Shown piece after piece: positions 1 through 64,000 of a stretch of DNA of 64,000 nucleotides. The notes under the pieces are model-generated. The model saw only the letters and a list, made by a program, of their open reading frames with translations. It did no database searches and had not been told where the DNA came from. Both the position numbers and the translations under genes were made by a program. The stretch covers positions 1 to 64,000 of the forward strand of contig NZ_LYXZ01000053.1 of NCBI RefSeq assembly GCF_001676615.1. Reading direction: 5' to 3'. The stretch comes from Labrys sp. WJW (GTDB taxonomy: Bacteria > Pseudomonadota > Alphaproteobacteria > Rhizobiales > Labraceae). The first letter of the stretch is position 1. Each line of letters opens with the position of its first letter.

Positions 1-11
1 CGGGAGGAGCC

Positions 12-1190
<1,179 letters not shown>

Positions 1191-1250
1191 GGGGAAGCCA
1201 GCCTGCGGAAGTGGCTGCGGCCGACGGCGAAGCCGGCCGCGCTGTGATCC

Positions 1251-2021
1251 TCAGTGCAGAATCTGGCTGAGGAAGAGCTTGGTGCGCTCGTGCTGGGGAT
1301 TGGAGAAGAAGGCGTTGGGCTCGTTGCTCTCGACGATCTGTCCGGCATCCATGAAGATCACGCGATCGGCGACCTGGCGGGCGAAGCCCATTTCATGGGT
1401 GACGCACAGCATGGTCATGCCGTCATTGGCAAGACCGACCATGGTGTCGAGCACTTCCTTCACCATTTCCGGATCGAGGGCCGAGGTCGGCTCGTCGAAC
1501 AGCATGATCTTGGGATTCATGCACAGGGCCCGGGCGATCGCCACGCGCTGCTGCTGGCCGCCCGAAAGCTGGCCCGGATATTTGTTGGCCTGCTCGGGAA
1601 TCTTGACGCGCTTGAGGAAGTGCATCGCCTTTTCGGTGGCGTCGGCCTTCGACATCTTGCGCACCCAGATCGGGGCGAGCGTGCAGTTTTCCAGCACGGT
1701 CAGGTGCGGGAACAGGTTGAAGTGCTGGAACACCATGCCGACCTCGCGGCGCACCTCGTCGATGCGCTTGAGGTCGTTGGTGAGCTCGATGCCGTCGACG
1801 ACGATCGAGCCCTTCTGGTGTTCCTCCAGGCGATTGATGCAGCGGATCATCGTCGATTTGCCCGAGCCCGACGGCCCGCAGATCACGATACGCTCGCCCC
1901 GCTTCACGGTGAGGTTGATGTTCTTGAGAACGTTGAACTCACCATACCACTTGTTCATATCGGTGATCTGAACGGCGATCGGGCTGAGTTCTCCAGCAGT
2001 GTTTTGAGCGGCGTTAGCCAT
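1251..2021 (-). CDS. aapP: Amino-acid ABC transporter ATP-binding protein AapP/GlnQ type
   Basis: ATPase that drives polar amino-acid import together with the permeases encoded just upstream. The 256-residue protein has Walker [11 protein letters not shown]-loop FQHFNLF, signature LSGGQQQR, Walker B ending in [11 protein letters not shown], and the switch His in CVTHEMGFA. The start is set at 2021 because GAGGGG lies 4 bases upstream of that ATG; the upstream in-frame ATG at 2033 lies inside the end of aapM. The ribosome site overlaps the aapM stop codon, so translation is probably coupled. Last gene of the aapJ(x3)-Q-M-P operon. Confidence 0.92.
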
Positions 2022-2029
2022 TTTTCCCC

Positions 2030-3187
2030 TCAACGTTTGTAACCGGTATCGAGACGACGCTCCAAGCCCTGCGAGTAGCGCGACATCGAGAAACAGCAGA
2101 TCCAGAAGAAGATAGCGGCGAATGCATAGCCCGTATAGTAGGTCACGGGCGTCGCCCAGTTCGGATCGGGAATGGACGCCTCGATCGTCTTCAGGAAGTC
2201 GAAAATGCCCACGATGGCCACCAGCGTGGTGTCCTTGAACAGGGCGATGAAGGTGTTGACGATGCTGGGGATCACCAGGCGCAGGGCCTGCGGCAGGATG
2301 ATGAAGATCAGCATGTAGGAATAGTTCAGGCCCAGGGCCTGGGCCCCTTCATACTGGCCCTTGGGAATGGCCTGCAGGCCGCCGCGCACCACTTCCGCCA
2401 TATAGGCCGACCAGAACAGCGCCACGCCGACAAGCACGCGCAGCAGCGAATCCGGGCGCCAGCCTTCGGGCAGGAACAGCGGCAGCATGACGTTGGCCAT
2501 GAACAGCACCGTGATCAGCGGCACGCCGCGCCAGAACTCGATATACATCACCGAGATGGTACGGGCGATCGGCATGCTCGAGCGCCGCCCGAGTGCCAGG
2601 AGTACGCCGAGCGGCAGGGACGCCACGATGCCGACGACGGCGATCACCAGCGTCACGAGAATGCCGCCCCACAGATTGGTGGGGACATGCACCAGCCCGA
2701 AGAAGCCCCCCACCAGCAGCCAGAAGGCCAGCAGCGGGAAGACGACGAAGAAGTAGAGGATGCCCCAGCCCTTCGCCCCGATCCTCGGCCAGAGCAGCCA
2801 GAGGACGCCGATGGCAGCCAACAGGCCCGTGAGGTTGACGCGCCAGCGCTCGTCGACCGGATATTGGCCATAGATGAAATATTGCAGGCGTGTCTCGACG
2901 AAGGGCCAGCAAGCACCGACATGCCGCCCGACATCGGCCTCGAGGCAGGCATTGCGGTCGGTGCCGGTCCAGACGGCATCGAAGATCATGAAGCGCAGGA
3001 CGCCCGGCAGCACCCAGATCACCAGCAGCACCGCCAGAACGGTGAGGATGGAGTTGGTGACGGACGAGAACAGGTTCTTTTTCAGCCAGCCGACCACGCC
3101 GGTGGTCGCAGCCGGCGGCGGCTGCGGCTCGAAGGTCTTGGTCGAGACGAAGGCCGGGCTGCCGGCGGCGGAAGTTGCGTCGCTCAT
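2030..3187 (-). CDS. aapM: Amino-acid ABC transporter permease AapM
   Basis: Inner-membrane subunit of 385 residues. An extended N-terminal part holds several hydrophobic segments. The C-terminal HisM/GlnP-type permease domain contains the EAA-loop region around [12 protein letters not shown] and ends in [10 protein letters not shown], typical of AapM/BztC-type subunits that are longer than GlnP. The start at 3187 follows GAGAGGTAGGG, overlapping the end of aapQ; the open frame to 3211 would run further into aapQ. Pairs with AapQ as a heterodimer in the known Rhizobium system. Confidence 0.9.
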
Positions 3188-3191
3188 GGCC

Positions 3192-4382
3192 CTACCTCTC
3201 CACCAGCGCAACGCGCTTGTTGAACCAATTCATGAAGCCCGCAATCGACAGGCTGATGATCAGATAGACCGCCATGGTGATGCCGATGCACTCGATCGCC
3301 TGGTTGGTATTGTTGAGCACCGTGCCGGAAAACACCTGCACCAGATCCGGATAGCCGATGGCCACCGCCAGTGACGAGTTCTTGGTCAGGTTGAGATACT
3401 GGCTGGCGAGCGGCGGCACGATGATGCGCATGGCCTGCGGGATCACCACCAGGCGCAGATTGTGGCTCGAGCGCAGGCCGAGAGCACCGGACGCTTCCGT
3501 CTGGCCATGCGGCACGCCGCGGATGCCCGAGCGCACCGTCTCGGCGATGAAGGCCGCGGTGTAGATGGTCAGGCCCAGGAGCAACGCCACGAATTCGGGC
3601 TGCAGCCGGAAGCCGCCGGTAACGTTGAAGCCGCCGACCTTGGGGTAATCCATGGTGAAGGGCATGCCGGCCGCGAGGAAGGCCAGCAGCGGCAGGCCGA
3701 CGACCAGCGCCAGATTGACCAGCAGCACCGGTGGCCGCTTGCCGGTCTCCATCTGCTTGCGCTTGCCCCAGATGGCGAAGCCGATGGCCCCGAGAACGCC
3801 GACCAGGAAGGCACCGCCGACCAGGCCGGAACCCGCCTGCGGCATGGCCGCCGGAAAGAAGATGCCGCGATTGTTGAGAAAGATGCTCTCGCCGAAGGTG
3901 ATCGACTGGCGCACGCCCGGCAGGGGTTTCAGCACGGCGCCGTACCAGAACAGCAGCTGCAGCAGCAGCGGGATGTTGCGGACGACCTCGATATAGACCA
4001 TGGCGATCTTGGCGACGATCCAGTTGCTGGAGAGCCGGGCCACGCCGATGATGAAGCCCAGGATCGTCGCGAGGATGATCCCGAGGGCGGCGACGATCAG
4101 CGTGTTGGTGATGCCGACCAGCAGCGCCCGGCCATTGGTGGACAGCGAGGTATATTCGATCGGGGTCTGGCCGATATCGAAGCTCGCCGTGCGTCCCAGG
4201 AAATCGAAGCCGAGAGTACGGCCCTGCCTGGCCAGGTTTTCGACGGCGTTCCAAGCGCCCGTCAAGATGATGAGCAAGACGATTGCCAGCAGCAAGATCT
4301 GGAAGACAACCGCCCGTAACTTCGGATTGTTGAACCAGTGGGTACGCCCGCCGCCGTCTCCCCGGTTGACTGCCAACGTCAT
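3192..4382 (-). CDS. aapQ: Amino-acid ABC transporter permease AapQ
   Basis: Inner-membrane subunit of 396 residues with a first hydrophobic segment around residues 28-46. A HisM-type permease domain follows (SNWIVAKIAMVYIEVVRNIP, then TEASGALGLRSSHNLR as the EAA loop). It contains the large internal insertion characteristic of AapQ/BztB compared with short GlnP-type permeases. The ATG at 4382 is preceded by GGGGAGA. Follows the third binding-protein gene across about 200 bases that carry a degenerate repeat copy. Confidence 0.9.
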   Translation of the reverse strand: MTLAVNRGDGGGRTHWFNNPKLRAVVFQILLLAIVLLIILTGAWNAVENLARQGRTLGFDFLGRTASFDIGQTPIEYTSLSTNGRALLVGITNTLIVAALGIILATILGFIIGVARLSSNWIVAKIAMVYIEVVRNIPLLLQLLFWYGAVLKPLPGVRQSITFGESIFLNNRGIFFPAAMPQAGSGLVGGAFLVGVLGAIGFAIWGKRKQMETGKRPPVLLVNLALVVGLPLLAFLAAGMPFTMDYPKVGGFNVTGGFRLQPEFVALLLGLTIYTAAFIAETVRSGIRGVPHGQTEASGALGLRSSHNLRLVVIPQAMRIIVPPLASQYLNLTKNSSLAVAIGYPDLVQVFSGTVLNNTNQAIECIGITMAVYLIISLSIAGFMNWFNKRVALVER

Positions 4383-4439
4383 TGTCTCATTCTCCCCAAC
4401 ACGCAGATAGTCCTCACCCTTTTTCTACGGATTCCTCTG

Positions 4440-4545
4440 GAGCAGAGTGCATTCAAGGCTGAATGTTCATCTGCTCCACCTTCTGCCTTGATGCGTCGTT
4501 GCGATCTTGGCTGCCTTCGCCCGATCGCCAAACGCTTCGGAAAAC
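4440..4545 (-). repeat. Degenerate copy of the ~100-bp intergenic repeat
   Basis: Read on the minus strand it runs gaagcgtttggcgatcgg, then aagatcgcaacgacgcatc, and ends near actctgctcc. It follows the order of copies 1-3 but with many substitutions. It fills most of the gap between the aapJ copy at 4589 and aapQ, so it lies inside the transcribed operon. Confidence 0.5.
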
Positions 4546-4588
4546 CACCCGGCCAACGCGGAACACGTCCTGCCGGAACCGTTCCGCC

Positions 4589-5602
4589 TCAACGGATCGG
4601 CGGCGCGTATTGCAACCCCTTGTTCGTCCACAGGGCATTGAGCCCGCGCTCGATCTTCAGCGGCGACTTCGCGCCGAGATTGCGATCGAACACCTCGCCA
4701 TAATTGCCGACCTGCTTGATGACGCGATAAGCCCACTGGTTGTCGAGGCCGAGCTGCTTGCCGAAATCGCCCTCGGTGCCGAGCAGGCGCTTGATGTCCG
4801 GCTTGTCCGATTTCAGCATCTCGTCGACATTGGCCTGGGTCACGCCGGACTCCTCGGCCTGAAGCAGCGCGAAATAGACCCATTTGACCACGTTGAACCA
4901 TTGATCATCGCCCTGGCGGACCGCGATTCCCAGCGGTTCCTTGGAGATGATCTCCGGCAGCACCACATGCTCGTCCGGGTTCTTCAGGGCCAGGCGTACG
5001 CCATAGAGCCCGGAGGCATCGGTGGTGAAGGTATCGCAACGGCCGGACTCATAGGCGTTCTGCGCCTCGCCGATCGTGGCCAGCGTCAGGATCTGGTAGG
5101 GCTTGCCGATGCTGCGAAAATAGTCGGAAAGATTGAGCTCGTGCGACGTGCCCTGCTGTACGCAGACGGTGGCGCCGTCGAGCTCCTTGGTCGATTTCAC
5201 GCCTAGCGACTTCTTCACCATGAAGCCCTGGCCGTCATAGTAATTGGTGGCGGCGAACAGGAAGCCGCCGGTCTCGCGTGTCAGGGTCCAGGTGGTGTTG
5301 CGCGGCAAGACATCGATTTCGGAGGCCTGCAAGGCCGTGAAGCGATCCTTGGCGGACAGAGGCACGAACTTGGTCTTGTCGGCATCGCCCAGCACGGCAG
5401 CCGCGAGGGCTCGGCAGTAATCGACGTCGAAGCCCGCCCATTTGCCCTGCTCGTTCGGGATGCTGAAGCCCGCCAGGCCCTGATGGGCGCCGCAGATCAA
5501 CTGGCCGCGCTGCTTGATCGTATCGAGCGTTGCCGCACCTGCCATGGAAACACTCAAAGCGGCGAAGACGCCAACGGTCGCCGCGCAGAGTTGTTGCCTC
5601 AT
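4589..5602 (-). CDS. aapJ: Amino-acid ABC transporter substrate-binding protein, paralogue 1 (AapJ/BztA type)
   Basis: Periplasmic receptor of 337 residues with a signal peptide (MRQQLCAATVGV to SMAGA) followed by TLDTIKQRGQLICG, the usual start of AapJ/BztA mature proteins. It ends in QYAPPIR, as do its two neighbours, and shares with them a near-identical block from KPDIKRLL through DNQWAYR. The start is the ATG at 5602 with GGGGA upstream. The open frame continues upstream to 6028, but that part is a shadow of paralogue 2 and is not a fusion. It is the copy closest to the permease genes. Confidence 0.93.
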   Translation of the reverse strand: MRQQLCAATVGVFAALSVSMAGAATLDTIKQRGQLICGAHQGLAGFSIPNEQGKWAGFDVDYCRALAAAVLGDADKTKFVPLSAKDRFTALQASEIDVLPRNTTWTLTRETGGFLFAATNYYDGQGFMVKKSLGVKSTKELDGATVCVQQGTSHELNLSDYFRSIGKPYQILTLATIGEAQNAYESGRCDTFTTDASGLYGVRLALKNPDEHVVLPEIISKEPLGIAVRQGDDQWFNVVKWVYFALLQAEESGVTQANVDEMLKSDKPDIKRLLGTEGDFGKQLGLDNQWAYRVIKQVGNYGEVFDRNLGAKSPLKIERGLNALWTNKGLQYAPPIR

Positions 5603-5715
5603 CAATGTCCCCCTTCGATCCTGGTCCGGCTCACCAGCGCCGCCACCGAAGTGCCGTGTCGCCATGTCTGCGTTTTCGCCCCGGAGACAAATCTCCGGGG
5701 CAGATCTTGTCGATC

Positions 5716-6729
5716 TCAACGGATCGGCGGGGCGTATTGCAGGCCCTTGTTGGTCCACAAGGCGTTGAGGCCGCGCTCGATCTTCAGCTTGGATTGGGAG
5801 CCGAGGTTGCGATCGAAGATCTCGCCGTAATTGCCGACCTGCTTGATCGCGCGATAGGCCCACTGGTTGTCGAGGCCCAGCTGCTTGCCGAAATCGCCCT
5901 CGGTGCCGAGCAGGCGCTTGATGTCCGGCTTGTCCGACTTGAGCATCTCGTCGACATTGGCCTGGGTCACGCCGGATTCCTCGGCCTGGACCAGGGCATA
6001 GTAGACCCATTTGGCGATGTTGAACCACTGGTCGTCGCCCTGGCGGACCGCGATCGCCAGCGGCTCCTTGGAGATGATCTCCGGCAGCACCACATGCTCG
6101 TCCGGGTTCTTCAGGGCGAGGCGCACGCCGTAGAGCTGGGACGAATCCGACGTGAAGGCATCGCAGCGACCGCCTTCATAGGCGTTTTGCGCCTCGCCGA
6201 TCGTGGCGACTGTCAGGATCTGATACTTCTTTCCGAGGCTCCGGAAATAGTCGGAGAGGTTCAGTTCCTGGGTCGTGCCCTGCTGCACGCAGATCGTAGC
6301 GCCGTCGAGGTCCTTGGCCGACGCCACGCCCAGCGACTTCTTCACCATGAAGGCCTGGCCGTCATAGTAATTGGTGGCGGCGAACAGGAAGCCGCCGGTC
6401 TCGCGCGACAGGGTCCAGGTCGTGTTGCGCGGCAGCACGTCGATTTCGGAGGACTGCAACGCCGTGAAGCGGTCCTTTGCCGAGAGCGGCACATATTTGG
6501 TCTTCTCGGCGTCTCCCAACACGGCGGCCGCAAGAGCGCGGCAATAGTCGACGTCGAAGCCCGCCCATTTGCCTTGTTCATTGGGGATGCCGAAGCCGGC
6601 AAGGCCCGCATTCGAGCCGCAGATGAGCTGGCCGCGCTGCTTGATAGTATCGAGCGTACCGGCATTCGCGGCCGCAACACCCAAGGCGACAAACGCACCC
6701 GCAATCGCCAGAGAAAATTGCTTCTTCAT
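5716..6729 (-). CDS. aapJ: Amino-acid ABC transporter substrate-binding protein, paralogue 2 (AapJ/BztA type)
   Basis: Second of three tandem receptors, also 337 residues, with signal peptide MKKQFSLAIAGAFVALG to ANAG before TLDTIKQRG. It is the closest relative of paralogue 1; large parts such as GKWAGFDVDYCRALAAAVLG and PRNTTWTL are the same. Ligand-pocket differences are scattered (NAGLAGFGIP versus HQGLAGFSIP, and YGVRLAL shared). The start at 6729 follows AAGGGAT. About 110 bases separate it from each neighbour. Confidence 0.93.
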   Translation of the reverse strand: MKKQFSLAIAGAFVALGVAAANAGTLDTIKQRGQLICGSNAGLAGFGIPNEQGKWAGFDVDYCRALAAAVLGDAEKTKYVPLSAKDRFTALQSSEIDVLPRNTTWTLSRETGGFLFAATNYYDGQAFMVKKSLGVASAKDLDGATICVQQGTTQELNLSDYFRSLGKKYQILTVATIGEAQNAYEGGRCDAFTSDSSQLYGVRLALKNPDEHVVLPEIISKEPLAIAVRQGDDQWFNIAKWVYYALVQAEESGVTQANVDEMLKSDKPDIKRLLGTEGDFGKQLGLDNQWAYRAIKQVGNYGEIFDRNLGSQSKLKIERGLNALWTNKGLQYAPPIR

Positions 6730-6839
6730 GAATGAAATCCCTTCGTCAGTGGCTGATTTGGAGCGGGGCCGGACGAGCGCTGTCAACCGCCCTCCGAATC
6801 CCGCTCCGCAACGGTCCCTCAGGACTTATTCCGCAATTC

Positions 6840-7853
6840 TCAACGGATCGGCGGGGCGTATTGCAGGCCCCCCTTGGTCCACAGATTGTTGAGGCCGCGA
6901 TCGATCTTCAGCACGGTCTTGGGGCCGAGATTGCGGTCGAAGCTCTCGCCATAATTGCCGACCTGCTTGACGATCCGGTAGGCCCACTGATTGTCGAGGC
7001 CGAGCTGCTTGCCGAAGTCACCCTCGGTGCCGAGCAGGCGCTTGATGTCCGGCTTGTCGGACTTGACCATCTCGTCGACATTGGCCTGGGTCACGCCGGC
7101 CTCTTCAGCCGAAAGCATGGCGTAGTGCACCCATTTGACCACATTGTACCATTTATCGTCGCCCTGGCGCACGGCCGCGGCCAGGGGCTCCTTCGAGATG
7201 ATTTCGGGAAGCACGACATGGTCGTCGGGATTGGCCATCTTGACGCGCACCGCATAGAGGCCGGAGGCGTCGTCGGTGTTGACGTCGCAACGCCCGCCCT
7301 CATAGGCCCTGGCCGCTTCTTCCGGCGTATCGAAGCTGACGATGTTGTAGGGCAGATTGTGGGTCCGCATGTAGTCGGAGATCGTGAGCTGGCCGGTCGA
7401 GCCCTGCTGGGCGCAGATCGAGGCTCCCGAGAGTTCGGTCGCCGATTTGACGCCGAGTGACTTCTTCACCAGGAAGCCTTGGCCGTCATAGAAATTCACG
7501 CCAGCGAAGAGCATGCCGGCGGTGTCGCGGCCGAGCGTCCAGGTCGAGTTGCGGTTGAGCACGTCGATCTCGCCGGACTGCAGCGCGGTGAAGCGGTCCT
7601 TGGTGGAGACCGGCACGAATTTGGCCTTGGTCGCATCGCCCAGCACGGCTGCGGCGATCGCGCGGCAATAGTCGACGTCGAGGCCGGTCCATTCGCCCTT
7701 CTCATTGGGCGCGGCGAAGCCCGGCAGTCCGGTGTTGACGCCGCAGATCACCTGGCCGCGCTGCTTGATGGTATCGAGCGTATCGGCGTGCGCGCCGAAC
7801 CCGCTCAACGCCAGCGCCGCACCGGCTACCGCTGTAAGAAGTGTCTTTCTCAT
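6840..7853 (-). CDS. aapJ: Amino-acid ABC transporter substrate-binding protein, paralogue 3, promoter-proximal
   Basis: First gene of the operon, 337 residues, with signal peptide MRKTLLTAVAGAALALSG to AHAD. It is more diverged than paralogues 1 and 2: CGVNTGLPGFAAPNEKGEW, VLNRNSTWTLGRDTAGM and YAVRVKMANPDDHVV. It still ends with the common block and QYAPPIR. The sequence favours older duplication of this copy followed by a recent 1/2 duplication. Start at 7853 (ATG). The operon promoter should lie in the 724-base gap upstream. Confidence 0.92.
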   Translation of the reverse strand: MRKTLLTAVAGAALALSGFGAHADTLDTIKQRGQVICGVNTGLPGFAAPNEKGEWTGLDVDYCRAIAAAVLGDATKAKFVPVSTKDRFTALQSGEIDVLNRNSTWTLGRDTAGMLFAGVNFYDGQGFLVKKSLGVKSATELSGASICAQQGSTGQLTISDYMRTHNLPYNIVSFDTPEEAARAYEGGRCDVNTDDASGLYAVRVKMANPDDHVVLPEIISKEPLAAAVRQGDDKWYNVVKWVHYAMLSAEEAGVTQANVDEMVKSDKPDIKRLLGTEGDFGKQLGLDNQWAYRIVKQVGNYGESFDRNLGPKTVLKIDRGLNNLWTKGGLQYAPPIR

Positions 7854-8577
7854 GGATGGAGGCCCCTGTTCGCTTCGTTGTCAGTGTAACGAGAATGCCC
7901 TTGGACGGCTGGCTGCGGCGTCAGAACCGGCCAGCTCACCGGGCTTGTTTGACGTTTCCAAAGCTCAAAGCACGTTCTATCGCGAGCGCCCTCTGACTTC
8001 GGTTCTTTGTTTCGACGCGTCGTGGCGATCTTCGGCGTATCCGCCAAATCCCTCAACGCTTTAGGACAAAACACGCCTAGACGGAACGCATTTTGAACCA
8101 CATCTTTGTTATCGACGACAGGGCGAGGTCCGAAACCATCGCCAGACTGCTAAACGTCGTGATTTTTTGAACTGCCGCCACCTCTTCCTGCGTTCGCGAA
8201 TGGATGTTTCGAGCGTTCCCGGCGATGGCCGGGAGGAACGGGCGTTCCGTCGAGGAGGTATGATGACGAGCTCAACGATCCGGACATGCCTCGCCGGAGA
8301 TGAGAAACGACCTGCCGGCCGTGCGTGCTGAAGCGGTCATTGCAAGGTCCCCCGTATCGATCTGTCCCGCGGCAAAAGCGCCCAGCTTGTTCTCGCCAGT
8401 TACGACCCGTGCCTTGCCGCCGATTGCAAGCGCTTTGGCTGCCCACGTCAAGCGGAATTCGCGAAAAGCGGCCGAATATTCACAAAACTGGTCTGTGGAA
8501 GATGTCGCGACCTTCGAGATTGACGCAGGGGCGGCCGGGGTCGAATGTAACCGTTTCAGGACCCAATCGAATCTATC
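7854..8577. other. Intergenic region between the aap operon and metC
   Basis: Long divergent intergenic stretch. Apart from a truncated repeat copy near 7998-8064, no feature was recognised. Open frames on both strands here lack family-like sequence or run into metC in the wrong frame. It should carry the promoters for both the aap operon and metC, but no convincing -35/-10 pair was identified by eye. Confidence 0.5.
7998..8064 (-). repeat. Truncated copy of the ~100-bp intergenic repeat
   Basis: Minus-strand reading gives aaagcgttgagggatttggcg, then cgccgaagatcgcc and acgacgcgtcgaaac. This matches the left two-thirds of copies 2 and 3. The right end beyond gaaccgaag is not recognisable. Confidence 0.5.
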
Positions 8578-9768
8578 ATGAAGAAGATCAGCAAGGACGA
8601 GATCGCGACCTTCGGTGAAAATACGCGTCTGGTTATCGGCGGGCGCGAACCATCCGAATATCACGGCTTCGTCAATCCGCCCGTCTATCACGGCTCCACC
8701 GTTCTCGCCCCGACGACGAAGGATCTCATCAACCACACGCCGCGCTACAGCTATGGTCGCCGCGGCAATCCGACCAGCGACGCCCTGGAAGAGGCGCTGA
8801 AGACGCTCGACGGCAGCGCCGGCGTGGTGCTGTGTCCCTCGGGCCTATCGGCCGTGTCGACTGCCCTGCTCTCCTGCCTCTCGGCCGGTGACCATTTGCT
8901 GATGGTCGATTCCACCTATCAGCCCACCCGGCAGCTTTGCGACAAGGTGCTCGCCCGTTTCGGCATCGAGACGACCTATTATGATCCGCTGATCGGCGCC
9001 GGCATCGAAACGCTCATCCGCCCGAATACGAAGGCAGTCTATCTGGAAGCCCCGGGATCGCAGAGCTTCGAGATGCAGGACGTGCCTGCGATCGCCGAGG
9101 TCGCGCACCGGCACGGTGCCACCGTACTGCTCGACAACACCTGGGCGACGCCGCTGTTCTTCGACGCCTTCGGCCATGGCATCGACCTTTCGATCCAGGC
9201 CGGCACCAAATATATCGTCGGCCATTCCGATGCGATGTTCGGCGTGGTCTCGGCCTCGCGCAAGGCTTGGCCGACGCTGAAGGGCTTCCACGGCGATTCA
9301 GGCCAATGCGTTGCGCCCGACGACATCTACCTGGCGATGCGCGGGCTGCGCACCATGGGCGTGCGCCTGCGCCAACACCAGGAAAGCGCGCTCAGGGTGG
9401 CGAAATGGCTGGCCAAGCGCCCCGAGGTGCAGCGCGTCCTGCACCCTGCACTGGAGGGTGATCCGGGCCATGCCATCTGGAAGCGCGATTTCAAGGGCTC
9501 ATCCGGCCTGTTCTCCATCGTGCTGCAGCCTGCTCCGATGGAGGCCATCGGCGCCTTCCTGGACGATCTGAAATTCTTCGGGCTCGGCTATTCCTGGGGC
9601 GGCTATGAGAGCCTCGCCCTCCCCTTCGACTGCAAGACTTATCGCAGCGCCACCAGCTGGGATCCGGGCGGCCCCTGCGTGCGCCTTCATATCGGCCTGG
9701 AAGACGTCGCCGACCTGATCGGCGATCTCGACGCGGGCCTGGCGCGGTTCAGGGCGGCAAGGGGATAG
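8578..9768 (+). CDS. metC: Cystathionine beta-lyase (PLP-dependent, Cys/Met metabolism)
   Basis: Splits cystathionine to homocysteine, pyruvate and ammonia in methionine synthesis. 396 residues, fold type I. The PLP Lys211 lies in QAGTKYIVGHSD. Other family features are YSYGRRGNPTSDALEEAL, CPSGLSAVSTALLS and the late SWGGYESLALP segment typical of MetC rather than MetB/MetZ. The ATG at 8578 lacks a clear ribosome site, so a different start a few codons away is possible. Stands alone, followed by a palindromic repeat. Confidence 0.9.
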   Translation: MKKISKDEIATFGENTRLVIGGREPSEYHGFVNPPVYHGSTVLAPTTKDLINHTPRYSYGRRGNPTSDALEEALKTLDGSAGVVLCPSGLSAVSTALLSCLSAGDHLLMVDSTYQPTRQLCDKVLARFGIETTYYDPLIGAGIETLIRPNTKAVYLEAPGSQSFEMQDVPAIAEVAHRHGATVLLDNTWATPLFFDAFGHGIDLSIQAGTKYIVGHSDAMFGVVSASRKAWPTLKGFHGDSGQCVAPDDIYLAMRGLRTMGVRLRQHQESALRVAKWLAKRPEVQRVLHPALEGDPGHAIWKRDFKGSSGLFSIVLQPAPMEAIGAFLDDLKFFGLGYSWGGYESLALPFDCKTYRSATSWDPGGPCVRLHIGLEDVADLIGDLDAGLARFRAARG

Positions 9769-9818
9769 GACGCAGCTCCGCTGCATTGCGGTTCATTCAA
9801 GAAGGAAACGCTCCGAAT

Positions 9819-9909
9819 TGTCATAGCCGGGCTTGGCTCGGCTATCCAGAAGCCGCACGCGGAATGCTGGCTTTCGCACCGGATTGCCAGGTCAAGCCCG
9901 GCCATGACA
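9819..9909. repeat. Palindromic 'tcatagccgggcttg' intergenic repeat
   Basis: Arms tgtcatagccgggcttg (9819-9835) and caagcccggccatgaca (9893-9909) pair with one mismatch around a 57-base centre. This motif recurs widely in Rhizobiales genomes (from general knowledge). It sits between metC and the convergent LABN operon. Confidence 0.65.
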
Positions 9910-10009
9910 AAGGTCGAGCAACCACATAGACGCTTCAGTGAATTGCACTGCGGCACTGCCGCGCCTTTTGCTGCGACGATAACGTCCTGGCACCGATACG
10001 GCCGCCGTC

Positions 10010-10357
10010 CTAGCTCGAGGCGCCTTGCCCCTGCTCCCTTGCCTCCCGCTTTTCCTTCAGCACCAGCGAGACGTTGCGGATATAGATCGCCAGGCCCGAG
10101 CCCTGGCCGATGATATAGACGAGGTCGGCCCTGACCAAGGCATAGAGGAAGAGCAGGCCGCCGCCGCCGATCGACAGGATCCAGAAACTGAAGGGGATGA
10201 CGCTCTTGCCCGCCCGCTCGCTCACCCACCACTGGATGACGAAGCGGGCAGTGAACAGGGCCTGCGCGAACAGGCCGAGGATCAGCCAGAAGTCGAAATT
10301 GGTGTAGAAGACATTGTGGAGATAGCCGCCGAGGGCGTTCGACAACTCAATCAGCAT
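10010..10357 (-). CDS. LABN (lipid-A biosynthesis N-terminal) domain membrane protein
   Basis: Small inner-membrane protein of 115 residues with three hydrophobic segments (FDFWLILGLFAQALF; VIPFSFWILSIGGGGLLFLYAL; LVYIIGQGSGLAIYIRNVSL). FTARFVIQWWVSERAGKSVIP is the hallmark of the LABN domain found at the N-terminus of some LpxB proteins and as free-standing genes. The start at 10357 is chosen for the strong GGAGGGGG six bases upstream. It overlaps the end of the glycosyltransferase gene by 11 bases. The pairing suggests handling of a polyprenyl- or lipid-linked sugar; the substrate is unknown. Confidence 0.85.
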   Translation of the reverse strand: MLIELSNALGGYLHNVFYTNFDFWLILGLFAQALFTARFVIQWWVSERAGKSVIPFSFWILSIGGGGLLFLYALVRADLVYIIGQGSGLAIYIRNVSLVLKEKREAREQGQGASS

Positions 10358-11096
10358 TCTGTCCCCCTCCGCTGACATCAGGCACGCGCTTGCGCCGGCG
10401 GATGAGCCACCACACGCCGACGAGATCGAGGATGCCGACCCACAGCCTGTCGAAGAAACCATAATTGGAAACGCCGGTCAGCCGGGGCCGGTCGACCACG
10501 TCGACATGGCCGACCTCGAAGCCCTCGCGCTTGACCAGGGCCGGCATGAAGCGATGCAGCGCATCGAAATAAGGCAGGGCCAGATAGACGTCGCGGCGGA
10601 TGGCCTTGAGGCCGCAACCGGTGTCGCGTGTGCCGTCCTTGAGAACAGAGGCCCGCACCTTGTTGGCGGTGCGCGACTGCCAGCGCTTGAAGCCGGTGTC
10701 CTTGCGCCCGAGCCGTTGCCCCGCAACCATGCCGGTCGCGGCGCCGCCGGCGATCAGGGCGTCGACCAAGGCGGGAATATAGGCCGGGTTGTTCTGGCCG
10801 TCGCCATCGATGGTGACCATCAGGCCGCCGCGGGCATGGCGAATGCCCGTGCGCACGGCGCAGGACTGGCCGCAGGATGCCTCGTGGCGCAGGCTGCGCA
10901 GGTAGGGCAGTTCGCCCTTCAACCTGGCCAATTCTGTCGGAGTCGCATCGCTCGAACCATCGTCGACATAGACGATCTCGAAACGGCGCCCGGCCAGGGC
11001 CGCGGCGATCTCCCGGATCAGCGGCTCGACATTTCCGGCCTCGTTGCGGACCGGAACGATGACGCTGATTTCAGGCGCATTGTCTTGTGATGACAT
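10347..11096 (-). CDS. Family 2 glycosyltransferase, DPM1/polyprenyl-phosphate sugar transferase type
   Basis: Cytosolic-face transferase of 249 residues, predicted to move a sugar from a nucleotide donor onto polyprenyl phosphate. ISVIVPVRNEAGNVEPLI opens the GT-A fold, YVDDGSSDATP and TIDGDGQNNP carry the nucleotide/metal residues, and TRDTGCGLKAIRRD is the typical C-terminal segment. No transmembrane helices follow the catalytic domain, unlike ArnC/RgtE. It is the middle gene of a three-gene unit with the PAP2 phosphatase (13 bases upstream) and the LABN protein. Such neighbours are usually involved in lipid A or O-antigen decoration. Confidence 0.87.
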   Translation of the reverse strand: MSSQDNAPEISVIVPVRNEAGNVEPLIREIAAALAGRRFEIVYVDDGSSDATPTELARLKGELPYLRSLRHEASCGQSCAVRTGIRHARGGLMVTIDGDGQNNPAYIPALVDALIAGGAATGMVAGQRLGRKDTGFKRWQSRTANKVRASVLKDGTRDTGCGLKAIRRDVYLALPYFDALHRFMPALVKREGFEVGHVDVVDRPRLTGVSNYGFFDRLWVGILDLVGVWWLIRRRKRVPDVSGGGQNAD

Positions 11097-11109
11097 GAAG
11101 AGTCGAACC

Positions 11110-11922
11110 TCAGCGGCGCGCTCGCCACGCCTCGATCAGCGTCTTTGCCGCGTCTTGCCCCCGCAACGCAAGAGCACCGTCGTGGTTTTGCCGGAAAACA
11201 AGACCGCGGCGCCCCAGAAAGTCGGCAAACCAGAAGGTGGCGAACCAGCCGAACAGGGCGCCGGCGACCACATCGGCGGGATAGTGGGCGCCGAGGATCA
11301 CACGGCTGAGACAGACCAGCCCGCCAAGCGCGAACAGCCAGGGACGCCAGCGCGTCCCACAGAGGAGGATGATTACCGCAGCCACCGTCCAGGCCGTGGT
11401 GGCATGGCCGGAGGGGAAGCTTGCATTGGCGGCGCGCCAGGAAAAGGGCTCGAAACTCCAGCTCGAGCCTGCCTCGACATGCAGGGGCCTGACGCGGCCG
11501 ATCGCGCGCTTGACGACATTCACGGCGAGCCCGGTTCCGGCGATGGCGACAAAGGCGAAGGCAAGCTGCAGCCAGAGCTGGCGCAGGGCGGCATCGAGCC
11601 GCGGCGGCAACTCCAGATCGACAACGGCGAGCAGGACAAGCGCCAGGCCGAGCGGAATGAGATAAAGGCCGGAATCACCGAGATAGGTAACGAAACGTGC
11701 CAGCCGCACCACAAGGCGAGGCCATTCGGGCAAGATGTGCAAGGAAGCCGGATCGGCGAGCACCATCAGGGCGATGACCAGCACGCCGCCAAAGGCGATG
11801 GCGGCAGGCGTCGCCACCCGTCCGAACAGCGGCCGTGCCGGCAGGCGCGCCGGCGCCCGCAGCCGCTGGCCGAGCGCGCGCCAATTGTGCGTATGCGACC
11901 ATTGACGAATGGCGTTTCTCAT
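11110..11922 (-). CDS. PAP2-family membrane phosphatase
   Basis: Membrane lipid phosphatase of about 270 residues. The three phosphatase motifs are KRAIGRVRP, PSGHA and SRVILGAHYPADV, so all catalytic residues are present. About six hydrophobic segments are visible. The start is uncertain: the ATG at 11922 (MRNAIRQ) is used here, while a GTG at 12003 would add 27 basic residues of unclear value. As first gene of the unit with the glycosyltransferase and LABN protein it may recycle polyprenyl diphosphate or remove a lipid A phosphate (LpxE/LpxF-like). Confidence 0.82.
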   Translation of the reverse strand: MRNAIRQWSHTHNWRALGQRLRAPARLPARPLFGRVATPAAIAFGGVLVIALMVLADPASLHILPEWPRLVVRLARFVTYLGDSGLYLIPLGLALVLLAVVDLELPPRLDAALRQLWLQLAFAFVAIAGTGLAVNVVKRAIGRVRPLHVEAGSSWSFEPFSWRAANASFPSGHATTAWTVAAVIILLCGTRWRPWLFALGGLVCLSRVILGAHYPADVVAGALFGWFATFWFADFLGRRGLVFRQNHDGALALRGQDAAKTLIEAWRARR

Positions 11923-12016
11923 GACGCAGTGCCGGTCTGTGCAGCACCATCGAGCGAAGACGTAGGCTTGGCGCGGCTGGCGCCGTCCCGAAAACCGGCC
12001 CACCGCATCATGTCAC

Positions 12017-12919
12017 TCACTTGCATTCCGTCTGCGGCAGGAAATCGAGCGACACCATCGTTCCCTTCAGGCGAAAATCACCATAATCCAGGGTCAGGCT
12101 GCCTGAAATGCCATCGGCATAGAGCTCGAAGGACATGGTGTAGACGGGGGTCTCCTCGCCGACGGCCTTCTTGGTCGGGTCGAAATAGGAGATCGTCACC
12201 GGCCAGCGATCGACGCCATCGAGTTGCTTGGCCTTGGCCTCGACGCCCTCGCGCGGCTTGTCGGGGCCGATCTTTGCACCGATCACCGCAAGCGTGTTGT
12301 AGATCTTCTGGCCGCCATCCGATCCGTCATAGACCTGGCTCTCGAACACGTGCTCGCCGGCTCGCGCCGCCATGACGATCGCCTTCATCTGGCCGGTCGG
12401 GAAGAGAACCCGCTCGGATAGATCGAATTTGGTGGATTTGGGCTTCTTCAGCGCGACACCGACCGCCCCGCTCTCGGCCCGGCTGGCTTGGCCATCGACG
12501 CTGCCATCCAGCTTCTGGTTGGTAAAATTCTGCGAATTGAAGCGGAAATTGCGCCCCTTCTCGTCCTCGAACGTGGTGGAGCGCAGATCCGAAGTGTTGA
12601 CCCCGCCGCCGCTCAGGCCGATTTCGGTGACCTGCCGGAAATTGAGCGCGTAGCCGCTGCAGGCATTGCCGGAGAAATCATACACGATGCGCCCGCGCAT
12701 GCTGTCGACGCTCGACTGGTCCTTGCGGCGGTCGAGATTGAGATCGTAAACGGCCCGGTGCGCGACGAAGGGAACGGTCGCCGCCGCGGGGATCGCAGCG
12801 CTCGCCGCCACCTTCTGGGGCGCAACGCCGTCCTGCGCCGAGGCCATCCCCGGCACAGCCAGGAAGAGCACGGCCGGAAGAAGCACGATCCTTGGATGGA
12901 CCGGAAGTGTCATCCGCAT
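12017..12919 (-). CDS. DUF3108 periplasmic protein
   Basis: About 300 residues with a signal peptide (MRMTLPVHPRIVLLPAVLF to GMASA). The following VPFVAHRAVYDLNLDRRKD, then GRIVYDFSGN and the later VTISYFDP and YTMSFELYADGISGSLTL, are typical of alphaproteobacterial DUF3108 proteins, which are beta-rich and of unknown function. The start is at 12919 or six bases further in at 12913; the longer frame to 12979 would bury the signal peptide. Monocistronic, divergent from parE. Confidence 0.82.
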   Translation of the reverse strand: MRMTLPVHPRIVLLPAVLFLAVPGMASAQDGVAPQKVAASAAIPAAATVPFVAHRAVYDLNLDRRKDQSSVDSMRGRIVYDFSGNACSGYALNFRQVTEIGLSGGGVNTSDLRSTTFEDEKGRNFRFNSQNFTNQKLDGSVDGQASRAESGAVGVALKKPKSTKFDLSERVLFPTGQMKAIVMAARAGEHVFESQVYDGSDGGQKIYNTLAVIGAKIGPDKPREGVEAKAKQLDGVDRWPVTISYFDPTKKAVGEETPVYTMSFELYADGISGSLTLDYGDFRLKGTMVSLDFLPQTECK

Positions 12920-13116
12920 GAAGCAAATTTCCGTTTCAAAAATCGGCATTACCATAAGTGGCACACCCTGATGCCACAATGCTCAAAGAGCCTGTCAATC
13001 ATGACGGAATTAGGCCCAAAAAACGTGCCATTCCACATTCATCAACAACACCGTTTACGATCCGTTCGCGGCTGCGATACGAACATGCCATAATGAGCCG
13101 AACTGCGAATCGCCAA

Positions 13117-13166
13117 GCAGAGTTGTTGCGCTTCGCCCACTCGTGAGTGACGCGCAACAACTCTGC
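13117..13166. promoter_or_regulatory. Inverted repeat 1 upstream of parE
   Basis: gcagagttgttgcg (13117-13130) and cgcaacaactctgc (13153-13166) are perfect 14-base complements around 22 bases. The element lies about 100 bases before the parE start and may be a 5' leader structure, operator or divergent terminator. Confidence 0.6.
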
Positions 13167-13182
13167 AAATGTCCGAAATCTT

Positions 13183-13229
13183 GCGGGTTATCCCTGATCG
13201 AACCTGCGATTCGATCAAGGATAACCCGC
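13183..13229. promoter_or_regulatory. Inverted repeat 2 (20-bp stem) upstream of parE
   Basis: gcgggttatccctgatcgaa (13183-13202) and ttcgatcaaggataacccgc (13210-13229) pair over 20 bases with a single c/a difference and a 7-base loop. It starts only 17 bases after the previous inverted repeat and ends 34 bases before the parE ATG. Confidence 0.7.
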
Positions 13230-13262
13230 TCAGCGAAACGCATTGTGCGAGATACCGACTGC

Positions 13263-15359
13263 ATGAGTGATACCTCCGATCTGTTCGGGAGCGACAAGCC
13301 CGCCCAATCCAAGACGAGCGCCGACAAGGCCGATAATGCGAAGCGACCCTCGACCCAGTCGATTGCCGCCGCCTTGAAGGCTGGACTTGCTCCTAAGCCC
13401 GCCGCGACGAAAGGCGAAGATGGCTATGGCGCCTCCTCCATCCGCGTGCTCGAGGGCATCGAAGCCATTCGCATGCGTCCCGGCATGTATATCGGCTCGA
13501 CCGGGCCGGAAGGCGACGGCCTGCACCATTTGTTCGCCGAAGTGATCGACAATTCGATGGACGAAGCGGTGGCCGGCCATGCCACCTTCATCGATGTCGA
13601 GCTCACCGCCGACGGCTTCGTCTCGATCACCGACAATGGGCGCGGCATCCCGGTCGAGCCCCATCCCCAATTTCCGGACGAGTCGACCCTCCAGGTCGTG
13701 ATGACAAGGCCGCATTCGGGCGGCAAGTTCAACTCCGACGCCTACCAGACCTCCGGCGGTCTCCACGGCATCGGCGTCACCGCGGTGACCGCCCTGTCGG
13801 AACTCATGGAGGTGGAAGTGGCGCGCGGGCGCGAACTCCACCGCCAGCGTTTTGCCCGCGGCGTGCCGCTCGGCCCCGTCGAGCATATCGGTGCCGCCCC
13901 CAACCGCCGCGGCACCCGGGTGCGTTTCAAGCCGGACATCGAGATCTTCAAGCACGGTATCGCCTTCGATCCCAAGCGCCTGTTCAAGATGGCGCGCTCG
14001 AAAGCCTATCTCTTCCGCGGCGTCGAGATCCGCTGGAAATGCGCAGCCGAACTGCTGATCGGCCATAGCGACGTGCCGGCCGAGGAGAGCTTCAAGTTCC
14101 CGCGCGGCCTGGAGGACTATCTGCGCTCGGCCAGCGAGGGCCTCGAACTCGTCACCGAGCAGATGTTCTCCGGCCGCGTACCCAAGCCGGAGGGACATGG
14201 TTCGGTGGAATGGGCCATCGGCTGGTTCGCCGAGGACGAGGGCTATGTCTCCTCCTATTGCAACACGGTGCCCACCCGCGAAGGCGGCACCCATGAGGCG
14301 GGCCTGCGCATCGCCCTGCTGCGCGGCCTGAAGGACCACGCCGAGCGTATCGGCATCAAGCGCGCCAACCAGCTCACCACCGAAGACGTGATGGCCTGCA
14401 CGGCGGCCATGCTCTCAGTGTTCATCCGCGAACCCGAATTCTCGTCCCAGACCAAGGCCAAGCTGGTGACCACGGAGGCCAGCCGCATCGTCGAGCAGGC
14501 CCTGAAGGATGCCTTCGACCATTGGCTGGCTTCCATGCCGTCCCAGGCCGCCAAACTGCTCGATTTCGTGGTCGAAAGGGCCGAGGAGCGCCTGCGTCGC
14601 CGGGCCGAGAAGGACGTGGCGCGCAAGACCGCAACGCGCAAACTGCGCTTGCCAGGCAAGCTCGCAGATTGCTCGAACAACGCCGCGCAAGGCTCTGAAT
14701 TGTTTATCGTCGAAGGCGATTCCGCCGGCGGCTCAGCCAAGCAGGCGCGCGACCGTTCCAACCAGGCGGTGCTGCCTTTGCGCGGCAAGATCCTCAACGT
14801 CGCCAATGCCGGCAAGGACAAGCTCGCCCAGAACCAGCAATTGCAGGACCTGGGACAGGCGCTCGGCTGCGGCATGGGCACCCAGTACCGCGATGATGAT
14901 CTGCGCTACGAGAAGATCATCATCATGACGGACGCCGACGTCGACGGCGCCCATATCGCCTCCCTGCTGATCACCTTCTTCTGGCGCCAGATGCCGCGCC
15001 TGATCGAGCGGGGCCACCTCTATCTCGCCGCCCCGCCCCTCTATCGCCTGACCCAAGGCACCAAATCGCTCTATGCGCGTGACGATGCCCACAAGGACGA
15101 GCTGGTGAAATCGGCCTTCAAGCCCAATCAGAAGATCGAGATCGGCCGCTTCAAGGGCCTGGGCGAGATGATGCCGGCTCAGCTGAAGGAAACCACCATG
15201 GACCCCAAGAAGCGCACGCTTCTCAAGGTCACGGTGATCGACGAGGAACGCGCGGAGACCTCGATTTCCGTCGAACGGCTGATGGGCAACAAGCCCGAAG
15301 CCCGTTTTGCCTTCATCCAGGAACAGGCCGCCTTCGCCGGCGAACTGGTGGATATCTGA
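13263..15359 (+). CDS. parE: DNA topoisomerase IV subunit B
   Basis: ATPase subunit of topoisomerase IV, which unlinks replicated chromosomes together with ParC. 698 residues. The GHKL ATPase is shown by EVIDNSMDEAVAG, DNGRGIPVE and GGLHGIGVTAVTAL. The TOPRIM metal site is EGDSAGGSAKQARDR with DADVDGAHI, and the C-terminus QLKETTMDPKKRTLLKV is conserved. No large GyrB-type insert is evident and IRVLEGIEAIRMRPGMYIGS fits ParE. The start is MSDTSDLFG at 13263; the open frame from 13143 would cover the two hairpins and is non-conserved. Confidence 0.94.
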   Translation: MSDTSDLFGSDKPAQSKTSADKADNAKRPSTQSIAAALKAGLAPKPAATKGEDGYGASSIRVLEGIEAIRMRPGMYIGSTGPEGDGLHHLFAEVIDNSMDEAVAGHATFIDVELTADGFVSITDNGRGIPVEPHPQFPDESTLQVVMTRPHSGGKFNSDAYQTSGGLHGIGVTAVTALSELMEVEVARGRELHRQRFARGVPLGPVEHIGAAPNRRGTRVRFKPDIEIFKHGIAFDPKRLFKMARSKAYLFRGVEIRWKCAAELLIGHSDVPAEESFKFPRGLEDYLRSASEGLELVTEQMFSGRVPKPEGHGSVEWAIGWFAEDEGYVSSYCNTVPTREGGTHEAGLRIALLRGLKDHAERIGIKRANQLTTEDVMACTAAMLSVFIREPEFSSQTKAKLVTTEASRIVEQALKDAFDHWLASMPSQAAKLLDFVVERAEERLRRRAEKDVARKTATRKLRLPGKLADCSNNAAQGSELFIVEGDSAGGSAKQARDRSNQAVLPLRGKILNVANAGKDKLAQNQQLQDLGQALGCGMGTQYRDDDLRYEKIIIMTDADVDGAHIASLLITFFWRQMPRLIERGHLYLAAPPLYRLTQGTKSLYARDDAHKDELVKSAFKPNQKIEIGRFKGLGEMMPAQLKETTMDPKKRTLLKVTVIDEERAETSISVERLMGNKPEARFAFIQEQAAFAGELVDI

Positions 15360-15375
15360 GACCGAGTAGCACTGG

Positions 15376-15398
15376 AGTGCTCCCGGCAGGGGAGCACT
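15376..15398 (+). terminator. Hairpin just after parE
   Basis: agtgctccc (15376-15384) pairs with gggagcact (15390-15398) across ggcag, starting 17 bases after the parE stop. No T-run follows, so intrinsic termination is only a possibility. Confidence 0.45.
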
Positions 15399-15401
15399 TC
15401 T

Positions 15402-15480
15402 CCGGGTGCGCGGATGTCCCGTCCGCCTTTTCTCTGCAAACGAGGCGTTTCCAGGAGCGGACGAGAGGTCCGCGCACCGG
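15402..15480. repeat. ~80-bp hairpin repeat (family B), copy 1
   Basis: Arms ccgggtgcgcggatgtcc... (15402-15426) and gcggacgagaggtccgcg... (15457-15480) pair with a few mismatches. The same arms and spacing occur at 43010-43092 and, in a variant, at 23012-23088. It lies between convergent parE and the RpiR gene. Confidence 0.7.
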
Positions 15481-15500
15481 GTCATTCGCCGCGGCGAAGC

Positions 15501-16355
15501 TCAGGTCTCGAAATCGCCGAAGACGTCCTGGAGGCGGGTCAGCGCCTCGACGCGTTCGCTGACCTCCTCGCCCAGCACGACGATGACATTGCTCAGCATC
15601 AGGTCGAGCACGGCCGTGATCGTCGCCGCCCCGTCCCAGAGCGGGCCGTGGGATCCGGGCACCACCAGGCAGATGTCGGATACCTCCGCACCCCAGGGGC
15701 AGAACTCGTCCGTGATCAGCACCACCTTCACGCCCGCGCGGCGCGCCTCGATCGCCAGGGGCCGTGCCTTGGAGGCGAAGCGACGGACATCATGCAGGAA
15801 GAGCAGCCTGCCGCTCACCGAACCATCGAGCAGTTCGGCATAGGTGCCGTTCAACCCATCCACGAACTGCACGCGCGGACGCGTATAGGAAAGCTGGCTG
15901 GCGAAATACTGAGCGATGCCCCGCACATTCTGGTAGGCCGCGACATAGACCTCGCTGGCGCCGACCAGCGCCTCGATGGTCTGGTGCCATTCGGGTGAGG
16001 TCGTCAGGCCATAGATCATGCCGAGATTGTCGATCTGCTGCTGGATCAGGCCGGCCAGCAGCTTGCCGCCGCTGATATCCTCGCGCAGTCGGTCGACAGG
16101 CCCCTTCACCTGCCAGGCCGGATTGGAGCTGCCGCGCCGCAATTCGCGCTTGAGCTGGTCGAGGCCGTCGAACCCCATGCGCCTGAGATAGCGTCCCACC
16201 GTCATCGGCGAGAGCTCGAGGCGTTCGGCGATCGACTTGGCGGTCTCGAACGGAAGATCGGCGATGTTCCGTTCGAGATAATTGGCGATCAGCTTGTCGG
16301 ATTTCGACCGCCGCAAGGCCTCGTCTTGCAGGAGCTTGAGGATACGCTGCGCCAC
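15501..16355 (-). CDS. RpiR/MurR-family transcriptional regulator (HTH_6 plus SIS)
   Basis: 284 residues. The N-terminal helix-turn-helix includes DLPFETAKSIAERLELSPMT and VGRYLRRMGFDGLDQLK. The C-terminal half has the SIS sugar-isomerase-like fold expected to bind a phosphorylated sugar or similar effector (EVYVAAYQNVRGIAQYF, LFLHDVRRFASKARPLAI). A GTG start at 16355 is supported by GGGGAGG immediately upstream. It lies 28 bases behind the solute-binding protein gene and probably belongs to the same transcript, so it is the obvious local regulator of the adjacent transporter and enzymes. Confidence 0.88.
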   Translation of the reverse strand: MAQRILKLLQDEALRRSKSDKLIANYLERNIADLPFETAKSIAERLELSPMTVGRYLRRMGFDGLDQLKRELRRGSSNPAWQVKGPVDRLREDISGGKLLAGLIQQQIDNLGMIYGLTTSPEWHQTIEALVGASEVYVAAYQNVRGIAQYFASQLSYTRPRVQFVDGLNGTYAELLDGSVSGRLLFLHDVRRFASKARPLAIEARRAGVKVVLITDEFCPWGAEVSDICLVVPGSHGPLWDGAATITAVLDLMLSNVIVVLGEEVSERVEALTRLQDVFGDFET

Positions 16356-16383
16356 ATCACCTCCCCAGGGCGTGTCGTCGGCC

Positions 16384-17460
16384 TCACTGGGCCGTCTTGA
16401 CCTTAGTCCAGACGCGGTCCAGCTGGCGGATGCCCGGGCCGAGATCCTGGAAGATCTGCAGCCTCTGCATGGTTTCCTGCGGCGGATTGATTTCCTTGCT
16501 ATTCTTGATGTTGTCGGGGGTCAATTGCCGGGCCGGCAGATTGGGCGTGCCGTTGGTCTGCTGCGAGACGTTCAGAGCGGCGACCTCGGGCCGGGTATAG
16601 AACTGCAGGAACTTGATGGCATTCTGCTTGTTCGGCGCCGATTTGAGGACGCAGATATCCTCCTGATACATCGTGGCCCCCTCCTCCGGGATCACGAAGC
16701 CGAGATCCTTGGGGTTGCCAAACACATCGATCATCGCGCCGATGAAGAAATGCGCCGCGGCGACATCGCCCGCCCCCACCATCGGGCGGGCGTCGTAGGT
16801 AAAGGCGGCAACCTGCGGCTTCATGGCGATCACCGTCTCGGCCGCCTGCTGCAATTCGGCCGGATCGGTCGAGTTGACCTTGTGGCCGTTGAGGATCAGT
16901 CCCACCGCGAGCACTTCGCGCATGTCGTCGAGCAGGGTGAATTTCAGGCTCTTCGCCTTCACGGTGGCGATGAGATCCTTCCAACCGGTGACGTCCTTGC
17001 CCAGCACCTTACGGTTATAGAGGATGCCGACGGAGCCGAAGGCATAGGGCAGGCAATATTCGCCCTTCGGATCGCTCTTGGCCCTGAGGAAGCTGGGGTC
17101 GATGTTCTTGAAGCCCTCATAGGCGTCGATATCGGTCTTCTCGAGCAGGCCGAGCTTGGCCATGATGTCCTGCATGTGCACAGACGGGAACACGATATCG
17201 TAGCCCGTCGCGCCACCCTGAATCTTGGCGAGCATCTCCTCGTTCGAAGAATAGGTCGAGAGATTGACCTTGATCTTGGTCTCCTCCTCGAACTTCTTCA
17301 GGACCGCCGGATTGATGTACTCACCCCAATTATAGACGTTAAGCTCCTCCGCCCGGACGCTGCCCGCCGCCAGCAGCGCAGCGAGAGACAGGGCCAGGCC
17401 CGCGCACCAGGCGCGCCGCTTCGCCCGGCGGCGACCGGCCGCGTCAATGGTCTTGGTCAT
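16384..17460 (-). CDS. Extracellular solute-binding protein, spermidine/putrescine (PotD) type
   Basis: Periplasmic receptor of 358 residues. A basic N-region precedes the signal peptide WCAGLALSLAALLAAGS. The mature protein starts EELNVYNWGEYINPAVLKKF, the PotD-like signature, followed by YDIVFPSVHMQDIM and SNEEMLAKIQGG. The start at 17460 follows GAGGAGA. It is transcribed divergently from the ATPase and permease genes, sharing a short AT-rich promoter region with them. The true ligand may not be a polyamine; the family also binds opines, amino acids and other cations. Confidence 0.9.
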   Translation of the reverse strand: MTKTIDAAGRRRAKRRAWCAGLALSLAALLAAGSVRAEELNVYNWGEYINPAVLKKFEEETKIKVNLSTYSSNEEMLAKIQGGATGYDIVFPSVHMQDIMAKLGLLEKTDIDAYEGFKNIDPSFLRAKSDPKGEYCLPYAFGSVGILYNRKVLGKDVTGWKDLIATVKAKSLKFTLLDDMREVLAVGLILNGHKVNSTDPAELQQAAETVIAMKPQVAAFTYDARPMVGAGDVAAAHFFIGAMIDVFGNPKDLGFVIPEEGATMYQEDICVLKSAPNKQNAIKFLQFYTRPEVAALNVSQQTNGTPNLPARQLTPDNIKNSKEINPPQETMQRLQIFQDLGPGIRQLDRVWTKVKTAQ

Positions 17461-17588
17461 CGAAATTCTCCTCTGGTGGCTTGCGCCGGGCACGGACCTC
17501 CAGGGTCCGATTTTCCTTCGCGCTTTGCGGGTCACGGCTTCTGCCGGCCGTTGACTTCGCCCCATAAATGGTATCCAAATATCTTAAC

Positions 17589-17611
17589 ATAACAAGAGTT
17601 ATTTTTATAAC
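17589..17611. promoter_or_regulatory. Candidate operator: three alternating ATAAC/GTTAT half-sites
   Basis: ataac (17589-17593), gttat (17598-17602) and ataac (17607-17611) are spaced exactly 9 bases apart, giving two overlapping palindromes. They lie in a conspicuously AT-rich stretch between the divergent binding-protein and ATPase genes. They end 17 bases before the ATPase ATG. The RpiR protein of this cluster is the likely reader. Confidence 0.6.
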
Positions 17612-17628
17612 ATTTCGAGGGAAGACAG

Positions 17629-18720
17629 ATGCAGGACCAGATCGTCCGGCTGGTGGGAGCGGCCAAGGCCTTTCCCACCCCCGAAGGGCGTAGCGTGACG
17701 GCACTGGACGCGATCGATCTCGATGTGCGCCGCAACGAATTCCTGACGCTGCTCGGGCCCTCCGGCTGTGGCAAGACCACGCTGCTCCATGCCATCAGCG
17801 GTTTCGTCGAGCTTGATTCGGGGCGGATTCTCATCGACGGGGAGGACATGACCGAGCGTCCTCCCTATCGGCGCCCCGTCAATACCGTGTTCCAGAACTA
17901 CGCCCTTTTCCCGCATATGACGGTGGGCGAGAACACCGGCTATGCCCTCGAAATCGCCGGCATCGGCAGGGCCGAGCGCCTGCAGCGCGTCGCCGCCGCA
18001 TTGCGCATGGTCGGCCTGGAAGGCACCGAAAGCCGGCGACCGCGCCAGCTATCCGGCGGTCAGCAGCAGCGGGTCGCCCTCGCACGCGCCATCATCGCCC
18101 GGCCCAAGCTCGTCCTCTTGGACGAACCCTTGTCGGCGCTCGACAAGAATCTCCGCCAGGCCATGCAGATCGAGCTGAAGACGCTGCAGCACGAACTCGG
18201 CATTTCCTTCATCTTCGTGACCCACGACCAGCAGGAAGCCCTGACCATGTCGGACCGGGTGGCCGTGCTGTCGGGCGGGCGCATCCAGCAGCTCGACACG
18301 CCGCGAAACGTCTATGACCATCCCGCCAGCACCTTCGTGGCCACATTCGTGGGCGCCAGCAACCTGTTCGAGGGTGAGGTCCGGGGCCAGGACCTGGTGA
18401 CGTCGGACGGCACCACGATCCGCCATCGCTCGGCGCGCCCAGCAGGATCGGCCAGCGCCACCGCGCTGATCCGTCCCGAGCAGTTCTTCCTGGCGGAGGG
18501 CGATACGAACCTGCCCGGCCTCGACATCGAGCTCAGGCAGATCGTCTTCGTCGGCTCGTCCTTCGAATTGTTCGGGCAGACGGGCCAGGGCCGGCCGATC
18601 ACGGTCGAGGTCCCTGCCACGCGCCGCGAGGCCATCGGAGCCATCGAGCAAAGCCGCCGGGCGCGGATCTCCTACGATCCCGGCGCCGTCCATCTCATCG
18701 AACCGAGCGCGAGCGCCTGA
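17629..18720 (+). CDS. ABC transporter ATP-binding protein, PotA type
   Basis: 363 residues. Walker A is GPSGCGKTT, Q-loop FQNYALFPHMTV, signature [14 protein letters not shown], Walker B LVLLDEPLSALD, and the switch His is in FVTHDQQEAL. A C-terminal TOBE-type regulatory domain follows (VGASNLFEGEV, TALIRPEQF). GAGGGAAG precedes the ATG at 17629. Its stop is one base before the first permease gene. With the two permeases and the divergently encoded binding protein it forms a complete importer. Confidence 0.92.
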   Translation: MQDQIVRLVGAAKAFPTPEGRSVTALDAIDLDVRRNEFLTLLGPSGCGKTTLLHAISGFVELDSGRILIDGEDMTERPPYRRPVNTVFQNYALFPHMTVGENTGYALEIAGIGRAERLQRVAAALRMVGLEGTESRRPRQLSGGQQQRVALARAIIARPKLVLLDEPLSALDKNLRQAMQIELKTLQHELGISFIFVTHDQQEALTMSDRVAVLSGGRIQQLDTPRNVYDHPASTFVATFVGASNLFEGEVRGQDLVTSDGTTIRHRSARPAGSASATALIRPEQFFLAEGDTNLPGLDIELRQIVFVGSSFELFGQTGQGRPITVEVPATRREAIGAIEQSRRARISYDPGAVHLIEPSASA

Positions 18721-18721
18721 G

Positions 18722-19627
18722 ATGTCCATCGCCAGCCGCCGCCGTATCGAACTTTCCCTGCTCCTCGGCCCCGTCAGTGCCTTTCTCGCGCTCTTCTTCC
18801 TGGTGCCGCTTGCCATCATGATGGTCACCAGCTTCCTGGCGCCGGGCCTCTATGGCGGGGTAGAATGGACGTTCTATCCGCATAATTTCGGGCGCATCCT
18901 CGGCTTTGCCGATCCGGCCTTCGAGGAATTCGACCCGATCTACATCGCGATCTTCCTGCGTTCCCTGAAGATCGCCGCCTTCACGGTGCTGACCTCGCTG
19001 GTGGTGTGCTACCCGGCCGCCTTCTGCATCGCCGGCCTGCCGGCACGCTGGAAGAATTTCTGCCTCTTCCTGATCACCCTGCCCTTCTTCACCAGCTTGA
19101 TCGTGCGCCTGTTCGTCTGGGTGCTGATCCTGCGCCAGACGGGCCTGGTCAATGAGGCACTGCTGTCGAGCGGCCTGATCGCCCGGCCGCTCGATCTCAT
19201 CTACACCGACGGCGCCATCATCCTGGGCATGGTCTATGTCTACATCCCCTTCATGTTCATGCCGGTCTATGCCAGCGTGGAGAAGCTCGACTGGACGCTG
19301 GTGCGCGCCTCGCTCGATCTCGGCGCCGGGCCGGTCCGTACCTTCTTGCGCATTATCCTGCCCCTGACCGCGCCCGGCATCGCCGGCGGCGCCGTCATCG
19401 TCTTCATCCCGGCGCTCGGCAATTTCGTGGTGCCGGCCATTCTCGGCGGCGCCAAGGTGATGATGCTCGGCAACCTGATCGAGCAGCAGTTCCTGTCGGC
19501 CCGCAACTGGCCCTTCGGCTCGGCGCTGGCCATGATGGTGATGAGCGTGATGCTCGTGCTGCTGATGGTCTATGTCTTCGCCTCCAGCCGGCGCGGCGCC
19601 GCAGCGGTTCAGGGAGGCAAGGCATGA
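18722..19627 (+). CDS. ABC transporter permease, PotB type
   Basis: Inner-membrane subunit of 301 residues with about six hydrophobic segments, starting VSAFLALFFLVPLAIMMVTS. The EAA loop is around RASLDLGAGPVRTFLRIILP. It starts one base after the ATPase stop and overlaps the next permease start by four bases (atga), so the genes are translationally coupled. Confidence 0.9.
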   Translation: MSIASRRRIELSLLLGPVSAFLALFFLVPLAIMMVTSFLAPGLYGGVEWTFYPHNFGRILGFADPAFEEFDPIYIAIFLRSLKIAAFTVLTSLVVCYPAAFCIAGLPARWKNFCLFLITLPFFTSLIVRLFVWVLILRQTGLVNEALLSSGLIARPLDLIYTDGAIILGMVYVYIPFMFMPVYASVEKLDWTLVRASLDLGAGPVRTFLRIILPLTAPGIAGGAVIVFIPALGNFVVPAILGGAKVMMLGNLIEQQFLSARNWPFGSALAMMVMSVMLVLLMVYVFASSRRGAAAVQGGKA

Positions 19628-20454
19628 AAGCCGTCCGCTTCCTCGCTCGCGGCGGCCTCGTCGCCTATACCGCGCTATTCTTCGCCTTCATCTATGTGCC
19701 GCTCGCGGTGATCGCGGTCTATTCGTTCAATGCCAATCCGGTGAACATGATGACCTGGAGCGGCTTCACCACCGAATGGTACGCCCAGGTTCTCGGTTTC
19801 AAGACGGCGATCTCGGAGAGCGCACTCTATATCGAATCGACCGACCAGTTGCTGCGCGCCGTCCGGAACAGCCTCGTCATCGCCGGGGCAACCACGGCGA
19901 TCGCCACCATCTTCGGCACGGCGCTTGCCGTCGCCCTGCATCGCTACGCCTTCTTCGGCGCCCGTTTCTACCGGGCCTCGCTGTTCATGCCCATGCTGAT
20001 GCCCGACATCGTGCTCGGCATCGCCTTGCTGATCTTCTTCGTCAACGCCGGCATCGAACTCGGCTTGAAGACGATCATCATCGGCCAGTGCACCTTCCTG
20101 ATCTCCTACGTGTTCATCGTGGTCTCGGCCCGCCTTGCCGGCATGGATCGCACGCTCGAACATGCCTCGGCCGATCTGGGGGCCCATGAATGGACGACCT
20201 TCCGCAAGGTGGTGTTTCCCCAGCTCCTGCCGGGCATCGTCGGGGGAGCGCTGCTCGCCTTCATCATCTCGATGGACGATCTCGTCATCACCTATTTCAT
20301 CGCTGGCGTGGATGTGACGACCCTGCCGATGTTCATCTTCTCCATGCTTCGCCGCGGCATCAAACCGGAGATCAACGCGATCGCCGTGATGATGCTCGCC
20401 TTCTCCTTCGTGGTCGCCTCGCTCGGCCTCTACCTTCGCTCCCGCCAGAATTGA
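19624..20454 (+). CDS. ABC transporter permease, PotC type
   Basis: 276 residues, second membrane subunit. Hydrophobic segments include LVAYTALFFAFIYVPLAVI and ADLGAHEWTTFRKVVFPQLL is the EAA loop. ISMDDLVITYFIAGVDVTTL is the typical PotC segment. Five bases separate it from the aminopeptidase gene, so transport and peptide cleavage are very likely co-expressed. Confidence 0.9.
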   Translation: MKAVRFLARGGLVAYTALFFAFIYVPLAVIAVYSFNANPVNMMTWSGFTTEWYAQVLGFKTAISESALYIESTDQLLRAVRNSLVIAGATTAIATIFGTALAVALHRYAFFGARFYRASLFMPMLMPDIVLGIALLIFFVNAGIELGLKTIIIGQCTFLISYVFIVVSARLAGMDRTLEHASADLGAHEWTTFRKVVFPQLLPGIVGGALLAFIISMDDLVITYFIAGVDVTTLPMFIFSMLRRGIKPEINAIAVMMLAFSFVVASLGLYLRSRQN

Positions 20455-20459
20455 CCAGC

Positions 20460-21590
20460 ATGACACAAGCCAATCCTCCCGGGCGCAAGCCCCGCGCCCG
20501 CGACCTCGGCCTGCCTTTTTCAGGCAGGACGGGACCGCACAATGCCATCACCGACGTCGAAGGCGTTGCCGTCGGCTTCACCACCATTCTCGAGAACGAA
20601 CCCCGCCCCGGCCGCAAGCGCCCGCTGCGCACCGGCGTCACCGCCATCCTGCCGCATGCCGCCTCGCCCACGCCGGTGCCTGTCTATGCCGGCGTGCACC
20701 GCTTCAACGGCAATGGCGAGATGACCGGCACCCACTGGATCGAGGATGGCGGCAGCTTCATCGGGCCGGTGGTCATCACCAACACCCACGGCATCGGCAT
20801 GGCGCATCACGCCACGGTGAAATGGATGCTGGAGCGCTACGCCTCCACCTATGACAGCGATGATTTCCTCTGGATCATGCCCGTAATCGCCGAGACCTAT
20901 GACGGCGTGCTCAACGACATCAACGCCCTGGCCCTCTCGGAAGCCGATGTGCGCGCCGCCCTCGATACCGCCACCGGCGGCCCCGTGCGCGAGGGCAATT
21001 GCGGCGGCGGCGCTGGCATGATTACCTATGGCTTCAAGGGCGGCACCGGCACGGCCTCACGCATCGTCGAGCTCGACGGTGCATCCTACACCGTCGGTAC
21101 GCTGGTGCAGGCCAACCATGGCCAGCGCGACTGGCTGACCATCCGCGGCGTGCCGGTGGGCGAGCATCTCAGGGACGGCACCCCGCAGAGCCAGATGCAG
21201 GAGCGCGGCTCGATCATCGTCGTCATCGCCACCGACCTGCCGCTTGCCCCCCACCAGCTGCAGCGCCTGGCGCGCCGTGCCGCCATCGGTATCGGCCGCA
21301 ACGGCACGCCCGGCGGCAACAATTCCGGTGATATCTTCCTGGCCTTCTCCACCGCCAATGCCAGGCCGATGCTGCACCGTGCCCCGCCGCGCTTCGCCAT
21401 CGAAATCCTCAACGACGAGCGGCTCGATCCGGCCTATCTCGCCGTGGTCGACAGCGTCGAGGAGGCCGTGGTCAACGCCATGCTCGCCGCCGAGGACGCC
21501 GGCGGCACGCCTCATGACCGTTTCCTGATCAAGGCCCTGCCGCACGAGCCGCTACTGGAGGTGATGCGGCGCTACGGCCGCGTGGCGTGA
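20460..21590 (+). CDS. dmpA: P1/S58-family self-processing aminopeptidase (DmpA type)
   Basis: 376 residues, Ntn-hydrolase-like aminopeptidase/amidase related to Ochrobactrum DmpA. The precursor is expected to cut itself before Ser251, in the segment MQERG/SIIVVIATDLPL, giving alpha (250 residues) and beta (126 residues) chains, close to the known Gly249-Ser250 cut in DmpA. The oxyanion Asn is in LVQANHG, and GTPGGNNSGDIFLAFSTAN is the conserved beta-chain block. The start at 20460 lies just after the permease stop; a longer open frame is a shadow. Its place behind a PotABC-type importer suggests hydrolysis of an imported peptide or amide. Confidence 0.9.
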   Translation: MTQANPPGRKPRARDLGLPFSGRTGPHNAITDVEGVAVGFTTILENEPRPGRKRPLRTGVTAILPHAASPTPVPVYAGVHRFNGNGEMTGTHWIEDGGSFIGPVVITNTHGIGMAHHATVKWMLERYASTYDSDDFLWIMPVIAETYDGVLNDINALALSEADVRAALDTATGGPVREGNCGGGAGMITYGFKGGTGTASRIVELDGASYTVGTLVQANHGQRDWLTIRGVPVGEHLRDGTPQSQMQERGSIIVVIATDLPLAPHQLQRLARRAAIGIGRNGTPGGNNSGDIFLAFSTANARPMLHRAPPRFAIEILNDERLDPAYLAVVDSVEEAVVNAMLAAEDAGGTPHDRFLIKALPHEPLLEVMRRYGRVA

Positions 21591-21614
21591 GGGAGCCCCG
21601 CGCAAACTAACATT

Positions 21615-21726
21615 GTCATCCCCGGCGAGGCCGCAGGCCGAGGGAAGGGGATCCAGGGGCTACCAACCTGCCCCCTATCGGCCCCTGGATCCCCTTCCCG
21701 CCACCTTCGGCGGCGCCGGCGATGAC
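21615..21726. repeat. Long palindromic 'ggatccccttccc' intergenic repeat
   Basis: gtcatccccggcg... (from 21615) mirrors ...cgccggcgatgac (to 21726). The inner 19 bases gggaaggggatccaggggc (21642-21660) match gcccctggatccccttccc (21681-21699) perfectly. It lies between the convergent dmpA and enolase-superfamily genes and could fold into a long hairpin acting as a bidirectional terminator. Confidence 0.7.
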
Positions 21727-21761
21727 GTCAGTTGCTTATGAATGGTCGCCAGGGAGGCTCC

Positions 21762-22943
21762 TCAGCGCAGAGGCAGTCGCTTGTAGCGGCCCGGTTCTTC
21801 CGGGTCGTGATGCTGGCTGTAGGGCCCTTCCTCCAGGAATAGCCTGTGGCAAAAGGCAAGCTTGTCCTTCGACAGGGTGACGCCGAGGCCGGGTCCCTCC
21901 GGCACGGCGACGAGATTGTCGACGGGCGCGAAGACGCCCTCCTCCACCACGTCATAGGGCTGCATGCGGAAGAGCGACTGGCTGGGCTCGCGCAGATGCG
22001 AGAAGGCGGCGCTCAGATGCAGATAGACGGCACTGCCGATGCCGGTATTGGCGCTGTAGCACCAGAAATCGATGCCCATCGCCTCGCAGGCGCCGATGAA
22101 GCGCACCGTGCGGCCGATGCCGCCATGCACGTTGACGTCGGTGACGATGGCATCGGGCACGCCGAGCGCCACGGCCTTCTGGATATCGACATTGTGCCCG
22201 GAGAACGGAATGGCGGTGTGCCGGCGCAGCGCCGCCATCTCCTCGAAGGTGGCGCAGGGCTCTTCCCAGTTGCGGATGTCGAGCTCCTCGATACGGCTGG
22301 CGATGCGCTTGGCCTCGGTCACCGAATAGGCCATGTTGGAATCGATGCGGATGATCGCATCGGGCCCCAATTGCCGGCGCATCAGCCTGAGCGCCTCGAT
22401 GCTCGGCTCGGGATCCCTAGTGCAGAGCTTGCCCTCGAAGACGGTGGTGCCGAACCGTTCCTTCAGGCCGACGCAATAGTCCGCCACGGCTTCCGGCGTG
22501 AGTTCCCCGCCCTTGCCGTTCCTGGCCTGGCGGAAGCCGAAATAATCGGCGAAGGCGATCTTCTTGCGCACGGCCCCACCGAGCAGGTCGTAGAGCGGGC
22601 GTCCCGTCGCCTTGCCCTTGATGTCCCACAGCGCCGTCTCGATGGCGGCGAAGGCCCGGATGGTGGCAAAGTCGACATTGGAGGTCACGCCGCGCCAGCT
22701 CGGCAGGCAGACGAGTTCGGCGCCGGCGATGTCATGGGCATCGCGCCCGATCAGGCCGGGCGCCAGGCGGTCGACGATGGCGCAGGCGTGCCAGGATGCC
22801 GCCTCCCCCAGCCCGATGATGCCCTCGTCCGTCTCCACCTCGACCACGCAGCGCGAGGAGCCCGGCAGCCAGCCGAAGGACCACCAGTATGGCGCCTCGA
22901 TCGGCAGGTTGATCGGCGTGGCGCGGATGGCGGTGATCTTCAT
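21762..22943 (-). CDS. Enolase-superfamily (mandelate racemase/muconate lactonizing) enzyme, glucarate-dehydratase-like
   Basis: 393 residues. The N-terminal capping domain starts MKITAIRATPINLPIEAPYW. The barrel carries the general base Lys in FEGKL, metal ligands in IRIDSNMAYS, NWEEPC and VTDVNVHGG, and a late FWCYSANTGIG segment. DNLVAVPEGPGLGVTLSKD resembles the C-terminus of glucarate-type dehydratases. The start is MKITAI at 22943; the longer frame is non-conserved. It converges on dmpA, so it may act on the same catabolic substrate or independently. The substrate cannot be read from sequence. Confidence 0.82.
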   Translation of the reverse strand: MKITAIRATPINLPIEAPYWWSFGWLPGSSRCVVEVETDEGIIGLGEAASWHACAIVDRLAPGLIGRDAHDIAGAELVCLPSWRGVTSNVDFATIRAFAAIETALWDIKGKATGRPLYDLLGGAVRKKIAFADYFGFRQARNGKGGELTPEAVADYCVGLKERFGTTVFEGKLCTRDPEPSIEALRLMRRQLGPDAIIRIDSNMAYSVTEAKRIASRIEELDIRNWEEPCATFEEMAALRRHTAIPFSGHNVDIQKAVALGVPDAIVTDVNVHGGIGRTVRFIGACEAMGIDFWCYSANTGIGSAVYLHLSAAFSHLREPSQSLFRMQPYDVVEEGVFAPVDNLVAVPEGPGLGVTLSKDKLAFCHRLFLEEGPYSQHHDPEEPGRYKRLPLR

Positions 22944-23011
22944 GGGATGGGGGATCCTGGCGGTAGCGAAGAAGAAGCAGTGGCTCGGATGGGAGTGATT
23001 GGCAAGATCTT

Positions 23012-23088
23012 GGAGCGCGGACATCCTGTCCGCTCTTGGAGACCCCACGCGGATGGGAGGAAAAGGGCGGACAGGATATCCGCGCTCC
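23012..23088. repeat. ~80-bp hairpin repeat (family B), variant copy
   Basis: ggagcgcggacatcctgtcc... (23012-23033) pairs with gcggacaggatatccgcg... (23067-23088) over 22 bases with one mismatch. It shares the gcggac..gtccgc core with 15402-15480 and 43010-43092 but has different outer bases. It begins 68 bases upstream of the enolase-superfamily start and ends beside the permease stop. Confidence 0.65.
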
Positions 23089-23096
23089 TTAAAGCC

Positions 23097-24209
23097 TCAC
23101 TCCAGCCGGCGACGGAACAGCCAGCTCGCTGTGCCCAGCGAAACGGCCGCGATGACCGCCATTGGCCAGGTATTGGCGAGCACGGCGTCGAAAGGCAGGT
23201 CGCGCAGGAACACGCCCTTCACGATCACCAGGAAATAGCGCAGCGGGTTGATCACCGTCACCGGCTGCAGCCAGGCCGGCATGTTCTCGATCGGCGTGGC
23301 GAAGCCGGAGAGCAGCATGGCCGGCACCAGGAAGAGAAAGGCCCCGAGAATGGCCTGCTGCTGGGTGGTCGACAGGGCCGAGATGAACAGGCCGATGCCC
23401 GCCACCGCCAGGAGATAGAAGACGGCGCTGCCATAGAGCAGCAACAGCGAGCCCCGTAGCGGCACCCCGAAGATCAGCACGGCAGCCACAATGTAGACGG
23501 TAAGATGGAAGGTGCCGATCAGCATGGGTGGCAGCACCTTGCCCAACAGGATTTCATGCGTGCGCAGGGGCGAGACCATCAGCTGGTCGAAGGTGCCGAG
23601 CTCCCGCTCGCGCGCGATCGACAAGGCCGTGACGATCAGCCCGATCAGCAGCGCGATGGCGGCCACCAGGTTGGGCACCATGAACCATTGGAAGATCAGG
23701 TTCGAATTGAACCAGTTGCGCGCGACCACGTCGATGGCCCGCCCGCCGGCTGCCTTGCCAAGGGCGGTATCGGCAGCGAGGCCGGCGGCGATCTGGTTGA
23801 GATAGCCCGCCACGATCTGGGAGGCATTGGACTTGCGGCCGTCGAGCACGAGCCCGAGCTCGGCCGGCCGGCGCGCCTCGATGTCGCGCGAGAAGGCGGG
23901 GCCGATCTCGATGGCGGCAATCACCTCCTGCCCGTCGATGGCGGTGCGCAGTTCGGCTGGGTCCTGCGTCCGTCGGACGGAGCGGAAGGTGGGCGAGCCC
24001 TCGACGCGCCGGATCAGCTCCTGGCTCCAGGCGCCGTTGTCGCGGTTGAGCACGAGAATGTCGACATTCTTCACCTCCAGCGTAGCGGCGAAGGAAAACA
24101 CCAGGAGCTGGAGGATGGGCGGCACCACCAGGATGATGCGGCTCTTGGGATCGCGCAGGATGCCCAGCAACTCCTTGATGATCAGGGCCCTGAGGCGCGC
24201 CAGTCCCAT
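23097..24209 (-). CDS. ybhR: ABC-2 type efflux permease, YbhR-like
   Basis: 370 residues. One N-terminal membrane segment (IILVVPPILQLLVFSFAATL) precedes a ~140-residue extracytoplasmic region. Five or six further helices contain the ABC-2 signature around RERELGTFDQLMVSPLRTHE. It ends with hydrophobic MAVIAAVSLGTASWLFRRR. Last gene of the cecR-ybhG-ybhF-ybhS-ybhR-type operon, one base after the previous permease gene. Confidence 0.88.
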   Translation of the reverse strand: MGLARLRALIIKELLGILRDPKSRIILVVPPILQLLVFSFAATLEVKNVDILVLNRDNGAWSQELIRRVEGSPTFRSVRRTQDPAELRTAIDGQEVIAAIEIGPAFSRDIEARRPAELGLVLDGRKSNASQIVAGYLNQIAAGLAADTALGKAAGGRAIDVVARNWFNSNLIFQWFMVPNLVAAIALLIGLIVTALSIARERELGTFDQLMVSPLRTHEILLGKVLPPMLIGTFHLTVYIVAAVLIFGVPLRGSLLLLYGSAVFYLLAVAGIGLFISALSTTQQQAILGAFLFLVPAMLLSGFATPIENMPAWLQPVTVINPLRYFLVIVKGVFLRDLPFDAVLANTWPMAVIAAVSLGTASWLFRRRLE

Positions 24210-24210
24210 C

Positions 24211-25395
24211 TCAGCCGATCCTCTTGCGGGTGCTGCGGGCCGCAGCCAGGAAGAAGACGAAGCCGATGAACAGCATCACCGCGATGGCCTGGAGGAACAT
24301 CGGCCAGATGTCGCCGGCCAGGAACACCGACTGCAGGCTGGGGATCAAATAGCGCACGGGCAGGATCAAGGTGAGCCACTGGATCACCTGGGGCATCGAA
24401 TTGATCTCGAACAGGAAGCCGGAGAGCAGGAAGGCGGGCAGGAAGGCCGAAATCAGGGCGAGCTGCGAGGCCAGGAACTGGTTCTTGGTGGCGGCCGAGA
24501 TCAGGAGCCCTTGTCCAAGCGCCGGGATCAGGAAGCTCGCCGACAGGGCATAGAGCGCCAGCACAGAGCCCCGGAACGGCACGCCGAAAAGCAGGACCGC
24601 CACCAGCACGCACAGGGTCATCGAAGCCAGGCCGAGCAGGAAATAGGGTATGAGCTTGCCGGCCAGCAGTTCGGCGGCGCTGACGGGCGTCGCCATCATC
24701 GCCTCCATGGTGCCGCGTTCCCATTCGCGGGCCACCACCAGCGAGGTCAACAACGTGCCGATCAGCGCCATGACGATGGCGATGGAGCCGGGAACCAGGA
24801 AGTTGCGACTGGTCAGCTCCGGGTTGAACCAGAAGCGTTGCTCCACCTCGATCGCCGGCTGGCCGAGACCGCGCTCGCCACCCCGGATCGCCGCCCAGCT
24901 GGCGACGACCCCGCGGGCATAGTTCTGCACGAAATTCGCATTGTTCGGGTCCGAGCCATCGACCAGGACCTGGATCGCCGGCCCGGCGGCGGAGGCGAAA
25001 TCGGCGGCGAAGGTTGAGGGAATGACGACGATACCCTTGATCCGACCGAGGATCAGTGCCTCCTCGAAGTCGCGCCGGTCATGCCCCTGCTCGACCTCGA
25101 AATAACCCGAGGCCTGGAAACTCGCGGCAATGTCGCGGGTGAGCGGCGAAGGATCCTCGACGACCAGCCCCACCCGGGTGCGGGTGGCATCGAGCGACAC
25201 GCCATAGCCGAAGATGAAAAGCAGGATCAGCGGCAGCACGAAGGCGATCAGGATGGAGCTGGGATCGCGGACGATCTGATAGCTTTCCTTGCGGACCAGG
25301 GCTGAAAAGCGCCGCAGCCTGGCGGAGCGGTCCGCTGCGACGGGCGACGACGCGGTTTGCCCGGCAACGGAGGATACCGGTTTGTGGTCGCTCAT
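24211..25395 (-). CDS. ybhS: ABC-2 type efflux permease, YbhS-like
   Basis: 394 residues with the same architecture as its neighbour: FVLPLILLFIFGYGVSL, a large periplasmic loop, REWERGTMEAMMATPVSAAE as the ABC-2 block, then several helices ending in MLFIGFVFFLAAARSTRKR. The start at 25395 overlaps the ATPase stop by four bases. The two permeases are expected to form the heterodimeric channel. Confidence 0.88.
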   Translation of the reverse strand: MSDHKPVSSVAGQTASSPVAADRSARLRRFSALVRKESYQIVRDPSSILIAFVLPLILLFIFGYGVSLDATRTRVGLVVEDPSPLTRDIAASFQASGYFEVEQGHDRRDFEEALILGRIKGIVVIPSTFAADFASAAGPAIQVLVDGSDPNNANFVQNYARGVVASWAAIRGGERGLGQPAIEVEQRFWFNPELTSRNFLVPGSIAIVMALIGTLLTSLVVAREWERGTMEAMMATPVSAAELLAGKLIPYFLLGLASMTLCVLVAVLLFGVPFRGSVLALYALSASFLIPALGQGLLISAATKNQFLASQLALISAFLPAFLLSGFLFEINSMPQVIQWLTLILPVRYLIPSLQSVFLAGDIWPMFLQAIAVMLFIGFVFFLAAARSTRKRIG

Positions 25396-27119
25396 GCCGC
25401 CTTGGCCTCCGAACCCTGAACCAGCGCGACGAAGGCATCTTCCATGGTCGGATCGGGATTGGCGGCATCGGCCACCCGCGCTTTGAGTTCATCGGGCGAG
25501 CCCAGCGCGATGGAGCGCCCGCGATAGATAAGCGAGATGCGGTCGCAATATTCGGCCTCGTCCATGAAATGGGTGGTGACCAGCACGGTCACGCCCTTTT
25601 CGACCAGCGCGTTGATATGGGTCCAGAATTCGCGCCGCGTGATCGGATCGACCCCCGAGGTGGGCTCGTCGAGGAAGAGCGCCTTGGGTTCATGCATGAC
25701 GGCGCAGGCCAGCGCCAGGCGCTGCTTGAGGCCGAGCGGCAGATCCTTGGCGGACATGCCCCTTCGTGGGCCGAAATCGAAGATCTCGGTCATCAGCTCG
25801 ATGCGCTGGCGCTTGCGCGCGCCGGTCAGGCCGTAGACGCCGGCAAAGAAGGCGAGGTTCTGCGCCACGCTGAGATCGCCATAGAGCGAGAATTTCTGGG
25901 CCATGTAGCCCAGGCGGTTGCGCGCCTCGGCCGAGTCCCGCCTGAGGTCGAAGCCGGCGACCCGCCCCTCGCCGCCGGTGGGCTTGAGCAAGCCGCACAG
26001 CATCTTGAAGGTGGTGGACTTGCCGGCGCCGTTCGGCCCCAAGAGCCCGAAGATCTGCCCGCGCGGGATCTCGAAGGAAATATCCTGCGCCGCGGCGAAA
26101 TCGCCGAAATGCTTGGTCAGGCCGCGCGCCTCGATCACGGGCCTGCCCTCCTCGACGGGCAGTGCCTGGGTCGCCTCGGCCAGCCGCGAGCGCCCGCCGG
26201 GGCCGCCACCGAGCAGATCGACGAAGGCATCCTCGAAGCGCGGCTGGATCGGTTGGGGCTTTGCACGGGCGCCCGCGGCGCGCGCCGCCTCCTCGGCGAG
26301 CCCTGCCCCCTCCCCGGTCACCAGCCGGATAGCCTGGCCCTGAATGACACCGTCGACGATCCCCGGCACGGCAAGCGCCCGCGACAGGGCCGGACGGCGG
26401 CGGCCCTCGATATCGCCGAGCCGGAACACCCGGCCTTCGACCTTGCCGGTGAGTTCGGAAGGCACGCCGGCAAACAGCAGCTTGCCCCGGTTCAGCAACA
26501 AGACACGGTCGCAGGCCTGGGCCTCGTCGAGATAGGCGGTGGACCAGACCACGCCGATGCCCTCGCGGGTGAGGTCCTCCACCATCTTCCACAGATCGCG
26601 CCGCGAGATCGGATCGACGCCGACGCCCGGCTCATCCAGCAGCAGCAGGCGCGGCTTCTTGAGAAGCGCACAGGCCAGGCCCAGCTTCTGCTTCATGCCG
26701 CCGGACAGCCGCCCTGCCAGGCGGGTGGTAAAGGCGGCCAGATCGGTGAAGGTGAGAAGTTCGTCGAAGATGGCGGCGCGTTCGCTTTTCGGCAGCCCGC
26801 GCAGATCGGCGTAGAGATCGAGGTTTTCCTGAACCGAAAGGTCCTCGTAGAGGCCGAAGCGCTGGGGCATGTAGCCGATCGCAGCCTGGATCGAAGCCGC
26901 GTCGCGGGCGGTGTCGAAGCCGAGCACCGTCAGGCTGCCTTCATCGGGCAGCATCAGGCCGGTCATCAGGCGGATCAGCGTGGTCTTGCCCGCGCCGTCG
27001 GGGCCGACCAGCCCGGTGATCTCACCCGGCCGGATCGAGGCCTCGATGCCGTCGAGAGCCTGGATCGCCTCGCCGAAATGCTTGCTGACACCGGAAATCT
27101 GGACGACCGCATCGGTCAT
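25392..27119 (-). CDS. ybhF: Tandem ABC ATPase of drug/ion efflux system, YbhF-like
   Basis: 575 residues with two complete ATPase domains. Domain 1: GPDGAGKTT, LSGGMKQKLGLACALLKKP, LLLLDEPGVGVDP. Domain 2: GPNGAGKST, then LKQRLALACAVMHEPKALFL and DEPTSGVDP. Domain 2 has LPLGLKQRLA instead of the usual LSGGxxQR signature, a substitution that is common in this subfamily. A linker of about 70 residues joins them. Thirteen bases follow the HlyD-type gene. Energises export through the two ABC-2 permeases. Confidence 0.9.
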   Translation of the reverse strand: MTDAVVQISGVSKHFGEAIQALDGIEASIRPGEITGLVGPDGAGKTTLIRLMTGLMLPDEGSLTVLGFDTARDAASIQAAIGYMPQRFGLYEDLSVQENLDLYADLRGLPKSERAAIFDELLTFTDLAAFTTRLAGRLSGGMKQKLGLACALLKKPRLLLLDEPGVGVDPISRRDLWKMVEDLTREGIGVVWSTAYLDEAQACDRVLLLNRGKLLFAGVPSELTGKVEGRVFRLGDIEGRRRPALSRALAVPGIVDGVIQGQAIRLVTGEGAGLAEEAARAAGARAKPQPIQPRFEDAFVDLLGGGPGGRSRLAEATQALPVEEGRPVIEARGLTKHFGDFAAAQDISFEIPRGQIFGLLGPNGAGKSTTFKMLCGLLKPTGGEGRVAGFDLRRDSAEARNRLGYMAQKFSLYGDLSVAQNLAFFAGVYGLTGARKRQRIELMTEIFDFGPRRGMSAKDLPLGLKQRLALACAVMHEPKALFLDEPTSGVDPITRREFWTHINALVEKGVTVLVTTHFMDEAEYCDRISLIYRGRSIALGSPDELKARVADAANPDPTMEDAFVALVQGSEAKAA

Positions 27120-27131
27120 GCGCGTTGCCTT

Positions 27132-28157
27132 TCAGGGCTTGCCGCCATCCACCGCCGCTCCATCGGACAGGCGTACCGTCACCGGCATGCCCTGCAGGAG
27201 CGCGCTGTCGGGCTCGTCGACCACGATGCGCAGGCGATAGACCAGATCGGTGCGCAGTTCCGGCGTCTCCACCGTCTTCGGCGTGAACTCGGCCACCGGC
27301 GAGATGAAGCCGACGCGGCCCTTGTAGCGCTTGGCCGGATCGGTATCCGAGCGCACCTCCACCATTGTGCCGGTATGGACACGTCCAAGATCGGTTTCAG
27401 CGATGAAGGCCCGGACCCAGACCGGCTTGGTGAGCGACAGCACGAAAGCGATGTCGTTGGGGGCAAGGATCGCGCCCTTCTCGTGGACGCGCGAAAGGAT
27501 GACACCATCGGCCGGAGCGACCAGGGTGGCATCGCCAACGGTCGTCCGGGCCGAAGCGAGATTGGCCTCGGCCGCCTCCAGGCTGGCCTTGGCGGCGGCG
27601 ATGTCCTCCGAGCGCGTGCCCTGCTCCAGCAGGGTCAAGGCTTCCCTGGCCGCGTTGACCCGGGCCCGCGCCGCGTCGCGGGCGGCGACCGCCTGGTCGA
27701 GCCCGCCCTGGGAGACGGTGCCGCTCGGCCGAAGCTGGAAGGAGCGGGTGTAGCTCTGTTCGGCATTGATGAGATCGGCCTGGCGTTCGGCGAGGACGGC
27801 CTTGGCCTGAGCGATCTCGGCGGCGCGCGGCCCGGCCTCGAGCTTGGCGAGCGTGGCGCGCTGGCTGGCTGCCTGGGCCTGCGCCACCTCGACCAGGTCC
27901 TGATACGGCCTGACATCCAGCCGGGCGAGCGTATCGCCGGCCTTCACGCTGTCGCCCTCGTCCACCAGCGTCTCGGCGAGCCTGCCGCTGACACGAAAAC
28001 CGAGCTGCACCTGCCGGATGTCGACATTGCCATAGAGCACCAATTCCTTCCCAGCACGCTCGACCCAGCCCATGCGCTGGGGTAGATCGAACCACCAGCC
28101 GACGAAGCCGGCACCGGCAATTGCGAGCAAGACGGCGGGAATGGCGGCCTTCTTCAT
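27132..28157 (-). CDS. ybhG: HlyD/RND-type periplasmic adaptor, YbhG-like
   Basis: 341 residues. An N-terminal signal-anchor ([19 protein letters not shown]) is followed by [20 protein letters not shown] and a biotinyl-lipoyl half-motif. A long alpha-hairpin is rich in Ala/Glu/Gln ([18 protein letters not shown] and onward). [18 protein letters not shown] closes the lipoyl domain. It bridges the inner-membrane exporter to an outer-membrane channel, which is not encoded nearby. GGAGG precedes the ATG at 28157, which overlaps the TetR stop by four bases. Confidence 0.9.
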
Positions 28158-28852
28158 GAGCGGCCTCCTTCCGCGGCCAGCGCGGCGACGAGTTCACCCG
28201 CATGGCGCCGCACGGTTTCGACCTCGTCGGCGCCGATGGTGTCCCAGGCGAGATGGCGCTTCACGGCCGCATGCGCGACCCGGAAGACCATCAGGCCGCC
28301 GAGCAGGGAGAGAGTGCGCAATCTGACGTGGCGGGAAGCCCCGTCCTCGCCGAGCACGATGCCCACCAGCATGGTTGCCGCCTCGAGCATGGGCTTCATC
28401 ACCTGAGAAAAGATACGCTCGAAAGCCTCCGTCGGTTCCATCTGCTCGCGGATGAGGAAGCGCGCCAACGGCTCGGATATCGGCCCGATGAACAGGGTCG
28501 CCATGGTCTGCGTCAGCTCGGTCAGGAAGGCCCGGGCCTCCTGCCGGTCGATTGCCCCGCCACCGCTCGCTGCTTCGGCAAGTCGGGCCCGGACACGTCC
28601 GCCCAGCCCACCGACATGCGACGAAATCAGGCCGGCGATATGATCGGCGGTGGCGAGATAGAGCCCCTCCTTGGAGCCGAAATAATAGGTGATCGCCTGC
28701 AGATTGACGCCGGCGGCATCCGCCAGCATGCGGGTCGAAGCGCCGTCGAAGCCATAACGGCCAAACACGCCGATCGAGGCATCGAGCAGCTTCTCGCGGG
28801 TGGCATCGCCACGGCCGTTCGAAGCCGGAGGGGAGGATTGTTTCTTGACCAT
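28154..28852 (-). CDS. cecR: TetR-family regulator, CecR/YbiH type
   Basis: 232 residues. The N-terminal helix-turn-helix is [20 protein letters not shown], then [20 protein letters not shown] and GSKEGLYL. The C-terminal domain resembles the DUF1956 ligand domain of E. coli CecR (YbiH), whose gene heads the same set of neighbours there. The start is placed at 28852 (MVKKQSS); upstream in-frame ATGs at 28864 and 28879 are possible. First gene of the efflux operon, so it is probably autoregulated through the palindrome at 28881-28900. Confidence 0.87.
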
Positions 28853-28880
28853 GATGCAACCCATAGACGAAAACAGCATT

Positions 28881-28900
28881 TAAGTCAATCGATTGAATTA
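28881..28900. promoter_or_regulatory. TetR-type palindromic operator candidate
   Basis: taagtcaatcgattgaatta contains the perfect 12-base palindrome tcaatcgattga (28885-28896) and is symmetrical over 20 bases with one mismatch. It sits 29 bases upstream of the TetR-gene start, in AT-richer DNA than its surroundings. Confidence 0.6.
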
Positions 28901-29125
28901 TTCCATGGAAATGCGGCCCCCGGCGCAGATGGAATCTGCACGGCGTCGATGCCGACCTGCCATCACGCGATCCCGTGACATCCGATATGGAGACGATGAA
29001 TTGCCGTTTTGACCGCACACCAGATCCGCCCCAGCTGTCGGCGGGCGGGGCTCCGCGACATCGCACCGGGCGAGTTGGTAGCCATGGCCTTGGGGCGACA
29101 TTTTCCTTGAAACATTTCCGCGGGG

Positions 29126-29989
29126 ATGGACATTGGCAATCCGGGGCGAAACGAAGCAGGCCAGATGACGCAATTCGACGAACATGCGCTGGGCGACGGC
29201 ACCAAGAAATCGAACCGGCAGGCCGAACTGCTGCGGCTGCTCGAGCGCAGCCACTATCTCTCGATCGAGGAAATCGCCGAACGTTTTGCCGTGACGACGC
29301 AGACCGCCCGCCGGGATATCGTCGCACTGGAAGCCATCGGCCAGGTGCGCCGCCTGCACGGCGGTGCCACGATCGCCACACCGGTGGATGCCATCACGCG
29401 ACGCCAGCGCCGCATCGAGAATGCCTCGCAGAAAGCTCAGGTCGCCACCCTTGTTGCCCAGGTCATTCCGGACGGAGCCGCCGTCTTCATGGACACCGGA
29501 ACGACCTGCGAGGCGATCGCCTACGCGCTGCTGCAGCGGCGAGACCTGCGGATCGTCACCTACAGCCTGCGGGTGGCCACCATCTTCAGCGAGAATTCCA
29601 ATTTCGCCCTGGCGATTCCCGGCGGCTTCGTGCGACCGGTGGATGGTGGCGTCTTCCGCGAGGATACGGCCGACTACATCCGCCGCTTCAAGTTCGACTT
29701 TGCCGTGATCTCGGTCAGCAGCATCGACCAGGCCGGCGATATCTGCGACGACGACCTTGCGGAGGTCTCGGCCGTCACCGCCGCCCTGGCACAGACCGAG
29801 CGCACCATCCTGGCCGTGGACAGCACGAAATTCGGCAAGCGCGCGCTGGTCAGGCTCGGTTCGCTCGAAGATGTCGACATCCTGGTCAGCGACGACATTC
29901 CCGCCCCCTTTCGCGACAGGGTGCACCGAAGCGGCGTGGAAACCCGTGTCGCCGTCGCGGACGCGCAGGAAGCCCCTCTCGAATTGTAG
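29126..29989 (+). CDS. DeoR/GlpR-family transcriptional regulator
   Basis: 287 residues. The N-terminal helix-turn-helix is SIEEIAERFAVTTQTARRDI, followed by the DeoR hallmark LHGGAT. The DeoRC effector domain includes IPDGAAVFMDTGTTCEAIAY and ILAVDSTKFGKRALVRLG, the phosphorylated-sugar pocket. The start is either 29126 or the ATG at 29165 (MTQFDEH, preceded by GCAGG). Flanked by the efflux operon and a two-component system, with no sugar genes beside it, so its target is not evident. Confidence 0.85.
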   Translation: MDIGNPGRNEAGQMTQFDEHALGDGTKKSNRQAELLRLLERSHYLSIEEIAERFAVTTQTARRDIVALEAIGQVRRLHGGATIATPVDAITRRQRRIENASQKAQVATLVAQVIPDGAAVFMDTGTTCEAIAYALLQRRDLRIVTYSLRVATIFSENSNFALAIPGGFVRPVDGGVFREDTADYIRRFKFDFAVISVSSIDQAGDICDDDLAEVSAVTAALAQTERTILAVDSTKFGKRALVRLGSLEDVDILVSDDIPAPFRDRVHRSGVETRVAVADAQEAPLEL

Positions 29990-30164
29990 CGGTCAGCGTC
30001 GCCTCGCAGCCAATAACCGTGACATGACGGCAGCGTTGATGCCGTGGTCTGTGAACATCAGCACGGCGGCGCCGGAAGAGGCATCACCCGTCTCGGCGAT
30101 GCCAGGCTGCCGTACCGAGCGCATGGGCACCACCAATTCTGGTTGTTTCGGTCCGGGACTTGCA

Positions 30165-30797
30165 TCAGACCAGCTTGGCATCGATGGCCAGCCACACGAG
30201 ATGGGCATCGTTGCGGGCACCGAGCTTGGTCTTGATCTGATAATGGTAATTGCGAACCGTCTTGAGGCTGAGATGCATGGATGTGCTGATCGCCTCGGCC
30301 GACCAGCCCGATGCGACCAGGCGCAGAATCTCGGTCTCGCGCGGGCTGAGCTCGGCCAGCGGCGATGAGGCATGGGTAAGGCGTTCGGCCGCGATCTCGC
30401 GCGCCACGTCATTGCTCATCGCCCGTTCGCCCTTGGCCACCAGGGCAACGGAATTGACGAGCTCGGCGGCATCGCTGCCCTTGGTGACATAGCCGGCGGC
30501 CCCCGCCTCGAACGCCTTGAGGGCGAAAGCGGCCCCGCTGTGCATGGTAAAGATGAGAACCCGGGCGGCATGATCCCATTGGCGGATATGGCGCAAGGCT
30601 TCGATGCCGCTGAGGCCCGGCAGGGAAAGATCCATCACCACCACGTCGGGCTTGGCTTTCCGGTAGGCCTCATAGGCCGAAACGGCATCGCTGGCTTCGG
30701 CCACCACGCGATAGCCGGGCACCTTTTCGAGCAGCCGCCGATACCCCTCCCTGACGACGGGATGGTCATCCACCAGCAGGATGCTGAGATCGCTCAT
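30165..30797 (-). CDS. NarL/FixJ-type response regulator
   Basis: 210 residues. The receiver domain has DDHPVVREGYRRLLEK, the phosphoacceptor Asp in VVVMDLSLPG, TMHSG and the Lys in YVTKGSD. The LuxR-type DNA-binding domain is LSPRETEILRLVASGWSAEA with TVRNYHYQIKTKL. The start codon overlaps the kinase stop by four bases. Partner of the sensor kinase encoded upstream; no target is marked by the sequence. Confidence 0.92.
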   Translation of the reverse strand: MSDLSILLVDDHPVVREGYRRLLEKVPGYRVVAEASDAVSAYEAYRKAKPDVVVMDLSLPGLSGIEALRHIRQWDHAARVLIFTMHSGAAFALKAFEAGAAGYVTKGSDAAELVNSVALVAKGERAMSNDVAREIAAERLTHASSPLAELSPRETEILRLVASGWSAEAISTSMHLSLKTVRNYHYQIKTKLGARNDAHLVWLAIDAKLV

Positions 30798-32203
30798 GCC
30801 GGGACAGGCTGGGCCGGGCCGCGCATCCGATTGGCGCGATCCGCAAGCAACGGAATGATTGCAGCGATGCGAACGCCGTGTCGCGCCTGGCCGATGGAAA
30901 GGCTTCCGCCCAGTGCCGTCACCCGTTCCCGCATGCCGAGAATTCCATGCCCGGCCTCCATGGTCAGCCGTAGCGGATTGCCGCCGCCGTCATCCTCGAC
31001 GCTGAGCTCGACAGCGCCCCCCTCCTGCAGGCCTGTTCGCTTGACGAACAGGCGGATATCGCGCGGCTTGCCGTGGCGCGCGGCATTGGTCAGGCATTCC
31101 TGTGCAATGCGATAGATGCTGAGGGCGATGGCGTGCGGAAGGCCGGTGAGATTGCCGGCGATATCAAGGTGGAATCGGGCGCGCGTGGTGTTGCCTACAT
31201 TCCAGCCAGCCACGAGTTGGGCCAGACTGGCCTCCAGGCCCAGTTCCTCGAGTTCCTGCGAACGCAACCGTTGCAGGGTGCCGCGCAAGGTCGCATTCAT
31301 CCGCCGGGTCACTTCGGCGATGGATCGAGCGTCCTTGGCAATCTCCGGCCGGTCCTCAGCCTCCAATTCGATGGCGCCCGCAAGGGCATTGACGGCCGCC
31401 AGACACTGGCCGAATTCGTCATGGAGATCGCGCGCCAGCGTGCGTCGTTCCTCCTCTTGCACCTGGAACAGGCGGTTGGTGAGGGCGACGCGCTGGGCCG
31501 TGGTTTCGGCCAAACGGCAAGTGAGATCGTTCAAGGCGCCGGCGATGCGATCGAATTCCGCCGTCCGGTAGCCCGGCAGACGATAGCCGTAATCCCCGCG
31601 TTCGAGGCGGCGCAGGCCGGCGACGATGGCACGCGCCGGCAGAAGGGACTGGCCGATAAAAAGCCCGGCGAGCACGCCGATGGCGACCGCCAGCAGGCCC
31701 GCCACGCTGAGCACGATGGTGATGCGGTCCCAGGCCAGCCGCACGGCGGCACCGTGGTCGGGCACGGCCTCGATCGTGCCGGCCTGACGCTGGCGGTCAC
31801 TGAGGGGGCGCTCGACGGCCTGGTTGGGCCCGAACAGCCAGTCATAGGACGTTTCGAACCAGGCCGGCGCGGGACGGCCGATCGTCTCGAGCTGGCTGCA
31901 CAGGCGCCGGGGGGCTTCCTGGCCGAGCGTGACGGTTATGCATATGCCCGGCGAAATCACCTTCATCGTCACGATGGTGTTCCAATCGGGCAAGGGCAGG
32001 ATGAGGTTGCGCGAAAGTCCGCCGCGCCAGAGCAGCTCGCGCCAATAGAGAGCTTCCAGCGCTTTGGAGACCCGCTCGGCCGAGGCGCGTGTCTCCGTTT
32101 CGGTGGCATGGCGCGTATCGTGCAAGACCCAGCCGATGGCACAGGCGAGGCAGAGAACGATGGCGGCTGCGAGCCGCAAAACCAGATGACCGAAGAGGTT
32201 CAT
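30794..32203 (-). CDS. Membrane sensor histidine kinase, NarX/UhpB class (HisKA_3)
   Basis: 469 residues. TM1 is around residues 8-26 (LRLAAAIVLCLACAIGWVL), followed by a periplasmic domain of about 150 residues with two cysteines (GICITV and RRLCSQ). TM2 (IVLSVAGLLAVAIGVLAGLF) leads into HAMP and the HisKA_3 dimerisation helix with phosphoacceptor His in LARDLHDEFGQCL. The HATPase_c domain has RIAQECLTNAARHG as N box and VEDDGGGNPL and GHGILGMRERV as G boxes. Start at 32203. It is divergent from the MotA/ExbB-like cassette across 238 bases. Confidence 0.92.
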   Translation of the reverse strand: MNLFGHLVLRLAAAIVLCLACAIGWVLHDTRHATETETRASAERVSKALEALYWRELLWRGGLSRNLILPLPDWNTIVTMKVISPGICITVTLGQEAPRRLCSQLETIGRPAPAWFETSYDWLFGPNQAVERPLSDRQRQAGTIEAVPDHGAAVRLAWDRITIVLSVAGLLAVAIGVLAGLFIGQSLLPARAIVAGLRRLERGDYGYRLPGYRTAEFDRIAGALNDLTCRLAETTAQRVALTNRLFQVQEEERRTLARDLHDEFGQCLAAVNALAGAIELEAEDRPEIAKDARSIAEVTRRMNATLRGTLQRLRSQELEELGLEASLAQLVAGWNVGNTTRARFHLDIAGNLTGLPHAIALSIYRIAQECLTNAARHGKPRDIRLFVKRTGLQEGGAVELSVEDDGGGNPLRLTMEAGHGILGMRERVTALGGSLSIGQARHGVRIAAIIPLLADRANRMRGPAQPVPA

Positions 32204-32441
32204 GGCTCACTCTTGCTGGATCGACCCCCTCGAATAGTGAGCATGGCCCACAGGGCTGGCAAGCACAAAGGCGGCGAGACGACGCCCGGAAGCCAATGTC
32301 GGGCAAAATGCCCAAATGAGATCGGGACCTCTACCCAGGCTGTCGGCTTTCACCGTTGCTAGCCTGGAACATGATCCATCGATCCATAGCAACCGTCAGC
32401 AAGTCCCGTGAATCCAAACGTCCAATGAGTCCGACCGTCCC

Positions 32442-33191
32442 ATGAGCGAGCGTCAACCGCGCCTTTCCGGTGGAGATCCCCTGCTGCCCTGGCTCATCTT
32501 TACCGGCGTCAGCATCTTCGCCTTCCTCGTACTCTGGTATTTTGGCTTCATCGCCAAGATGATCGACGAGGACAGGACCTATATCTCCGTTGTCATCGTC
32601 CTCCTCTATATCGCAAGCAGTCTGCATTGCCTGTGGCGCATCGTTTTCATCGGGCGCGAGGGGGAGGCTGCCCGCCGCACGGCCCAGTGGGTCATTCGAG
32701 GTGGCAAGTCCGCCCTGGCGACCTTGGGTTCGGTGCCCGACGGAAAGCTTGGGCAAGGCCTGGTCGCCGGCCACATACGCGACCTCGTCACCAAGGCCGA
32801 CCTGCAAGGCTCGGCCCGCCTCGACCAGACCTTGCTGTTGCGTGTCCTCGCCGACCGGCTGCGGGGTTCCAACCGCTATGGTGCCTTTGCCAGCGATACG
32901 TTGATGAAGCTCGGGCTGCTCGGCACCATCGTCGGCTTCATCATGATGCTGGCTCCGATCGCCGGGCTCGACACCGACAGCAAGGAAGCCGTGCGCAGTT
33001 CGATGTCGCTGATGAGCGGGGGCATGGCGGTCGCCATGTACACCACGCTGGTAGGCCTGATCGGTTCGATCATGATCAAGGTGCAATATCATTTCCTCGA
33101 CGGCGCCACCTCGCGCATCTTCTCCTTCGCGGTCGATCTCACCGAAGTCCATGTGATTTCGGCGCTGGAAGCGCAAAGGGCGCCGGGATGA
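32442..33191 (+). CDS. MotA/TolQ/ExbB-family proton-channel-like protein
   Basis: 249 residues with four predicted membrane helices: about 14-36 (PWLIFTGVSIFAFLVLWYFG), 48-68, 150-170 and 190-213. The last two carry the family signature LGLLGTIVGFIMMLAPIAGL and SGGMAVAMYTTLVGLIGSI, including the threonines that line the pore in ExbB/MotA. It is closer to TolQ/ExbB in length than to MotA. Overlaps the next gene by four bases (atga). No tol, ton or flagellar genes lie nearby, so its role is not one of the standard ones; see the partner gene. Confidence 0.8.
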   Translation: MSERQPRLSGGDPLLPWLIFTGVSIFAFLVLWYFGFIAKMIDEDRTYISVVIVLLYIASSLHCLWRIVFIGREGEAARRTAQWVIRGGKSALATLGSVPDGKLGQGLVAGHIRDLVTKADLQGSARLDQTLLLRVLADRLRGSNRYGAFASDTLMKLGLLGTIVGFIMMLAPIAGLDTDSKEAVRSSMSLMSGGMAVAMYTTLVGLIGSIMIKVQYHFLDGATSRIFSFAVDLTEVHVISALEAQRAPG

Positions 33192-33820
33192 TCGATGACT
33201 TCGATCTCCACGGACGGGAAGAAGCCTTCGACCCGTTCAGCGTGGTGCTGTTCAAGGCCCTGCAGGTCATCGCCTTCCTGTTCTTCGTGGTGTTCATCAT
33301 CATTTCCCCCAAGGCCAATGAGGGCAAGGTCGACAGCAAGGCCGAGTTCATCATCACCATGGATTGGCCCGACAATCATCCCGACGACATGGACATCTTC
33401 GTCCAGGATCCGCTCGGCAACATCGCCTGGTACCGCCGGCGCGAAGCGGGTTTCCTGGTGCTCGACCGCGACGATCGCGGCGGCCTCAACGATTTCGTCA
33501 TGGTCAACGGGCGCAAGCAACAGACCAAGGTGCGCGAGGAGCTCGTCAGCATTCGCGGTTTCGTCGCCGGCGAATACACCGTGAACGTCTATCACTTCAC
33601 CGCCCTGACCAAGCAGCCGGTGCCGGTGACGGTAACGGTGCAAAAGCTCAATCCGGTCGCCAAGATCGTCGCCCGGGAGACGATTGAAACGGCTGACGGG
33701 GGAAGCGAGCAGACCGCCATACGCTTCACCATGGACGCGCAGGGCGAGGTCACCGGCACCAGCCGGGAGGCCAAGTCGATCTTGCGCAGCATGCACAATG
33801 CCTGGAGCAAGAATCTATGA
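33188..33820 (+). CDS. ExbD-topology membrane protein with periplasmic beta domain, unrecognised
   Basis: 210 residues: short cytoplasmic N-terminus, one membrane helix at about 18-40 (VVLFKALQVIAFLFFVVFII), then a periplasmic domain. An acidic residue (Asp15 in FDPF) sits at the start of the helix, as in ExbD/TolR/MotB. The external domain contains WPDNHPDDMDIFVQDPLGN and FVAGEYTVNVYHF, which looks like a beta-sandwich. It lacks an OmpA-type peptidoglycan-binding motif and is not an ordinary TolR. Translationally coupled to the channel-like gene. I do not recognise a named family. Confidence 0.7.
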   Translation: MIDDFDLHGREEAFDPFSVVLFKALQVIAFLFFVVFIIISPKANEGKVDSKAEFIITMDWPDNHPDDMDIFVQDPLGNIAWYRRREAGFLVLDRDDRGGLNDFVMVNGRKQQTKVREELVSIRGFVAGEYTVNVYHFTALTKQPVPVTVTVQKLNPVAKIVARETIETADGGSEQTAIRFTMDAQGEVTGTSREAKSILRSMHNAWSKNL

Positions 33821-33847
33821 CCGCGGCAATGACGGTGGGCGGCGATC

Positions 33848-34441
33848 ATGCTTGAGACCAACCTGCTCTGCCTGGTGCTCGCCTATGTCTTTCTCAGCCT
33901 CCTGATGCTCACCGTGCTGATCGGGCTGGCATTGCCGCGTCTGGTCAAGATCGGCGCGATCGTCGTGGCGAGCCTGTTCTATGTCGTCGTGTTCTTCTCG
34001 ATGCAAGGCTTGCTGGGCTGGTCGGCCCCCGTCGGCGTGCCGGCCCGCTTTCAGGTGCTGTGGACGAGGATCGTCGAACCCAATGTCGTCCAGGGCGAAA
34101 CCGGTGCCATCCATCTCTGGCTCGAGGAGCTGGATGCGGCCAACCTGCCGACCGGCGAGCCGCGCGCCTATCGCCTGCCTTATACGACGAACCTCGCCGG
34201 CCGGGTGGCCAAGGCGCAAAAGGAGATCGAGAAGGGCAATCTGCAGGGGGGACGCGCGGAATTTTTCGGAACGGGAGCATCGCAAAGCGTCCCCACCGGC
34301 CCGCTGCAAACCGGAGCACCGCCCGGAGGGGATCCTTCCGGCGGCGGCCTGTTCGACCCGGCTTTTCTCGGCGGGCAATCGCGCAACGTCGATCTCGTGC
34401 CGCTACCGAAACCGGCGTTGCCGCCGAAGGACATGCCCTGA
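33848..34441 (+). CDS. Unrecognised membrane protein of the MotA/ExbB-like cassette
   Basis: 197 residues. Two N-terminal membrane helices (LCLVLAYVFLSLLMLTVLIG and GAIVVASLFYVVVFFSMQGL) are followed by a soluble region with FQVLWTRIVEPNVVQGETGA and YRLPYTTNLAGRVAKAQKEI. A Gly/Pro-rich tail ends in PKPALPPKDMP. It begins 27 bases after the previous gene on the same strand. No family recognised; the conserved position suggests a third component of the same membrane complex. Confidence 0.65.
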   Translation: MLETNLLCLVLAYVFLSLLMLTVLIGLALPRLVKIGAIVVASLFYVVVFFSMQGLLGWSAPVGVPARFQVLWTRIVEPNVVQGETGAIHLWLEELDAANLPTGEPRAYRLPYTTNLAGRVAKAQKEIEKGNLQGGRAEFFGTGASQSVPTGPLQTGAPPGGDPSGGGLFDPAFLGGQSRNVDLVPLPKPALPPKDMP

Positions 34442-34524
34442 CACTGCCTTGCCGTTCATCGCGGCAGCGACGCTGCCTTCCATGATCTGAACCATGCGGT
34501 CTTCAACAGAATTGGAAATGGGAC

Positions 34525-34977
34525 ATGCCGGACACGAAGGACGACAATGTCCAGGGCAAACTTCTTCTGAGGGGCGGAGCCCTTTGGCTCATCGTTGCCC
34601 TTGTCCTTGCCTGGTGCCTGGTGGGACTGGCCTTGCAACTCCCGGGATTCGGTGCTGTCTTCCCCGGAAAATATCAGCGTGTCCTGCAGGCGCATATCGA
34701 CTTTCTCTTGATGAGCGCGCTGCTTTTGGGCTTCTACGGCACCAGGATCGCGCTGCCATGGCATGTCCGCTGGGCCATGGTCATCGGTGCGTTCACAAAT
34801 TCGATGCTCTTCCTGCTGATGGCCATCTTTCCTGCCCTGGACCCGACCGGCCCGTCGCCCGTCACGGGATTTGCCAGCACGATTTTCATCGGCCTCAATC
34901 TGTTGAGCTTCTTGATCACCAGCTATGGCTTTGGGCGTGGAGCCGTCCTGGCCTTGCGATCGACCTTCACACGCTGA
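34525..34977 (+). CDS. Hypothetical four-helix membrane protein
   Basis: 150 residues, mostly hydrophobic: LWLIVALVLAWCLVGLALQL, AHIDFLLMSALLLGFYGT, WAMVIGAFTNSMLFLLMAIF and ASTIFIGLNLLSFLITSYGF. It follows the MotA/ExbB-like cassette by 83 bases on the same strand and is closed by a strong hairpin. It may be the last gene of that unit or a separate gene. The His in the second helix and spacing resemble small isomerase-like or haem-copper-like membrane proteins, but I cannot assign it. Confidence 0.65.
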   Translation: MPDTKDDNVQGKLLLRGGALWLIVALVLAWCLVGLALQLPGFGAVFPGKYQRVLQAHIDFLLMSALLLGFYGTRIALPWHVRWAMVIGAFTNSMLFLLMAIFPALDPTGPSPVTGFASTIFIGLNLLSFLITSYGFGRGAVLALRSTFTR

Positions 34978-35001
34978 TCGCTCTTTCAACCGGCCAAACG
35001 A

Positions 35002-35037
35002 CGAGGGGGTGAAACGCCGGTGCGTTTCACCCCCTCG
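35002..35037. terminator. Strong bidirectional hairpin between convergent genes
   Basis: cgagggggtgaaacgc (35002-35017) and gcgtttcaccccctcg (35022-35037) are perfect 16-base complements with loop cggt. It lies between the membrane-protein gene and the clpA stop, so it can end transcripts from both sides, although no long T-run is present. Confidence 0.75.
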
Positions 35038-35067
35038 GATGTTCGGTAGCCGTCCTTGCGAGGCAGG

Positions 35068-37488
<2,421 letters not shown>

Positions 37489-37498
37489 GATCAGTTCC

Positions 37499-37831
37499 TC
37501 ACTTTTCTTCCATGACGCATTGCAGCGGATGCTGATGCTTACGGGCAAAATCCATGACTTGAGTCACCTTGGTCTCAGCGACCTCGTAGGTGTAGATGCC
37601 GCATTCTCCCACGCCATTGTGGTGAACATGCAGCATGATGTGGGTGGCACCGTCGCGGTCCTTGTTGAAGAAGCGCTCCAGCACCTCGATGACGAATTCC
37701 ATCGGGGTATAATCGTCATTCAGCAACAGGACCCGGTAGAGTTTGGGGCGTTTGGTCGCCGGCCGCGTCTTGGTAATCACGGCCGCGTTAGTGCCCTCAC
37801 CGCCACCTGGAGCGCGGGGCTCGCGGGCCAT
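37499..37831 (-). CDS. clpS: ClpA adaptor ClpS (N-recognin)
   Basis: Delivers N-degron substrates to ClpA. The core [20 protein letters not shown], the zinc- or N-degron-pocket histidines in [10 protein letters not shown], and [20 protein letters not shown] are all present. The start at 37831 (MAREPRA) gives 110 residues, normal for alphaproteobacterial ClpS1. An ATG at 37897 would give 132 residues, and neither has a clear ribosome site. Confidence 0.9.
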
Positions 37832-38296
37832 GCCGATCAGGGGAAACGGCTTGTGCGCGGCGCTCAATGCAATATCCAGAATCGTTGAATCTTCCATTTC
37901 GACAACTGCAATCGCCTGCAGCCTAACATGATCTCGACGAGGAAAAAGGCTTCCACGAACTGAATTTATGATCGCCCCCGACTTTCCGCTAGTGCGACAA
38001 CGCGCAATAATGGGTTCCACGTTCCGAACAGTGGGTGAAGTGCCTCTTTTTCATTCATTCTCAACCAATCAGACAATCATGCGACCAAAATGCCGCGCTG
38101 GCTGGGCACTTAACCGATCCGTAACCGCGTCCGCCTAGGTTCATTGACTGTGTCGTCCCTGCAGCGGCACGGTGAGACAGCCTCCCTCCGGCAAAGGGGC
38201 GGGGTGAGCCCCGGACGAAGGGCGAATGAGACCACCGGTCTCGCAGGGACATGTAATGGACGGTGCTGTCGCGCCGGTGAGTATTGGGGACTTTGC
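37832..38296. other. Divergent intergenic region between clpS and the carboxypeptidase gene
   Basis: Should hold promoters for clpS-clpA (leftward) and the carboxypeptidase (rightward). A short hairpin, cgggg-tgag-ccccg at 38200-38213, is visible. No other feature and no convincing small gene was seen. Confidence 0.4.
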
Positions 38297-39928
38297 ATGC
38301 TATCGCGTTGGATCGGGGGCGGACTGGCCCGGACCACCACAATGGTTGCAGCCGGCTTGGTAGTGTTCACGACAACCCTGGCCTTTCATCCGGATGAAGC
38401 GGATGCGCGCCGTCGCGGCCATCATGCCGCCCCGGCGCAGAAAACGATGAAGCATGCGCGCAGCAAGCGCGTCCGCACGGAATCGGCCGCCTCGGCCATT
38501 CCCGCCGACATGCGCAACAATCCGCGCTATGCCGCCATCGTGGTCGACGTGAAGACTGGCCGCACGCTTTACGAAGCCTCCCCCGAAGCCTTGAGGCATC
38601 CGGCCTCCATCACCAAGGTGATGACGCTCTATCTCCTGTTCGAACAGTTGCAGGCCGGCCGCCTTTCGATGGCGACCGAACTTCCCGTCTCCGCCCATGC
38701 CGCCTCCCAGTCCCCCACCAAGCTCGGCCTGCGCGCCGGCCAGACCATTCGCGTCGACGATGCTATCAAAGGCATGGTGACGCGCTCGGCCAATGACGCC
38801 GCCGTGGTGGTGGCCGAGGCCCTCGGCGGCTCGGAAGGCAATTTCGCCAACTACATGACGCGCAAGGCCCGTGCCCTCGGCATGTCGCGCACCACCTTCG
38901 TCAACGCCTCCGGCCTGCCCGACAACCGGCAGATCACCAGCGCACATGACCTCGCCATCCTCGGCATGGCCATTCAGAAGCGCTTCCCGAACTATTATCG
39001 CCTGTTCTCGACCCGCAGCTTCGTCTATCGCGGACGCCCGATCCCGGGCCACAACCGCCTGCTGGGTTCGGTGGAAGGCGTCGACGGCATCAAGACCGGC
39101 TACACCAATGCCAGCGGCTTCAACCTCCTGACCTCGGTCAAGCGCAACGACAGGCAATTGGTCGCCGTGGTGATGGGCGGCCGCAGCGCTGCTTCGCGCG
39201 ACGTCGTGATGCGCCGCCTGATCGACGCCTATTTGCCCGTCGCCTATGCCGGCAACGCCGTCGACCGCTCCGCCACGCAGGTTGCCCGGGCCGAACTCCC
39301 AAACGATGCCGAGCCCATGGCAGCGCCGCCCCGTCCGCCGGTTGTCCGGCCGGCCGTCGTCGCTGAAGCGGCGAAGGCCCGCCAGGCCGCGCCGGTGGCG
39401 GCACCGATGCCGCCCGAAATCGTCGGGGACGCGGTGCCCGCCTCTGCGCCGCAGGCCCGGCCCCAGCCCGTTCCCGCCAAGCCGGTCATGGCCTTTGCGG
39501 CACCCAGCACCCCGAGCATGCGTTGGGTACAGGGCCTCCAGCCGGTCACGACCGCGCCGGCCACGCCGCCCGTTCGCGCCGGCCAGAGCAGCGAGGCCAG
39601 CCCCGACACCACCGCCACGGTGCAGAACGTCCGCACCGTTGCCATCACCCGGGATTCGGTCGCCCTCGCCGCGCCGCAGCGCAGCGGCTGGATCATCCAG
39701 ATCGGCGCGACCGACAGCGAAGGAGCCGCCCGGCAACTGCTGTCCAGCGCCAAGGCAGCCGGCAACAAGGCGCTCTCCTCCGCCCGCCCCTTCACCGAGA
39801 CGGTCAGCCGCAACGGTTCGACACTGTGGCGGGCACGCTTCGCCGGCTTCAGCGATCAGAACCAGGCCCAGTCGGCCTGCAGCGCCCTCAAGGCGGCTTC
39901 CTTCGCCTGCGTCGCCGTGAAGCTCTGA
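38297..39928 (+). CDS. D-alanyl-D-alanine carboxypeptidase (PBP5/DacC type) with C-terminal SPOR domain
   Basis: Periplasmic peptidoglycan-trimming enzyme, 543 residues. A signal peptide (TTTMVAAGLVVFTTTLAF) leads to the S11 catalytic domain with SITK (HPASITKVM), SxN (TRSANDAAVVV) and KTG (IKTGYTNASG). A long Pro/Ala-rich linker precedes a SPOR domain at the end (SGWIIQIGATDSEGAARQLL to FACVAVKL), which should bind denuded glycan at the septum. The start at 38297 follows GGGGA; the longer frame from 38144 is not conserved. An intrinsic terminator follows. Confidence 0.92.
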   Translation: MLSRWIGGGLARTTTMVAAGLVVFTTTLAFHPDEADARRRGHHAAPAQKTMKHARSKRVRTESAASAIPADMRNNPRYAAIVVDVKTGRTLYEASPEALRHPASITKVMTLYLLFEQLQAGRLSMATELPVSAHAASQSPTKLGLRAGQTIRVDDAIKGMVTRSANDAAVVVAEALGGSEGNFANYMTRKARALGMSRTTFVNASGLPDNRQITSAHDLAILGMAIQKRFPNYYRLFSTRSFVYRGRPIPGHNRLLGSVEGVDGIKTGYTNASGFNLLTSVKRNDRQLVAVVMGGRSAASRDVVMRRLIDAYLPVAYAGNAVDRSATQVARAELPNDAEPMAAPPRPPVVRPAVVAEAAKARQAAPVAAPMPPEIVGDAVPASAPQARPQPVPAKPVMAFAAPSTPSMRWVQGLQPVTTAPATPPVRAGQSSEASPDTTATVQNVRTVAITRDSVALAAPQRSGWIIQIGATDSEGAARQLLSSAKAAGNKALSSARPFTETVSRNGSTLWRARFAGFSDQNQAQSACSALKAASFACVAVKL

Positions 39929-39959
39929 TCCCTCGGCAAGAACACGTTCTCCCCATTCG

Positions 39960-39996
39960 GGCGCGGCCTTCCTCGGATAGGCCGCGCCTTTGTTTT
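39960..39996 (+). terminator. Intrinsic terminator after the carboxypeptidase gene
   Basis: ggcgcggcct (39960-39969) pairs perfectly with aggccgcgcc (39979-39988), followed directly by tttgtttt (39989-39996). Confidence 0.85.
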
Positions 39997-40139
39997 GCGG
40001 GAATTGCGCTTTCACACAGAAGGCGGAAGGCAAGGGAGCGATAAACAAGACGCCCTGCGATTCACGGCATCGCGGGCAAACGCAAAGGCATGTCGAGCCA
40101 ATGCGTGGGAGCAAGCAAGCATTCAGTCATGGACGCAGC

Positions 40140-40190
40140 TTGCCCGAGGATAAAAGCGGCTTTCACCGGAACGCACTTTGCTCCGGGAAA
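40140..40190 (+). repeat. Right-end fragment of the ~100-bp intergenic repeat
   Basis: aaaagcggctttcaccggaa and cgcactttgctccggg align with the right end of copy 1 (caaaggggtgtttacactt, gaacgcgctttgcttcgg). The remaining DNA between the terminator and the dnaJ-like gene (39997-40272) shows nothing else recognisable. Confidence 0.4.
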
Positions 40191-40272
40191 ACGTCGCAAG
40201 CTTAATCGTTGCGTAACCATGTTCTGCGACGCTCAAGCATCGTCGGAACCGAGCAAGTTCGGTGGAGTTGCG

Positions 40273-40971
40273 TCAATGGCCTTCAAGAAGCATGTCCCTG
40301 GCCCGGTTGACACGAGCAGCCATCTGCGTCGTGCCCCCCTTGTCGGGATGGATTTTCTTCATGAGCGCCCGGTGCGCTCGACGAATTTCCTCGGCGCTCG
40401 CCCCCGGCTGCACCCCAAGGATCTGGTAAGCTTCCTGCTTCGTCATCGCGTCGGACGCCGCCGCTCCGAAGCCCCGCGCGTGCGCATCGTCCTTGAAGTG
40501 TTCACGCCATCCGGCAAGCCTGCGGTCCAGATAAGCTTCAAGGATTGAACGGCCGACGAAGTCGGCGGCGATCTCCGCACGCAGTTGCATCAGCTCCGCT
40601 GCCGGCATGGCCGAAAGGCGCCGGCCCGAAAACCGCCCGCGAATGACCTGCCCGTCTATCGGCTGCCTGTTGGCATCGAGCATGATCACCAGATCCGCGG
40701 TGCGTACCGAACTCGGCCTCGTCGTCGAGCCCGGAATGACGCCATCCGGCAATTGCGGCAGCCAGCCCCGCATGCCTGCCGCCAGAAGCAGCAATGGCAA
40801 CCCCATGCCCCAGGCGCCGCGCGTCAGCAGATAGAGGCCGAAAGCAAAGGCGAGGAAACTGCCGCCGCGCCGCAGCAGGCTGTCCAGGACCGGCGTCTTC
40901 GACAGCATGCCCGGCTTGAGAAACGGCCACAGGCAGAACAGCACCACGCATGCGAAAATAAGCTGGCCCAC
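40273..40971 (-). CDS. Membrane-anchored J-domain protein
   Basis: 232 residues. N-terminal helices (LIFACVVLFCLWPFL and GSFLAFAFGLYLLTRGAWGM) precede a soluble middle part and a C-terminal J domain starting QEAYQILGVQPGASAEEIRR with the essential HPD in KKIHPDKGGT. The J domain at the far C-terminus behind a membrane anchor is the arrangement of DjlA/Tim14-like proteins, which recruit DnaK to the membrane. The start is a GTG at 40971 with GGATAG close upstream. Divergent from panC, with a repeat copy between. Confidence 0.85.
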   Translation of the reverse strand: MGQLIFACVVLFCLWPFLKPGMLSKTPVLDSLLRRGGSFLAFAFGLYLLTRGAWGMGLPLLLLAAGMRGWLPQLPDGVIPGSTTRPSSVRTADLVIMLDANRQPIDGQVIRGRFSGRRLSAMPAAELMQLRAEIAADFVGRSILEAYLDRRLAGWREHFKDDAHARGFGAAASDAMTKQEAYQILGVQPGASAEEIRRAHRALMKKIHPDKGGTTQMAARVNRARDMLLEGH

Positions 40972-41044
40972 TTCTATCCGATCTGCGAAACAGCCATCGA
41001 TTCAAATCTTGGAATCCGAGTCTTGCCAGTTCAGCGTTCCCCGG

Positions 41045-41142
41045 GCAAAGCGCGTTTAAACGCAAACGCGGCTTTGCTCAAACTCTTTGGTTCGGCGCGT
41101 CTTTGCAATTCTCGGTGTGACCGCCAAATCGCAAAACGCTTT
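41045..41142 (-). repeat. Dispersed ~100-bp intergenic repeat, copy 3
   Basis: On the minus strand: aaagcgttttgcgatttggc, gagaattgcaaagacgcgcc, gaaccaaagagtttgagcaa, gtttaaacgcgctttgc. It matches copy 2 nearly base for base. It occupies the divergent promoter region of dnaJ-like and panC genes. Confidence 0.75.
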
Positions 41143-41190
41143 GGAACGCTGGTCAGGCAAATGCGACACTATGCACCTGCGGAGTAAGGA

Positions 41191-42057
41191 ATGGCGCGCC
41201 AAACCCTGGTCGTTCGAACCGTGGCGGAGTTGCGCCAGGCCGTGAAGCGTTTTCGCGAGGTGCAGGAGACGGTCGCCCTGGTGCCAACCATGGGCGCCCT
41301 GCATGACGGCCATATCACCTTGGTGCGCCAGGCCCGCCAACGGGCAAGCCGGGTGGTGGCCACGATCTTCGTCAATCCGACCCAGTTCGCGCCAACCGAA
41401 GATCTCGCCAAATATCCGCGAACGGAAGCGGCGGATCTTGCCCGTCTCAGGGATGTCGGCTGCGACCTCCTGTTCGCTCCTGACGCCAGCCAGATCTATC
41501 CGCACGGCTTCGCCACCACGGTCTCGGTTGCCGGGCCGGCGCAGGCCGGCCTGGAGGATCGCTTCCGTCCCGGCCATTTCGCCGGCGTGGCGACAGTGGT
41601 GGCCAAGCTGTTCTGCCAAAGCGGCGCGGACTTCGCCCTGTTCGGCGAGAAGGACTATCAGCAGCTTTGCGTCGTTACCCAGATGGCGCGCGACCTCGAT
41701 TTGCCGATCACGGTCGTCGGCATTCCGACCGTGCGAGAAGCCGACGGATTGGCGATGTCGTCGCGCAACCGCTATCTCGCGCCGGAACAGCGGGCCAAGG
41801 CCCCTCTCCTGCATCGCACCCTCCGGCAGGTCGCCGACGCCCTGATCAAGGGCGCCGACATCGAGGCCGCCCTGGCATCCGGGCGCAGCGCCATCACGGC
41901 CGGAGGCTTCGAGCTCGACTATCTGGAAGCTCGGCAGGCGGCGAGCCTCGCTCCGATCACCGGACTTGCGGAGGGGCCGGTGCGATTGCTGGTGGCAGCC
42001 CGGCTGGGTGCAACCCGCCTCATCGACAATATCGGTGTCGAGGCGCCCCGACATTAA
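41191..42057 (+). CDS. panC: Pantothenate synthetase (pantoate-beta-alanine ligase)
   Basis: Joins pantoate and beta-alanine with ATP in coenzyme A synthesis. 288 residues. VPTMGALHDGHITLVRQARQ carries the HxGH-type nucleotide site, followed by SIFVNPTQF-like ATIFVNPTQFAPTEDLAKYP and the KMSKS-like MSSRNRYLAPEQR. RPGHFAGVATVVAKLF and FGEKDYQQL are conserved. GGAGTAAGGA precedes the ATG. Single gene; panB is not adjacent. Confidence 0.95.
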   Translation: MARQTLVVRTVAELRQAVKRFREVQETVALVPTMGALHDGHITLVRQARQRASRVVATIFVNPTQFAPTEDLAKYPRTEAADLARLRDVGCDLLFAPDASQIYPHGFATTVSVAGPAQAGLEDRFRPGHFAGVATVVAKLFCQSGADFALFGEKDYQQLCVVTQMARDLDLPITVVGIPTVREADGLAMSSRNRYLAPEQRAKAPLLHRTLRQVADALIKGADIEAALASGRSAITAGGFELDYLEARQAASLAPITGLAEGPVRLLVAARLGATRLIDNIGVEAPRH

Positions 42058-42339
42058 CCAAATCGCCGCCGGAAAAGGTGACGAAAGCGTGGCAATCGTG
42101 CCACGCCTCCCCTTGTTGCCCACGGTCGAGGGAAAACGGGAAATCGTGGTTAATCCACCGTTAACATGAATCTTTTCAAAGAGTTACGATACTTCATACC
42201 CCGTGCGGATCTTGTTTTTTCTGCGGCAAGAGCGTTGTGCGCCCCCTGCCCTTGTGCGAAGTTGGCTTCGGGAACGGGTAATTGGCCCTGCTCTCTGGGT
42301 AAACATCCGGTGGCGGGCAAAACGGGTCTGAAGATTGTG

Positions 42340-43002
42340 ATGCGCTTCGGGATCAGGATCAGGTCGAATTTGAGCCGAATGGCCCCTAAAGCCGCCTTGG
42401 CCGCCGTGGCGCTCGCAACGGTTTTGCTGCCGCATTCGCAGGCTGCCGCCGCTGGCCACAGCGCCATGCCGATCTATGCTCCCGTGGGCGATGTCACCAC
42501 CCCGCCCTCCGGCTATCTGCAGTTCTGCAAGGACAATCCGGCGGATTGCAAATCGGGCTCGCAGGAAGCACGCGATATCGTGCTCTCGCGCCAGGCCTGG
42601 AAGGATCTCATCGCCCTGAACGACCAGGTCAACAAGTCGGTCAAGCCGGTTACCGACCTCGACAATTACGGCAAGGTCGAATGGTGGGCCTACCCTACCA
42701 ATGGCAAGGGCGACTGCGAGGACTATGTCCTGCTCAAGCGTAAATTGCTGATCGACGCCGGGTGGCCGCGCTCGGCCCTGCTGATCACCGTGGTGCGTGA
42801 CAAGAAGAACGAAGGGCACGCCGTTCTGATGGTGAAGACCGATCGCGGCGAGTTCGTGCTCGACAACCAGGAGGCCAAGATCCTGTCCTGGCGCGCCACC
42901 GGCTATCGCTACGTCAAGCGCCAGTCGCAATCCGACCAGAACGCCTGGGTCTCGCTCGGCGACACGCAGACCACGGCCATCGTGTCGGCGAAGGGCAATT
43001 GA
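42340..43002 (+). CDS. Transglutaminase-like cysteine peptidase (BTLCP family)
   Basis: 220 residues, predicted to be exported: MRFGIRIRSNLSRMAPKAAL, then the hydrophobic ALAAVALATVLLPHSQAAAAG. The catalytic triad of the family is visible as Cys in GDCEDYVLLKR, His in GHAVLMVKT and Asp in EFVLDNQ. YPTNGKGDCEDYVLLKRKLL is typical of the alphaproteobacterial BTLCP (DUF920) proteins, distant relatives of LapG. The start is uncertain (42340, or 42379 at MAPKAAL); the frame from 42166 is non-conserved. Substrate unknown. Confidence 0.87.
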   Translation: MRFGIRIRSNLSRMAPKAALAAVALATVLLPHSQAAAAGHSAMPIYAPVGDVTTPPSGYLQFCKDNPADCKSGSQEARDIVLSRQAWKDLIALNDQVNKSVKPVTDLDNYGKVEWWAYPTNGKGDCEDYVLLKRKLLIDAGWPRSALLITVVRDKKNEGHAVLMVKTDRGEFVLDNQEAKILSWRATGYRYVKRQSQSDQNAWVSLGDTQTTAIVSAKGN

Positions 43003-43009
43003 GTTTTTT

Positions 43010-43092
43010 CCGGGTGCGCGGACGTCTCGTCCGCCTCTTCCCCACGGCGCGTGTCATGTTTCCAAGAACGGACGAGACGTCCGTGCACCCGG
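43010..43092. repeat. ~80-bp hairpin repeat (family B), best copy
   Basis: ccgggtgcgcggacgtctcg... (43010-43033) pairs with cggacgagacgtccgtgcac... (43069-43092) over 24 bases with one mismatch and a 35-base centre. It follows the BTLCP stop by eight bases, after a tttttt run, and separates two convergent genes. Confidence 0.75.
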
Positions 43093-43110
43093 AAATACGC
43101 TCCCCGCGAC

Positions 43111-43641
43111 CTAATCCACCCTCTTCAATCCCTTGGCGAAGCGCTTGGCGTTGGCGACATAATGCGCCGACGATTGCCTGAGCTTGGCGACGGTTTCCTC
43201 GTCGAGGGCGCGGAGCACTCGTGCCGGCGAGCCGACGATCAGCGAATGATCCGGAAATTCCTTGCCTTCGGTGATCAGCGCATTGGCGCCGACCAGGCAG
43301 CCCTTGCCGATGCGCGCGCCGTTCAGGATGGTGGCCCCCATGCCGATCAGGCTGCCGGCACCGATGGTGCAGCCATGCAGGATGGCGGAATGGCCGATCG
43401 TGCAATCCTCCCCGACGGTCAGGGGGAAGCCCGGATCGGAATGCAGCACGGCGCCGTCCTGGATATTGGAGCGCGCGCCGATGGTCATCGGCTCGTTGTC
43501 GCCGCGCAACACTGCGCCGAACCAGATATTGGCGTCCTCTGCCAAAATCACGCGGCCGACCACCTGCGCATCGGGTGCGAGCCAATAGCGGCCGTCAGCC
43601 GGCACCGACGGCGCGATATCGTCGAGCGCGTAAAGGGGCAT
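43111..43641 (-). CDS. Gamma-carbonic-anhydrase-like hexapeptide protein
   Basis: 176 residues of left-handed beta-helix hexapeptide repeats (ILAEDANIWFGAVLRGDN and onward). Metal-ligand histidines are in DGAVLHSDPGF and DCTIGHSAILHGC, as in the YrdA/CaiE-like branch. Whether it has carbonic anhydrase activity is not clear from sequence. The start at 43641 follows GGAG; the longer frame is unlikely. Confidence 0.88.
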   Translation of the reverse strand: MPLYALDDIAPSVPADGRYWLAPDAQVVGRVILAEDANIWFGAVLRGDNEPMTIGARSNIQDGAVLHSDPGFPLTVGEDCTIGHSAILHGCTIGAGSLIGMGATILNGARIGKGCLVGANALITEGKEFPDHSLIVGSPARVLRALDEETVAKLRQSSAHYVANAKRFAKGLKRVD

Positions 43642-43776
43642 GGCAGAGCTCCGTTCCTGGGATCGCAGGCGTCTCAGCGACATGTTCCCGTGTCGCGATT
43701 GCCTGCCCTTGGACATGCTGCGGCTGCTGGATGGGAAGATGCAGGCGAGGCCGCCTGCAATCCCGGAAATAGCCGA

Positions 43777-43989
43777 TCAGTCCTCGAGGTCGATGTCGAG
43801 GATCGCCATATGGAAATCGTAGGACGTCTCTCCGTCTTCCTTGTCCTCTGAGACCACGCCGATCGACTCCTCGCCGATATAGACTTCCGCGCTGTCGGTC
43901 TTGCGGGCACGAGGCACGACGCGAATGGTGGCATTGCCGAAGGTGCGACGAAGATAGGCTTCGACGCGCTGCATGTCTTTCTTGTCCAC
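43777..43989 (-). CDS. DUF3126 small protein
   Basis: 70 residues: VDKKDMQRVEAYLRRTFGN, then TIRVVPRARKTDSAEVYIGE and SYDFHMAILDIDLED. This is the size and pattern of the alphaproteobacterial DUF3126 family, whose function is unknown. The start is a GTG at 43989 with GAGGAAG five bases upstream; there is no in-frame ATG at the family's usual N-terminus. Confidence 0.85.
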   Translation of the reverse strand: MDKKDMQRVEAYLRRTFGNATIRVVPRARKTDSAEVYIGEESIGVVSEDKEDGETSYDFHMAILDIDLED

Positions 43990-44319
43990 TAGACTTCCTC
44001 GGTTGAATGCGCCGGGCGACCTTGCCGCCCCGCCATCCCCGGGCTTTGCCACGCCGAGGCCTGCTTCGCAAGAGAATGCGGGCCGAGGGCCTGTGCAATC
44101 GAGCAAGTTAAGGCCTGGCGAGGACGGGAATGGCCGAATCTGCCGGGATCGTCGGATCGATCGAAAGCTGCTGCAACGGCGAAAGATGATGGGATGGGAC
44201 GGGATCATCGTGCAGAAGAAGGTGTACCCGTTTTCGGCACAAACGATGCGGCAATGAAATCCTGCTGCATCGGATCCGTTTCCGGAACGGCTTCCCCTGA
44301 CGCGGTTATCCCACCCGCA
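43990..44319. other. Intergenic region between DUF3126 gene and cardiolipin synthase
   Basis: 330 bases upstream of DUF3126 and downstream of cls. Several short open frames exist but none has a ribosome site plus family-like sequence. No strong hairpin or repeat was noticed. Confidence 0.35.
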
Positions 44320-45759
44320 CTAGAATACCGGCCCGACGATGGTGAGCAGATTGTCGTATATTCGACGAAGCCTCGGGCGTTTCCTGACGTCTCGTTCATC
44401 GACCGGCGTCGATGATGAAATATAGGTGTCCTGTCGGGCCCGGACGTTGGAAGAGTCCCTGTCCGAATAGAAAAGGATGTTGTTTTCGAAATTGAGATAG
44501 AGGCTGCGAAAGTCCATGTTGGCCGAGCCCACCAACGTGAGTTGACCATCCACGACCACGGTTTTCGCGTGAAGCAGGCCGCCATGATATTCGTAGATCC
44601 TCACGCCCGCTGCGAGAAGCTGTGCATAGTAAGCCCTGCTGATTGCACTCACGACATGTGAGTCATTCCGGGCCGGAAGAACAAGGATGGTTGCCACCTT
44701 ACGGCGCGCCGACGCCATGAGGCTGGCGAGAAGCTGTGAATCAGGGACAAAATAGGGCGTCGAGATCACCACCTCCTGCTGGGCGCTCTGGAGCAACGAG
44801 ACGAACACGTCGGACATCGATCCCTTCGGAGACATCGGCCCCGTCCCAAAAGCTGCCGCCGCGCAGCTCCCCTTCAATTCCCCCCGGAAGGGCTCGCTGA
44901 GCAGGTTCGACAGGTCTTCGCCATATTCGATCGCCCAATCATTCGCGAAGACGAGCTGGTTCTGACGAGCCACCGGACCTTCAAATCGAAGCATGATGTC
45001 GACCCAGGGAGCGAACCTCGGCTTGATGCGGAACTCCGGGTCCGCACAGTTCTGGCTGCCGCAATAGGTGATGCTGTTGTCGACGACGACGATCTTTCGA
45101 TGGTTGCGCAGATCCGGACGGCTGATCGACGCCAGCGAAACACCGAGCGAGGATACCAGCGAGGTGCAGAGCTTGATGCCCGATTGCTCCATCGCAGCCC
45201 AATGGGCGGAGCGGATGAGATCGCGCGATCCGAACGCATCCACCACCACGCGGCAGGTGACGCCACGCGCCGCCGCCCGCTGCAGGGCCTCGACGACGAG
45301 CCTGCCATTATTGTCCGTCAGCCAAATATAGAACGAAACGTGGATCGTCTCCCGCGCAAGATCGAAATCGCGGGCCATGTCGCGGATCGCGGCGTTGGAA
45401 TCGGCCGCCAGGCTCGCCAGGTTTCCGATCGCAGCCCCGCATCCGTTCAAGGACGCGCAGGTCTCGAACACCGGCCTGTAGCGATCGGGAATGACGCCGG
45501 AGGAAAGGCCGCCCGGCATGGTGGACGCGTTCGATACAGGCCGCTCCCACACGGCGGAAGCCCGTTGGCGGAACCTGCGGGCCATCCAGGGCTCACCCAG
45601 AAAAAGATAAACCGCAATTCCGATGATCGGGAAGCCGATGAGCACGAAGAACCACGCCGCGCGTGCCTCCGAATTCATGTCGTCGTTGAGCAGTACCCGG
45701 CAGAGTACTGCCACATGCACGACAAGGACGAGCGCCAGGACTATGAGGTGATGCCACAT
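44320..45759 (-). CDS. cls: Cardiolipin synthase (phospholipase D family)
   Basis: Makes cardiolipin from two phosphatidylglycerols at the inner membrane. 479 residues with two N-terminal helices (HHLIVLALVLVVHVAVLC and WFFVLIGFPIIGIAVYLFLG), then two PLD domains. The catalytic motifs are NHRKIVVVDNSITYCGSQN and HAKTVVVDGQLTLVGSANMD. FVPDSQLLASL and YEYHGGLLHAK are typical of ClsA. The ATG at 45759 has AGGA upstream; a GTG at 45783 is an alternative. Confidence 0.92.
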   Translation of the reverse strand: MWHHLIVLALVLVVHVAVLCRVLLNDDMNSEARAAWFFVLIGFPIIGIAVYLFLGEPWMARRFRQRASAVWERPVSNASTMPGGLSSGVIPDRYRPVFETCASLNGCGAAIGNLASLAADSNAAIRDMARDFDLARETIHVSFYIWLTDNNGRLVVEALQRAAARGVTCRVVVDAFGSRDLIRSAHWAAMEQSGIKLCTSLVSSLGVSLASISRPDLRNHRKIVVVDNSITYCGSQNCADPEFRIKPRFAPWVDIMLRFEGPVARQNQLVFANDWAIEYGEDLSNLLSEPFRGELKGSCAAAAFGTGPMSPKGSMSDVFVSLLQSAQQEVVISTPYFVPDSQLLASLMASARRKVATILVLPARNDSHVVSAISRAYYAQLLAAGVRIYEYHGGLLHAKTVVVDGQLTLVGSANMDFRSLYLNFENNILFYSDRDSSNVRARQDTYISSSTPVDERDVRKRPRLRRIYDNLLTIVGPVF

Positions 45760-45846
45760 GATATATCCTGTCCCGGAAAGCACCCGCGCGAAGGCGATAT
45801 GGACTCAATGAGGTGCGCCTGAAGCCCTGAAAAGGATTGCGGTCAG

Positions 45847-46494
45847 ATGGACGTGACTTTCGCTGCGAAGTTCCTGGGCGCGCTGTTCGCCATCATGAAT
45901 CCCTTTATCAACCTGCCGATCTTTCTCAGCATGGTGGGTACCAAACCCGTCGCTCAACAGCGCGGCATGGCGGTGACGATACTGCTCTATACGGCAGCGA
46001 TGTGCATCGTCATTTCATTGTTTGGCGGGTACATCATCGCTTTTTTTGGAGTCACCATTGCCTCCTTCCGCGTCGCCGGCGGCCTGGTGCTCCTTGGCAT
46101 CGCCTTGTCCATGCTGAACGGCAAGCCTGTCACCTCACACGAAAGGGACGAGCAGGAAAAACAGGCCGACAGGACAGCGGGAAGCGATACGGACGGTGAT
46201 CTGGCGTTCTATCCGATGACATTTCCGATGGTCGTGGGGCCGGGCACCATGGCCACGCTGATCGTCTATGCGGCGCAAACCCACAGTACCGCGCAATATG
46301 TATCGTTTGCCCTCGTGCTTGCGAGCGTCCTGCTCGCACTATTCATCGTCCTGTTCTTCGCCGCCGACATCGGCGAACTCCTCTCCGCCAAGGTGAGGGT
46401 CATCATGACGCGGATCATGGGCATCATACTTGCTGCGATCGCGGTCGAAATGGTCATCGAGGGAGCCAAGGTGATGTTGCCGGGCCTGGCTTGA
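45847..46494 (+). CDS. MarC-family integral membrane protein
   Basis: 215 residues with six hydrophobic segments. It starts AKFLGALFAIMNPFINLPIF, a MarC hallmark, with FYPMTFPMVVGPGTMATLIV in the middle and MTRIMGIILAAIAVEMVIEG near the end. The function of MarC is not established. Divergent from cls by 87 bases. Confidence 0.88.
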   Translation: MDVTFAAKFLGALFAIMNPFINLPIFLSMVGTKPVAQQRGMAVTILLYTAAMCIVISLFGGYIIAFFGVTIASFRVAGGLVLLGIALSMLNGKPVTSHERDEQEKQADRTAGSDTDGDLAFYPMTFPMVVGPGTMATLIVYAAQTHSTAQYVSFALVLASVLLALFIVLFFAADIGELLSAKVRVIMTRIMGIILAAIAVEMVIEGAKVMLPGLA

Positions 46495-46650
46495 GAGGCG
46501 TAGAGATCCTGCAGATCTCGGTGGCAACGAAGTGAAGGGTCGGTTTTACGAACCGAAGGGCGCGAAGCAGAGAGGACCATCATCCTCACCTCCATCGAGA
46601 ATGGAGCGGGATCGCCTGTCCTTACCTGTTGTCGCAGATGACGCGCGCTA

Positions 46651-46750
46651 TAGCGTTTTGCGATTTGGCGGAATCGCCAAGAATCGCAAAGACGCGTCGA
46701 ACCGAAGAGTTAGGGCAAAACAGCGTTTCCGTCTAAACGCGCTTTGCTCT
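46651..46750 (+). repeat. Dispersed ~100-bp intergenic repeat, copy 2
   Basis: tagcgttttgcgatttggcg, gaatcgcaaagacgcgtcga, accgaagagttagggcaaaa, taaacgcgctttgctct. It aligns throughout with copy 1 (1091-1190) and copy 3. Its right end abuts the cysE stop codon (46749-46751), so the element appears to have landed exactly at the gene's 3' end. Confidence 0.75.
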
Positions 46751-47603
46751 AGAGCCCGACGTCGTGCCAGAAGATGTCGTCCGGGAGCGGACCATGCAGG
46801 ATCTGGTCCATGCTGCGCGACGGTTCGGCGCAGCCCGCCTCCCCGACCACGCGGGCCGGCACGCCTGCCACCGTGGTGTTGCGCGGCACCGCCTTGAGCA
46901 CCACGGAGCCAGCCGCGACGCGGGCGCATTGGCCGATCTCGATATTGCCGAGGATCTTGGCACCCGCCCCGATCATCACGCCGCGGGCGATCTTGGGATG
47001 GCGGTCGCCGGTCTCCTTGCCGGTGCCGCCCAGCGTCACGTCCTGCAGGATGGAGACGTCATCGCCGATCACCGCCGTCTCGCCGACCACCAGGCCGGTG
47101 GCATGGTCGAGGAAGACGCCGCGCCCGATCGGCACGTTCGGATTGATGTCGCACTGGAACACGGCCGAGGAACGGCTCTGCAGATAGAGCGCGAAATCCT
47201 TGCGCCCCGCCTTCCAGAGCCAGTGAGCCAGGCGATGGGTCTGCAAGGCGTGGAAGCCCTTGAAGTAGAGGATCGGCTCGATATAGCGATTGGCGGCCGG
47301 GTCGCGATCGATCACCGCCGCAATGTCGGCGCGGATGGCCGAAGCAATGCTCGGATCGGCTTCGAGCGCCTTGCCGAAGGCCTGGGCGATCAGGGTCGCC
47401 GGCATGTCCGAATGATCCAGGCGCGAAGCGATGCGCTGCACCACGGCGCTTTCCAGCGAACTGAGCTGCAGGATATTGGCGAAGATGAAGCTGGAAAGCT
47501 GCGGCTCGGCATGGGTCACCGCTTCAGCCTCGGCCCGCACGCGGCTCCAGACCGGGTCGACGATTTCAAGCCCATGGGAAACCAGGCGCTTCGACTGATT
47601 CAT
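46749..47603 (-). CDS. cysE: Serine O-acetyltransferase
   Basis: Makes O-acetylserine for cysteine synthesis. 284 residues: alpha-helical N-domain (ESAVVQRIASRLDHSDMPAT) and hexapeptide-repeat C-domain with GRGVFLDHATGLVVGETAVI, DVTLGGTGKETGDRHPKI and GAGAKILGNIEIG. The catalytic His/Asp are in FLDHATG and the earlier HRLAHWL. The start is at 47603 with AGCGGATAGG upstream; the frame to 47909 is a shadow of the hydrolase. The C-terminus beyond VPRNTTVAGVPARVV is somewhat long and acidic. Confidence 0.93.
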   Translation of the reverse strand: MNQSKRLVSHGLEIVDPVWSRVRAEAEAVTHAEPQLSSFIFANILQLSSLESAVVQRIASRLDHSDMPATLIAQAFGKALEADPSIASAIRADIAAVIDRDPAANRYIEPILYFKGFHALQTHRLAHWLWKAGRKDFALYLQSRSSAVFQCDINPNVPIGRGVFLDHATGLVVGETAVIGDDVSILQDVTLGGTGKETGDRHPKIARGVMIGAGAKILGNIEIGQCARVAAGSVVLKAVPRNTTVAGVPARVVGEAGCAEPSRSMDQILHGPLPDDIFWHDVGL

Positions 47604-47674
47604 CTGCCTATCCGCTGAATGGAAGGTATCTCCTTCCTTTTTAGCGCAGTGGTGCCGGCAGTGCCAATGTTCAT

Positions 47675-48430
47675 TTAGACGCCCTGCTCTGCGAGGAATG
47701 CCAAGACGCCTTGCTTGTAGACCTTGTCGCCGACGGCGGGGTTGTGATCGCGATTGGGAATGTCGAGCACGGCGGCATTGGGCATCATCGCGGCCAGTTC
47801 CTGCGCCGAGCCCGCAATCGGATCGCGCGTACCCACGGCGATCAAGGTGGGCTGCAGGATCCTGGCGACCTCGGCCGGATTGAGCTGGACCCGCGAGCCG
47901 CGGATGCACGCGGCCAGGGCCCGCCGGTCCGCGCCGCTCTTGTCGGCAAAGGCCCGGAACATCCGGCCGATCGGATCCGGCACGTCTTCGAGCGAAGGCG
48001 CCACCATCGCCGCTGCGATGGTGGGCGGCAAGGCCTCGCCATGCACGAGGCGCACGCCCAGGCCGCCGAATACAACCGCATCCACGCGCTGGGAATGCTC
48101 AAGCGCCAGGAAAGCCGTGATGCGGGCGCCCATGGAATAGCCCATCACCGTCGCCGAGCCGATGCGCAGATGGTCGAGCAGTGCGACGGCGTCGCCTGCC
48201 ATCACGGCGGGGTGGTAAGCGGCGGGATCGTAGAGTTTCGAGGAGTCGCCATGGCCGCGATTGTCGAAGGCGATCACCCGCCTTCCCTGCCTGGTGAGCA
48301 GGTCGACCCAGCCGGTGCCGACCCAGTTGACCTGATGATTCGAACCGAAGCCGTGGATGAGAAGGATGGGCTCGCCCTCTCCTTCGTCGATATAGGCGAT
48401 TTCGACGCCGTCATGATCAAAACGCTGCAT
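47675..48430 (-). CDS. Alpha/beta-fold hydrolase
   Basis: 251 residues. HGFGSNHQVNWVGTGWVDLL follows strand 3, the nucleophile Ser is in MGYSMGARI, the acid Asp in VGTRDPIAG and the base His in NRDHNPAVGD. Related to 3-oxoadipate enol-lactonase/non-haem haloperoxidase-like hydrolases; the substrate is unknown. The start at 48430 has AAAGGAAAA upstream. Divergent from the zinc-finger gene. Confidence 0.87.
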   Translation of the reverse strand: MQRFDHDGVEIAYIDEGEGEPILLIHGFGSNHQVNWVGTGWVDLLTRQGRRVIAFDNRGHGDSSKLYDPAAYHPAVMAGDAVALLDHLRIGSATVMGYSMGARITAFLALEHSQRVDAVVFGGLGVRLVHGEALPPTIAAAMVAPSLEDVPDPIGRMFRAFADKSGADRRALAACIRGSRVQLNPAEVARILQPTLIAVGTRDPIAGSAQELAAMMPNAAVLDIPNRDHNPAVGDKVYKQGVLAFLAEQGV

Positions 48431-48515
48431 CGGCGCGGTTTTCCTTTGCTCTTGCTCCCAATAGCCCCTATCGCATCCCGTGCGGCACCGCTATGGTCCG
48501 CGCGAGAGAAAATTA

Positions 48516-48560
48516 CGGACCCTAAGTCCACATCGTGGACCGCAAGTCCCCATCGCGGAC
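48516..48560. repeat. 20-bp direct repeats with GGAC...GTCC half-sites
   Basis: cggaccctaagtccacatcg (48516-48535) is followed directly by tggaccgcaagtccccatcg (48536-48555) and by cggac (48556-48560). Each unit holds a GGAC-n5-GTCC inverted pair. It ends 10 bases before the zinc-finger ATG, so it overlaps the promoter or leader region. Confidence 0.6.
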
Positions 48561-48569
48561 TGAAGATCA

Positions 48570-48815
48570 ATGGCAGGCCATTCCATTCCCCATTTCCAAA
48601 ATGACCTCGGCTTGAAGGTCATTCGCGTCGGCTCGAAGGAATTCATGTGCCAGGGCGCGAGCGTGCCTTTCGACCATCCCCACATCTTCATCGACCTCGG
48701 TTCGGATGACGAGGCGGTGTGCTCCTACTGCTCCACGCTCTTCAAATATGATCCCAAGCTGCCCGAGGGCATGTCGGAGCCGGCGGCCTGCACGGTGAAC
48801 GCCCAGGCCGCCTGA
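48570..48815 (+). CDS. CHCC zinc-finger protein
   Basis: 81 residues. Ligands of the zf-CHCC fold are seen as Cys in EFMCQG, His in DHPHIFID and the CSYC pair in AVCSYCSTLF. This is the family related to the mitochondrial complex I subunit NDUFS6. DLGSDDEAVCSYCSTLFKYD is characteristic of the alphaproteobacterial members. Seven bases separate it from the FAD monooxygenase gene. Confidence 0.9.
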   Translation: MAGHSIPHFQNDLGLKVIRVGSKEFMCQGASVPFDHPHIFIDLGSDDEAVCSYCSTLFKYDPKLPEGMSEPAACTVNAQAA

Positions 48816-48822
48816 ACCGGCC

Positions 48823-49995
48823 ATGGATATCGCGATCGCCGGCGCCGGCATCGGCGGGCTGGCGGCTGCCCTGGCCCTGGCCCGGCGCGGCTTTGCCGTC
48901 GAGATCTACGAGCGCGCCGCGACGCTCGAGGAAGCTGGGGCCGGCATCCAGCTCACCCCCAATGCGCTCAACGTCCTGTTCGGCCTCGGCCTCGCTGCCG
49001 CGCTCGAAGCGCATATGGTGCGGCTGGAAGCGGTACGGATCCGCAAGGGTGCCACCGGCGCCCTCATTCAGGAATTGCCGCTCGATGCCTGCCCGGCGCG
49101 CTGGGGCGCCCCCTATGGCGTGATCCATCGCGCCGACCTGCAGGCCGTGCTGGTGGAAGCGGTGCGGCGGCACGGCATCCCGCTGAAGCTGGGGCGAGAG
49201 ATCCGTACAGCCCGGCAGGATGGGCAGCAGGTTACCCTGTCCTTTGCGGGCACAGATCCCGATGTTTCCGCTCGCATGTTGATCGGCGCCGACGGCCTCT
49301 GGTCGAAGCTGCGGCTCCAGCTCGGGCTCGAGCCGCCCCGTTTCGCCGGGCGGCGGGCCTGGCGGGCGGTGATCCCGATGCAGGATGCCCCGGCCCTGTT
49401 CCAGGGCCTGAAGACCGGGCTCTGGCTCGGCGGCAACGCCCATTTCGTGCATTACCCCGTGCGATCGGGGCAGGCGCTCAATCTCGTAGCGGTGACGCAT
49501 GACGTGGATGCAGGCCCCGGCTGGTCCGCGCCGCAGCCTTTGGCGGCGCTGCTGCCGCATTATGCCGGCTGGGACGGACGCTTGCGGGCCTTGCTCGCCA
49601 CCGTGCCGCAATGGCGAACCTGGCCCCTGTTCGAGGGCCGCGCCGACAACCGGATCGCGACCGGCCGCATCGCCCTGATCGGCGACGCCGCCCATCCCAT
49701 GCTGCCGTTCATCGCCCAGGGCGGCGCGGCGGCCATCGAGGATGCGGCCGAACTGGCTGCCCAACTCAGTGGCGCCGACGACAATGATGTTCCCGCCCGC
49801 ATGCAGGAATGGTCCCGCCTGCGCCTGCCGCGCGTTCGCCGGATCCAGGCCGAGGCGCACAGCAATGGCGAGCGCTATCACTGGCGCTGGCCTCTCGCGA
49901 GCGCCCGCGACCTCGGGCTGTCGGCCCTCGGCGGCCGGCGTCTCCTGGAGCGCTATGACTGGCTCTATGGCTGGAAGCCGACAGAAACGACTTGA
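48823..49995 (+). CDS. FAD-dependent monooxygenase (UbiH/salicylate-hydroxylase-like)
   Basis: 390 residues. The Rossmann motif GAGIGGLAAALALARRGF opens the FAD site, a DG-type motif is in MLIGADGLWSKLR, and GDAAHPMLPFIAQGGAAAIE is the second FAD motif. The aromatic-ring hydroxylase branch fits; the substrate is not evident. Probably translated with the zinc-finger gene. The stop lies 37 bases before the tRNA. Confidence 0.9.
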   Translation: MDIAIAGAGIGGLAAALALARRGFAVEIYERAATLEEAGAGIQLTPNALNVLFGLGLAAALEAHMVRLEAVRIRKGATGALIQELPLDACPARWGAPYGVIHRADLQAVLVEAVRRHGIPLKLGREIRTARQDGQQVTLSFAGTDPDVSARMLIGADGLWSKLRLQLGLEPPRFAGRRAWRAVIPMQDAPALFQGLKTGLWLGGNAHFVHYPVRSGQALNLVAVTHDVDAGPGWSAPQPLAALLPHYAGWDGRLRALLATVPQWRTWPLFEGRADNRIATGRIALIGDAAHPMLPFIAQGGAAAIEDAAELAAQLSGADDNDVPARMQEWSRLRLPRVRRIQAEAHSNGERYHWRWPLASARDLGLSALGGRRLLERYDWLYGWKPTETT

Positions 49996-50031
49996 GCCCA
50001 CACGATTCCGGCCCTAAGCAAGGCCGGCGCT

Positions 50032-50117
50032 GCGGACGTGGCGAAATGGTAGACGCAGCAGACTTAAAATCTGCTTCGGGAAACCGGGTGCGGGTTCGAG
50101 TCCCGCCGTCCGCACCA
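50032..50117 (+). tRNA. tRNA-Leu (anticodon UAA)
   Basis: 86 bases including CCA. Acceptor gcggacg (50032-50038) pairs with cgtccgc, followed by discriminator a and cca. The anticodon arm is gcaga-cttaaaa-tctgc with TAA at 50065-50067. A long variable arm (ttcgggaaaccgggt region) fits class II tRNA-Leu. The T arm is gcggg-ttcgagt-cccgc. It is the integration target of the mobile element that follows. Confidence 0.95.
50088..50117 (+). other. Probable left attachment site (attL) in the tRNA 3' end
   Basis: The tRNA 3' end is intact and an integrase gene starts 88 bases later in the same direction, the usual arrangement for tRNA-targeting tyrosine integrases. The boundaries of the core are inferred; the matching attR is not within this window. 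Confidence 0.55.
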
Positions 50118-50204
50118 GCACCACGACTTTAGCCATTGAAGCCAATAAGTTACGTGTTGTCAGACAGTTAGGATTGCGCCACTGTACAACAAAAGTGGCA
50201 CACA

Positions 50205-51911
50205 ATGCGTTATCGGATGGTCATGTCCATGCAGCGGAAAGGCTCCCGCAGTCGCTATTTCATTCAGCGAGTTCCCAAGGACGTGCAGCCTCAGGCCCTC
50301 GGCATGAAGCTCAGCGTTCCCATTGGGGGCACCACGCAATCAGTCACCATCACGCCTGCGATGATCAAGGGGTCCCTTCGCATCTCGCTCCGCACGGATG
50401 ACCCGGTGACCGCCAAGATACGGCATGCCGAAATCGTGGCGTATCTGGAAGCCATCTGGCGCAGCCTTCGAGAGGACGCTCCGGTTTCCCTCACTGCCAA
50501 GCAGGCCACCGCTCTGGCTGGGTTCCTCTATCACGCCTGGGCGAACGAAGGGGAGAGTGAACGCACCGTCTCGGGCACCATCGGATTCGACGGGACGTGG
50601 ACCCCTGAGCCTCCCCCGCTGCCTCACGAGATGGCCGCCGCCTGGGAGAACCTCCGGGAGAAACTGAGCGCCCTGCCCGCTGATGACACGGAGGCTCTGG
50701 AAGCCGTCCTCGGCGCCATAGTGGACCGCCTCTTGCTTGCTCACGGCATCCGCAGGGTGGACAGCCATAGTCGGCTCATTCTCCTGGGAGCTTTCCGGGA
50801 TGCGCTACGGGACGCCGCTGCGAGCCGCCAAAGGCAGGCAGAGGGGGACTATTCGCCAGACCCCAAGGCCCAAAGGTTTCCCGCGTGGCAACCGCCTGGG
50901 GAGCCCGCCAAGCCGGCCACCACGAGCGCCAACGGCAAGTTGACACTCGGAGACATCGTAGAGGGATGGTGGGCAGAGGCCAAGGCAGTGGGGGTCACGC
51001 AATCAACCTATGAGGCTTACAGCCGCAAGATGGAACGGCTGAAGGAATTCCTTGGGCATGACGATGCGGCCCGCGTCACGGCTGACAATATCGTGGGCTT
51101 CAAGAACAAGCGGTTAGCGGACGGCATCAATGCTCGAACCGTGAAAGACAATGACCTCAGTGCCCTCCGCGCCCTATTCGGTTGGGCGGTCACCAATCGC
51201 AAACTTCAGGTCAATCCTGCGGTGGGCATCACGCTGCGCCCCGCCAAGACGGTCCGAACGCGAGCCAGGGATTTCACGGAGGAGGAGGCCCTAGCGATCC
51301 TAAAGCACGCCGCCGACTACCGCAAAGGCCCCAGGGAAGACGCCAAGACCGCAGCGGCTAAACGCTGGGTCCCCTGGCTGTGTGCCTACACGGGCGCCCG
51401 GGTCGGTGAAATCGTGCAACTCCGCAAGACGGACCTGAGGAAGGTGAGTGTTCCCGCAGGGCGAACGCCCGAGGACCGAGCTGGCAACGGAGAGGTGTGG
51501 GTCCTCACCATCACGCCAGAGGCCTACACCGTGAAGGACAAGGAGTTCCGTGAGGTCGTGCTTCACAGCCACTTAGTGGACCTCGGGTTCCCTGACTTTG
51601 TGGCAAGCGCTAAGGCCGGACATCTCTTCATCACACCGGACGCCAAGGGGGAACTCCGGGGCTCATGGCGGACCATGAAGAACCGCGTTACGGAGTCGGT
51701 GCGGAAGGCCGTGACGGACCCCCGTGTTCGCCCCAACCACGCTTGGCGGCACACCTTCAAGACCATCGGGCGGCAAGCCGGCATAGAGGATAGCGTATTG
51801 GATGCCATCTGCGGCCACGCCCCGGGAACGATAGGTGCCGACTATGGCGAGGTGACCGTGGCGGCCAAGGCGAAGGCCTTTGAGCGGTTCCCGAGGTTCG
51901 TAGTTGCGTAG
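50205..51911 (+). CDS. Tyrosine recombinase (site-specific integrase)
   Basis: 568 residues. The N-terminal arm-binding part starts with RYFIQRVPKDVQPQALG. A core-binding SAM-like domain lies around residues 240-340 (LGDIVEGWWAEAKAVGVTQS). The catalytic domain has Arg in YTGARVGEIVQLR (about residue 399), the Lys hairpin near YTVKDKEF, HxxR in NHAWRHTFKT, a later His in CGHAPG and the Tyr nucleophile in ADYGEV (about 547). It starts at 50205, or 50220 at MVMSMQR. Catalyses integration at the adjacent tRNA-Leu. Confidence 0.92.
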   Translation: MRYRMVMSMQRKGSRSRYFIQRVPKDVQPQALGMKLSVPIGGTTQSVTITPAMIKGSLRISLRTDDPVTAKIRHAEIVAYLEAIWRSLREDAPVSLTAKQATALAGFLYHAWANEGESERTVSGTIGFDGTWTPEPPPLPHEMAAAWENLREKLSALPADDTEALEAVLGAIVDRLLLAHGIRRVDSHSRLILLGAFRDALRDAAASRQRQAEGDYSPDPKAQRFPAWQPPGEPAKPATTSANGKLTLGDIVEGWWAEAKAVGVTQSTYEAYSRKMERLKEFLGHDDAARVTADNIVGFKNKRLADGINARTVKDNDLSALRALFGWAVTNRKLQVNPAVGITLRPAKTVRTRARDFTEEEALAILKHAADYRKGPREDAKTAAAKRWVPWLCAYTGARVGEIVQLRKTDLRKVSVPAGRTPEDRAGNGEVWVLTITPEAYTVKDKEFREVVLHSHLVDLGFPDFVASAKAGHLFITPDAKGELRGSWRTMKNRVTESVRKAVTDPRVRPNHAWRHTFKTIGRQAGIEDSVLDAICGHAPGTIGADYGEVTVAAKAKAFERFPRFVVA

Positions 51912-52027
51912 CGATAGCGGTATAATGCGAGTTCTGATGCCTGCTGCAATACGGGCGAATTGTGTATGCTGATGGCTGTTTCAGATTGAGTTAGGGGCTC
52001 AGGCCCGAGCAGGGGGAGGCAACTTAA

Positions 52028-52324
52028 GTGACCATAGTTGGCAGACTGCTGGACGATACGGGAGTGGTCACTAGCGTGCACCTGCCCGAAGACCCTTATG
52101 ATAAGGATCTGATCAATGCTTTGGGCGGTTCGACTGACCGATCGGTTGTGGGAATAATAGAAGGGTGGGAAGTGCTGACCGTGCCCGAGGTTCCGGGGCG
52201 GTATCTCGTCGTCGGAGAGGCCCTTTTCATGGGTGACCCTGCGCCACGTCGCCGAACATGCGACCTCGGTGATGAGCAAGTGCGGACAGTGGTCAAGAGA
52301 GCTAAGCGCCTTACAACGCCCTAG
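52028..52324 (+). CDS. Hypothetical mobile-element protein
   Basis: 98 residues from a GTG at 52028 with GGGGGAGG about 8 bases upstream, which supports it being real. Contents: TIVGRLLDDTGVVTSVHLPE, IIEGWEVLTVPEVPGRYLVV and a basic C-terminus. No family recognised. Its stop and that of the next gene on the other strand share the same ctag. Confidence 0.5.
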   Translation: MTIVGRLLDDTGVVTSVHLPEDPYDKDLINALGGSTDRSVVGIIEGWEVLTVPEVPGRYLVVGEALFMGDPAPRRRTCDLGDEQVRTVVKRAKRLTTP

Positions 52325-52623
52325 CGGTACCCCTCAAGCTCCTCATCGCGAATCTTGCCGGCCTCATACAGCGAGACACACCGCTCCCAGGACCCTATCC
52401 CGTGGTCCACGCAATAGGCACTGAGTCTGTCCGCATGTGCCCCGGGCGGCTCCTTCATGAGCCCATCCAAGACCCGTGCCGCCCCGCTAAGGACAGCGAA
52501 GAGGACCACCAGGAACCCAAGGTACCCGAGGGCCAAGCGGACCCCATCGGGCGTAATGAAGTCCCCAAAGATTTCCGCTAGGCGGCTACGGGGGAGAGAC
52601 ATTGGCCGAACCCCTTCGAACAT
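52321..52623 (-). CDS. Small membrane protein, hypothetical
   Basis: 100 residues with one clear membrane helix (ALGYLGFLVVLFAVLSGAAR). The C-terminal part has two cysteines (SAYCVDHGIGSWERCVSLYE). The start at 52623 is favoured by GGGGGAGGG six bases upstream. No family recognised. Converges with the preceding gene. Confidence 0.6.
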   Translation of the reverse strand: MFEGVRPMSLPRSRLAEIFGDFITPDGVRLALGYLGFLVVLFAVLSGAARVLDGLMKEPPGAHADRLSAYCVDHGIGSWERCVSLYEAGKIRDEELEGYR

Positions 52624-52757
52624 TGATATCCCTCCCCCGCTCCCCGCAGGACGCAAGCCGAGGAAGCCCGCTCTGTATGGCCGCACCGAATGTACGGCAC
52701 GGCGTTCCCGCCTCGGGGAAACTCGGTGTCACCACCTGCCGTAGGCGAGGCATTGCC

Positions 52758-53510
52758 CTAGACCGGGTGTCTCTCCCGATGCCACCGGGCAACCTGCTCG
52801 GAGGAGGCAGAGGGGTTGAAAGCGGCGTGGGCAGCTAGGGCATCCGTGAGAACCTGCCGGTACTGCTCGGTGGTCGCGTGGAAGCGCTGGGGGCCCGTGA
52901 GTCCGTCTTGTGGGTTGGGCTTCTCGTAGGTCCGCACGGCGATATCGAGGAAGTCCGAAACGCCCCGTGCGGTGACCGGGCTGCTGGTCTCGATGTAGAG
53001 GAGCCGCCTGCGGCAATCGTGGTGCCCAAAGGGATGGCTGCGGTCTACGTGGACCCTCACGCGGTCACCCGGGGCAGCATCCATGAAGACCCTGTTGAGG
53101 GAGATGCCCTCCCCGAATATCTCAGGGTAGTGCCATTTGCCCTCGGGGTTGCTTTCAGTCTTCCCGGTGCAGTCGTCATCCACGAACATCGTGCCCCCAT
53201 TGGCGAGGGCCATGCGGAGCAAGAGGACGGCCTCGGGTTCCCAGTAGCGTGTCCTGGGGCGGGCTGGGCTGTTGTCCCCCTCGCGGTCAGCAAGGTGGAG
53301 ACGCTCGGGCCTTATGGGCTGCACTGATAGCGCGATGGCCGCCGACCCGTCCACCGGGTCCACGACAGGAACGGCACGGGCAAGGACGCCCTGGGGGAGA
53401 TGCTGGCAGAGAAACTTCGGGTCCGGTAGGCCTCCGTGAAGGCGCATTTCAAGCCACCCCACAAAGTCGTGGAAGGCGATGGTGGTCATGGGTCCGTGGG
53501 TCTTAGCCAT
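52758..53510 (-). CDS. Hypothetical mobile-element protein
   Basis: 250 residues, soluble: MAKTHGPMTTIAFHDFVGWL, AVLLLRMALANGGTMFVDDD, VHVDRSHPFGHHDCRRRLLY and ARGVSDFLDIAVRTYEKPNP. GAGGAG lies about 9 bases upstream of the ATG. Runs of His/Asp/Cys could bind metal, but I recognise no family. Confidence 0.6.
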   Translation of the reverse strand: MAKTHGPMTTIAFHDFVGWLEMRLHGGLPDPKFLCQHLPQGVLARAVPVVDPVDGSAAIALSVQPIRPERLHLADREGDNSPARPRTRYWEPEAVLLLRMALANGGTMFVDDDCTGKTESNPEGKWHYPEIFGEGISLNRVFMDAAPGDRVRVHVDRSHPFGHHDCRRRLLYIETSSPVTARGVSDFLDIAVRTYEKPNPQDGLTGPQRFHATTEQYRQVLTDALAAHAAFNPSASSEQVARWHRERHPV

Positions 53511-53633
53511 GGGGTTCGGCTCCTCGGGTGAGTTTTGGAATGGACATAGGGGAAGCGCTTCCGGGCTCCTTCGGGGGCTCCGGGCTACGTAGGGAATTGA
53601 ATGGAATCAGCAGCTAGAGGCGGCGGGTACTCA

Positions 53634-54632
53634 TCACAGGAACCTCGCAATCTGCTCCGTGTTGTAGCCGCCCGCGATCTTCAGGTACCCCATGGTGGTC
53701 TCAACGTTCTCATGCCTGAGGTACTGCCGCAGGATGTCCAGAGGCATGCCCTTCTCGGTGTGCAGGTAGCGAGCGGCGGACCTGCGGAGGGCTTTCAGGG
53801 TGCATGTCGGGTTGGTGACCCCAAGGAACTTCCGGCACTCACGCCAGAGGTCCGCTAGATCTCGGTAGCTCTGTGGGAATATCTTGGAGTCCAAACCCTG
53901 GTCCAGGGCCCGCTGGTGCCTCTTGATGAGCAACCTCCCGGCATCCTCACTGAGCGGCAGCGGGGCACGGCTGGCCTGGGTCTTGGTGCCATCCACCATG
54001 ATCACCATGCCCTTGGGGGACAGCTCGTTGGTCTCGGGGTCGTGCTTGAAGGTGATGTCCCCCCAGACCTGACGGAGGCTCTCCTCGACCCTCAGGCCCG
54101 TAAGGCAGGTCCACTCGATGTGGTCCGCGAGTTCGCACCGGAGGCGATAGTCCTCGTGGCGGGACCAGCGGTGACTAGCCAGGGCCTTCTTGGGGTCCCG
54201 CAGCCATGCAAGGATGAGAACGGTGGTGCTCTCATTGAGGGCCCACTTCGGGGTCACCTTGCCCTTGGCCTTAACGCCAGACCGATCAATGCCCATCTGT
54301 TTCAGGACGATGAGGCGTTTCGTTACGGTGCTCTTGGCGATGCCCTCGGCTTCCCACTTGGACACCAGGGCCTTGATATGCTCCTTGGTGACATCCTCAG
54401 CGTAGTGGACGGCGAAACGCTCGCTGAGGGCCACAATAGTGGTCTTCCCCTGCCCGCGCATTGAGTCCATAGAGCGCCGGCCCTTCCATTGGTTCTCACA
54501 GAGTGCGTCCAACTGGTCCATAAGCAGCGTCTTGCCTGGGACACGGGGCGGCTCGGCGGCCATCAATGTATAGACCGGCTTACCATCGGCGCCCCACGAG
54601 AGGCGATAGCGTGCCTTCTGTCCGCCCATCAT
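53634..54632 (-). CDS. Tyrosine recombinase paralogue B
   Basis: 332 residues. The N-terminal SAM-like domain includes SKWEAEGIAKSTVTKRLIVL. Catalytic residues are Arg in TGLRVEESLRQ, Lys in DGTKTQASRAPLPLS, K/R in TLKALRRSAARYL (Lys in place of the usual His), His in YLRHENVETTMGYL and the Tyr in that same motif. The start codon overlaps the stop of paralogue A by four bases. The pair shares long blocks and arose by duplication. Confidence 0.82.
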   Translation of the reverse strand: MMGGQKARYRLSWGADGKPVYTLMAAEPPRVPGKTLLMDQLDALCENQWKGRRSMDSMRGQGKTTIVALSERFAVHYAEDVTKEHIKALVSKWEAEGIAKSTVTKRLIVLKQMGIDRSGVKAKGKVTPKWALNESTTVLILAWLRDPKKALASHRWSRHEDYRLRCELADHIEWTCLTGLRVEESLRQVWGDITFKHDPETNELSPKGMVIMVDGTKTQASRAPLPLSEDAGRLLIKRHQRALDQGLDSKIFPQSYRDLADLWRECRKFLGVTNPTCTLKALRRSAARYLHTEKGMPLDILRQYLRHENVETTMGYLKIAGGYNTEQIARFL

Positions 54633-55573
54633 AGGAACCTCCGCATTTCCTCGGTGCTGGCACCACCAGTCAGCCGCAGGTATTCCATCGTGGTCTGGAT
54701 GTTGCTGTGCCTGAGGTATTGCCGGGTGAGGTCCAGGGGCATGGCCCTGTCGTAGTGCAGGTACCGTGCGGCGGACCTGCGAATAGCCTTAAGGGTGCAT
54801 GTGGTGGACTTGGTGAGCCCAAGGTGGTCCCGGCAGAGCTTCCACAGGCGCTGAAGGTTGTCGTAGCGCTCCGGGAAGACCTTGCTGTCACCCTTAGGAC
54901 ACCCAGCCGCGAACCACCTGCGGAGCAACAGGCCTCCCGCCTCGCCACTCAATGGGATGGTCGCCTCGGACCCTTCGGTCTTGGTGCCTGGGACAAAGAG
55001 GTCCATACCAAAGGGAGACGGCGGGCCGACCTCGGGACCCCTGCTGAAGCTCACGCCGGACCACTTGACCCGCAGGGTCTCCTCAATGCGGAGCCCGGTG
55101 AAGTGGGTCCACTCGATGTGGTCCGCGAGTTCCGGCCTTGTGGCAGCCAGCGAGGTACCTTCGGGCACAGGCGTACGGAGCCACGTGAGGAGGCGGGACC
55201 TGTGGTCGTCATTGAGCCACCACTTGGGGGCCTTCTTGACGCCGCTGGTAATCCCCGCCGTGTCACACCCCATAGTCTTGAGCACGATCAGGCGCTTGCG
55301 GATGGTGCTGGCAGAATAGCCCTGCTCTTTCCACTTCGAGACCATAGCCCTGATGTGCTCCCGGGTGACCTCCGCGACATGGCGGACGGCAAGGTCCTCG
55401 GTGAGATCTTGGATGATCATACGCCCCTGGCACACCATCGTTTCGGCGGACCTGAGGTCACGCCAAGCGGTTGCCGCCGTGGCCAGAGCGGCCACCAAGG
55501 TGGTCTTGCCTGGGGCCGTTCCCCGGCTGGGCCGAACCTCTGAGGTCCCCGGAAATGGGATAACGTTGTCCAT
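54629..55573 (-). CDS. Tyrosine recombinase paralogue A
   Basis: 314 residues, same architecture as paralogue B: VSKWKEQGYSASTIRKRLIV, ELADHIEWTHFTGLRIEETL, TKTEGSEATIPLSGEAGGLL, TLKAIRRSAARYLHYDRAMP and RQYLRHSNIQTTMEYLRL with Tyr nucleophile. N-terminal residues 1-30 (IPFPGTSEVRPSRGTAPG) differ from B. It starts four bases after the upstream hypothetical gene, with AAAGGGTAGGG inside that gene's end. Confidence 0.82.
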   Translation of the reverse strand: MDNVIPFPGTSEVRPSRGTAPGKTTLVAALATAATAWRDLRSAETMVCQGRMIIQDLTEDLAVRHVAEVTREHIRAMVSKWKEQGYSASTIRKRLIVLKTMGCDTAGITSGVKKAPKWWLNDDHRSRLLTWLRTPVPEGTSLAATRPELADHIEWTHFTGLRIEETLRVKWSGVSFSRGPEVGPPSPFGMDLFVPGTKTEGSEATIPLSGEAGGLLLRRWFAAGCPKGDSKVFPERYDNLQRLWKLCRDHLGLTKSTTCTLKAIRRSAARYLHYDRAMPLDLTRQYLRHSNIQTTMEYLRLTGGASTEEMRRFL

Positions 55574-55577
55574 CGCC

Positions 55578-64000: not shown

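Follow-up and report, generated by a model that had tools for sequence, protein, structure and literature searches.

The window, a 64,000-nucleotide stretch of DNA from the soil bacterium Labrys sp. WJW (genome 7.6 Mb), contains a cassette of three genes on the forward strand, here termed P1, P2 and P3, and a divergently oriented two-component system on the reverse strand. P1 (32442–33191, +) encodes a channel subunit of 249 residues, in which an earlier note, made from the sequence of this DNA, had recognized a four-helix protein with the pore signatures of MotA, TolQ and ExbB. Pfam MotA_ExbB (PF01618) matches P1 at an E-value of 3.2e-9, with 37 bits against a cut-off of 22.9. Hydropathy analysis revealed four transmembrane (TM) segments, at about residues 14–32, 50–68, 157–175 and 194–212, with a positively charged loop joining helices 2 and 3. 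Four helices are the pattern of MotA; ExbB and TolQ are three-helix proteins. Sequence analysis of 26 homologs with identities down to about 20% revealed that the motifs GL.GT..GF and GM..A.YTT..G are invariant, including residues Gly158, Gly161, Thr162, Gly165, Thr201, Thr202 and Gly205, which, judging from the motif alignment, probably correspond to the pore glycines and threonines of ExbB and TolQ. The PDB chains found with the P1 profile are ZorA, MotA and ExbB. None of the NCBIfam equivalog models reached its cut-off on P1: TolQ scored 10.9 of 221 bits, and the ExbB model gave no match.

P2 (33188–33820, +) encodes a protein of 210 residues and overlaps P1 by ATGA at positions 33188–33191. 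It possesses one TM segment according to hydropathy analysis, and the predicted helix spans residues 16–39, directly preceded by Asp15 (codon at 33230–33232, +). This aspartate, a candidate for relaying ions where the helix begins, is invariant in 39 homologs with identities down to 19%. The N-terminus of P2 is acidic, as is that of ExbD, a feature that by itself favors no orientation, N-in included. In the AlphaFold2 model of P2 (pLDDT 86.7), the part following the helix is predicted to fold almost entirely into a beta-sandwich, mostly with pLDDT above 90. Alignment, AlphaFold2, structural matches and hhalign together define this domain (residues 52–192; 33341–33763, +), which holds six invariant residues: Trp60, Asp67, Asp69, Asp95, Glu118 and Glu174. 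The gene overlap, the single helix with an aspartate at its start and the beta-rich domain had all been described in the earlier note, and each of them is borne out by these analyses.

P2 matches no family of Pfam, NCBIfam or PADLOC, in line with the absence of OmpA, TolR and MotB motifs claimed before. The Pfam model of ExbD/TolR (PF02472) has no match among the 39 members of the P2 family, and the profile comparison proposed in the note placed P2 apart from ExbD/TolR (hhalign E-value of 0.17); homology to this family was dropped on account of that null result. Neither P2 nor its homologs have a Pfam match to the OmpA-like peptidoglycan-binding domain of the MotB type, and a peptidoglycan-binding reading of P2 was likewise discarded for want of support. 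In contrast to three unrelated control profiles, which gave hhalign E-values of 0.07–0.6, DUF2135 (PF09906) aligned to the P2 domain at 2.4e-6 and 3.2e-6 with a probability of 88%–89%. Because only 3 of the 39 members match the Pfam DUF2135 model (best 0.0018), we consider P2 a relative of DUF2135 and not a full member. DUF2135 (YfaP-like) proteins and P2 have in common a W...DxD...P.G and G.Y pattern.

Structural comparison pointed to the TerD fold. Foldseek alone was uninformative, with no match better than an E-value of 6e-3, and the Z scores given here come from a second structural aligner. Four of the top six matches are TerD chains with Z scores of 8.5–10.7, whereas the next group reaches at most 6.1; the best of them, 3ibz, superimposes over 143 residues with an rmsd of 4.0 (Z 10.7), which places the model within the fold of TerD (PF02342). 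The TerD sequence profile compared with P2 gave E-values of 0.11–0.14, with no detectable similarity, and TerD was dropped as a sequence family for P2 while the fold similarity was kept. The DUF2135 profile matches TerD weakly (8e-4). The P2 domain may thus be read, on profile and model, as a DUF2135-like member of the TerD-type sandwich. Pfam PPC, likewise a sandwich, weakly matches 16 of the 39 P2 homologs (best 0.0094). According to the title of 2kxt, TerD binds calcium. The DUF2135 proteins that we examined carry apparent signal peptides, as judged by eye. Given these signal peptides and the position of Asp15, a periplasmic location fits the P2 domain, which most likely faces that compartment.

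P3 (33848–34441, +) follows P2 and is conserved beside it. It is the third, two-helix protein of the earlier note: its 197 residues comprise two TM segments by hydropathy analysis, a small beta domain and a Gly/Pro-rich tail, the C-terminal part of which is rich in proline. No Pfam family matches P3. Its predicted model has a pLDDT of 72.5, and the fold matches are OB-like with Z scores of at most 6.7, which does not exceed background; an OB-like assignment was abandoned for this reason. An unnamed four-helix protein, P4 (34525–34977), begins 83 bases past P3. Among 297 genomes of the order, only 8 have P4, and we therefore excluded it from the cassette. A homolog of P4 is apparently fused in frame to the N-terminus of P1 in Filomicrobium (L055:6709–8004). 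In about a dozen genomes, non-alphaproteobacterial ones included, a gene for a DUF3108-like lipoprotein, possibly an outer-membrane component, lies 3' of P3 (L168, L169, L172–L174 and L179–L181, with three homologs in L174). Farther downstream in the window, clpA (35068–37548, −; Pfam) and a clpS-like gene (37499–38020, −; by eye) have no evident link to the cassette.

The MotA/TolQ/ExbB engine has only a few understood uses, namely flagella, Ton, Tol, gliding and Zorya, and no tol, ton, flagellar or Zorya genes are found among the nearest neighbors of the cassette. With ExbB–ExbD and TolQ–TolR, which Puente-Lelievre et al. 2025 (PMC12505986) class as generic ion transporters, the cassette shares a MotA_ExbB channel domain, adjacent overlapping genes, and a partner that has a single helix, an Asp close to the helix start and a folded soluble domain. 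As in ExbD and TolR, this Asp would lie at the cytoplasmic start of the partner helix. However, P1 is predicted to have four helices and falls far short of the TolQ cut-off, P2 carries a DUF2135/TerD-like sandwich and resembles ExbD/TolR in topology but not in sequence, and neither P3 nor the two-component system has a counterpart in these pairs. P2 differs from MotB of the MotA–MotB stator in having this sandwich in place of an OmpA-like domain, and from DUF2135 and TerD proteins in that the domain is attached to an ExbD-like helix and has a channel as its partner. The ZorA models of Zorya are the best family-specific matches of P1 (3.5e-6), yet P1 scores 22.6 bits against the NCBIfam ZorA cut-off of 700 and is devoid of the long ZorA tail, and PADLOC matches none of P2–P4. 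A Zorya identity was dropped because the ZorA scores are far below the cut-off; no ZorB partner was recognized by PADLOC.

The cassette is widely conserved. That of Labrys okinawensis is 96% identical, and a second P1–P2–P3 copy on contig 129 of the same Labrys sp. WJW genome (L109:5109–7104), with a P2 of 74% identity, has no two-component genes and sits between leuS and a LolA gene, an arrangement similar to that in Labrys sp. KNU-23 (L017). A first survey with one genome per species yielded 80 loci, among them those of Labrys, Inquilinus, Dongia, Hyphomicrobium and Bradyrhizobium. In all 77 loci of this survey that are not cut by a contig end, the three genes occur together, a check that the earlier note had proposed, and synteny is kept in nearly all regions inspected, with P3 not detected in L116 and L184. 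The P2 profile matches 60 of 385 sampled alphaproteobacterial genomes; counted at an E-value below 1e-30, the cassette is present in 55 of the 385 (about 14%), some of them as small as 1.4 Mb. A sample across the phylum Pseudomonadota added three genera, all from one non-alphaproteobacterial family, and P2 had no match on PLSDB plasmids. Since it is conserved in dozens of genomes, the cassette is not a product of chance. It is a real and conserved unit that is unnamed in the libraries searched, and literature searches for DUF2135 and for the cassette under other words found no description of it.

The genes divergent to P1 encode a sensor histidine kinase with HAMP, HisKA_3 and HATPase_c domains (30794–32203, −) and, overlapping it by ATGA, a response regulator with a receiver and a LuxR-type HTH domain (30165–30797, −), all assigned by Pfam. 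In the first survey, kinase and regulator adjoin the cassette in 65 of the 80 loci; a further 5, some truncated, have only the kinase there. An operator-like inverted repeat, CGGGCAAAATGCCCA, lies between the kinase and P1 (32300–32314) and is conserved across loci: a first pass found TYGGGMAWWWTKCCCRA in 57 of 70 kinase/P1 intergenic regions, where 0.016–0.025 per region is expected. In a wider region, the repeat precedes P1 in 67 of 73 two-component loci; in the remaining six it lies before the kinase (two), before a second kinase (one) or before a TonB-dependent receptor (one, L180), or has one mismatch (two). Hence all 73 loci with two-component genes carry the repeat, against none of the 34 loci without them, though many of the 73 are from related Bradyrhizobium and so are not independent. 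Labrys, Inquilinus, Dongia and Hyphomicrobium have the same repeat within otherwise different flanks. Six genomes contain 2–5 operator sites each, compared with 0–1 for reversed-pattern controls. Operator and regulator are absent at many cassette loci, and the two-component genes are missing in most other families. Where present, the two-component system, which the note had offered as a possible controller, belongs to the unit and would regulate it through this repeat.

Several of the other operator sites lie beside TonB-dependent receptors. In three Bradyrhizobium genomes, such a site is located before or next to a receptor gene with a related kinase alongside. In one of these (L275), the receptor-side kinase, related to the window kinase at an E-value of 1e-39, has a LapD/MoxY sensor domain, and the other flank holds the start of a divergent quinohemoprotein PQQ dehydrogenase gene. 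In the non-alphaproteobacterium L180, the operator likewise precedes a TonB-dependent receptor beside a related kinase, and the receptors of L275 and L180 are homologous, with 32% identity over 802 residues. PQQ dehydrogenases in the rare-earth switch are controlled by LuxR-type systems such as PedS2/PedR2 and by the MoxY-domain kinase MxaY (PMC6115532, PMC12997753). The two-component system of the window shares with MoxYX, MxaYB and PedS2–PedR2 a HisKA_3 and HATPase_c kinase and a receiver/LuxR-type regulator; it differs in that its kinase has no recognized LapD/MoxY sensor domain, present in the Bradyrhizobium relative, and adjoins the motor cassette instead of a dehydrogenase.

Genome content points in the same direction. 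Among the 385 genomes, the PQQ alcohol dehydrogenase model TIGR03075 matches 37 of the 55 with the cassette and 69 of the 330 others (odds ratio 7.8, p 2e-11), an association of gene presence in which kinship is allowed for by family counts only. In the main clade, cut at an E-value of 1e-60 chosen post hoc, the dehydrogenase occurs in 27 of 31 genomes; by family, 14 of 15 have it, compared with 32 of the 149 other families (the underlying family total, 178, is an inferred figure). The divergent clade shows a weak association (10 of 24 genomes, p 0.02). A PQQ dehydrogenase abuts the cassette or lies within a few kb of it in several unrelated lineages (L170, L171, L175–L177, L182, L183, L037 and L065); that of L037 has a WDYD motif, which we take to be the lanthanide type, and the others do not. 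Ped-like propeller, substrate-binding, pentapeptide or ABC genes adjoin the cassette in L114, L178, L182 and L183. In the Labrys sp. WJW genome, neither cassette copy was found to have a PQQ dehydrogenase as its neighbor. An independent hint comes from Methylomicrobium alcaliphilum, in which two genes annotated as MotA/TolQ/ExbB, possible homologs of P1 and P2 (candidates MEALZ_3990 and MEALZ_3991), fall together with mxaFI of the Ca-type methanol dehydrogenase when La replaces Ca (PMC6277846). Association and regulation together suggest that the cassette serves PQQ-linked alcohol oxidation.

These results enable us to propose a putative model, in which P1–P2–P3 form a new branch of the ion-driven envelope motors of the 5:2 type that serves PQQ-linked alcohol oxidation; we consider the chances of this model evenly balanced. 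A ring of P1 would enclose a pair of P2, and the flow of protons (or sodium ions) past Asp15 would move P2, a motor action that we infer from family membership and the conserved Asp in the sequences. The work would be passed on in the periplasm by the DUF2135/TerD-like domain together with P3, for the benefit of the PQQ-dependent dehydrogenases that oxidize alcohols in this compartment. The cassette would be switched, via the operator, by its neighboring LuxR-type two-component system in Labrys, Inquilinus, Hyphomicrobium and Bradyrhizobium. The step most likely served is the supply or loading of a metal ion or PQQ, or the outer-membrane import of either, which is our best guess and the most uncertain part of the model. 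In its fullest form, a dedicated machine, not described in the literature searched, would employ its DUF2135/TerD-like domain, a putative metal binder, in loading or importing the calcium, lanthanide or PQQ that alcohol dehydrogenases of the periplasm need, as part of a rare-earth/alcohol regulon of soil and marine bacteria; we regard this form as less likely than not. The earlier note had suggested a new ion-driven machine acting on the periplasm or cell wall. Its channel, its non-ExbD partner and its co-travelling genes stand, with motor action suggested by homology, but action on the cell wall finds no support, as the P2 domain is DUF2135/TerD-like and not peptidoglycan-binding, and the genomic evidence leads to PQQ-dependent alcohol oxidation.

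Alternatively, the cassette might be a general Tol-like motor for envelope stress or maintenance, its link to PQQ reflecting shared ecology and not function, which we think rather unlikely. Such a role would account for the 9 of 29 sampled cassette families in which no genome has both cassette and PQQ dehydrogenase, for settings as varied as leuS–lolA in the second Labrys copy or the vicinity of ctaA, and for the DUF3108-like lipoprotein after P3. However, the PQQ co-occurrence persists in gene-poor 1.4-Mb genomes and at the family level (14 of 15), several separate neighborhoods hold PQQ or ped-like genes, and the locus with a TonB-dependent receptor and a PQQ dehydrogenase has the same type of regulator and operator. 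It is improbable that the cassette is a TonB-independent energizer, substituting for ExbBD at the operator-bearing receptor and importing a metal chelate or PQQ: the operator before homologous receptors in L275 and L180 and the proline-rich tail of P3 would suit it, but P2 and P3 have no TonB C-terminal domain, other ExbB- and ExbD-type genes are retained in the genome, and only in L180, perhaps also in L050, is the receptor near the cassette. It is very improbable that the cassette is a non-motor ion channel or signaling module, with P2 as a sensor and the two-component system tuning it, for although the fold of P2 resembles calcium-binding TerD and DUF4425-type domains and the regulatory link is tight (operator in 73 of 73 against 0 of 34), the pore and Asp residues found in functional ion-driven motors do not vary and most other families have no two-component genes at the cassette.

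To our knowledge, no motor has been assigned to the supply or maturation of calcium- or lanthanide-using PQQ dehydrogenases. If the motor model is true, it would point to one for this step and would add to the uses of the MotA/TolQ/ExbB engine one that has a partner of a new type and is common in Alphaproteobacteria, those with streamlined genomes among them.

Some further observations concern regulation. In Hyphomicrobium sp. NDB2Meth4 (L050:9400–11474 and 13317–15587), the operator adjoins another related kinase/regulator pair, the second in this genome, and an ORF resembling a TonB-dependent receptor lies a little further on. In two Labrys genomes, the operator pattern is also seen 51 bases ahead of a repABC partition gene of the repA type (L268:5884–5898 and L271:5705–5719); the extra Labrys matches (repABC on C57; C63 and C78) were considered unrelated sites or due to chance. 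L179 and L180, from the non-alphaproteobacterial family, have a gene for a GAF/PAS sigma-54 activator upstream of P1.
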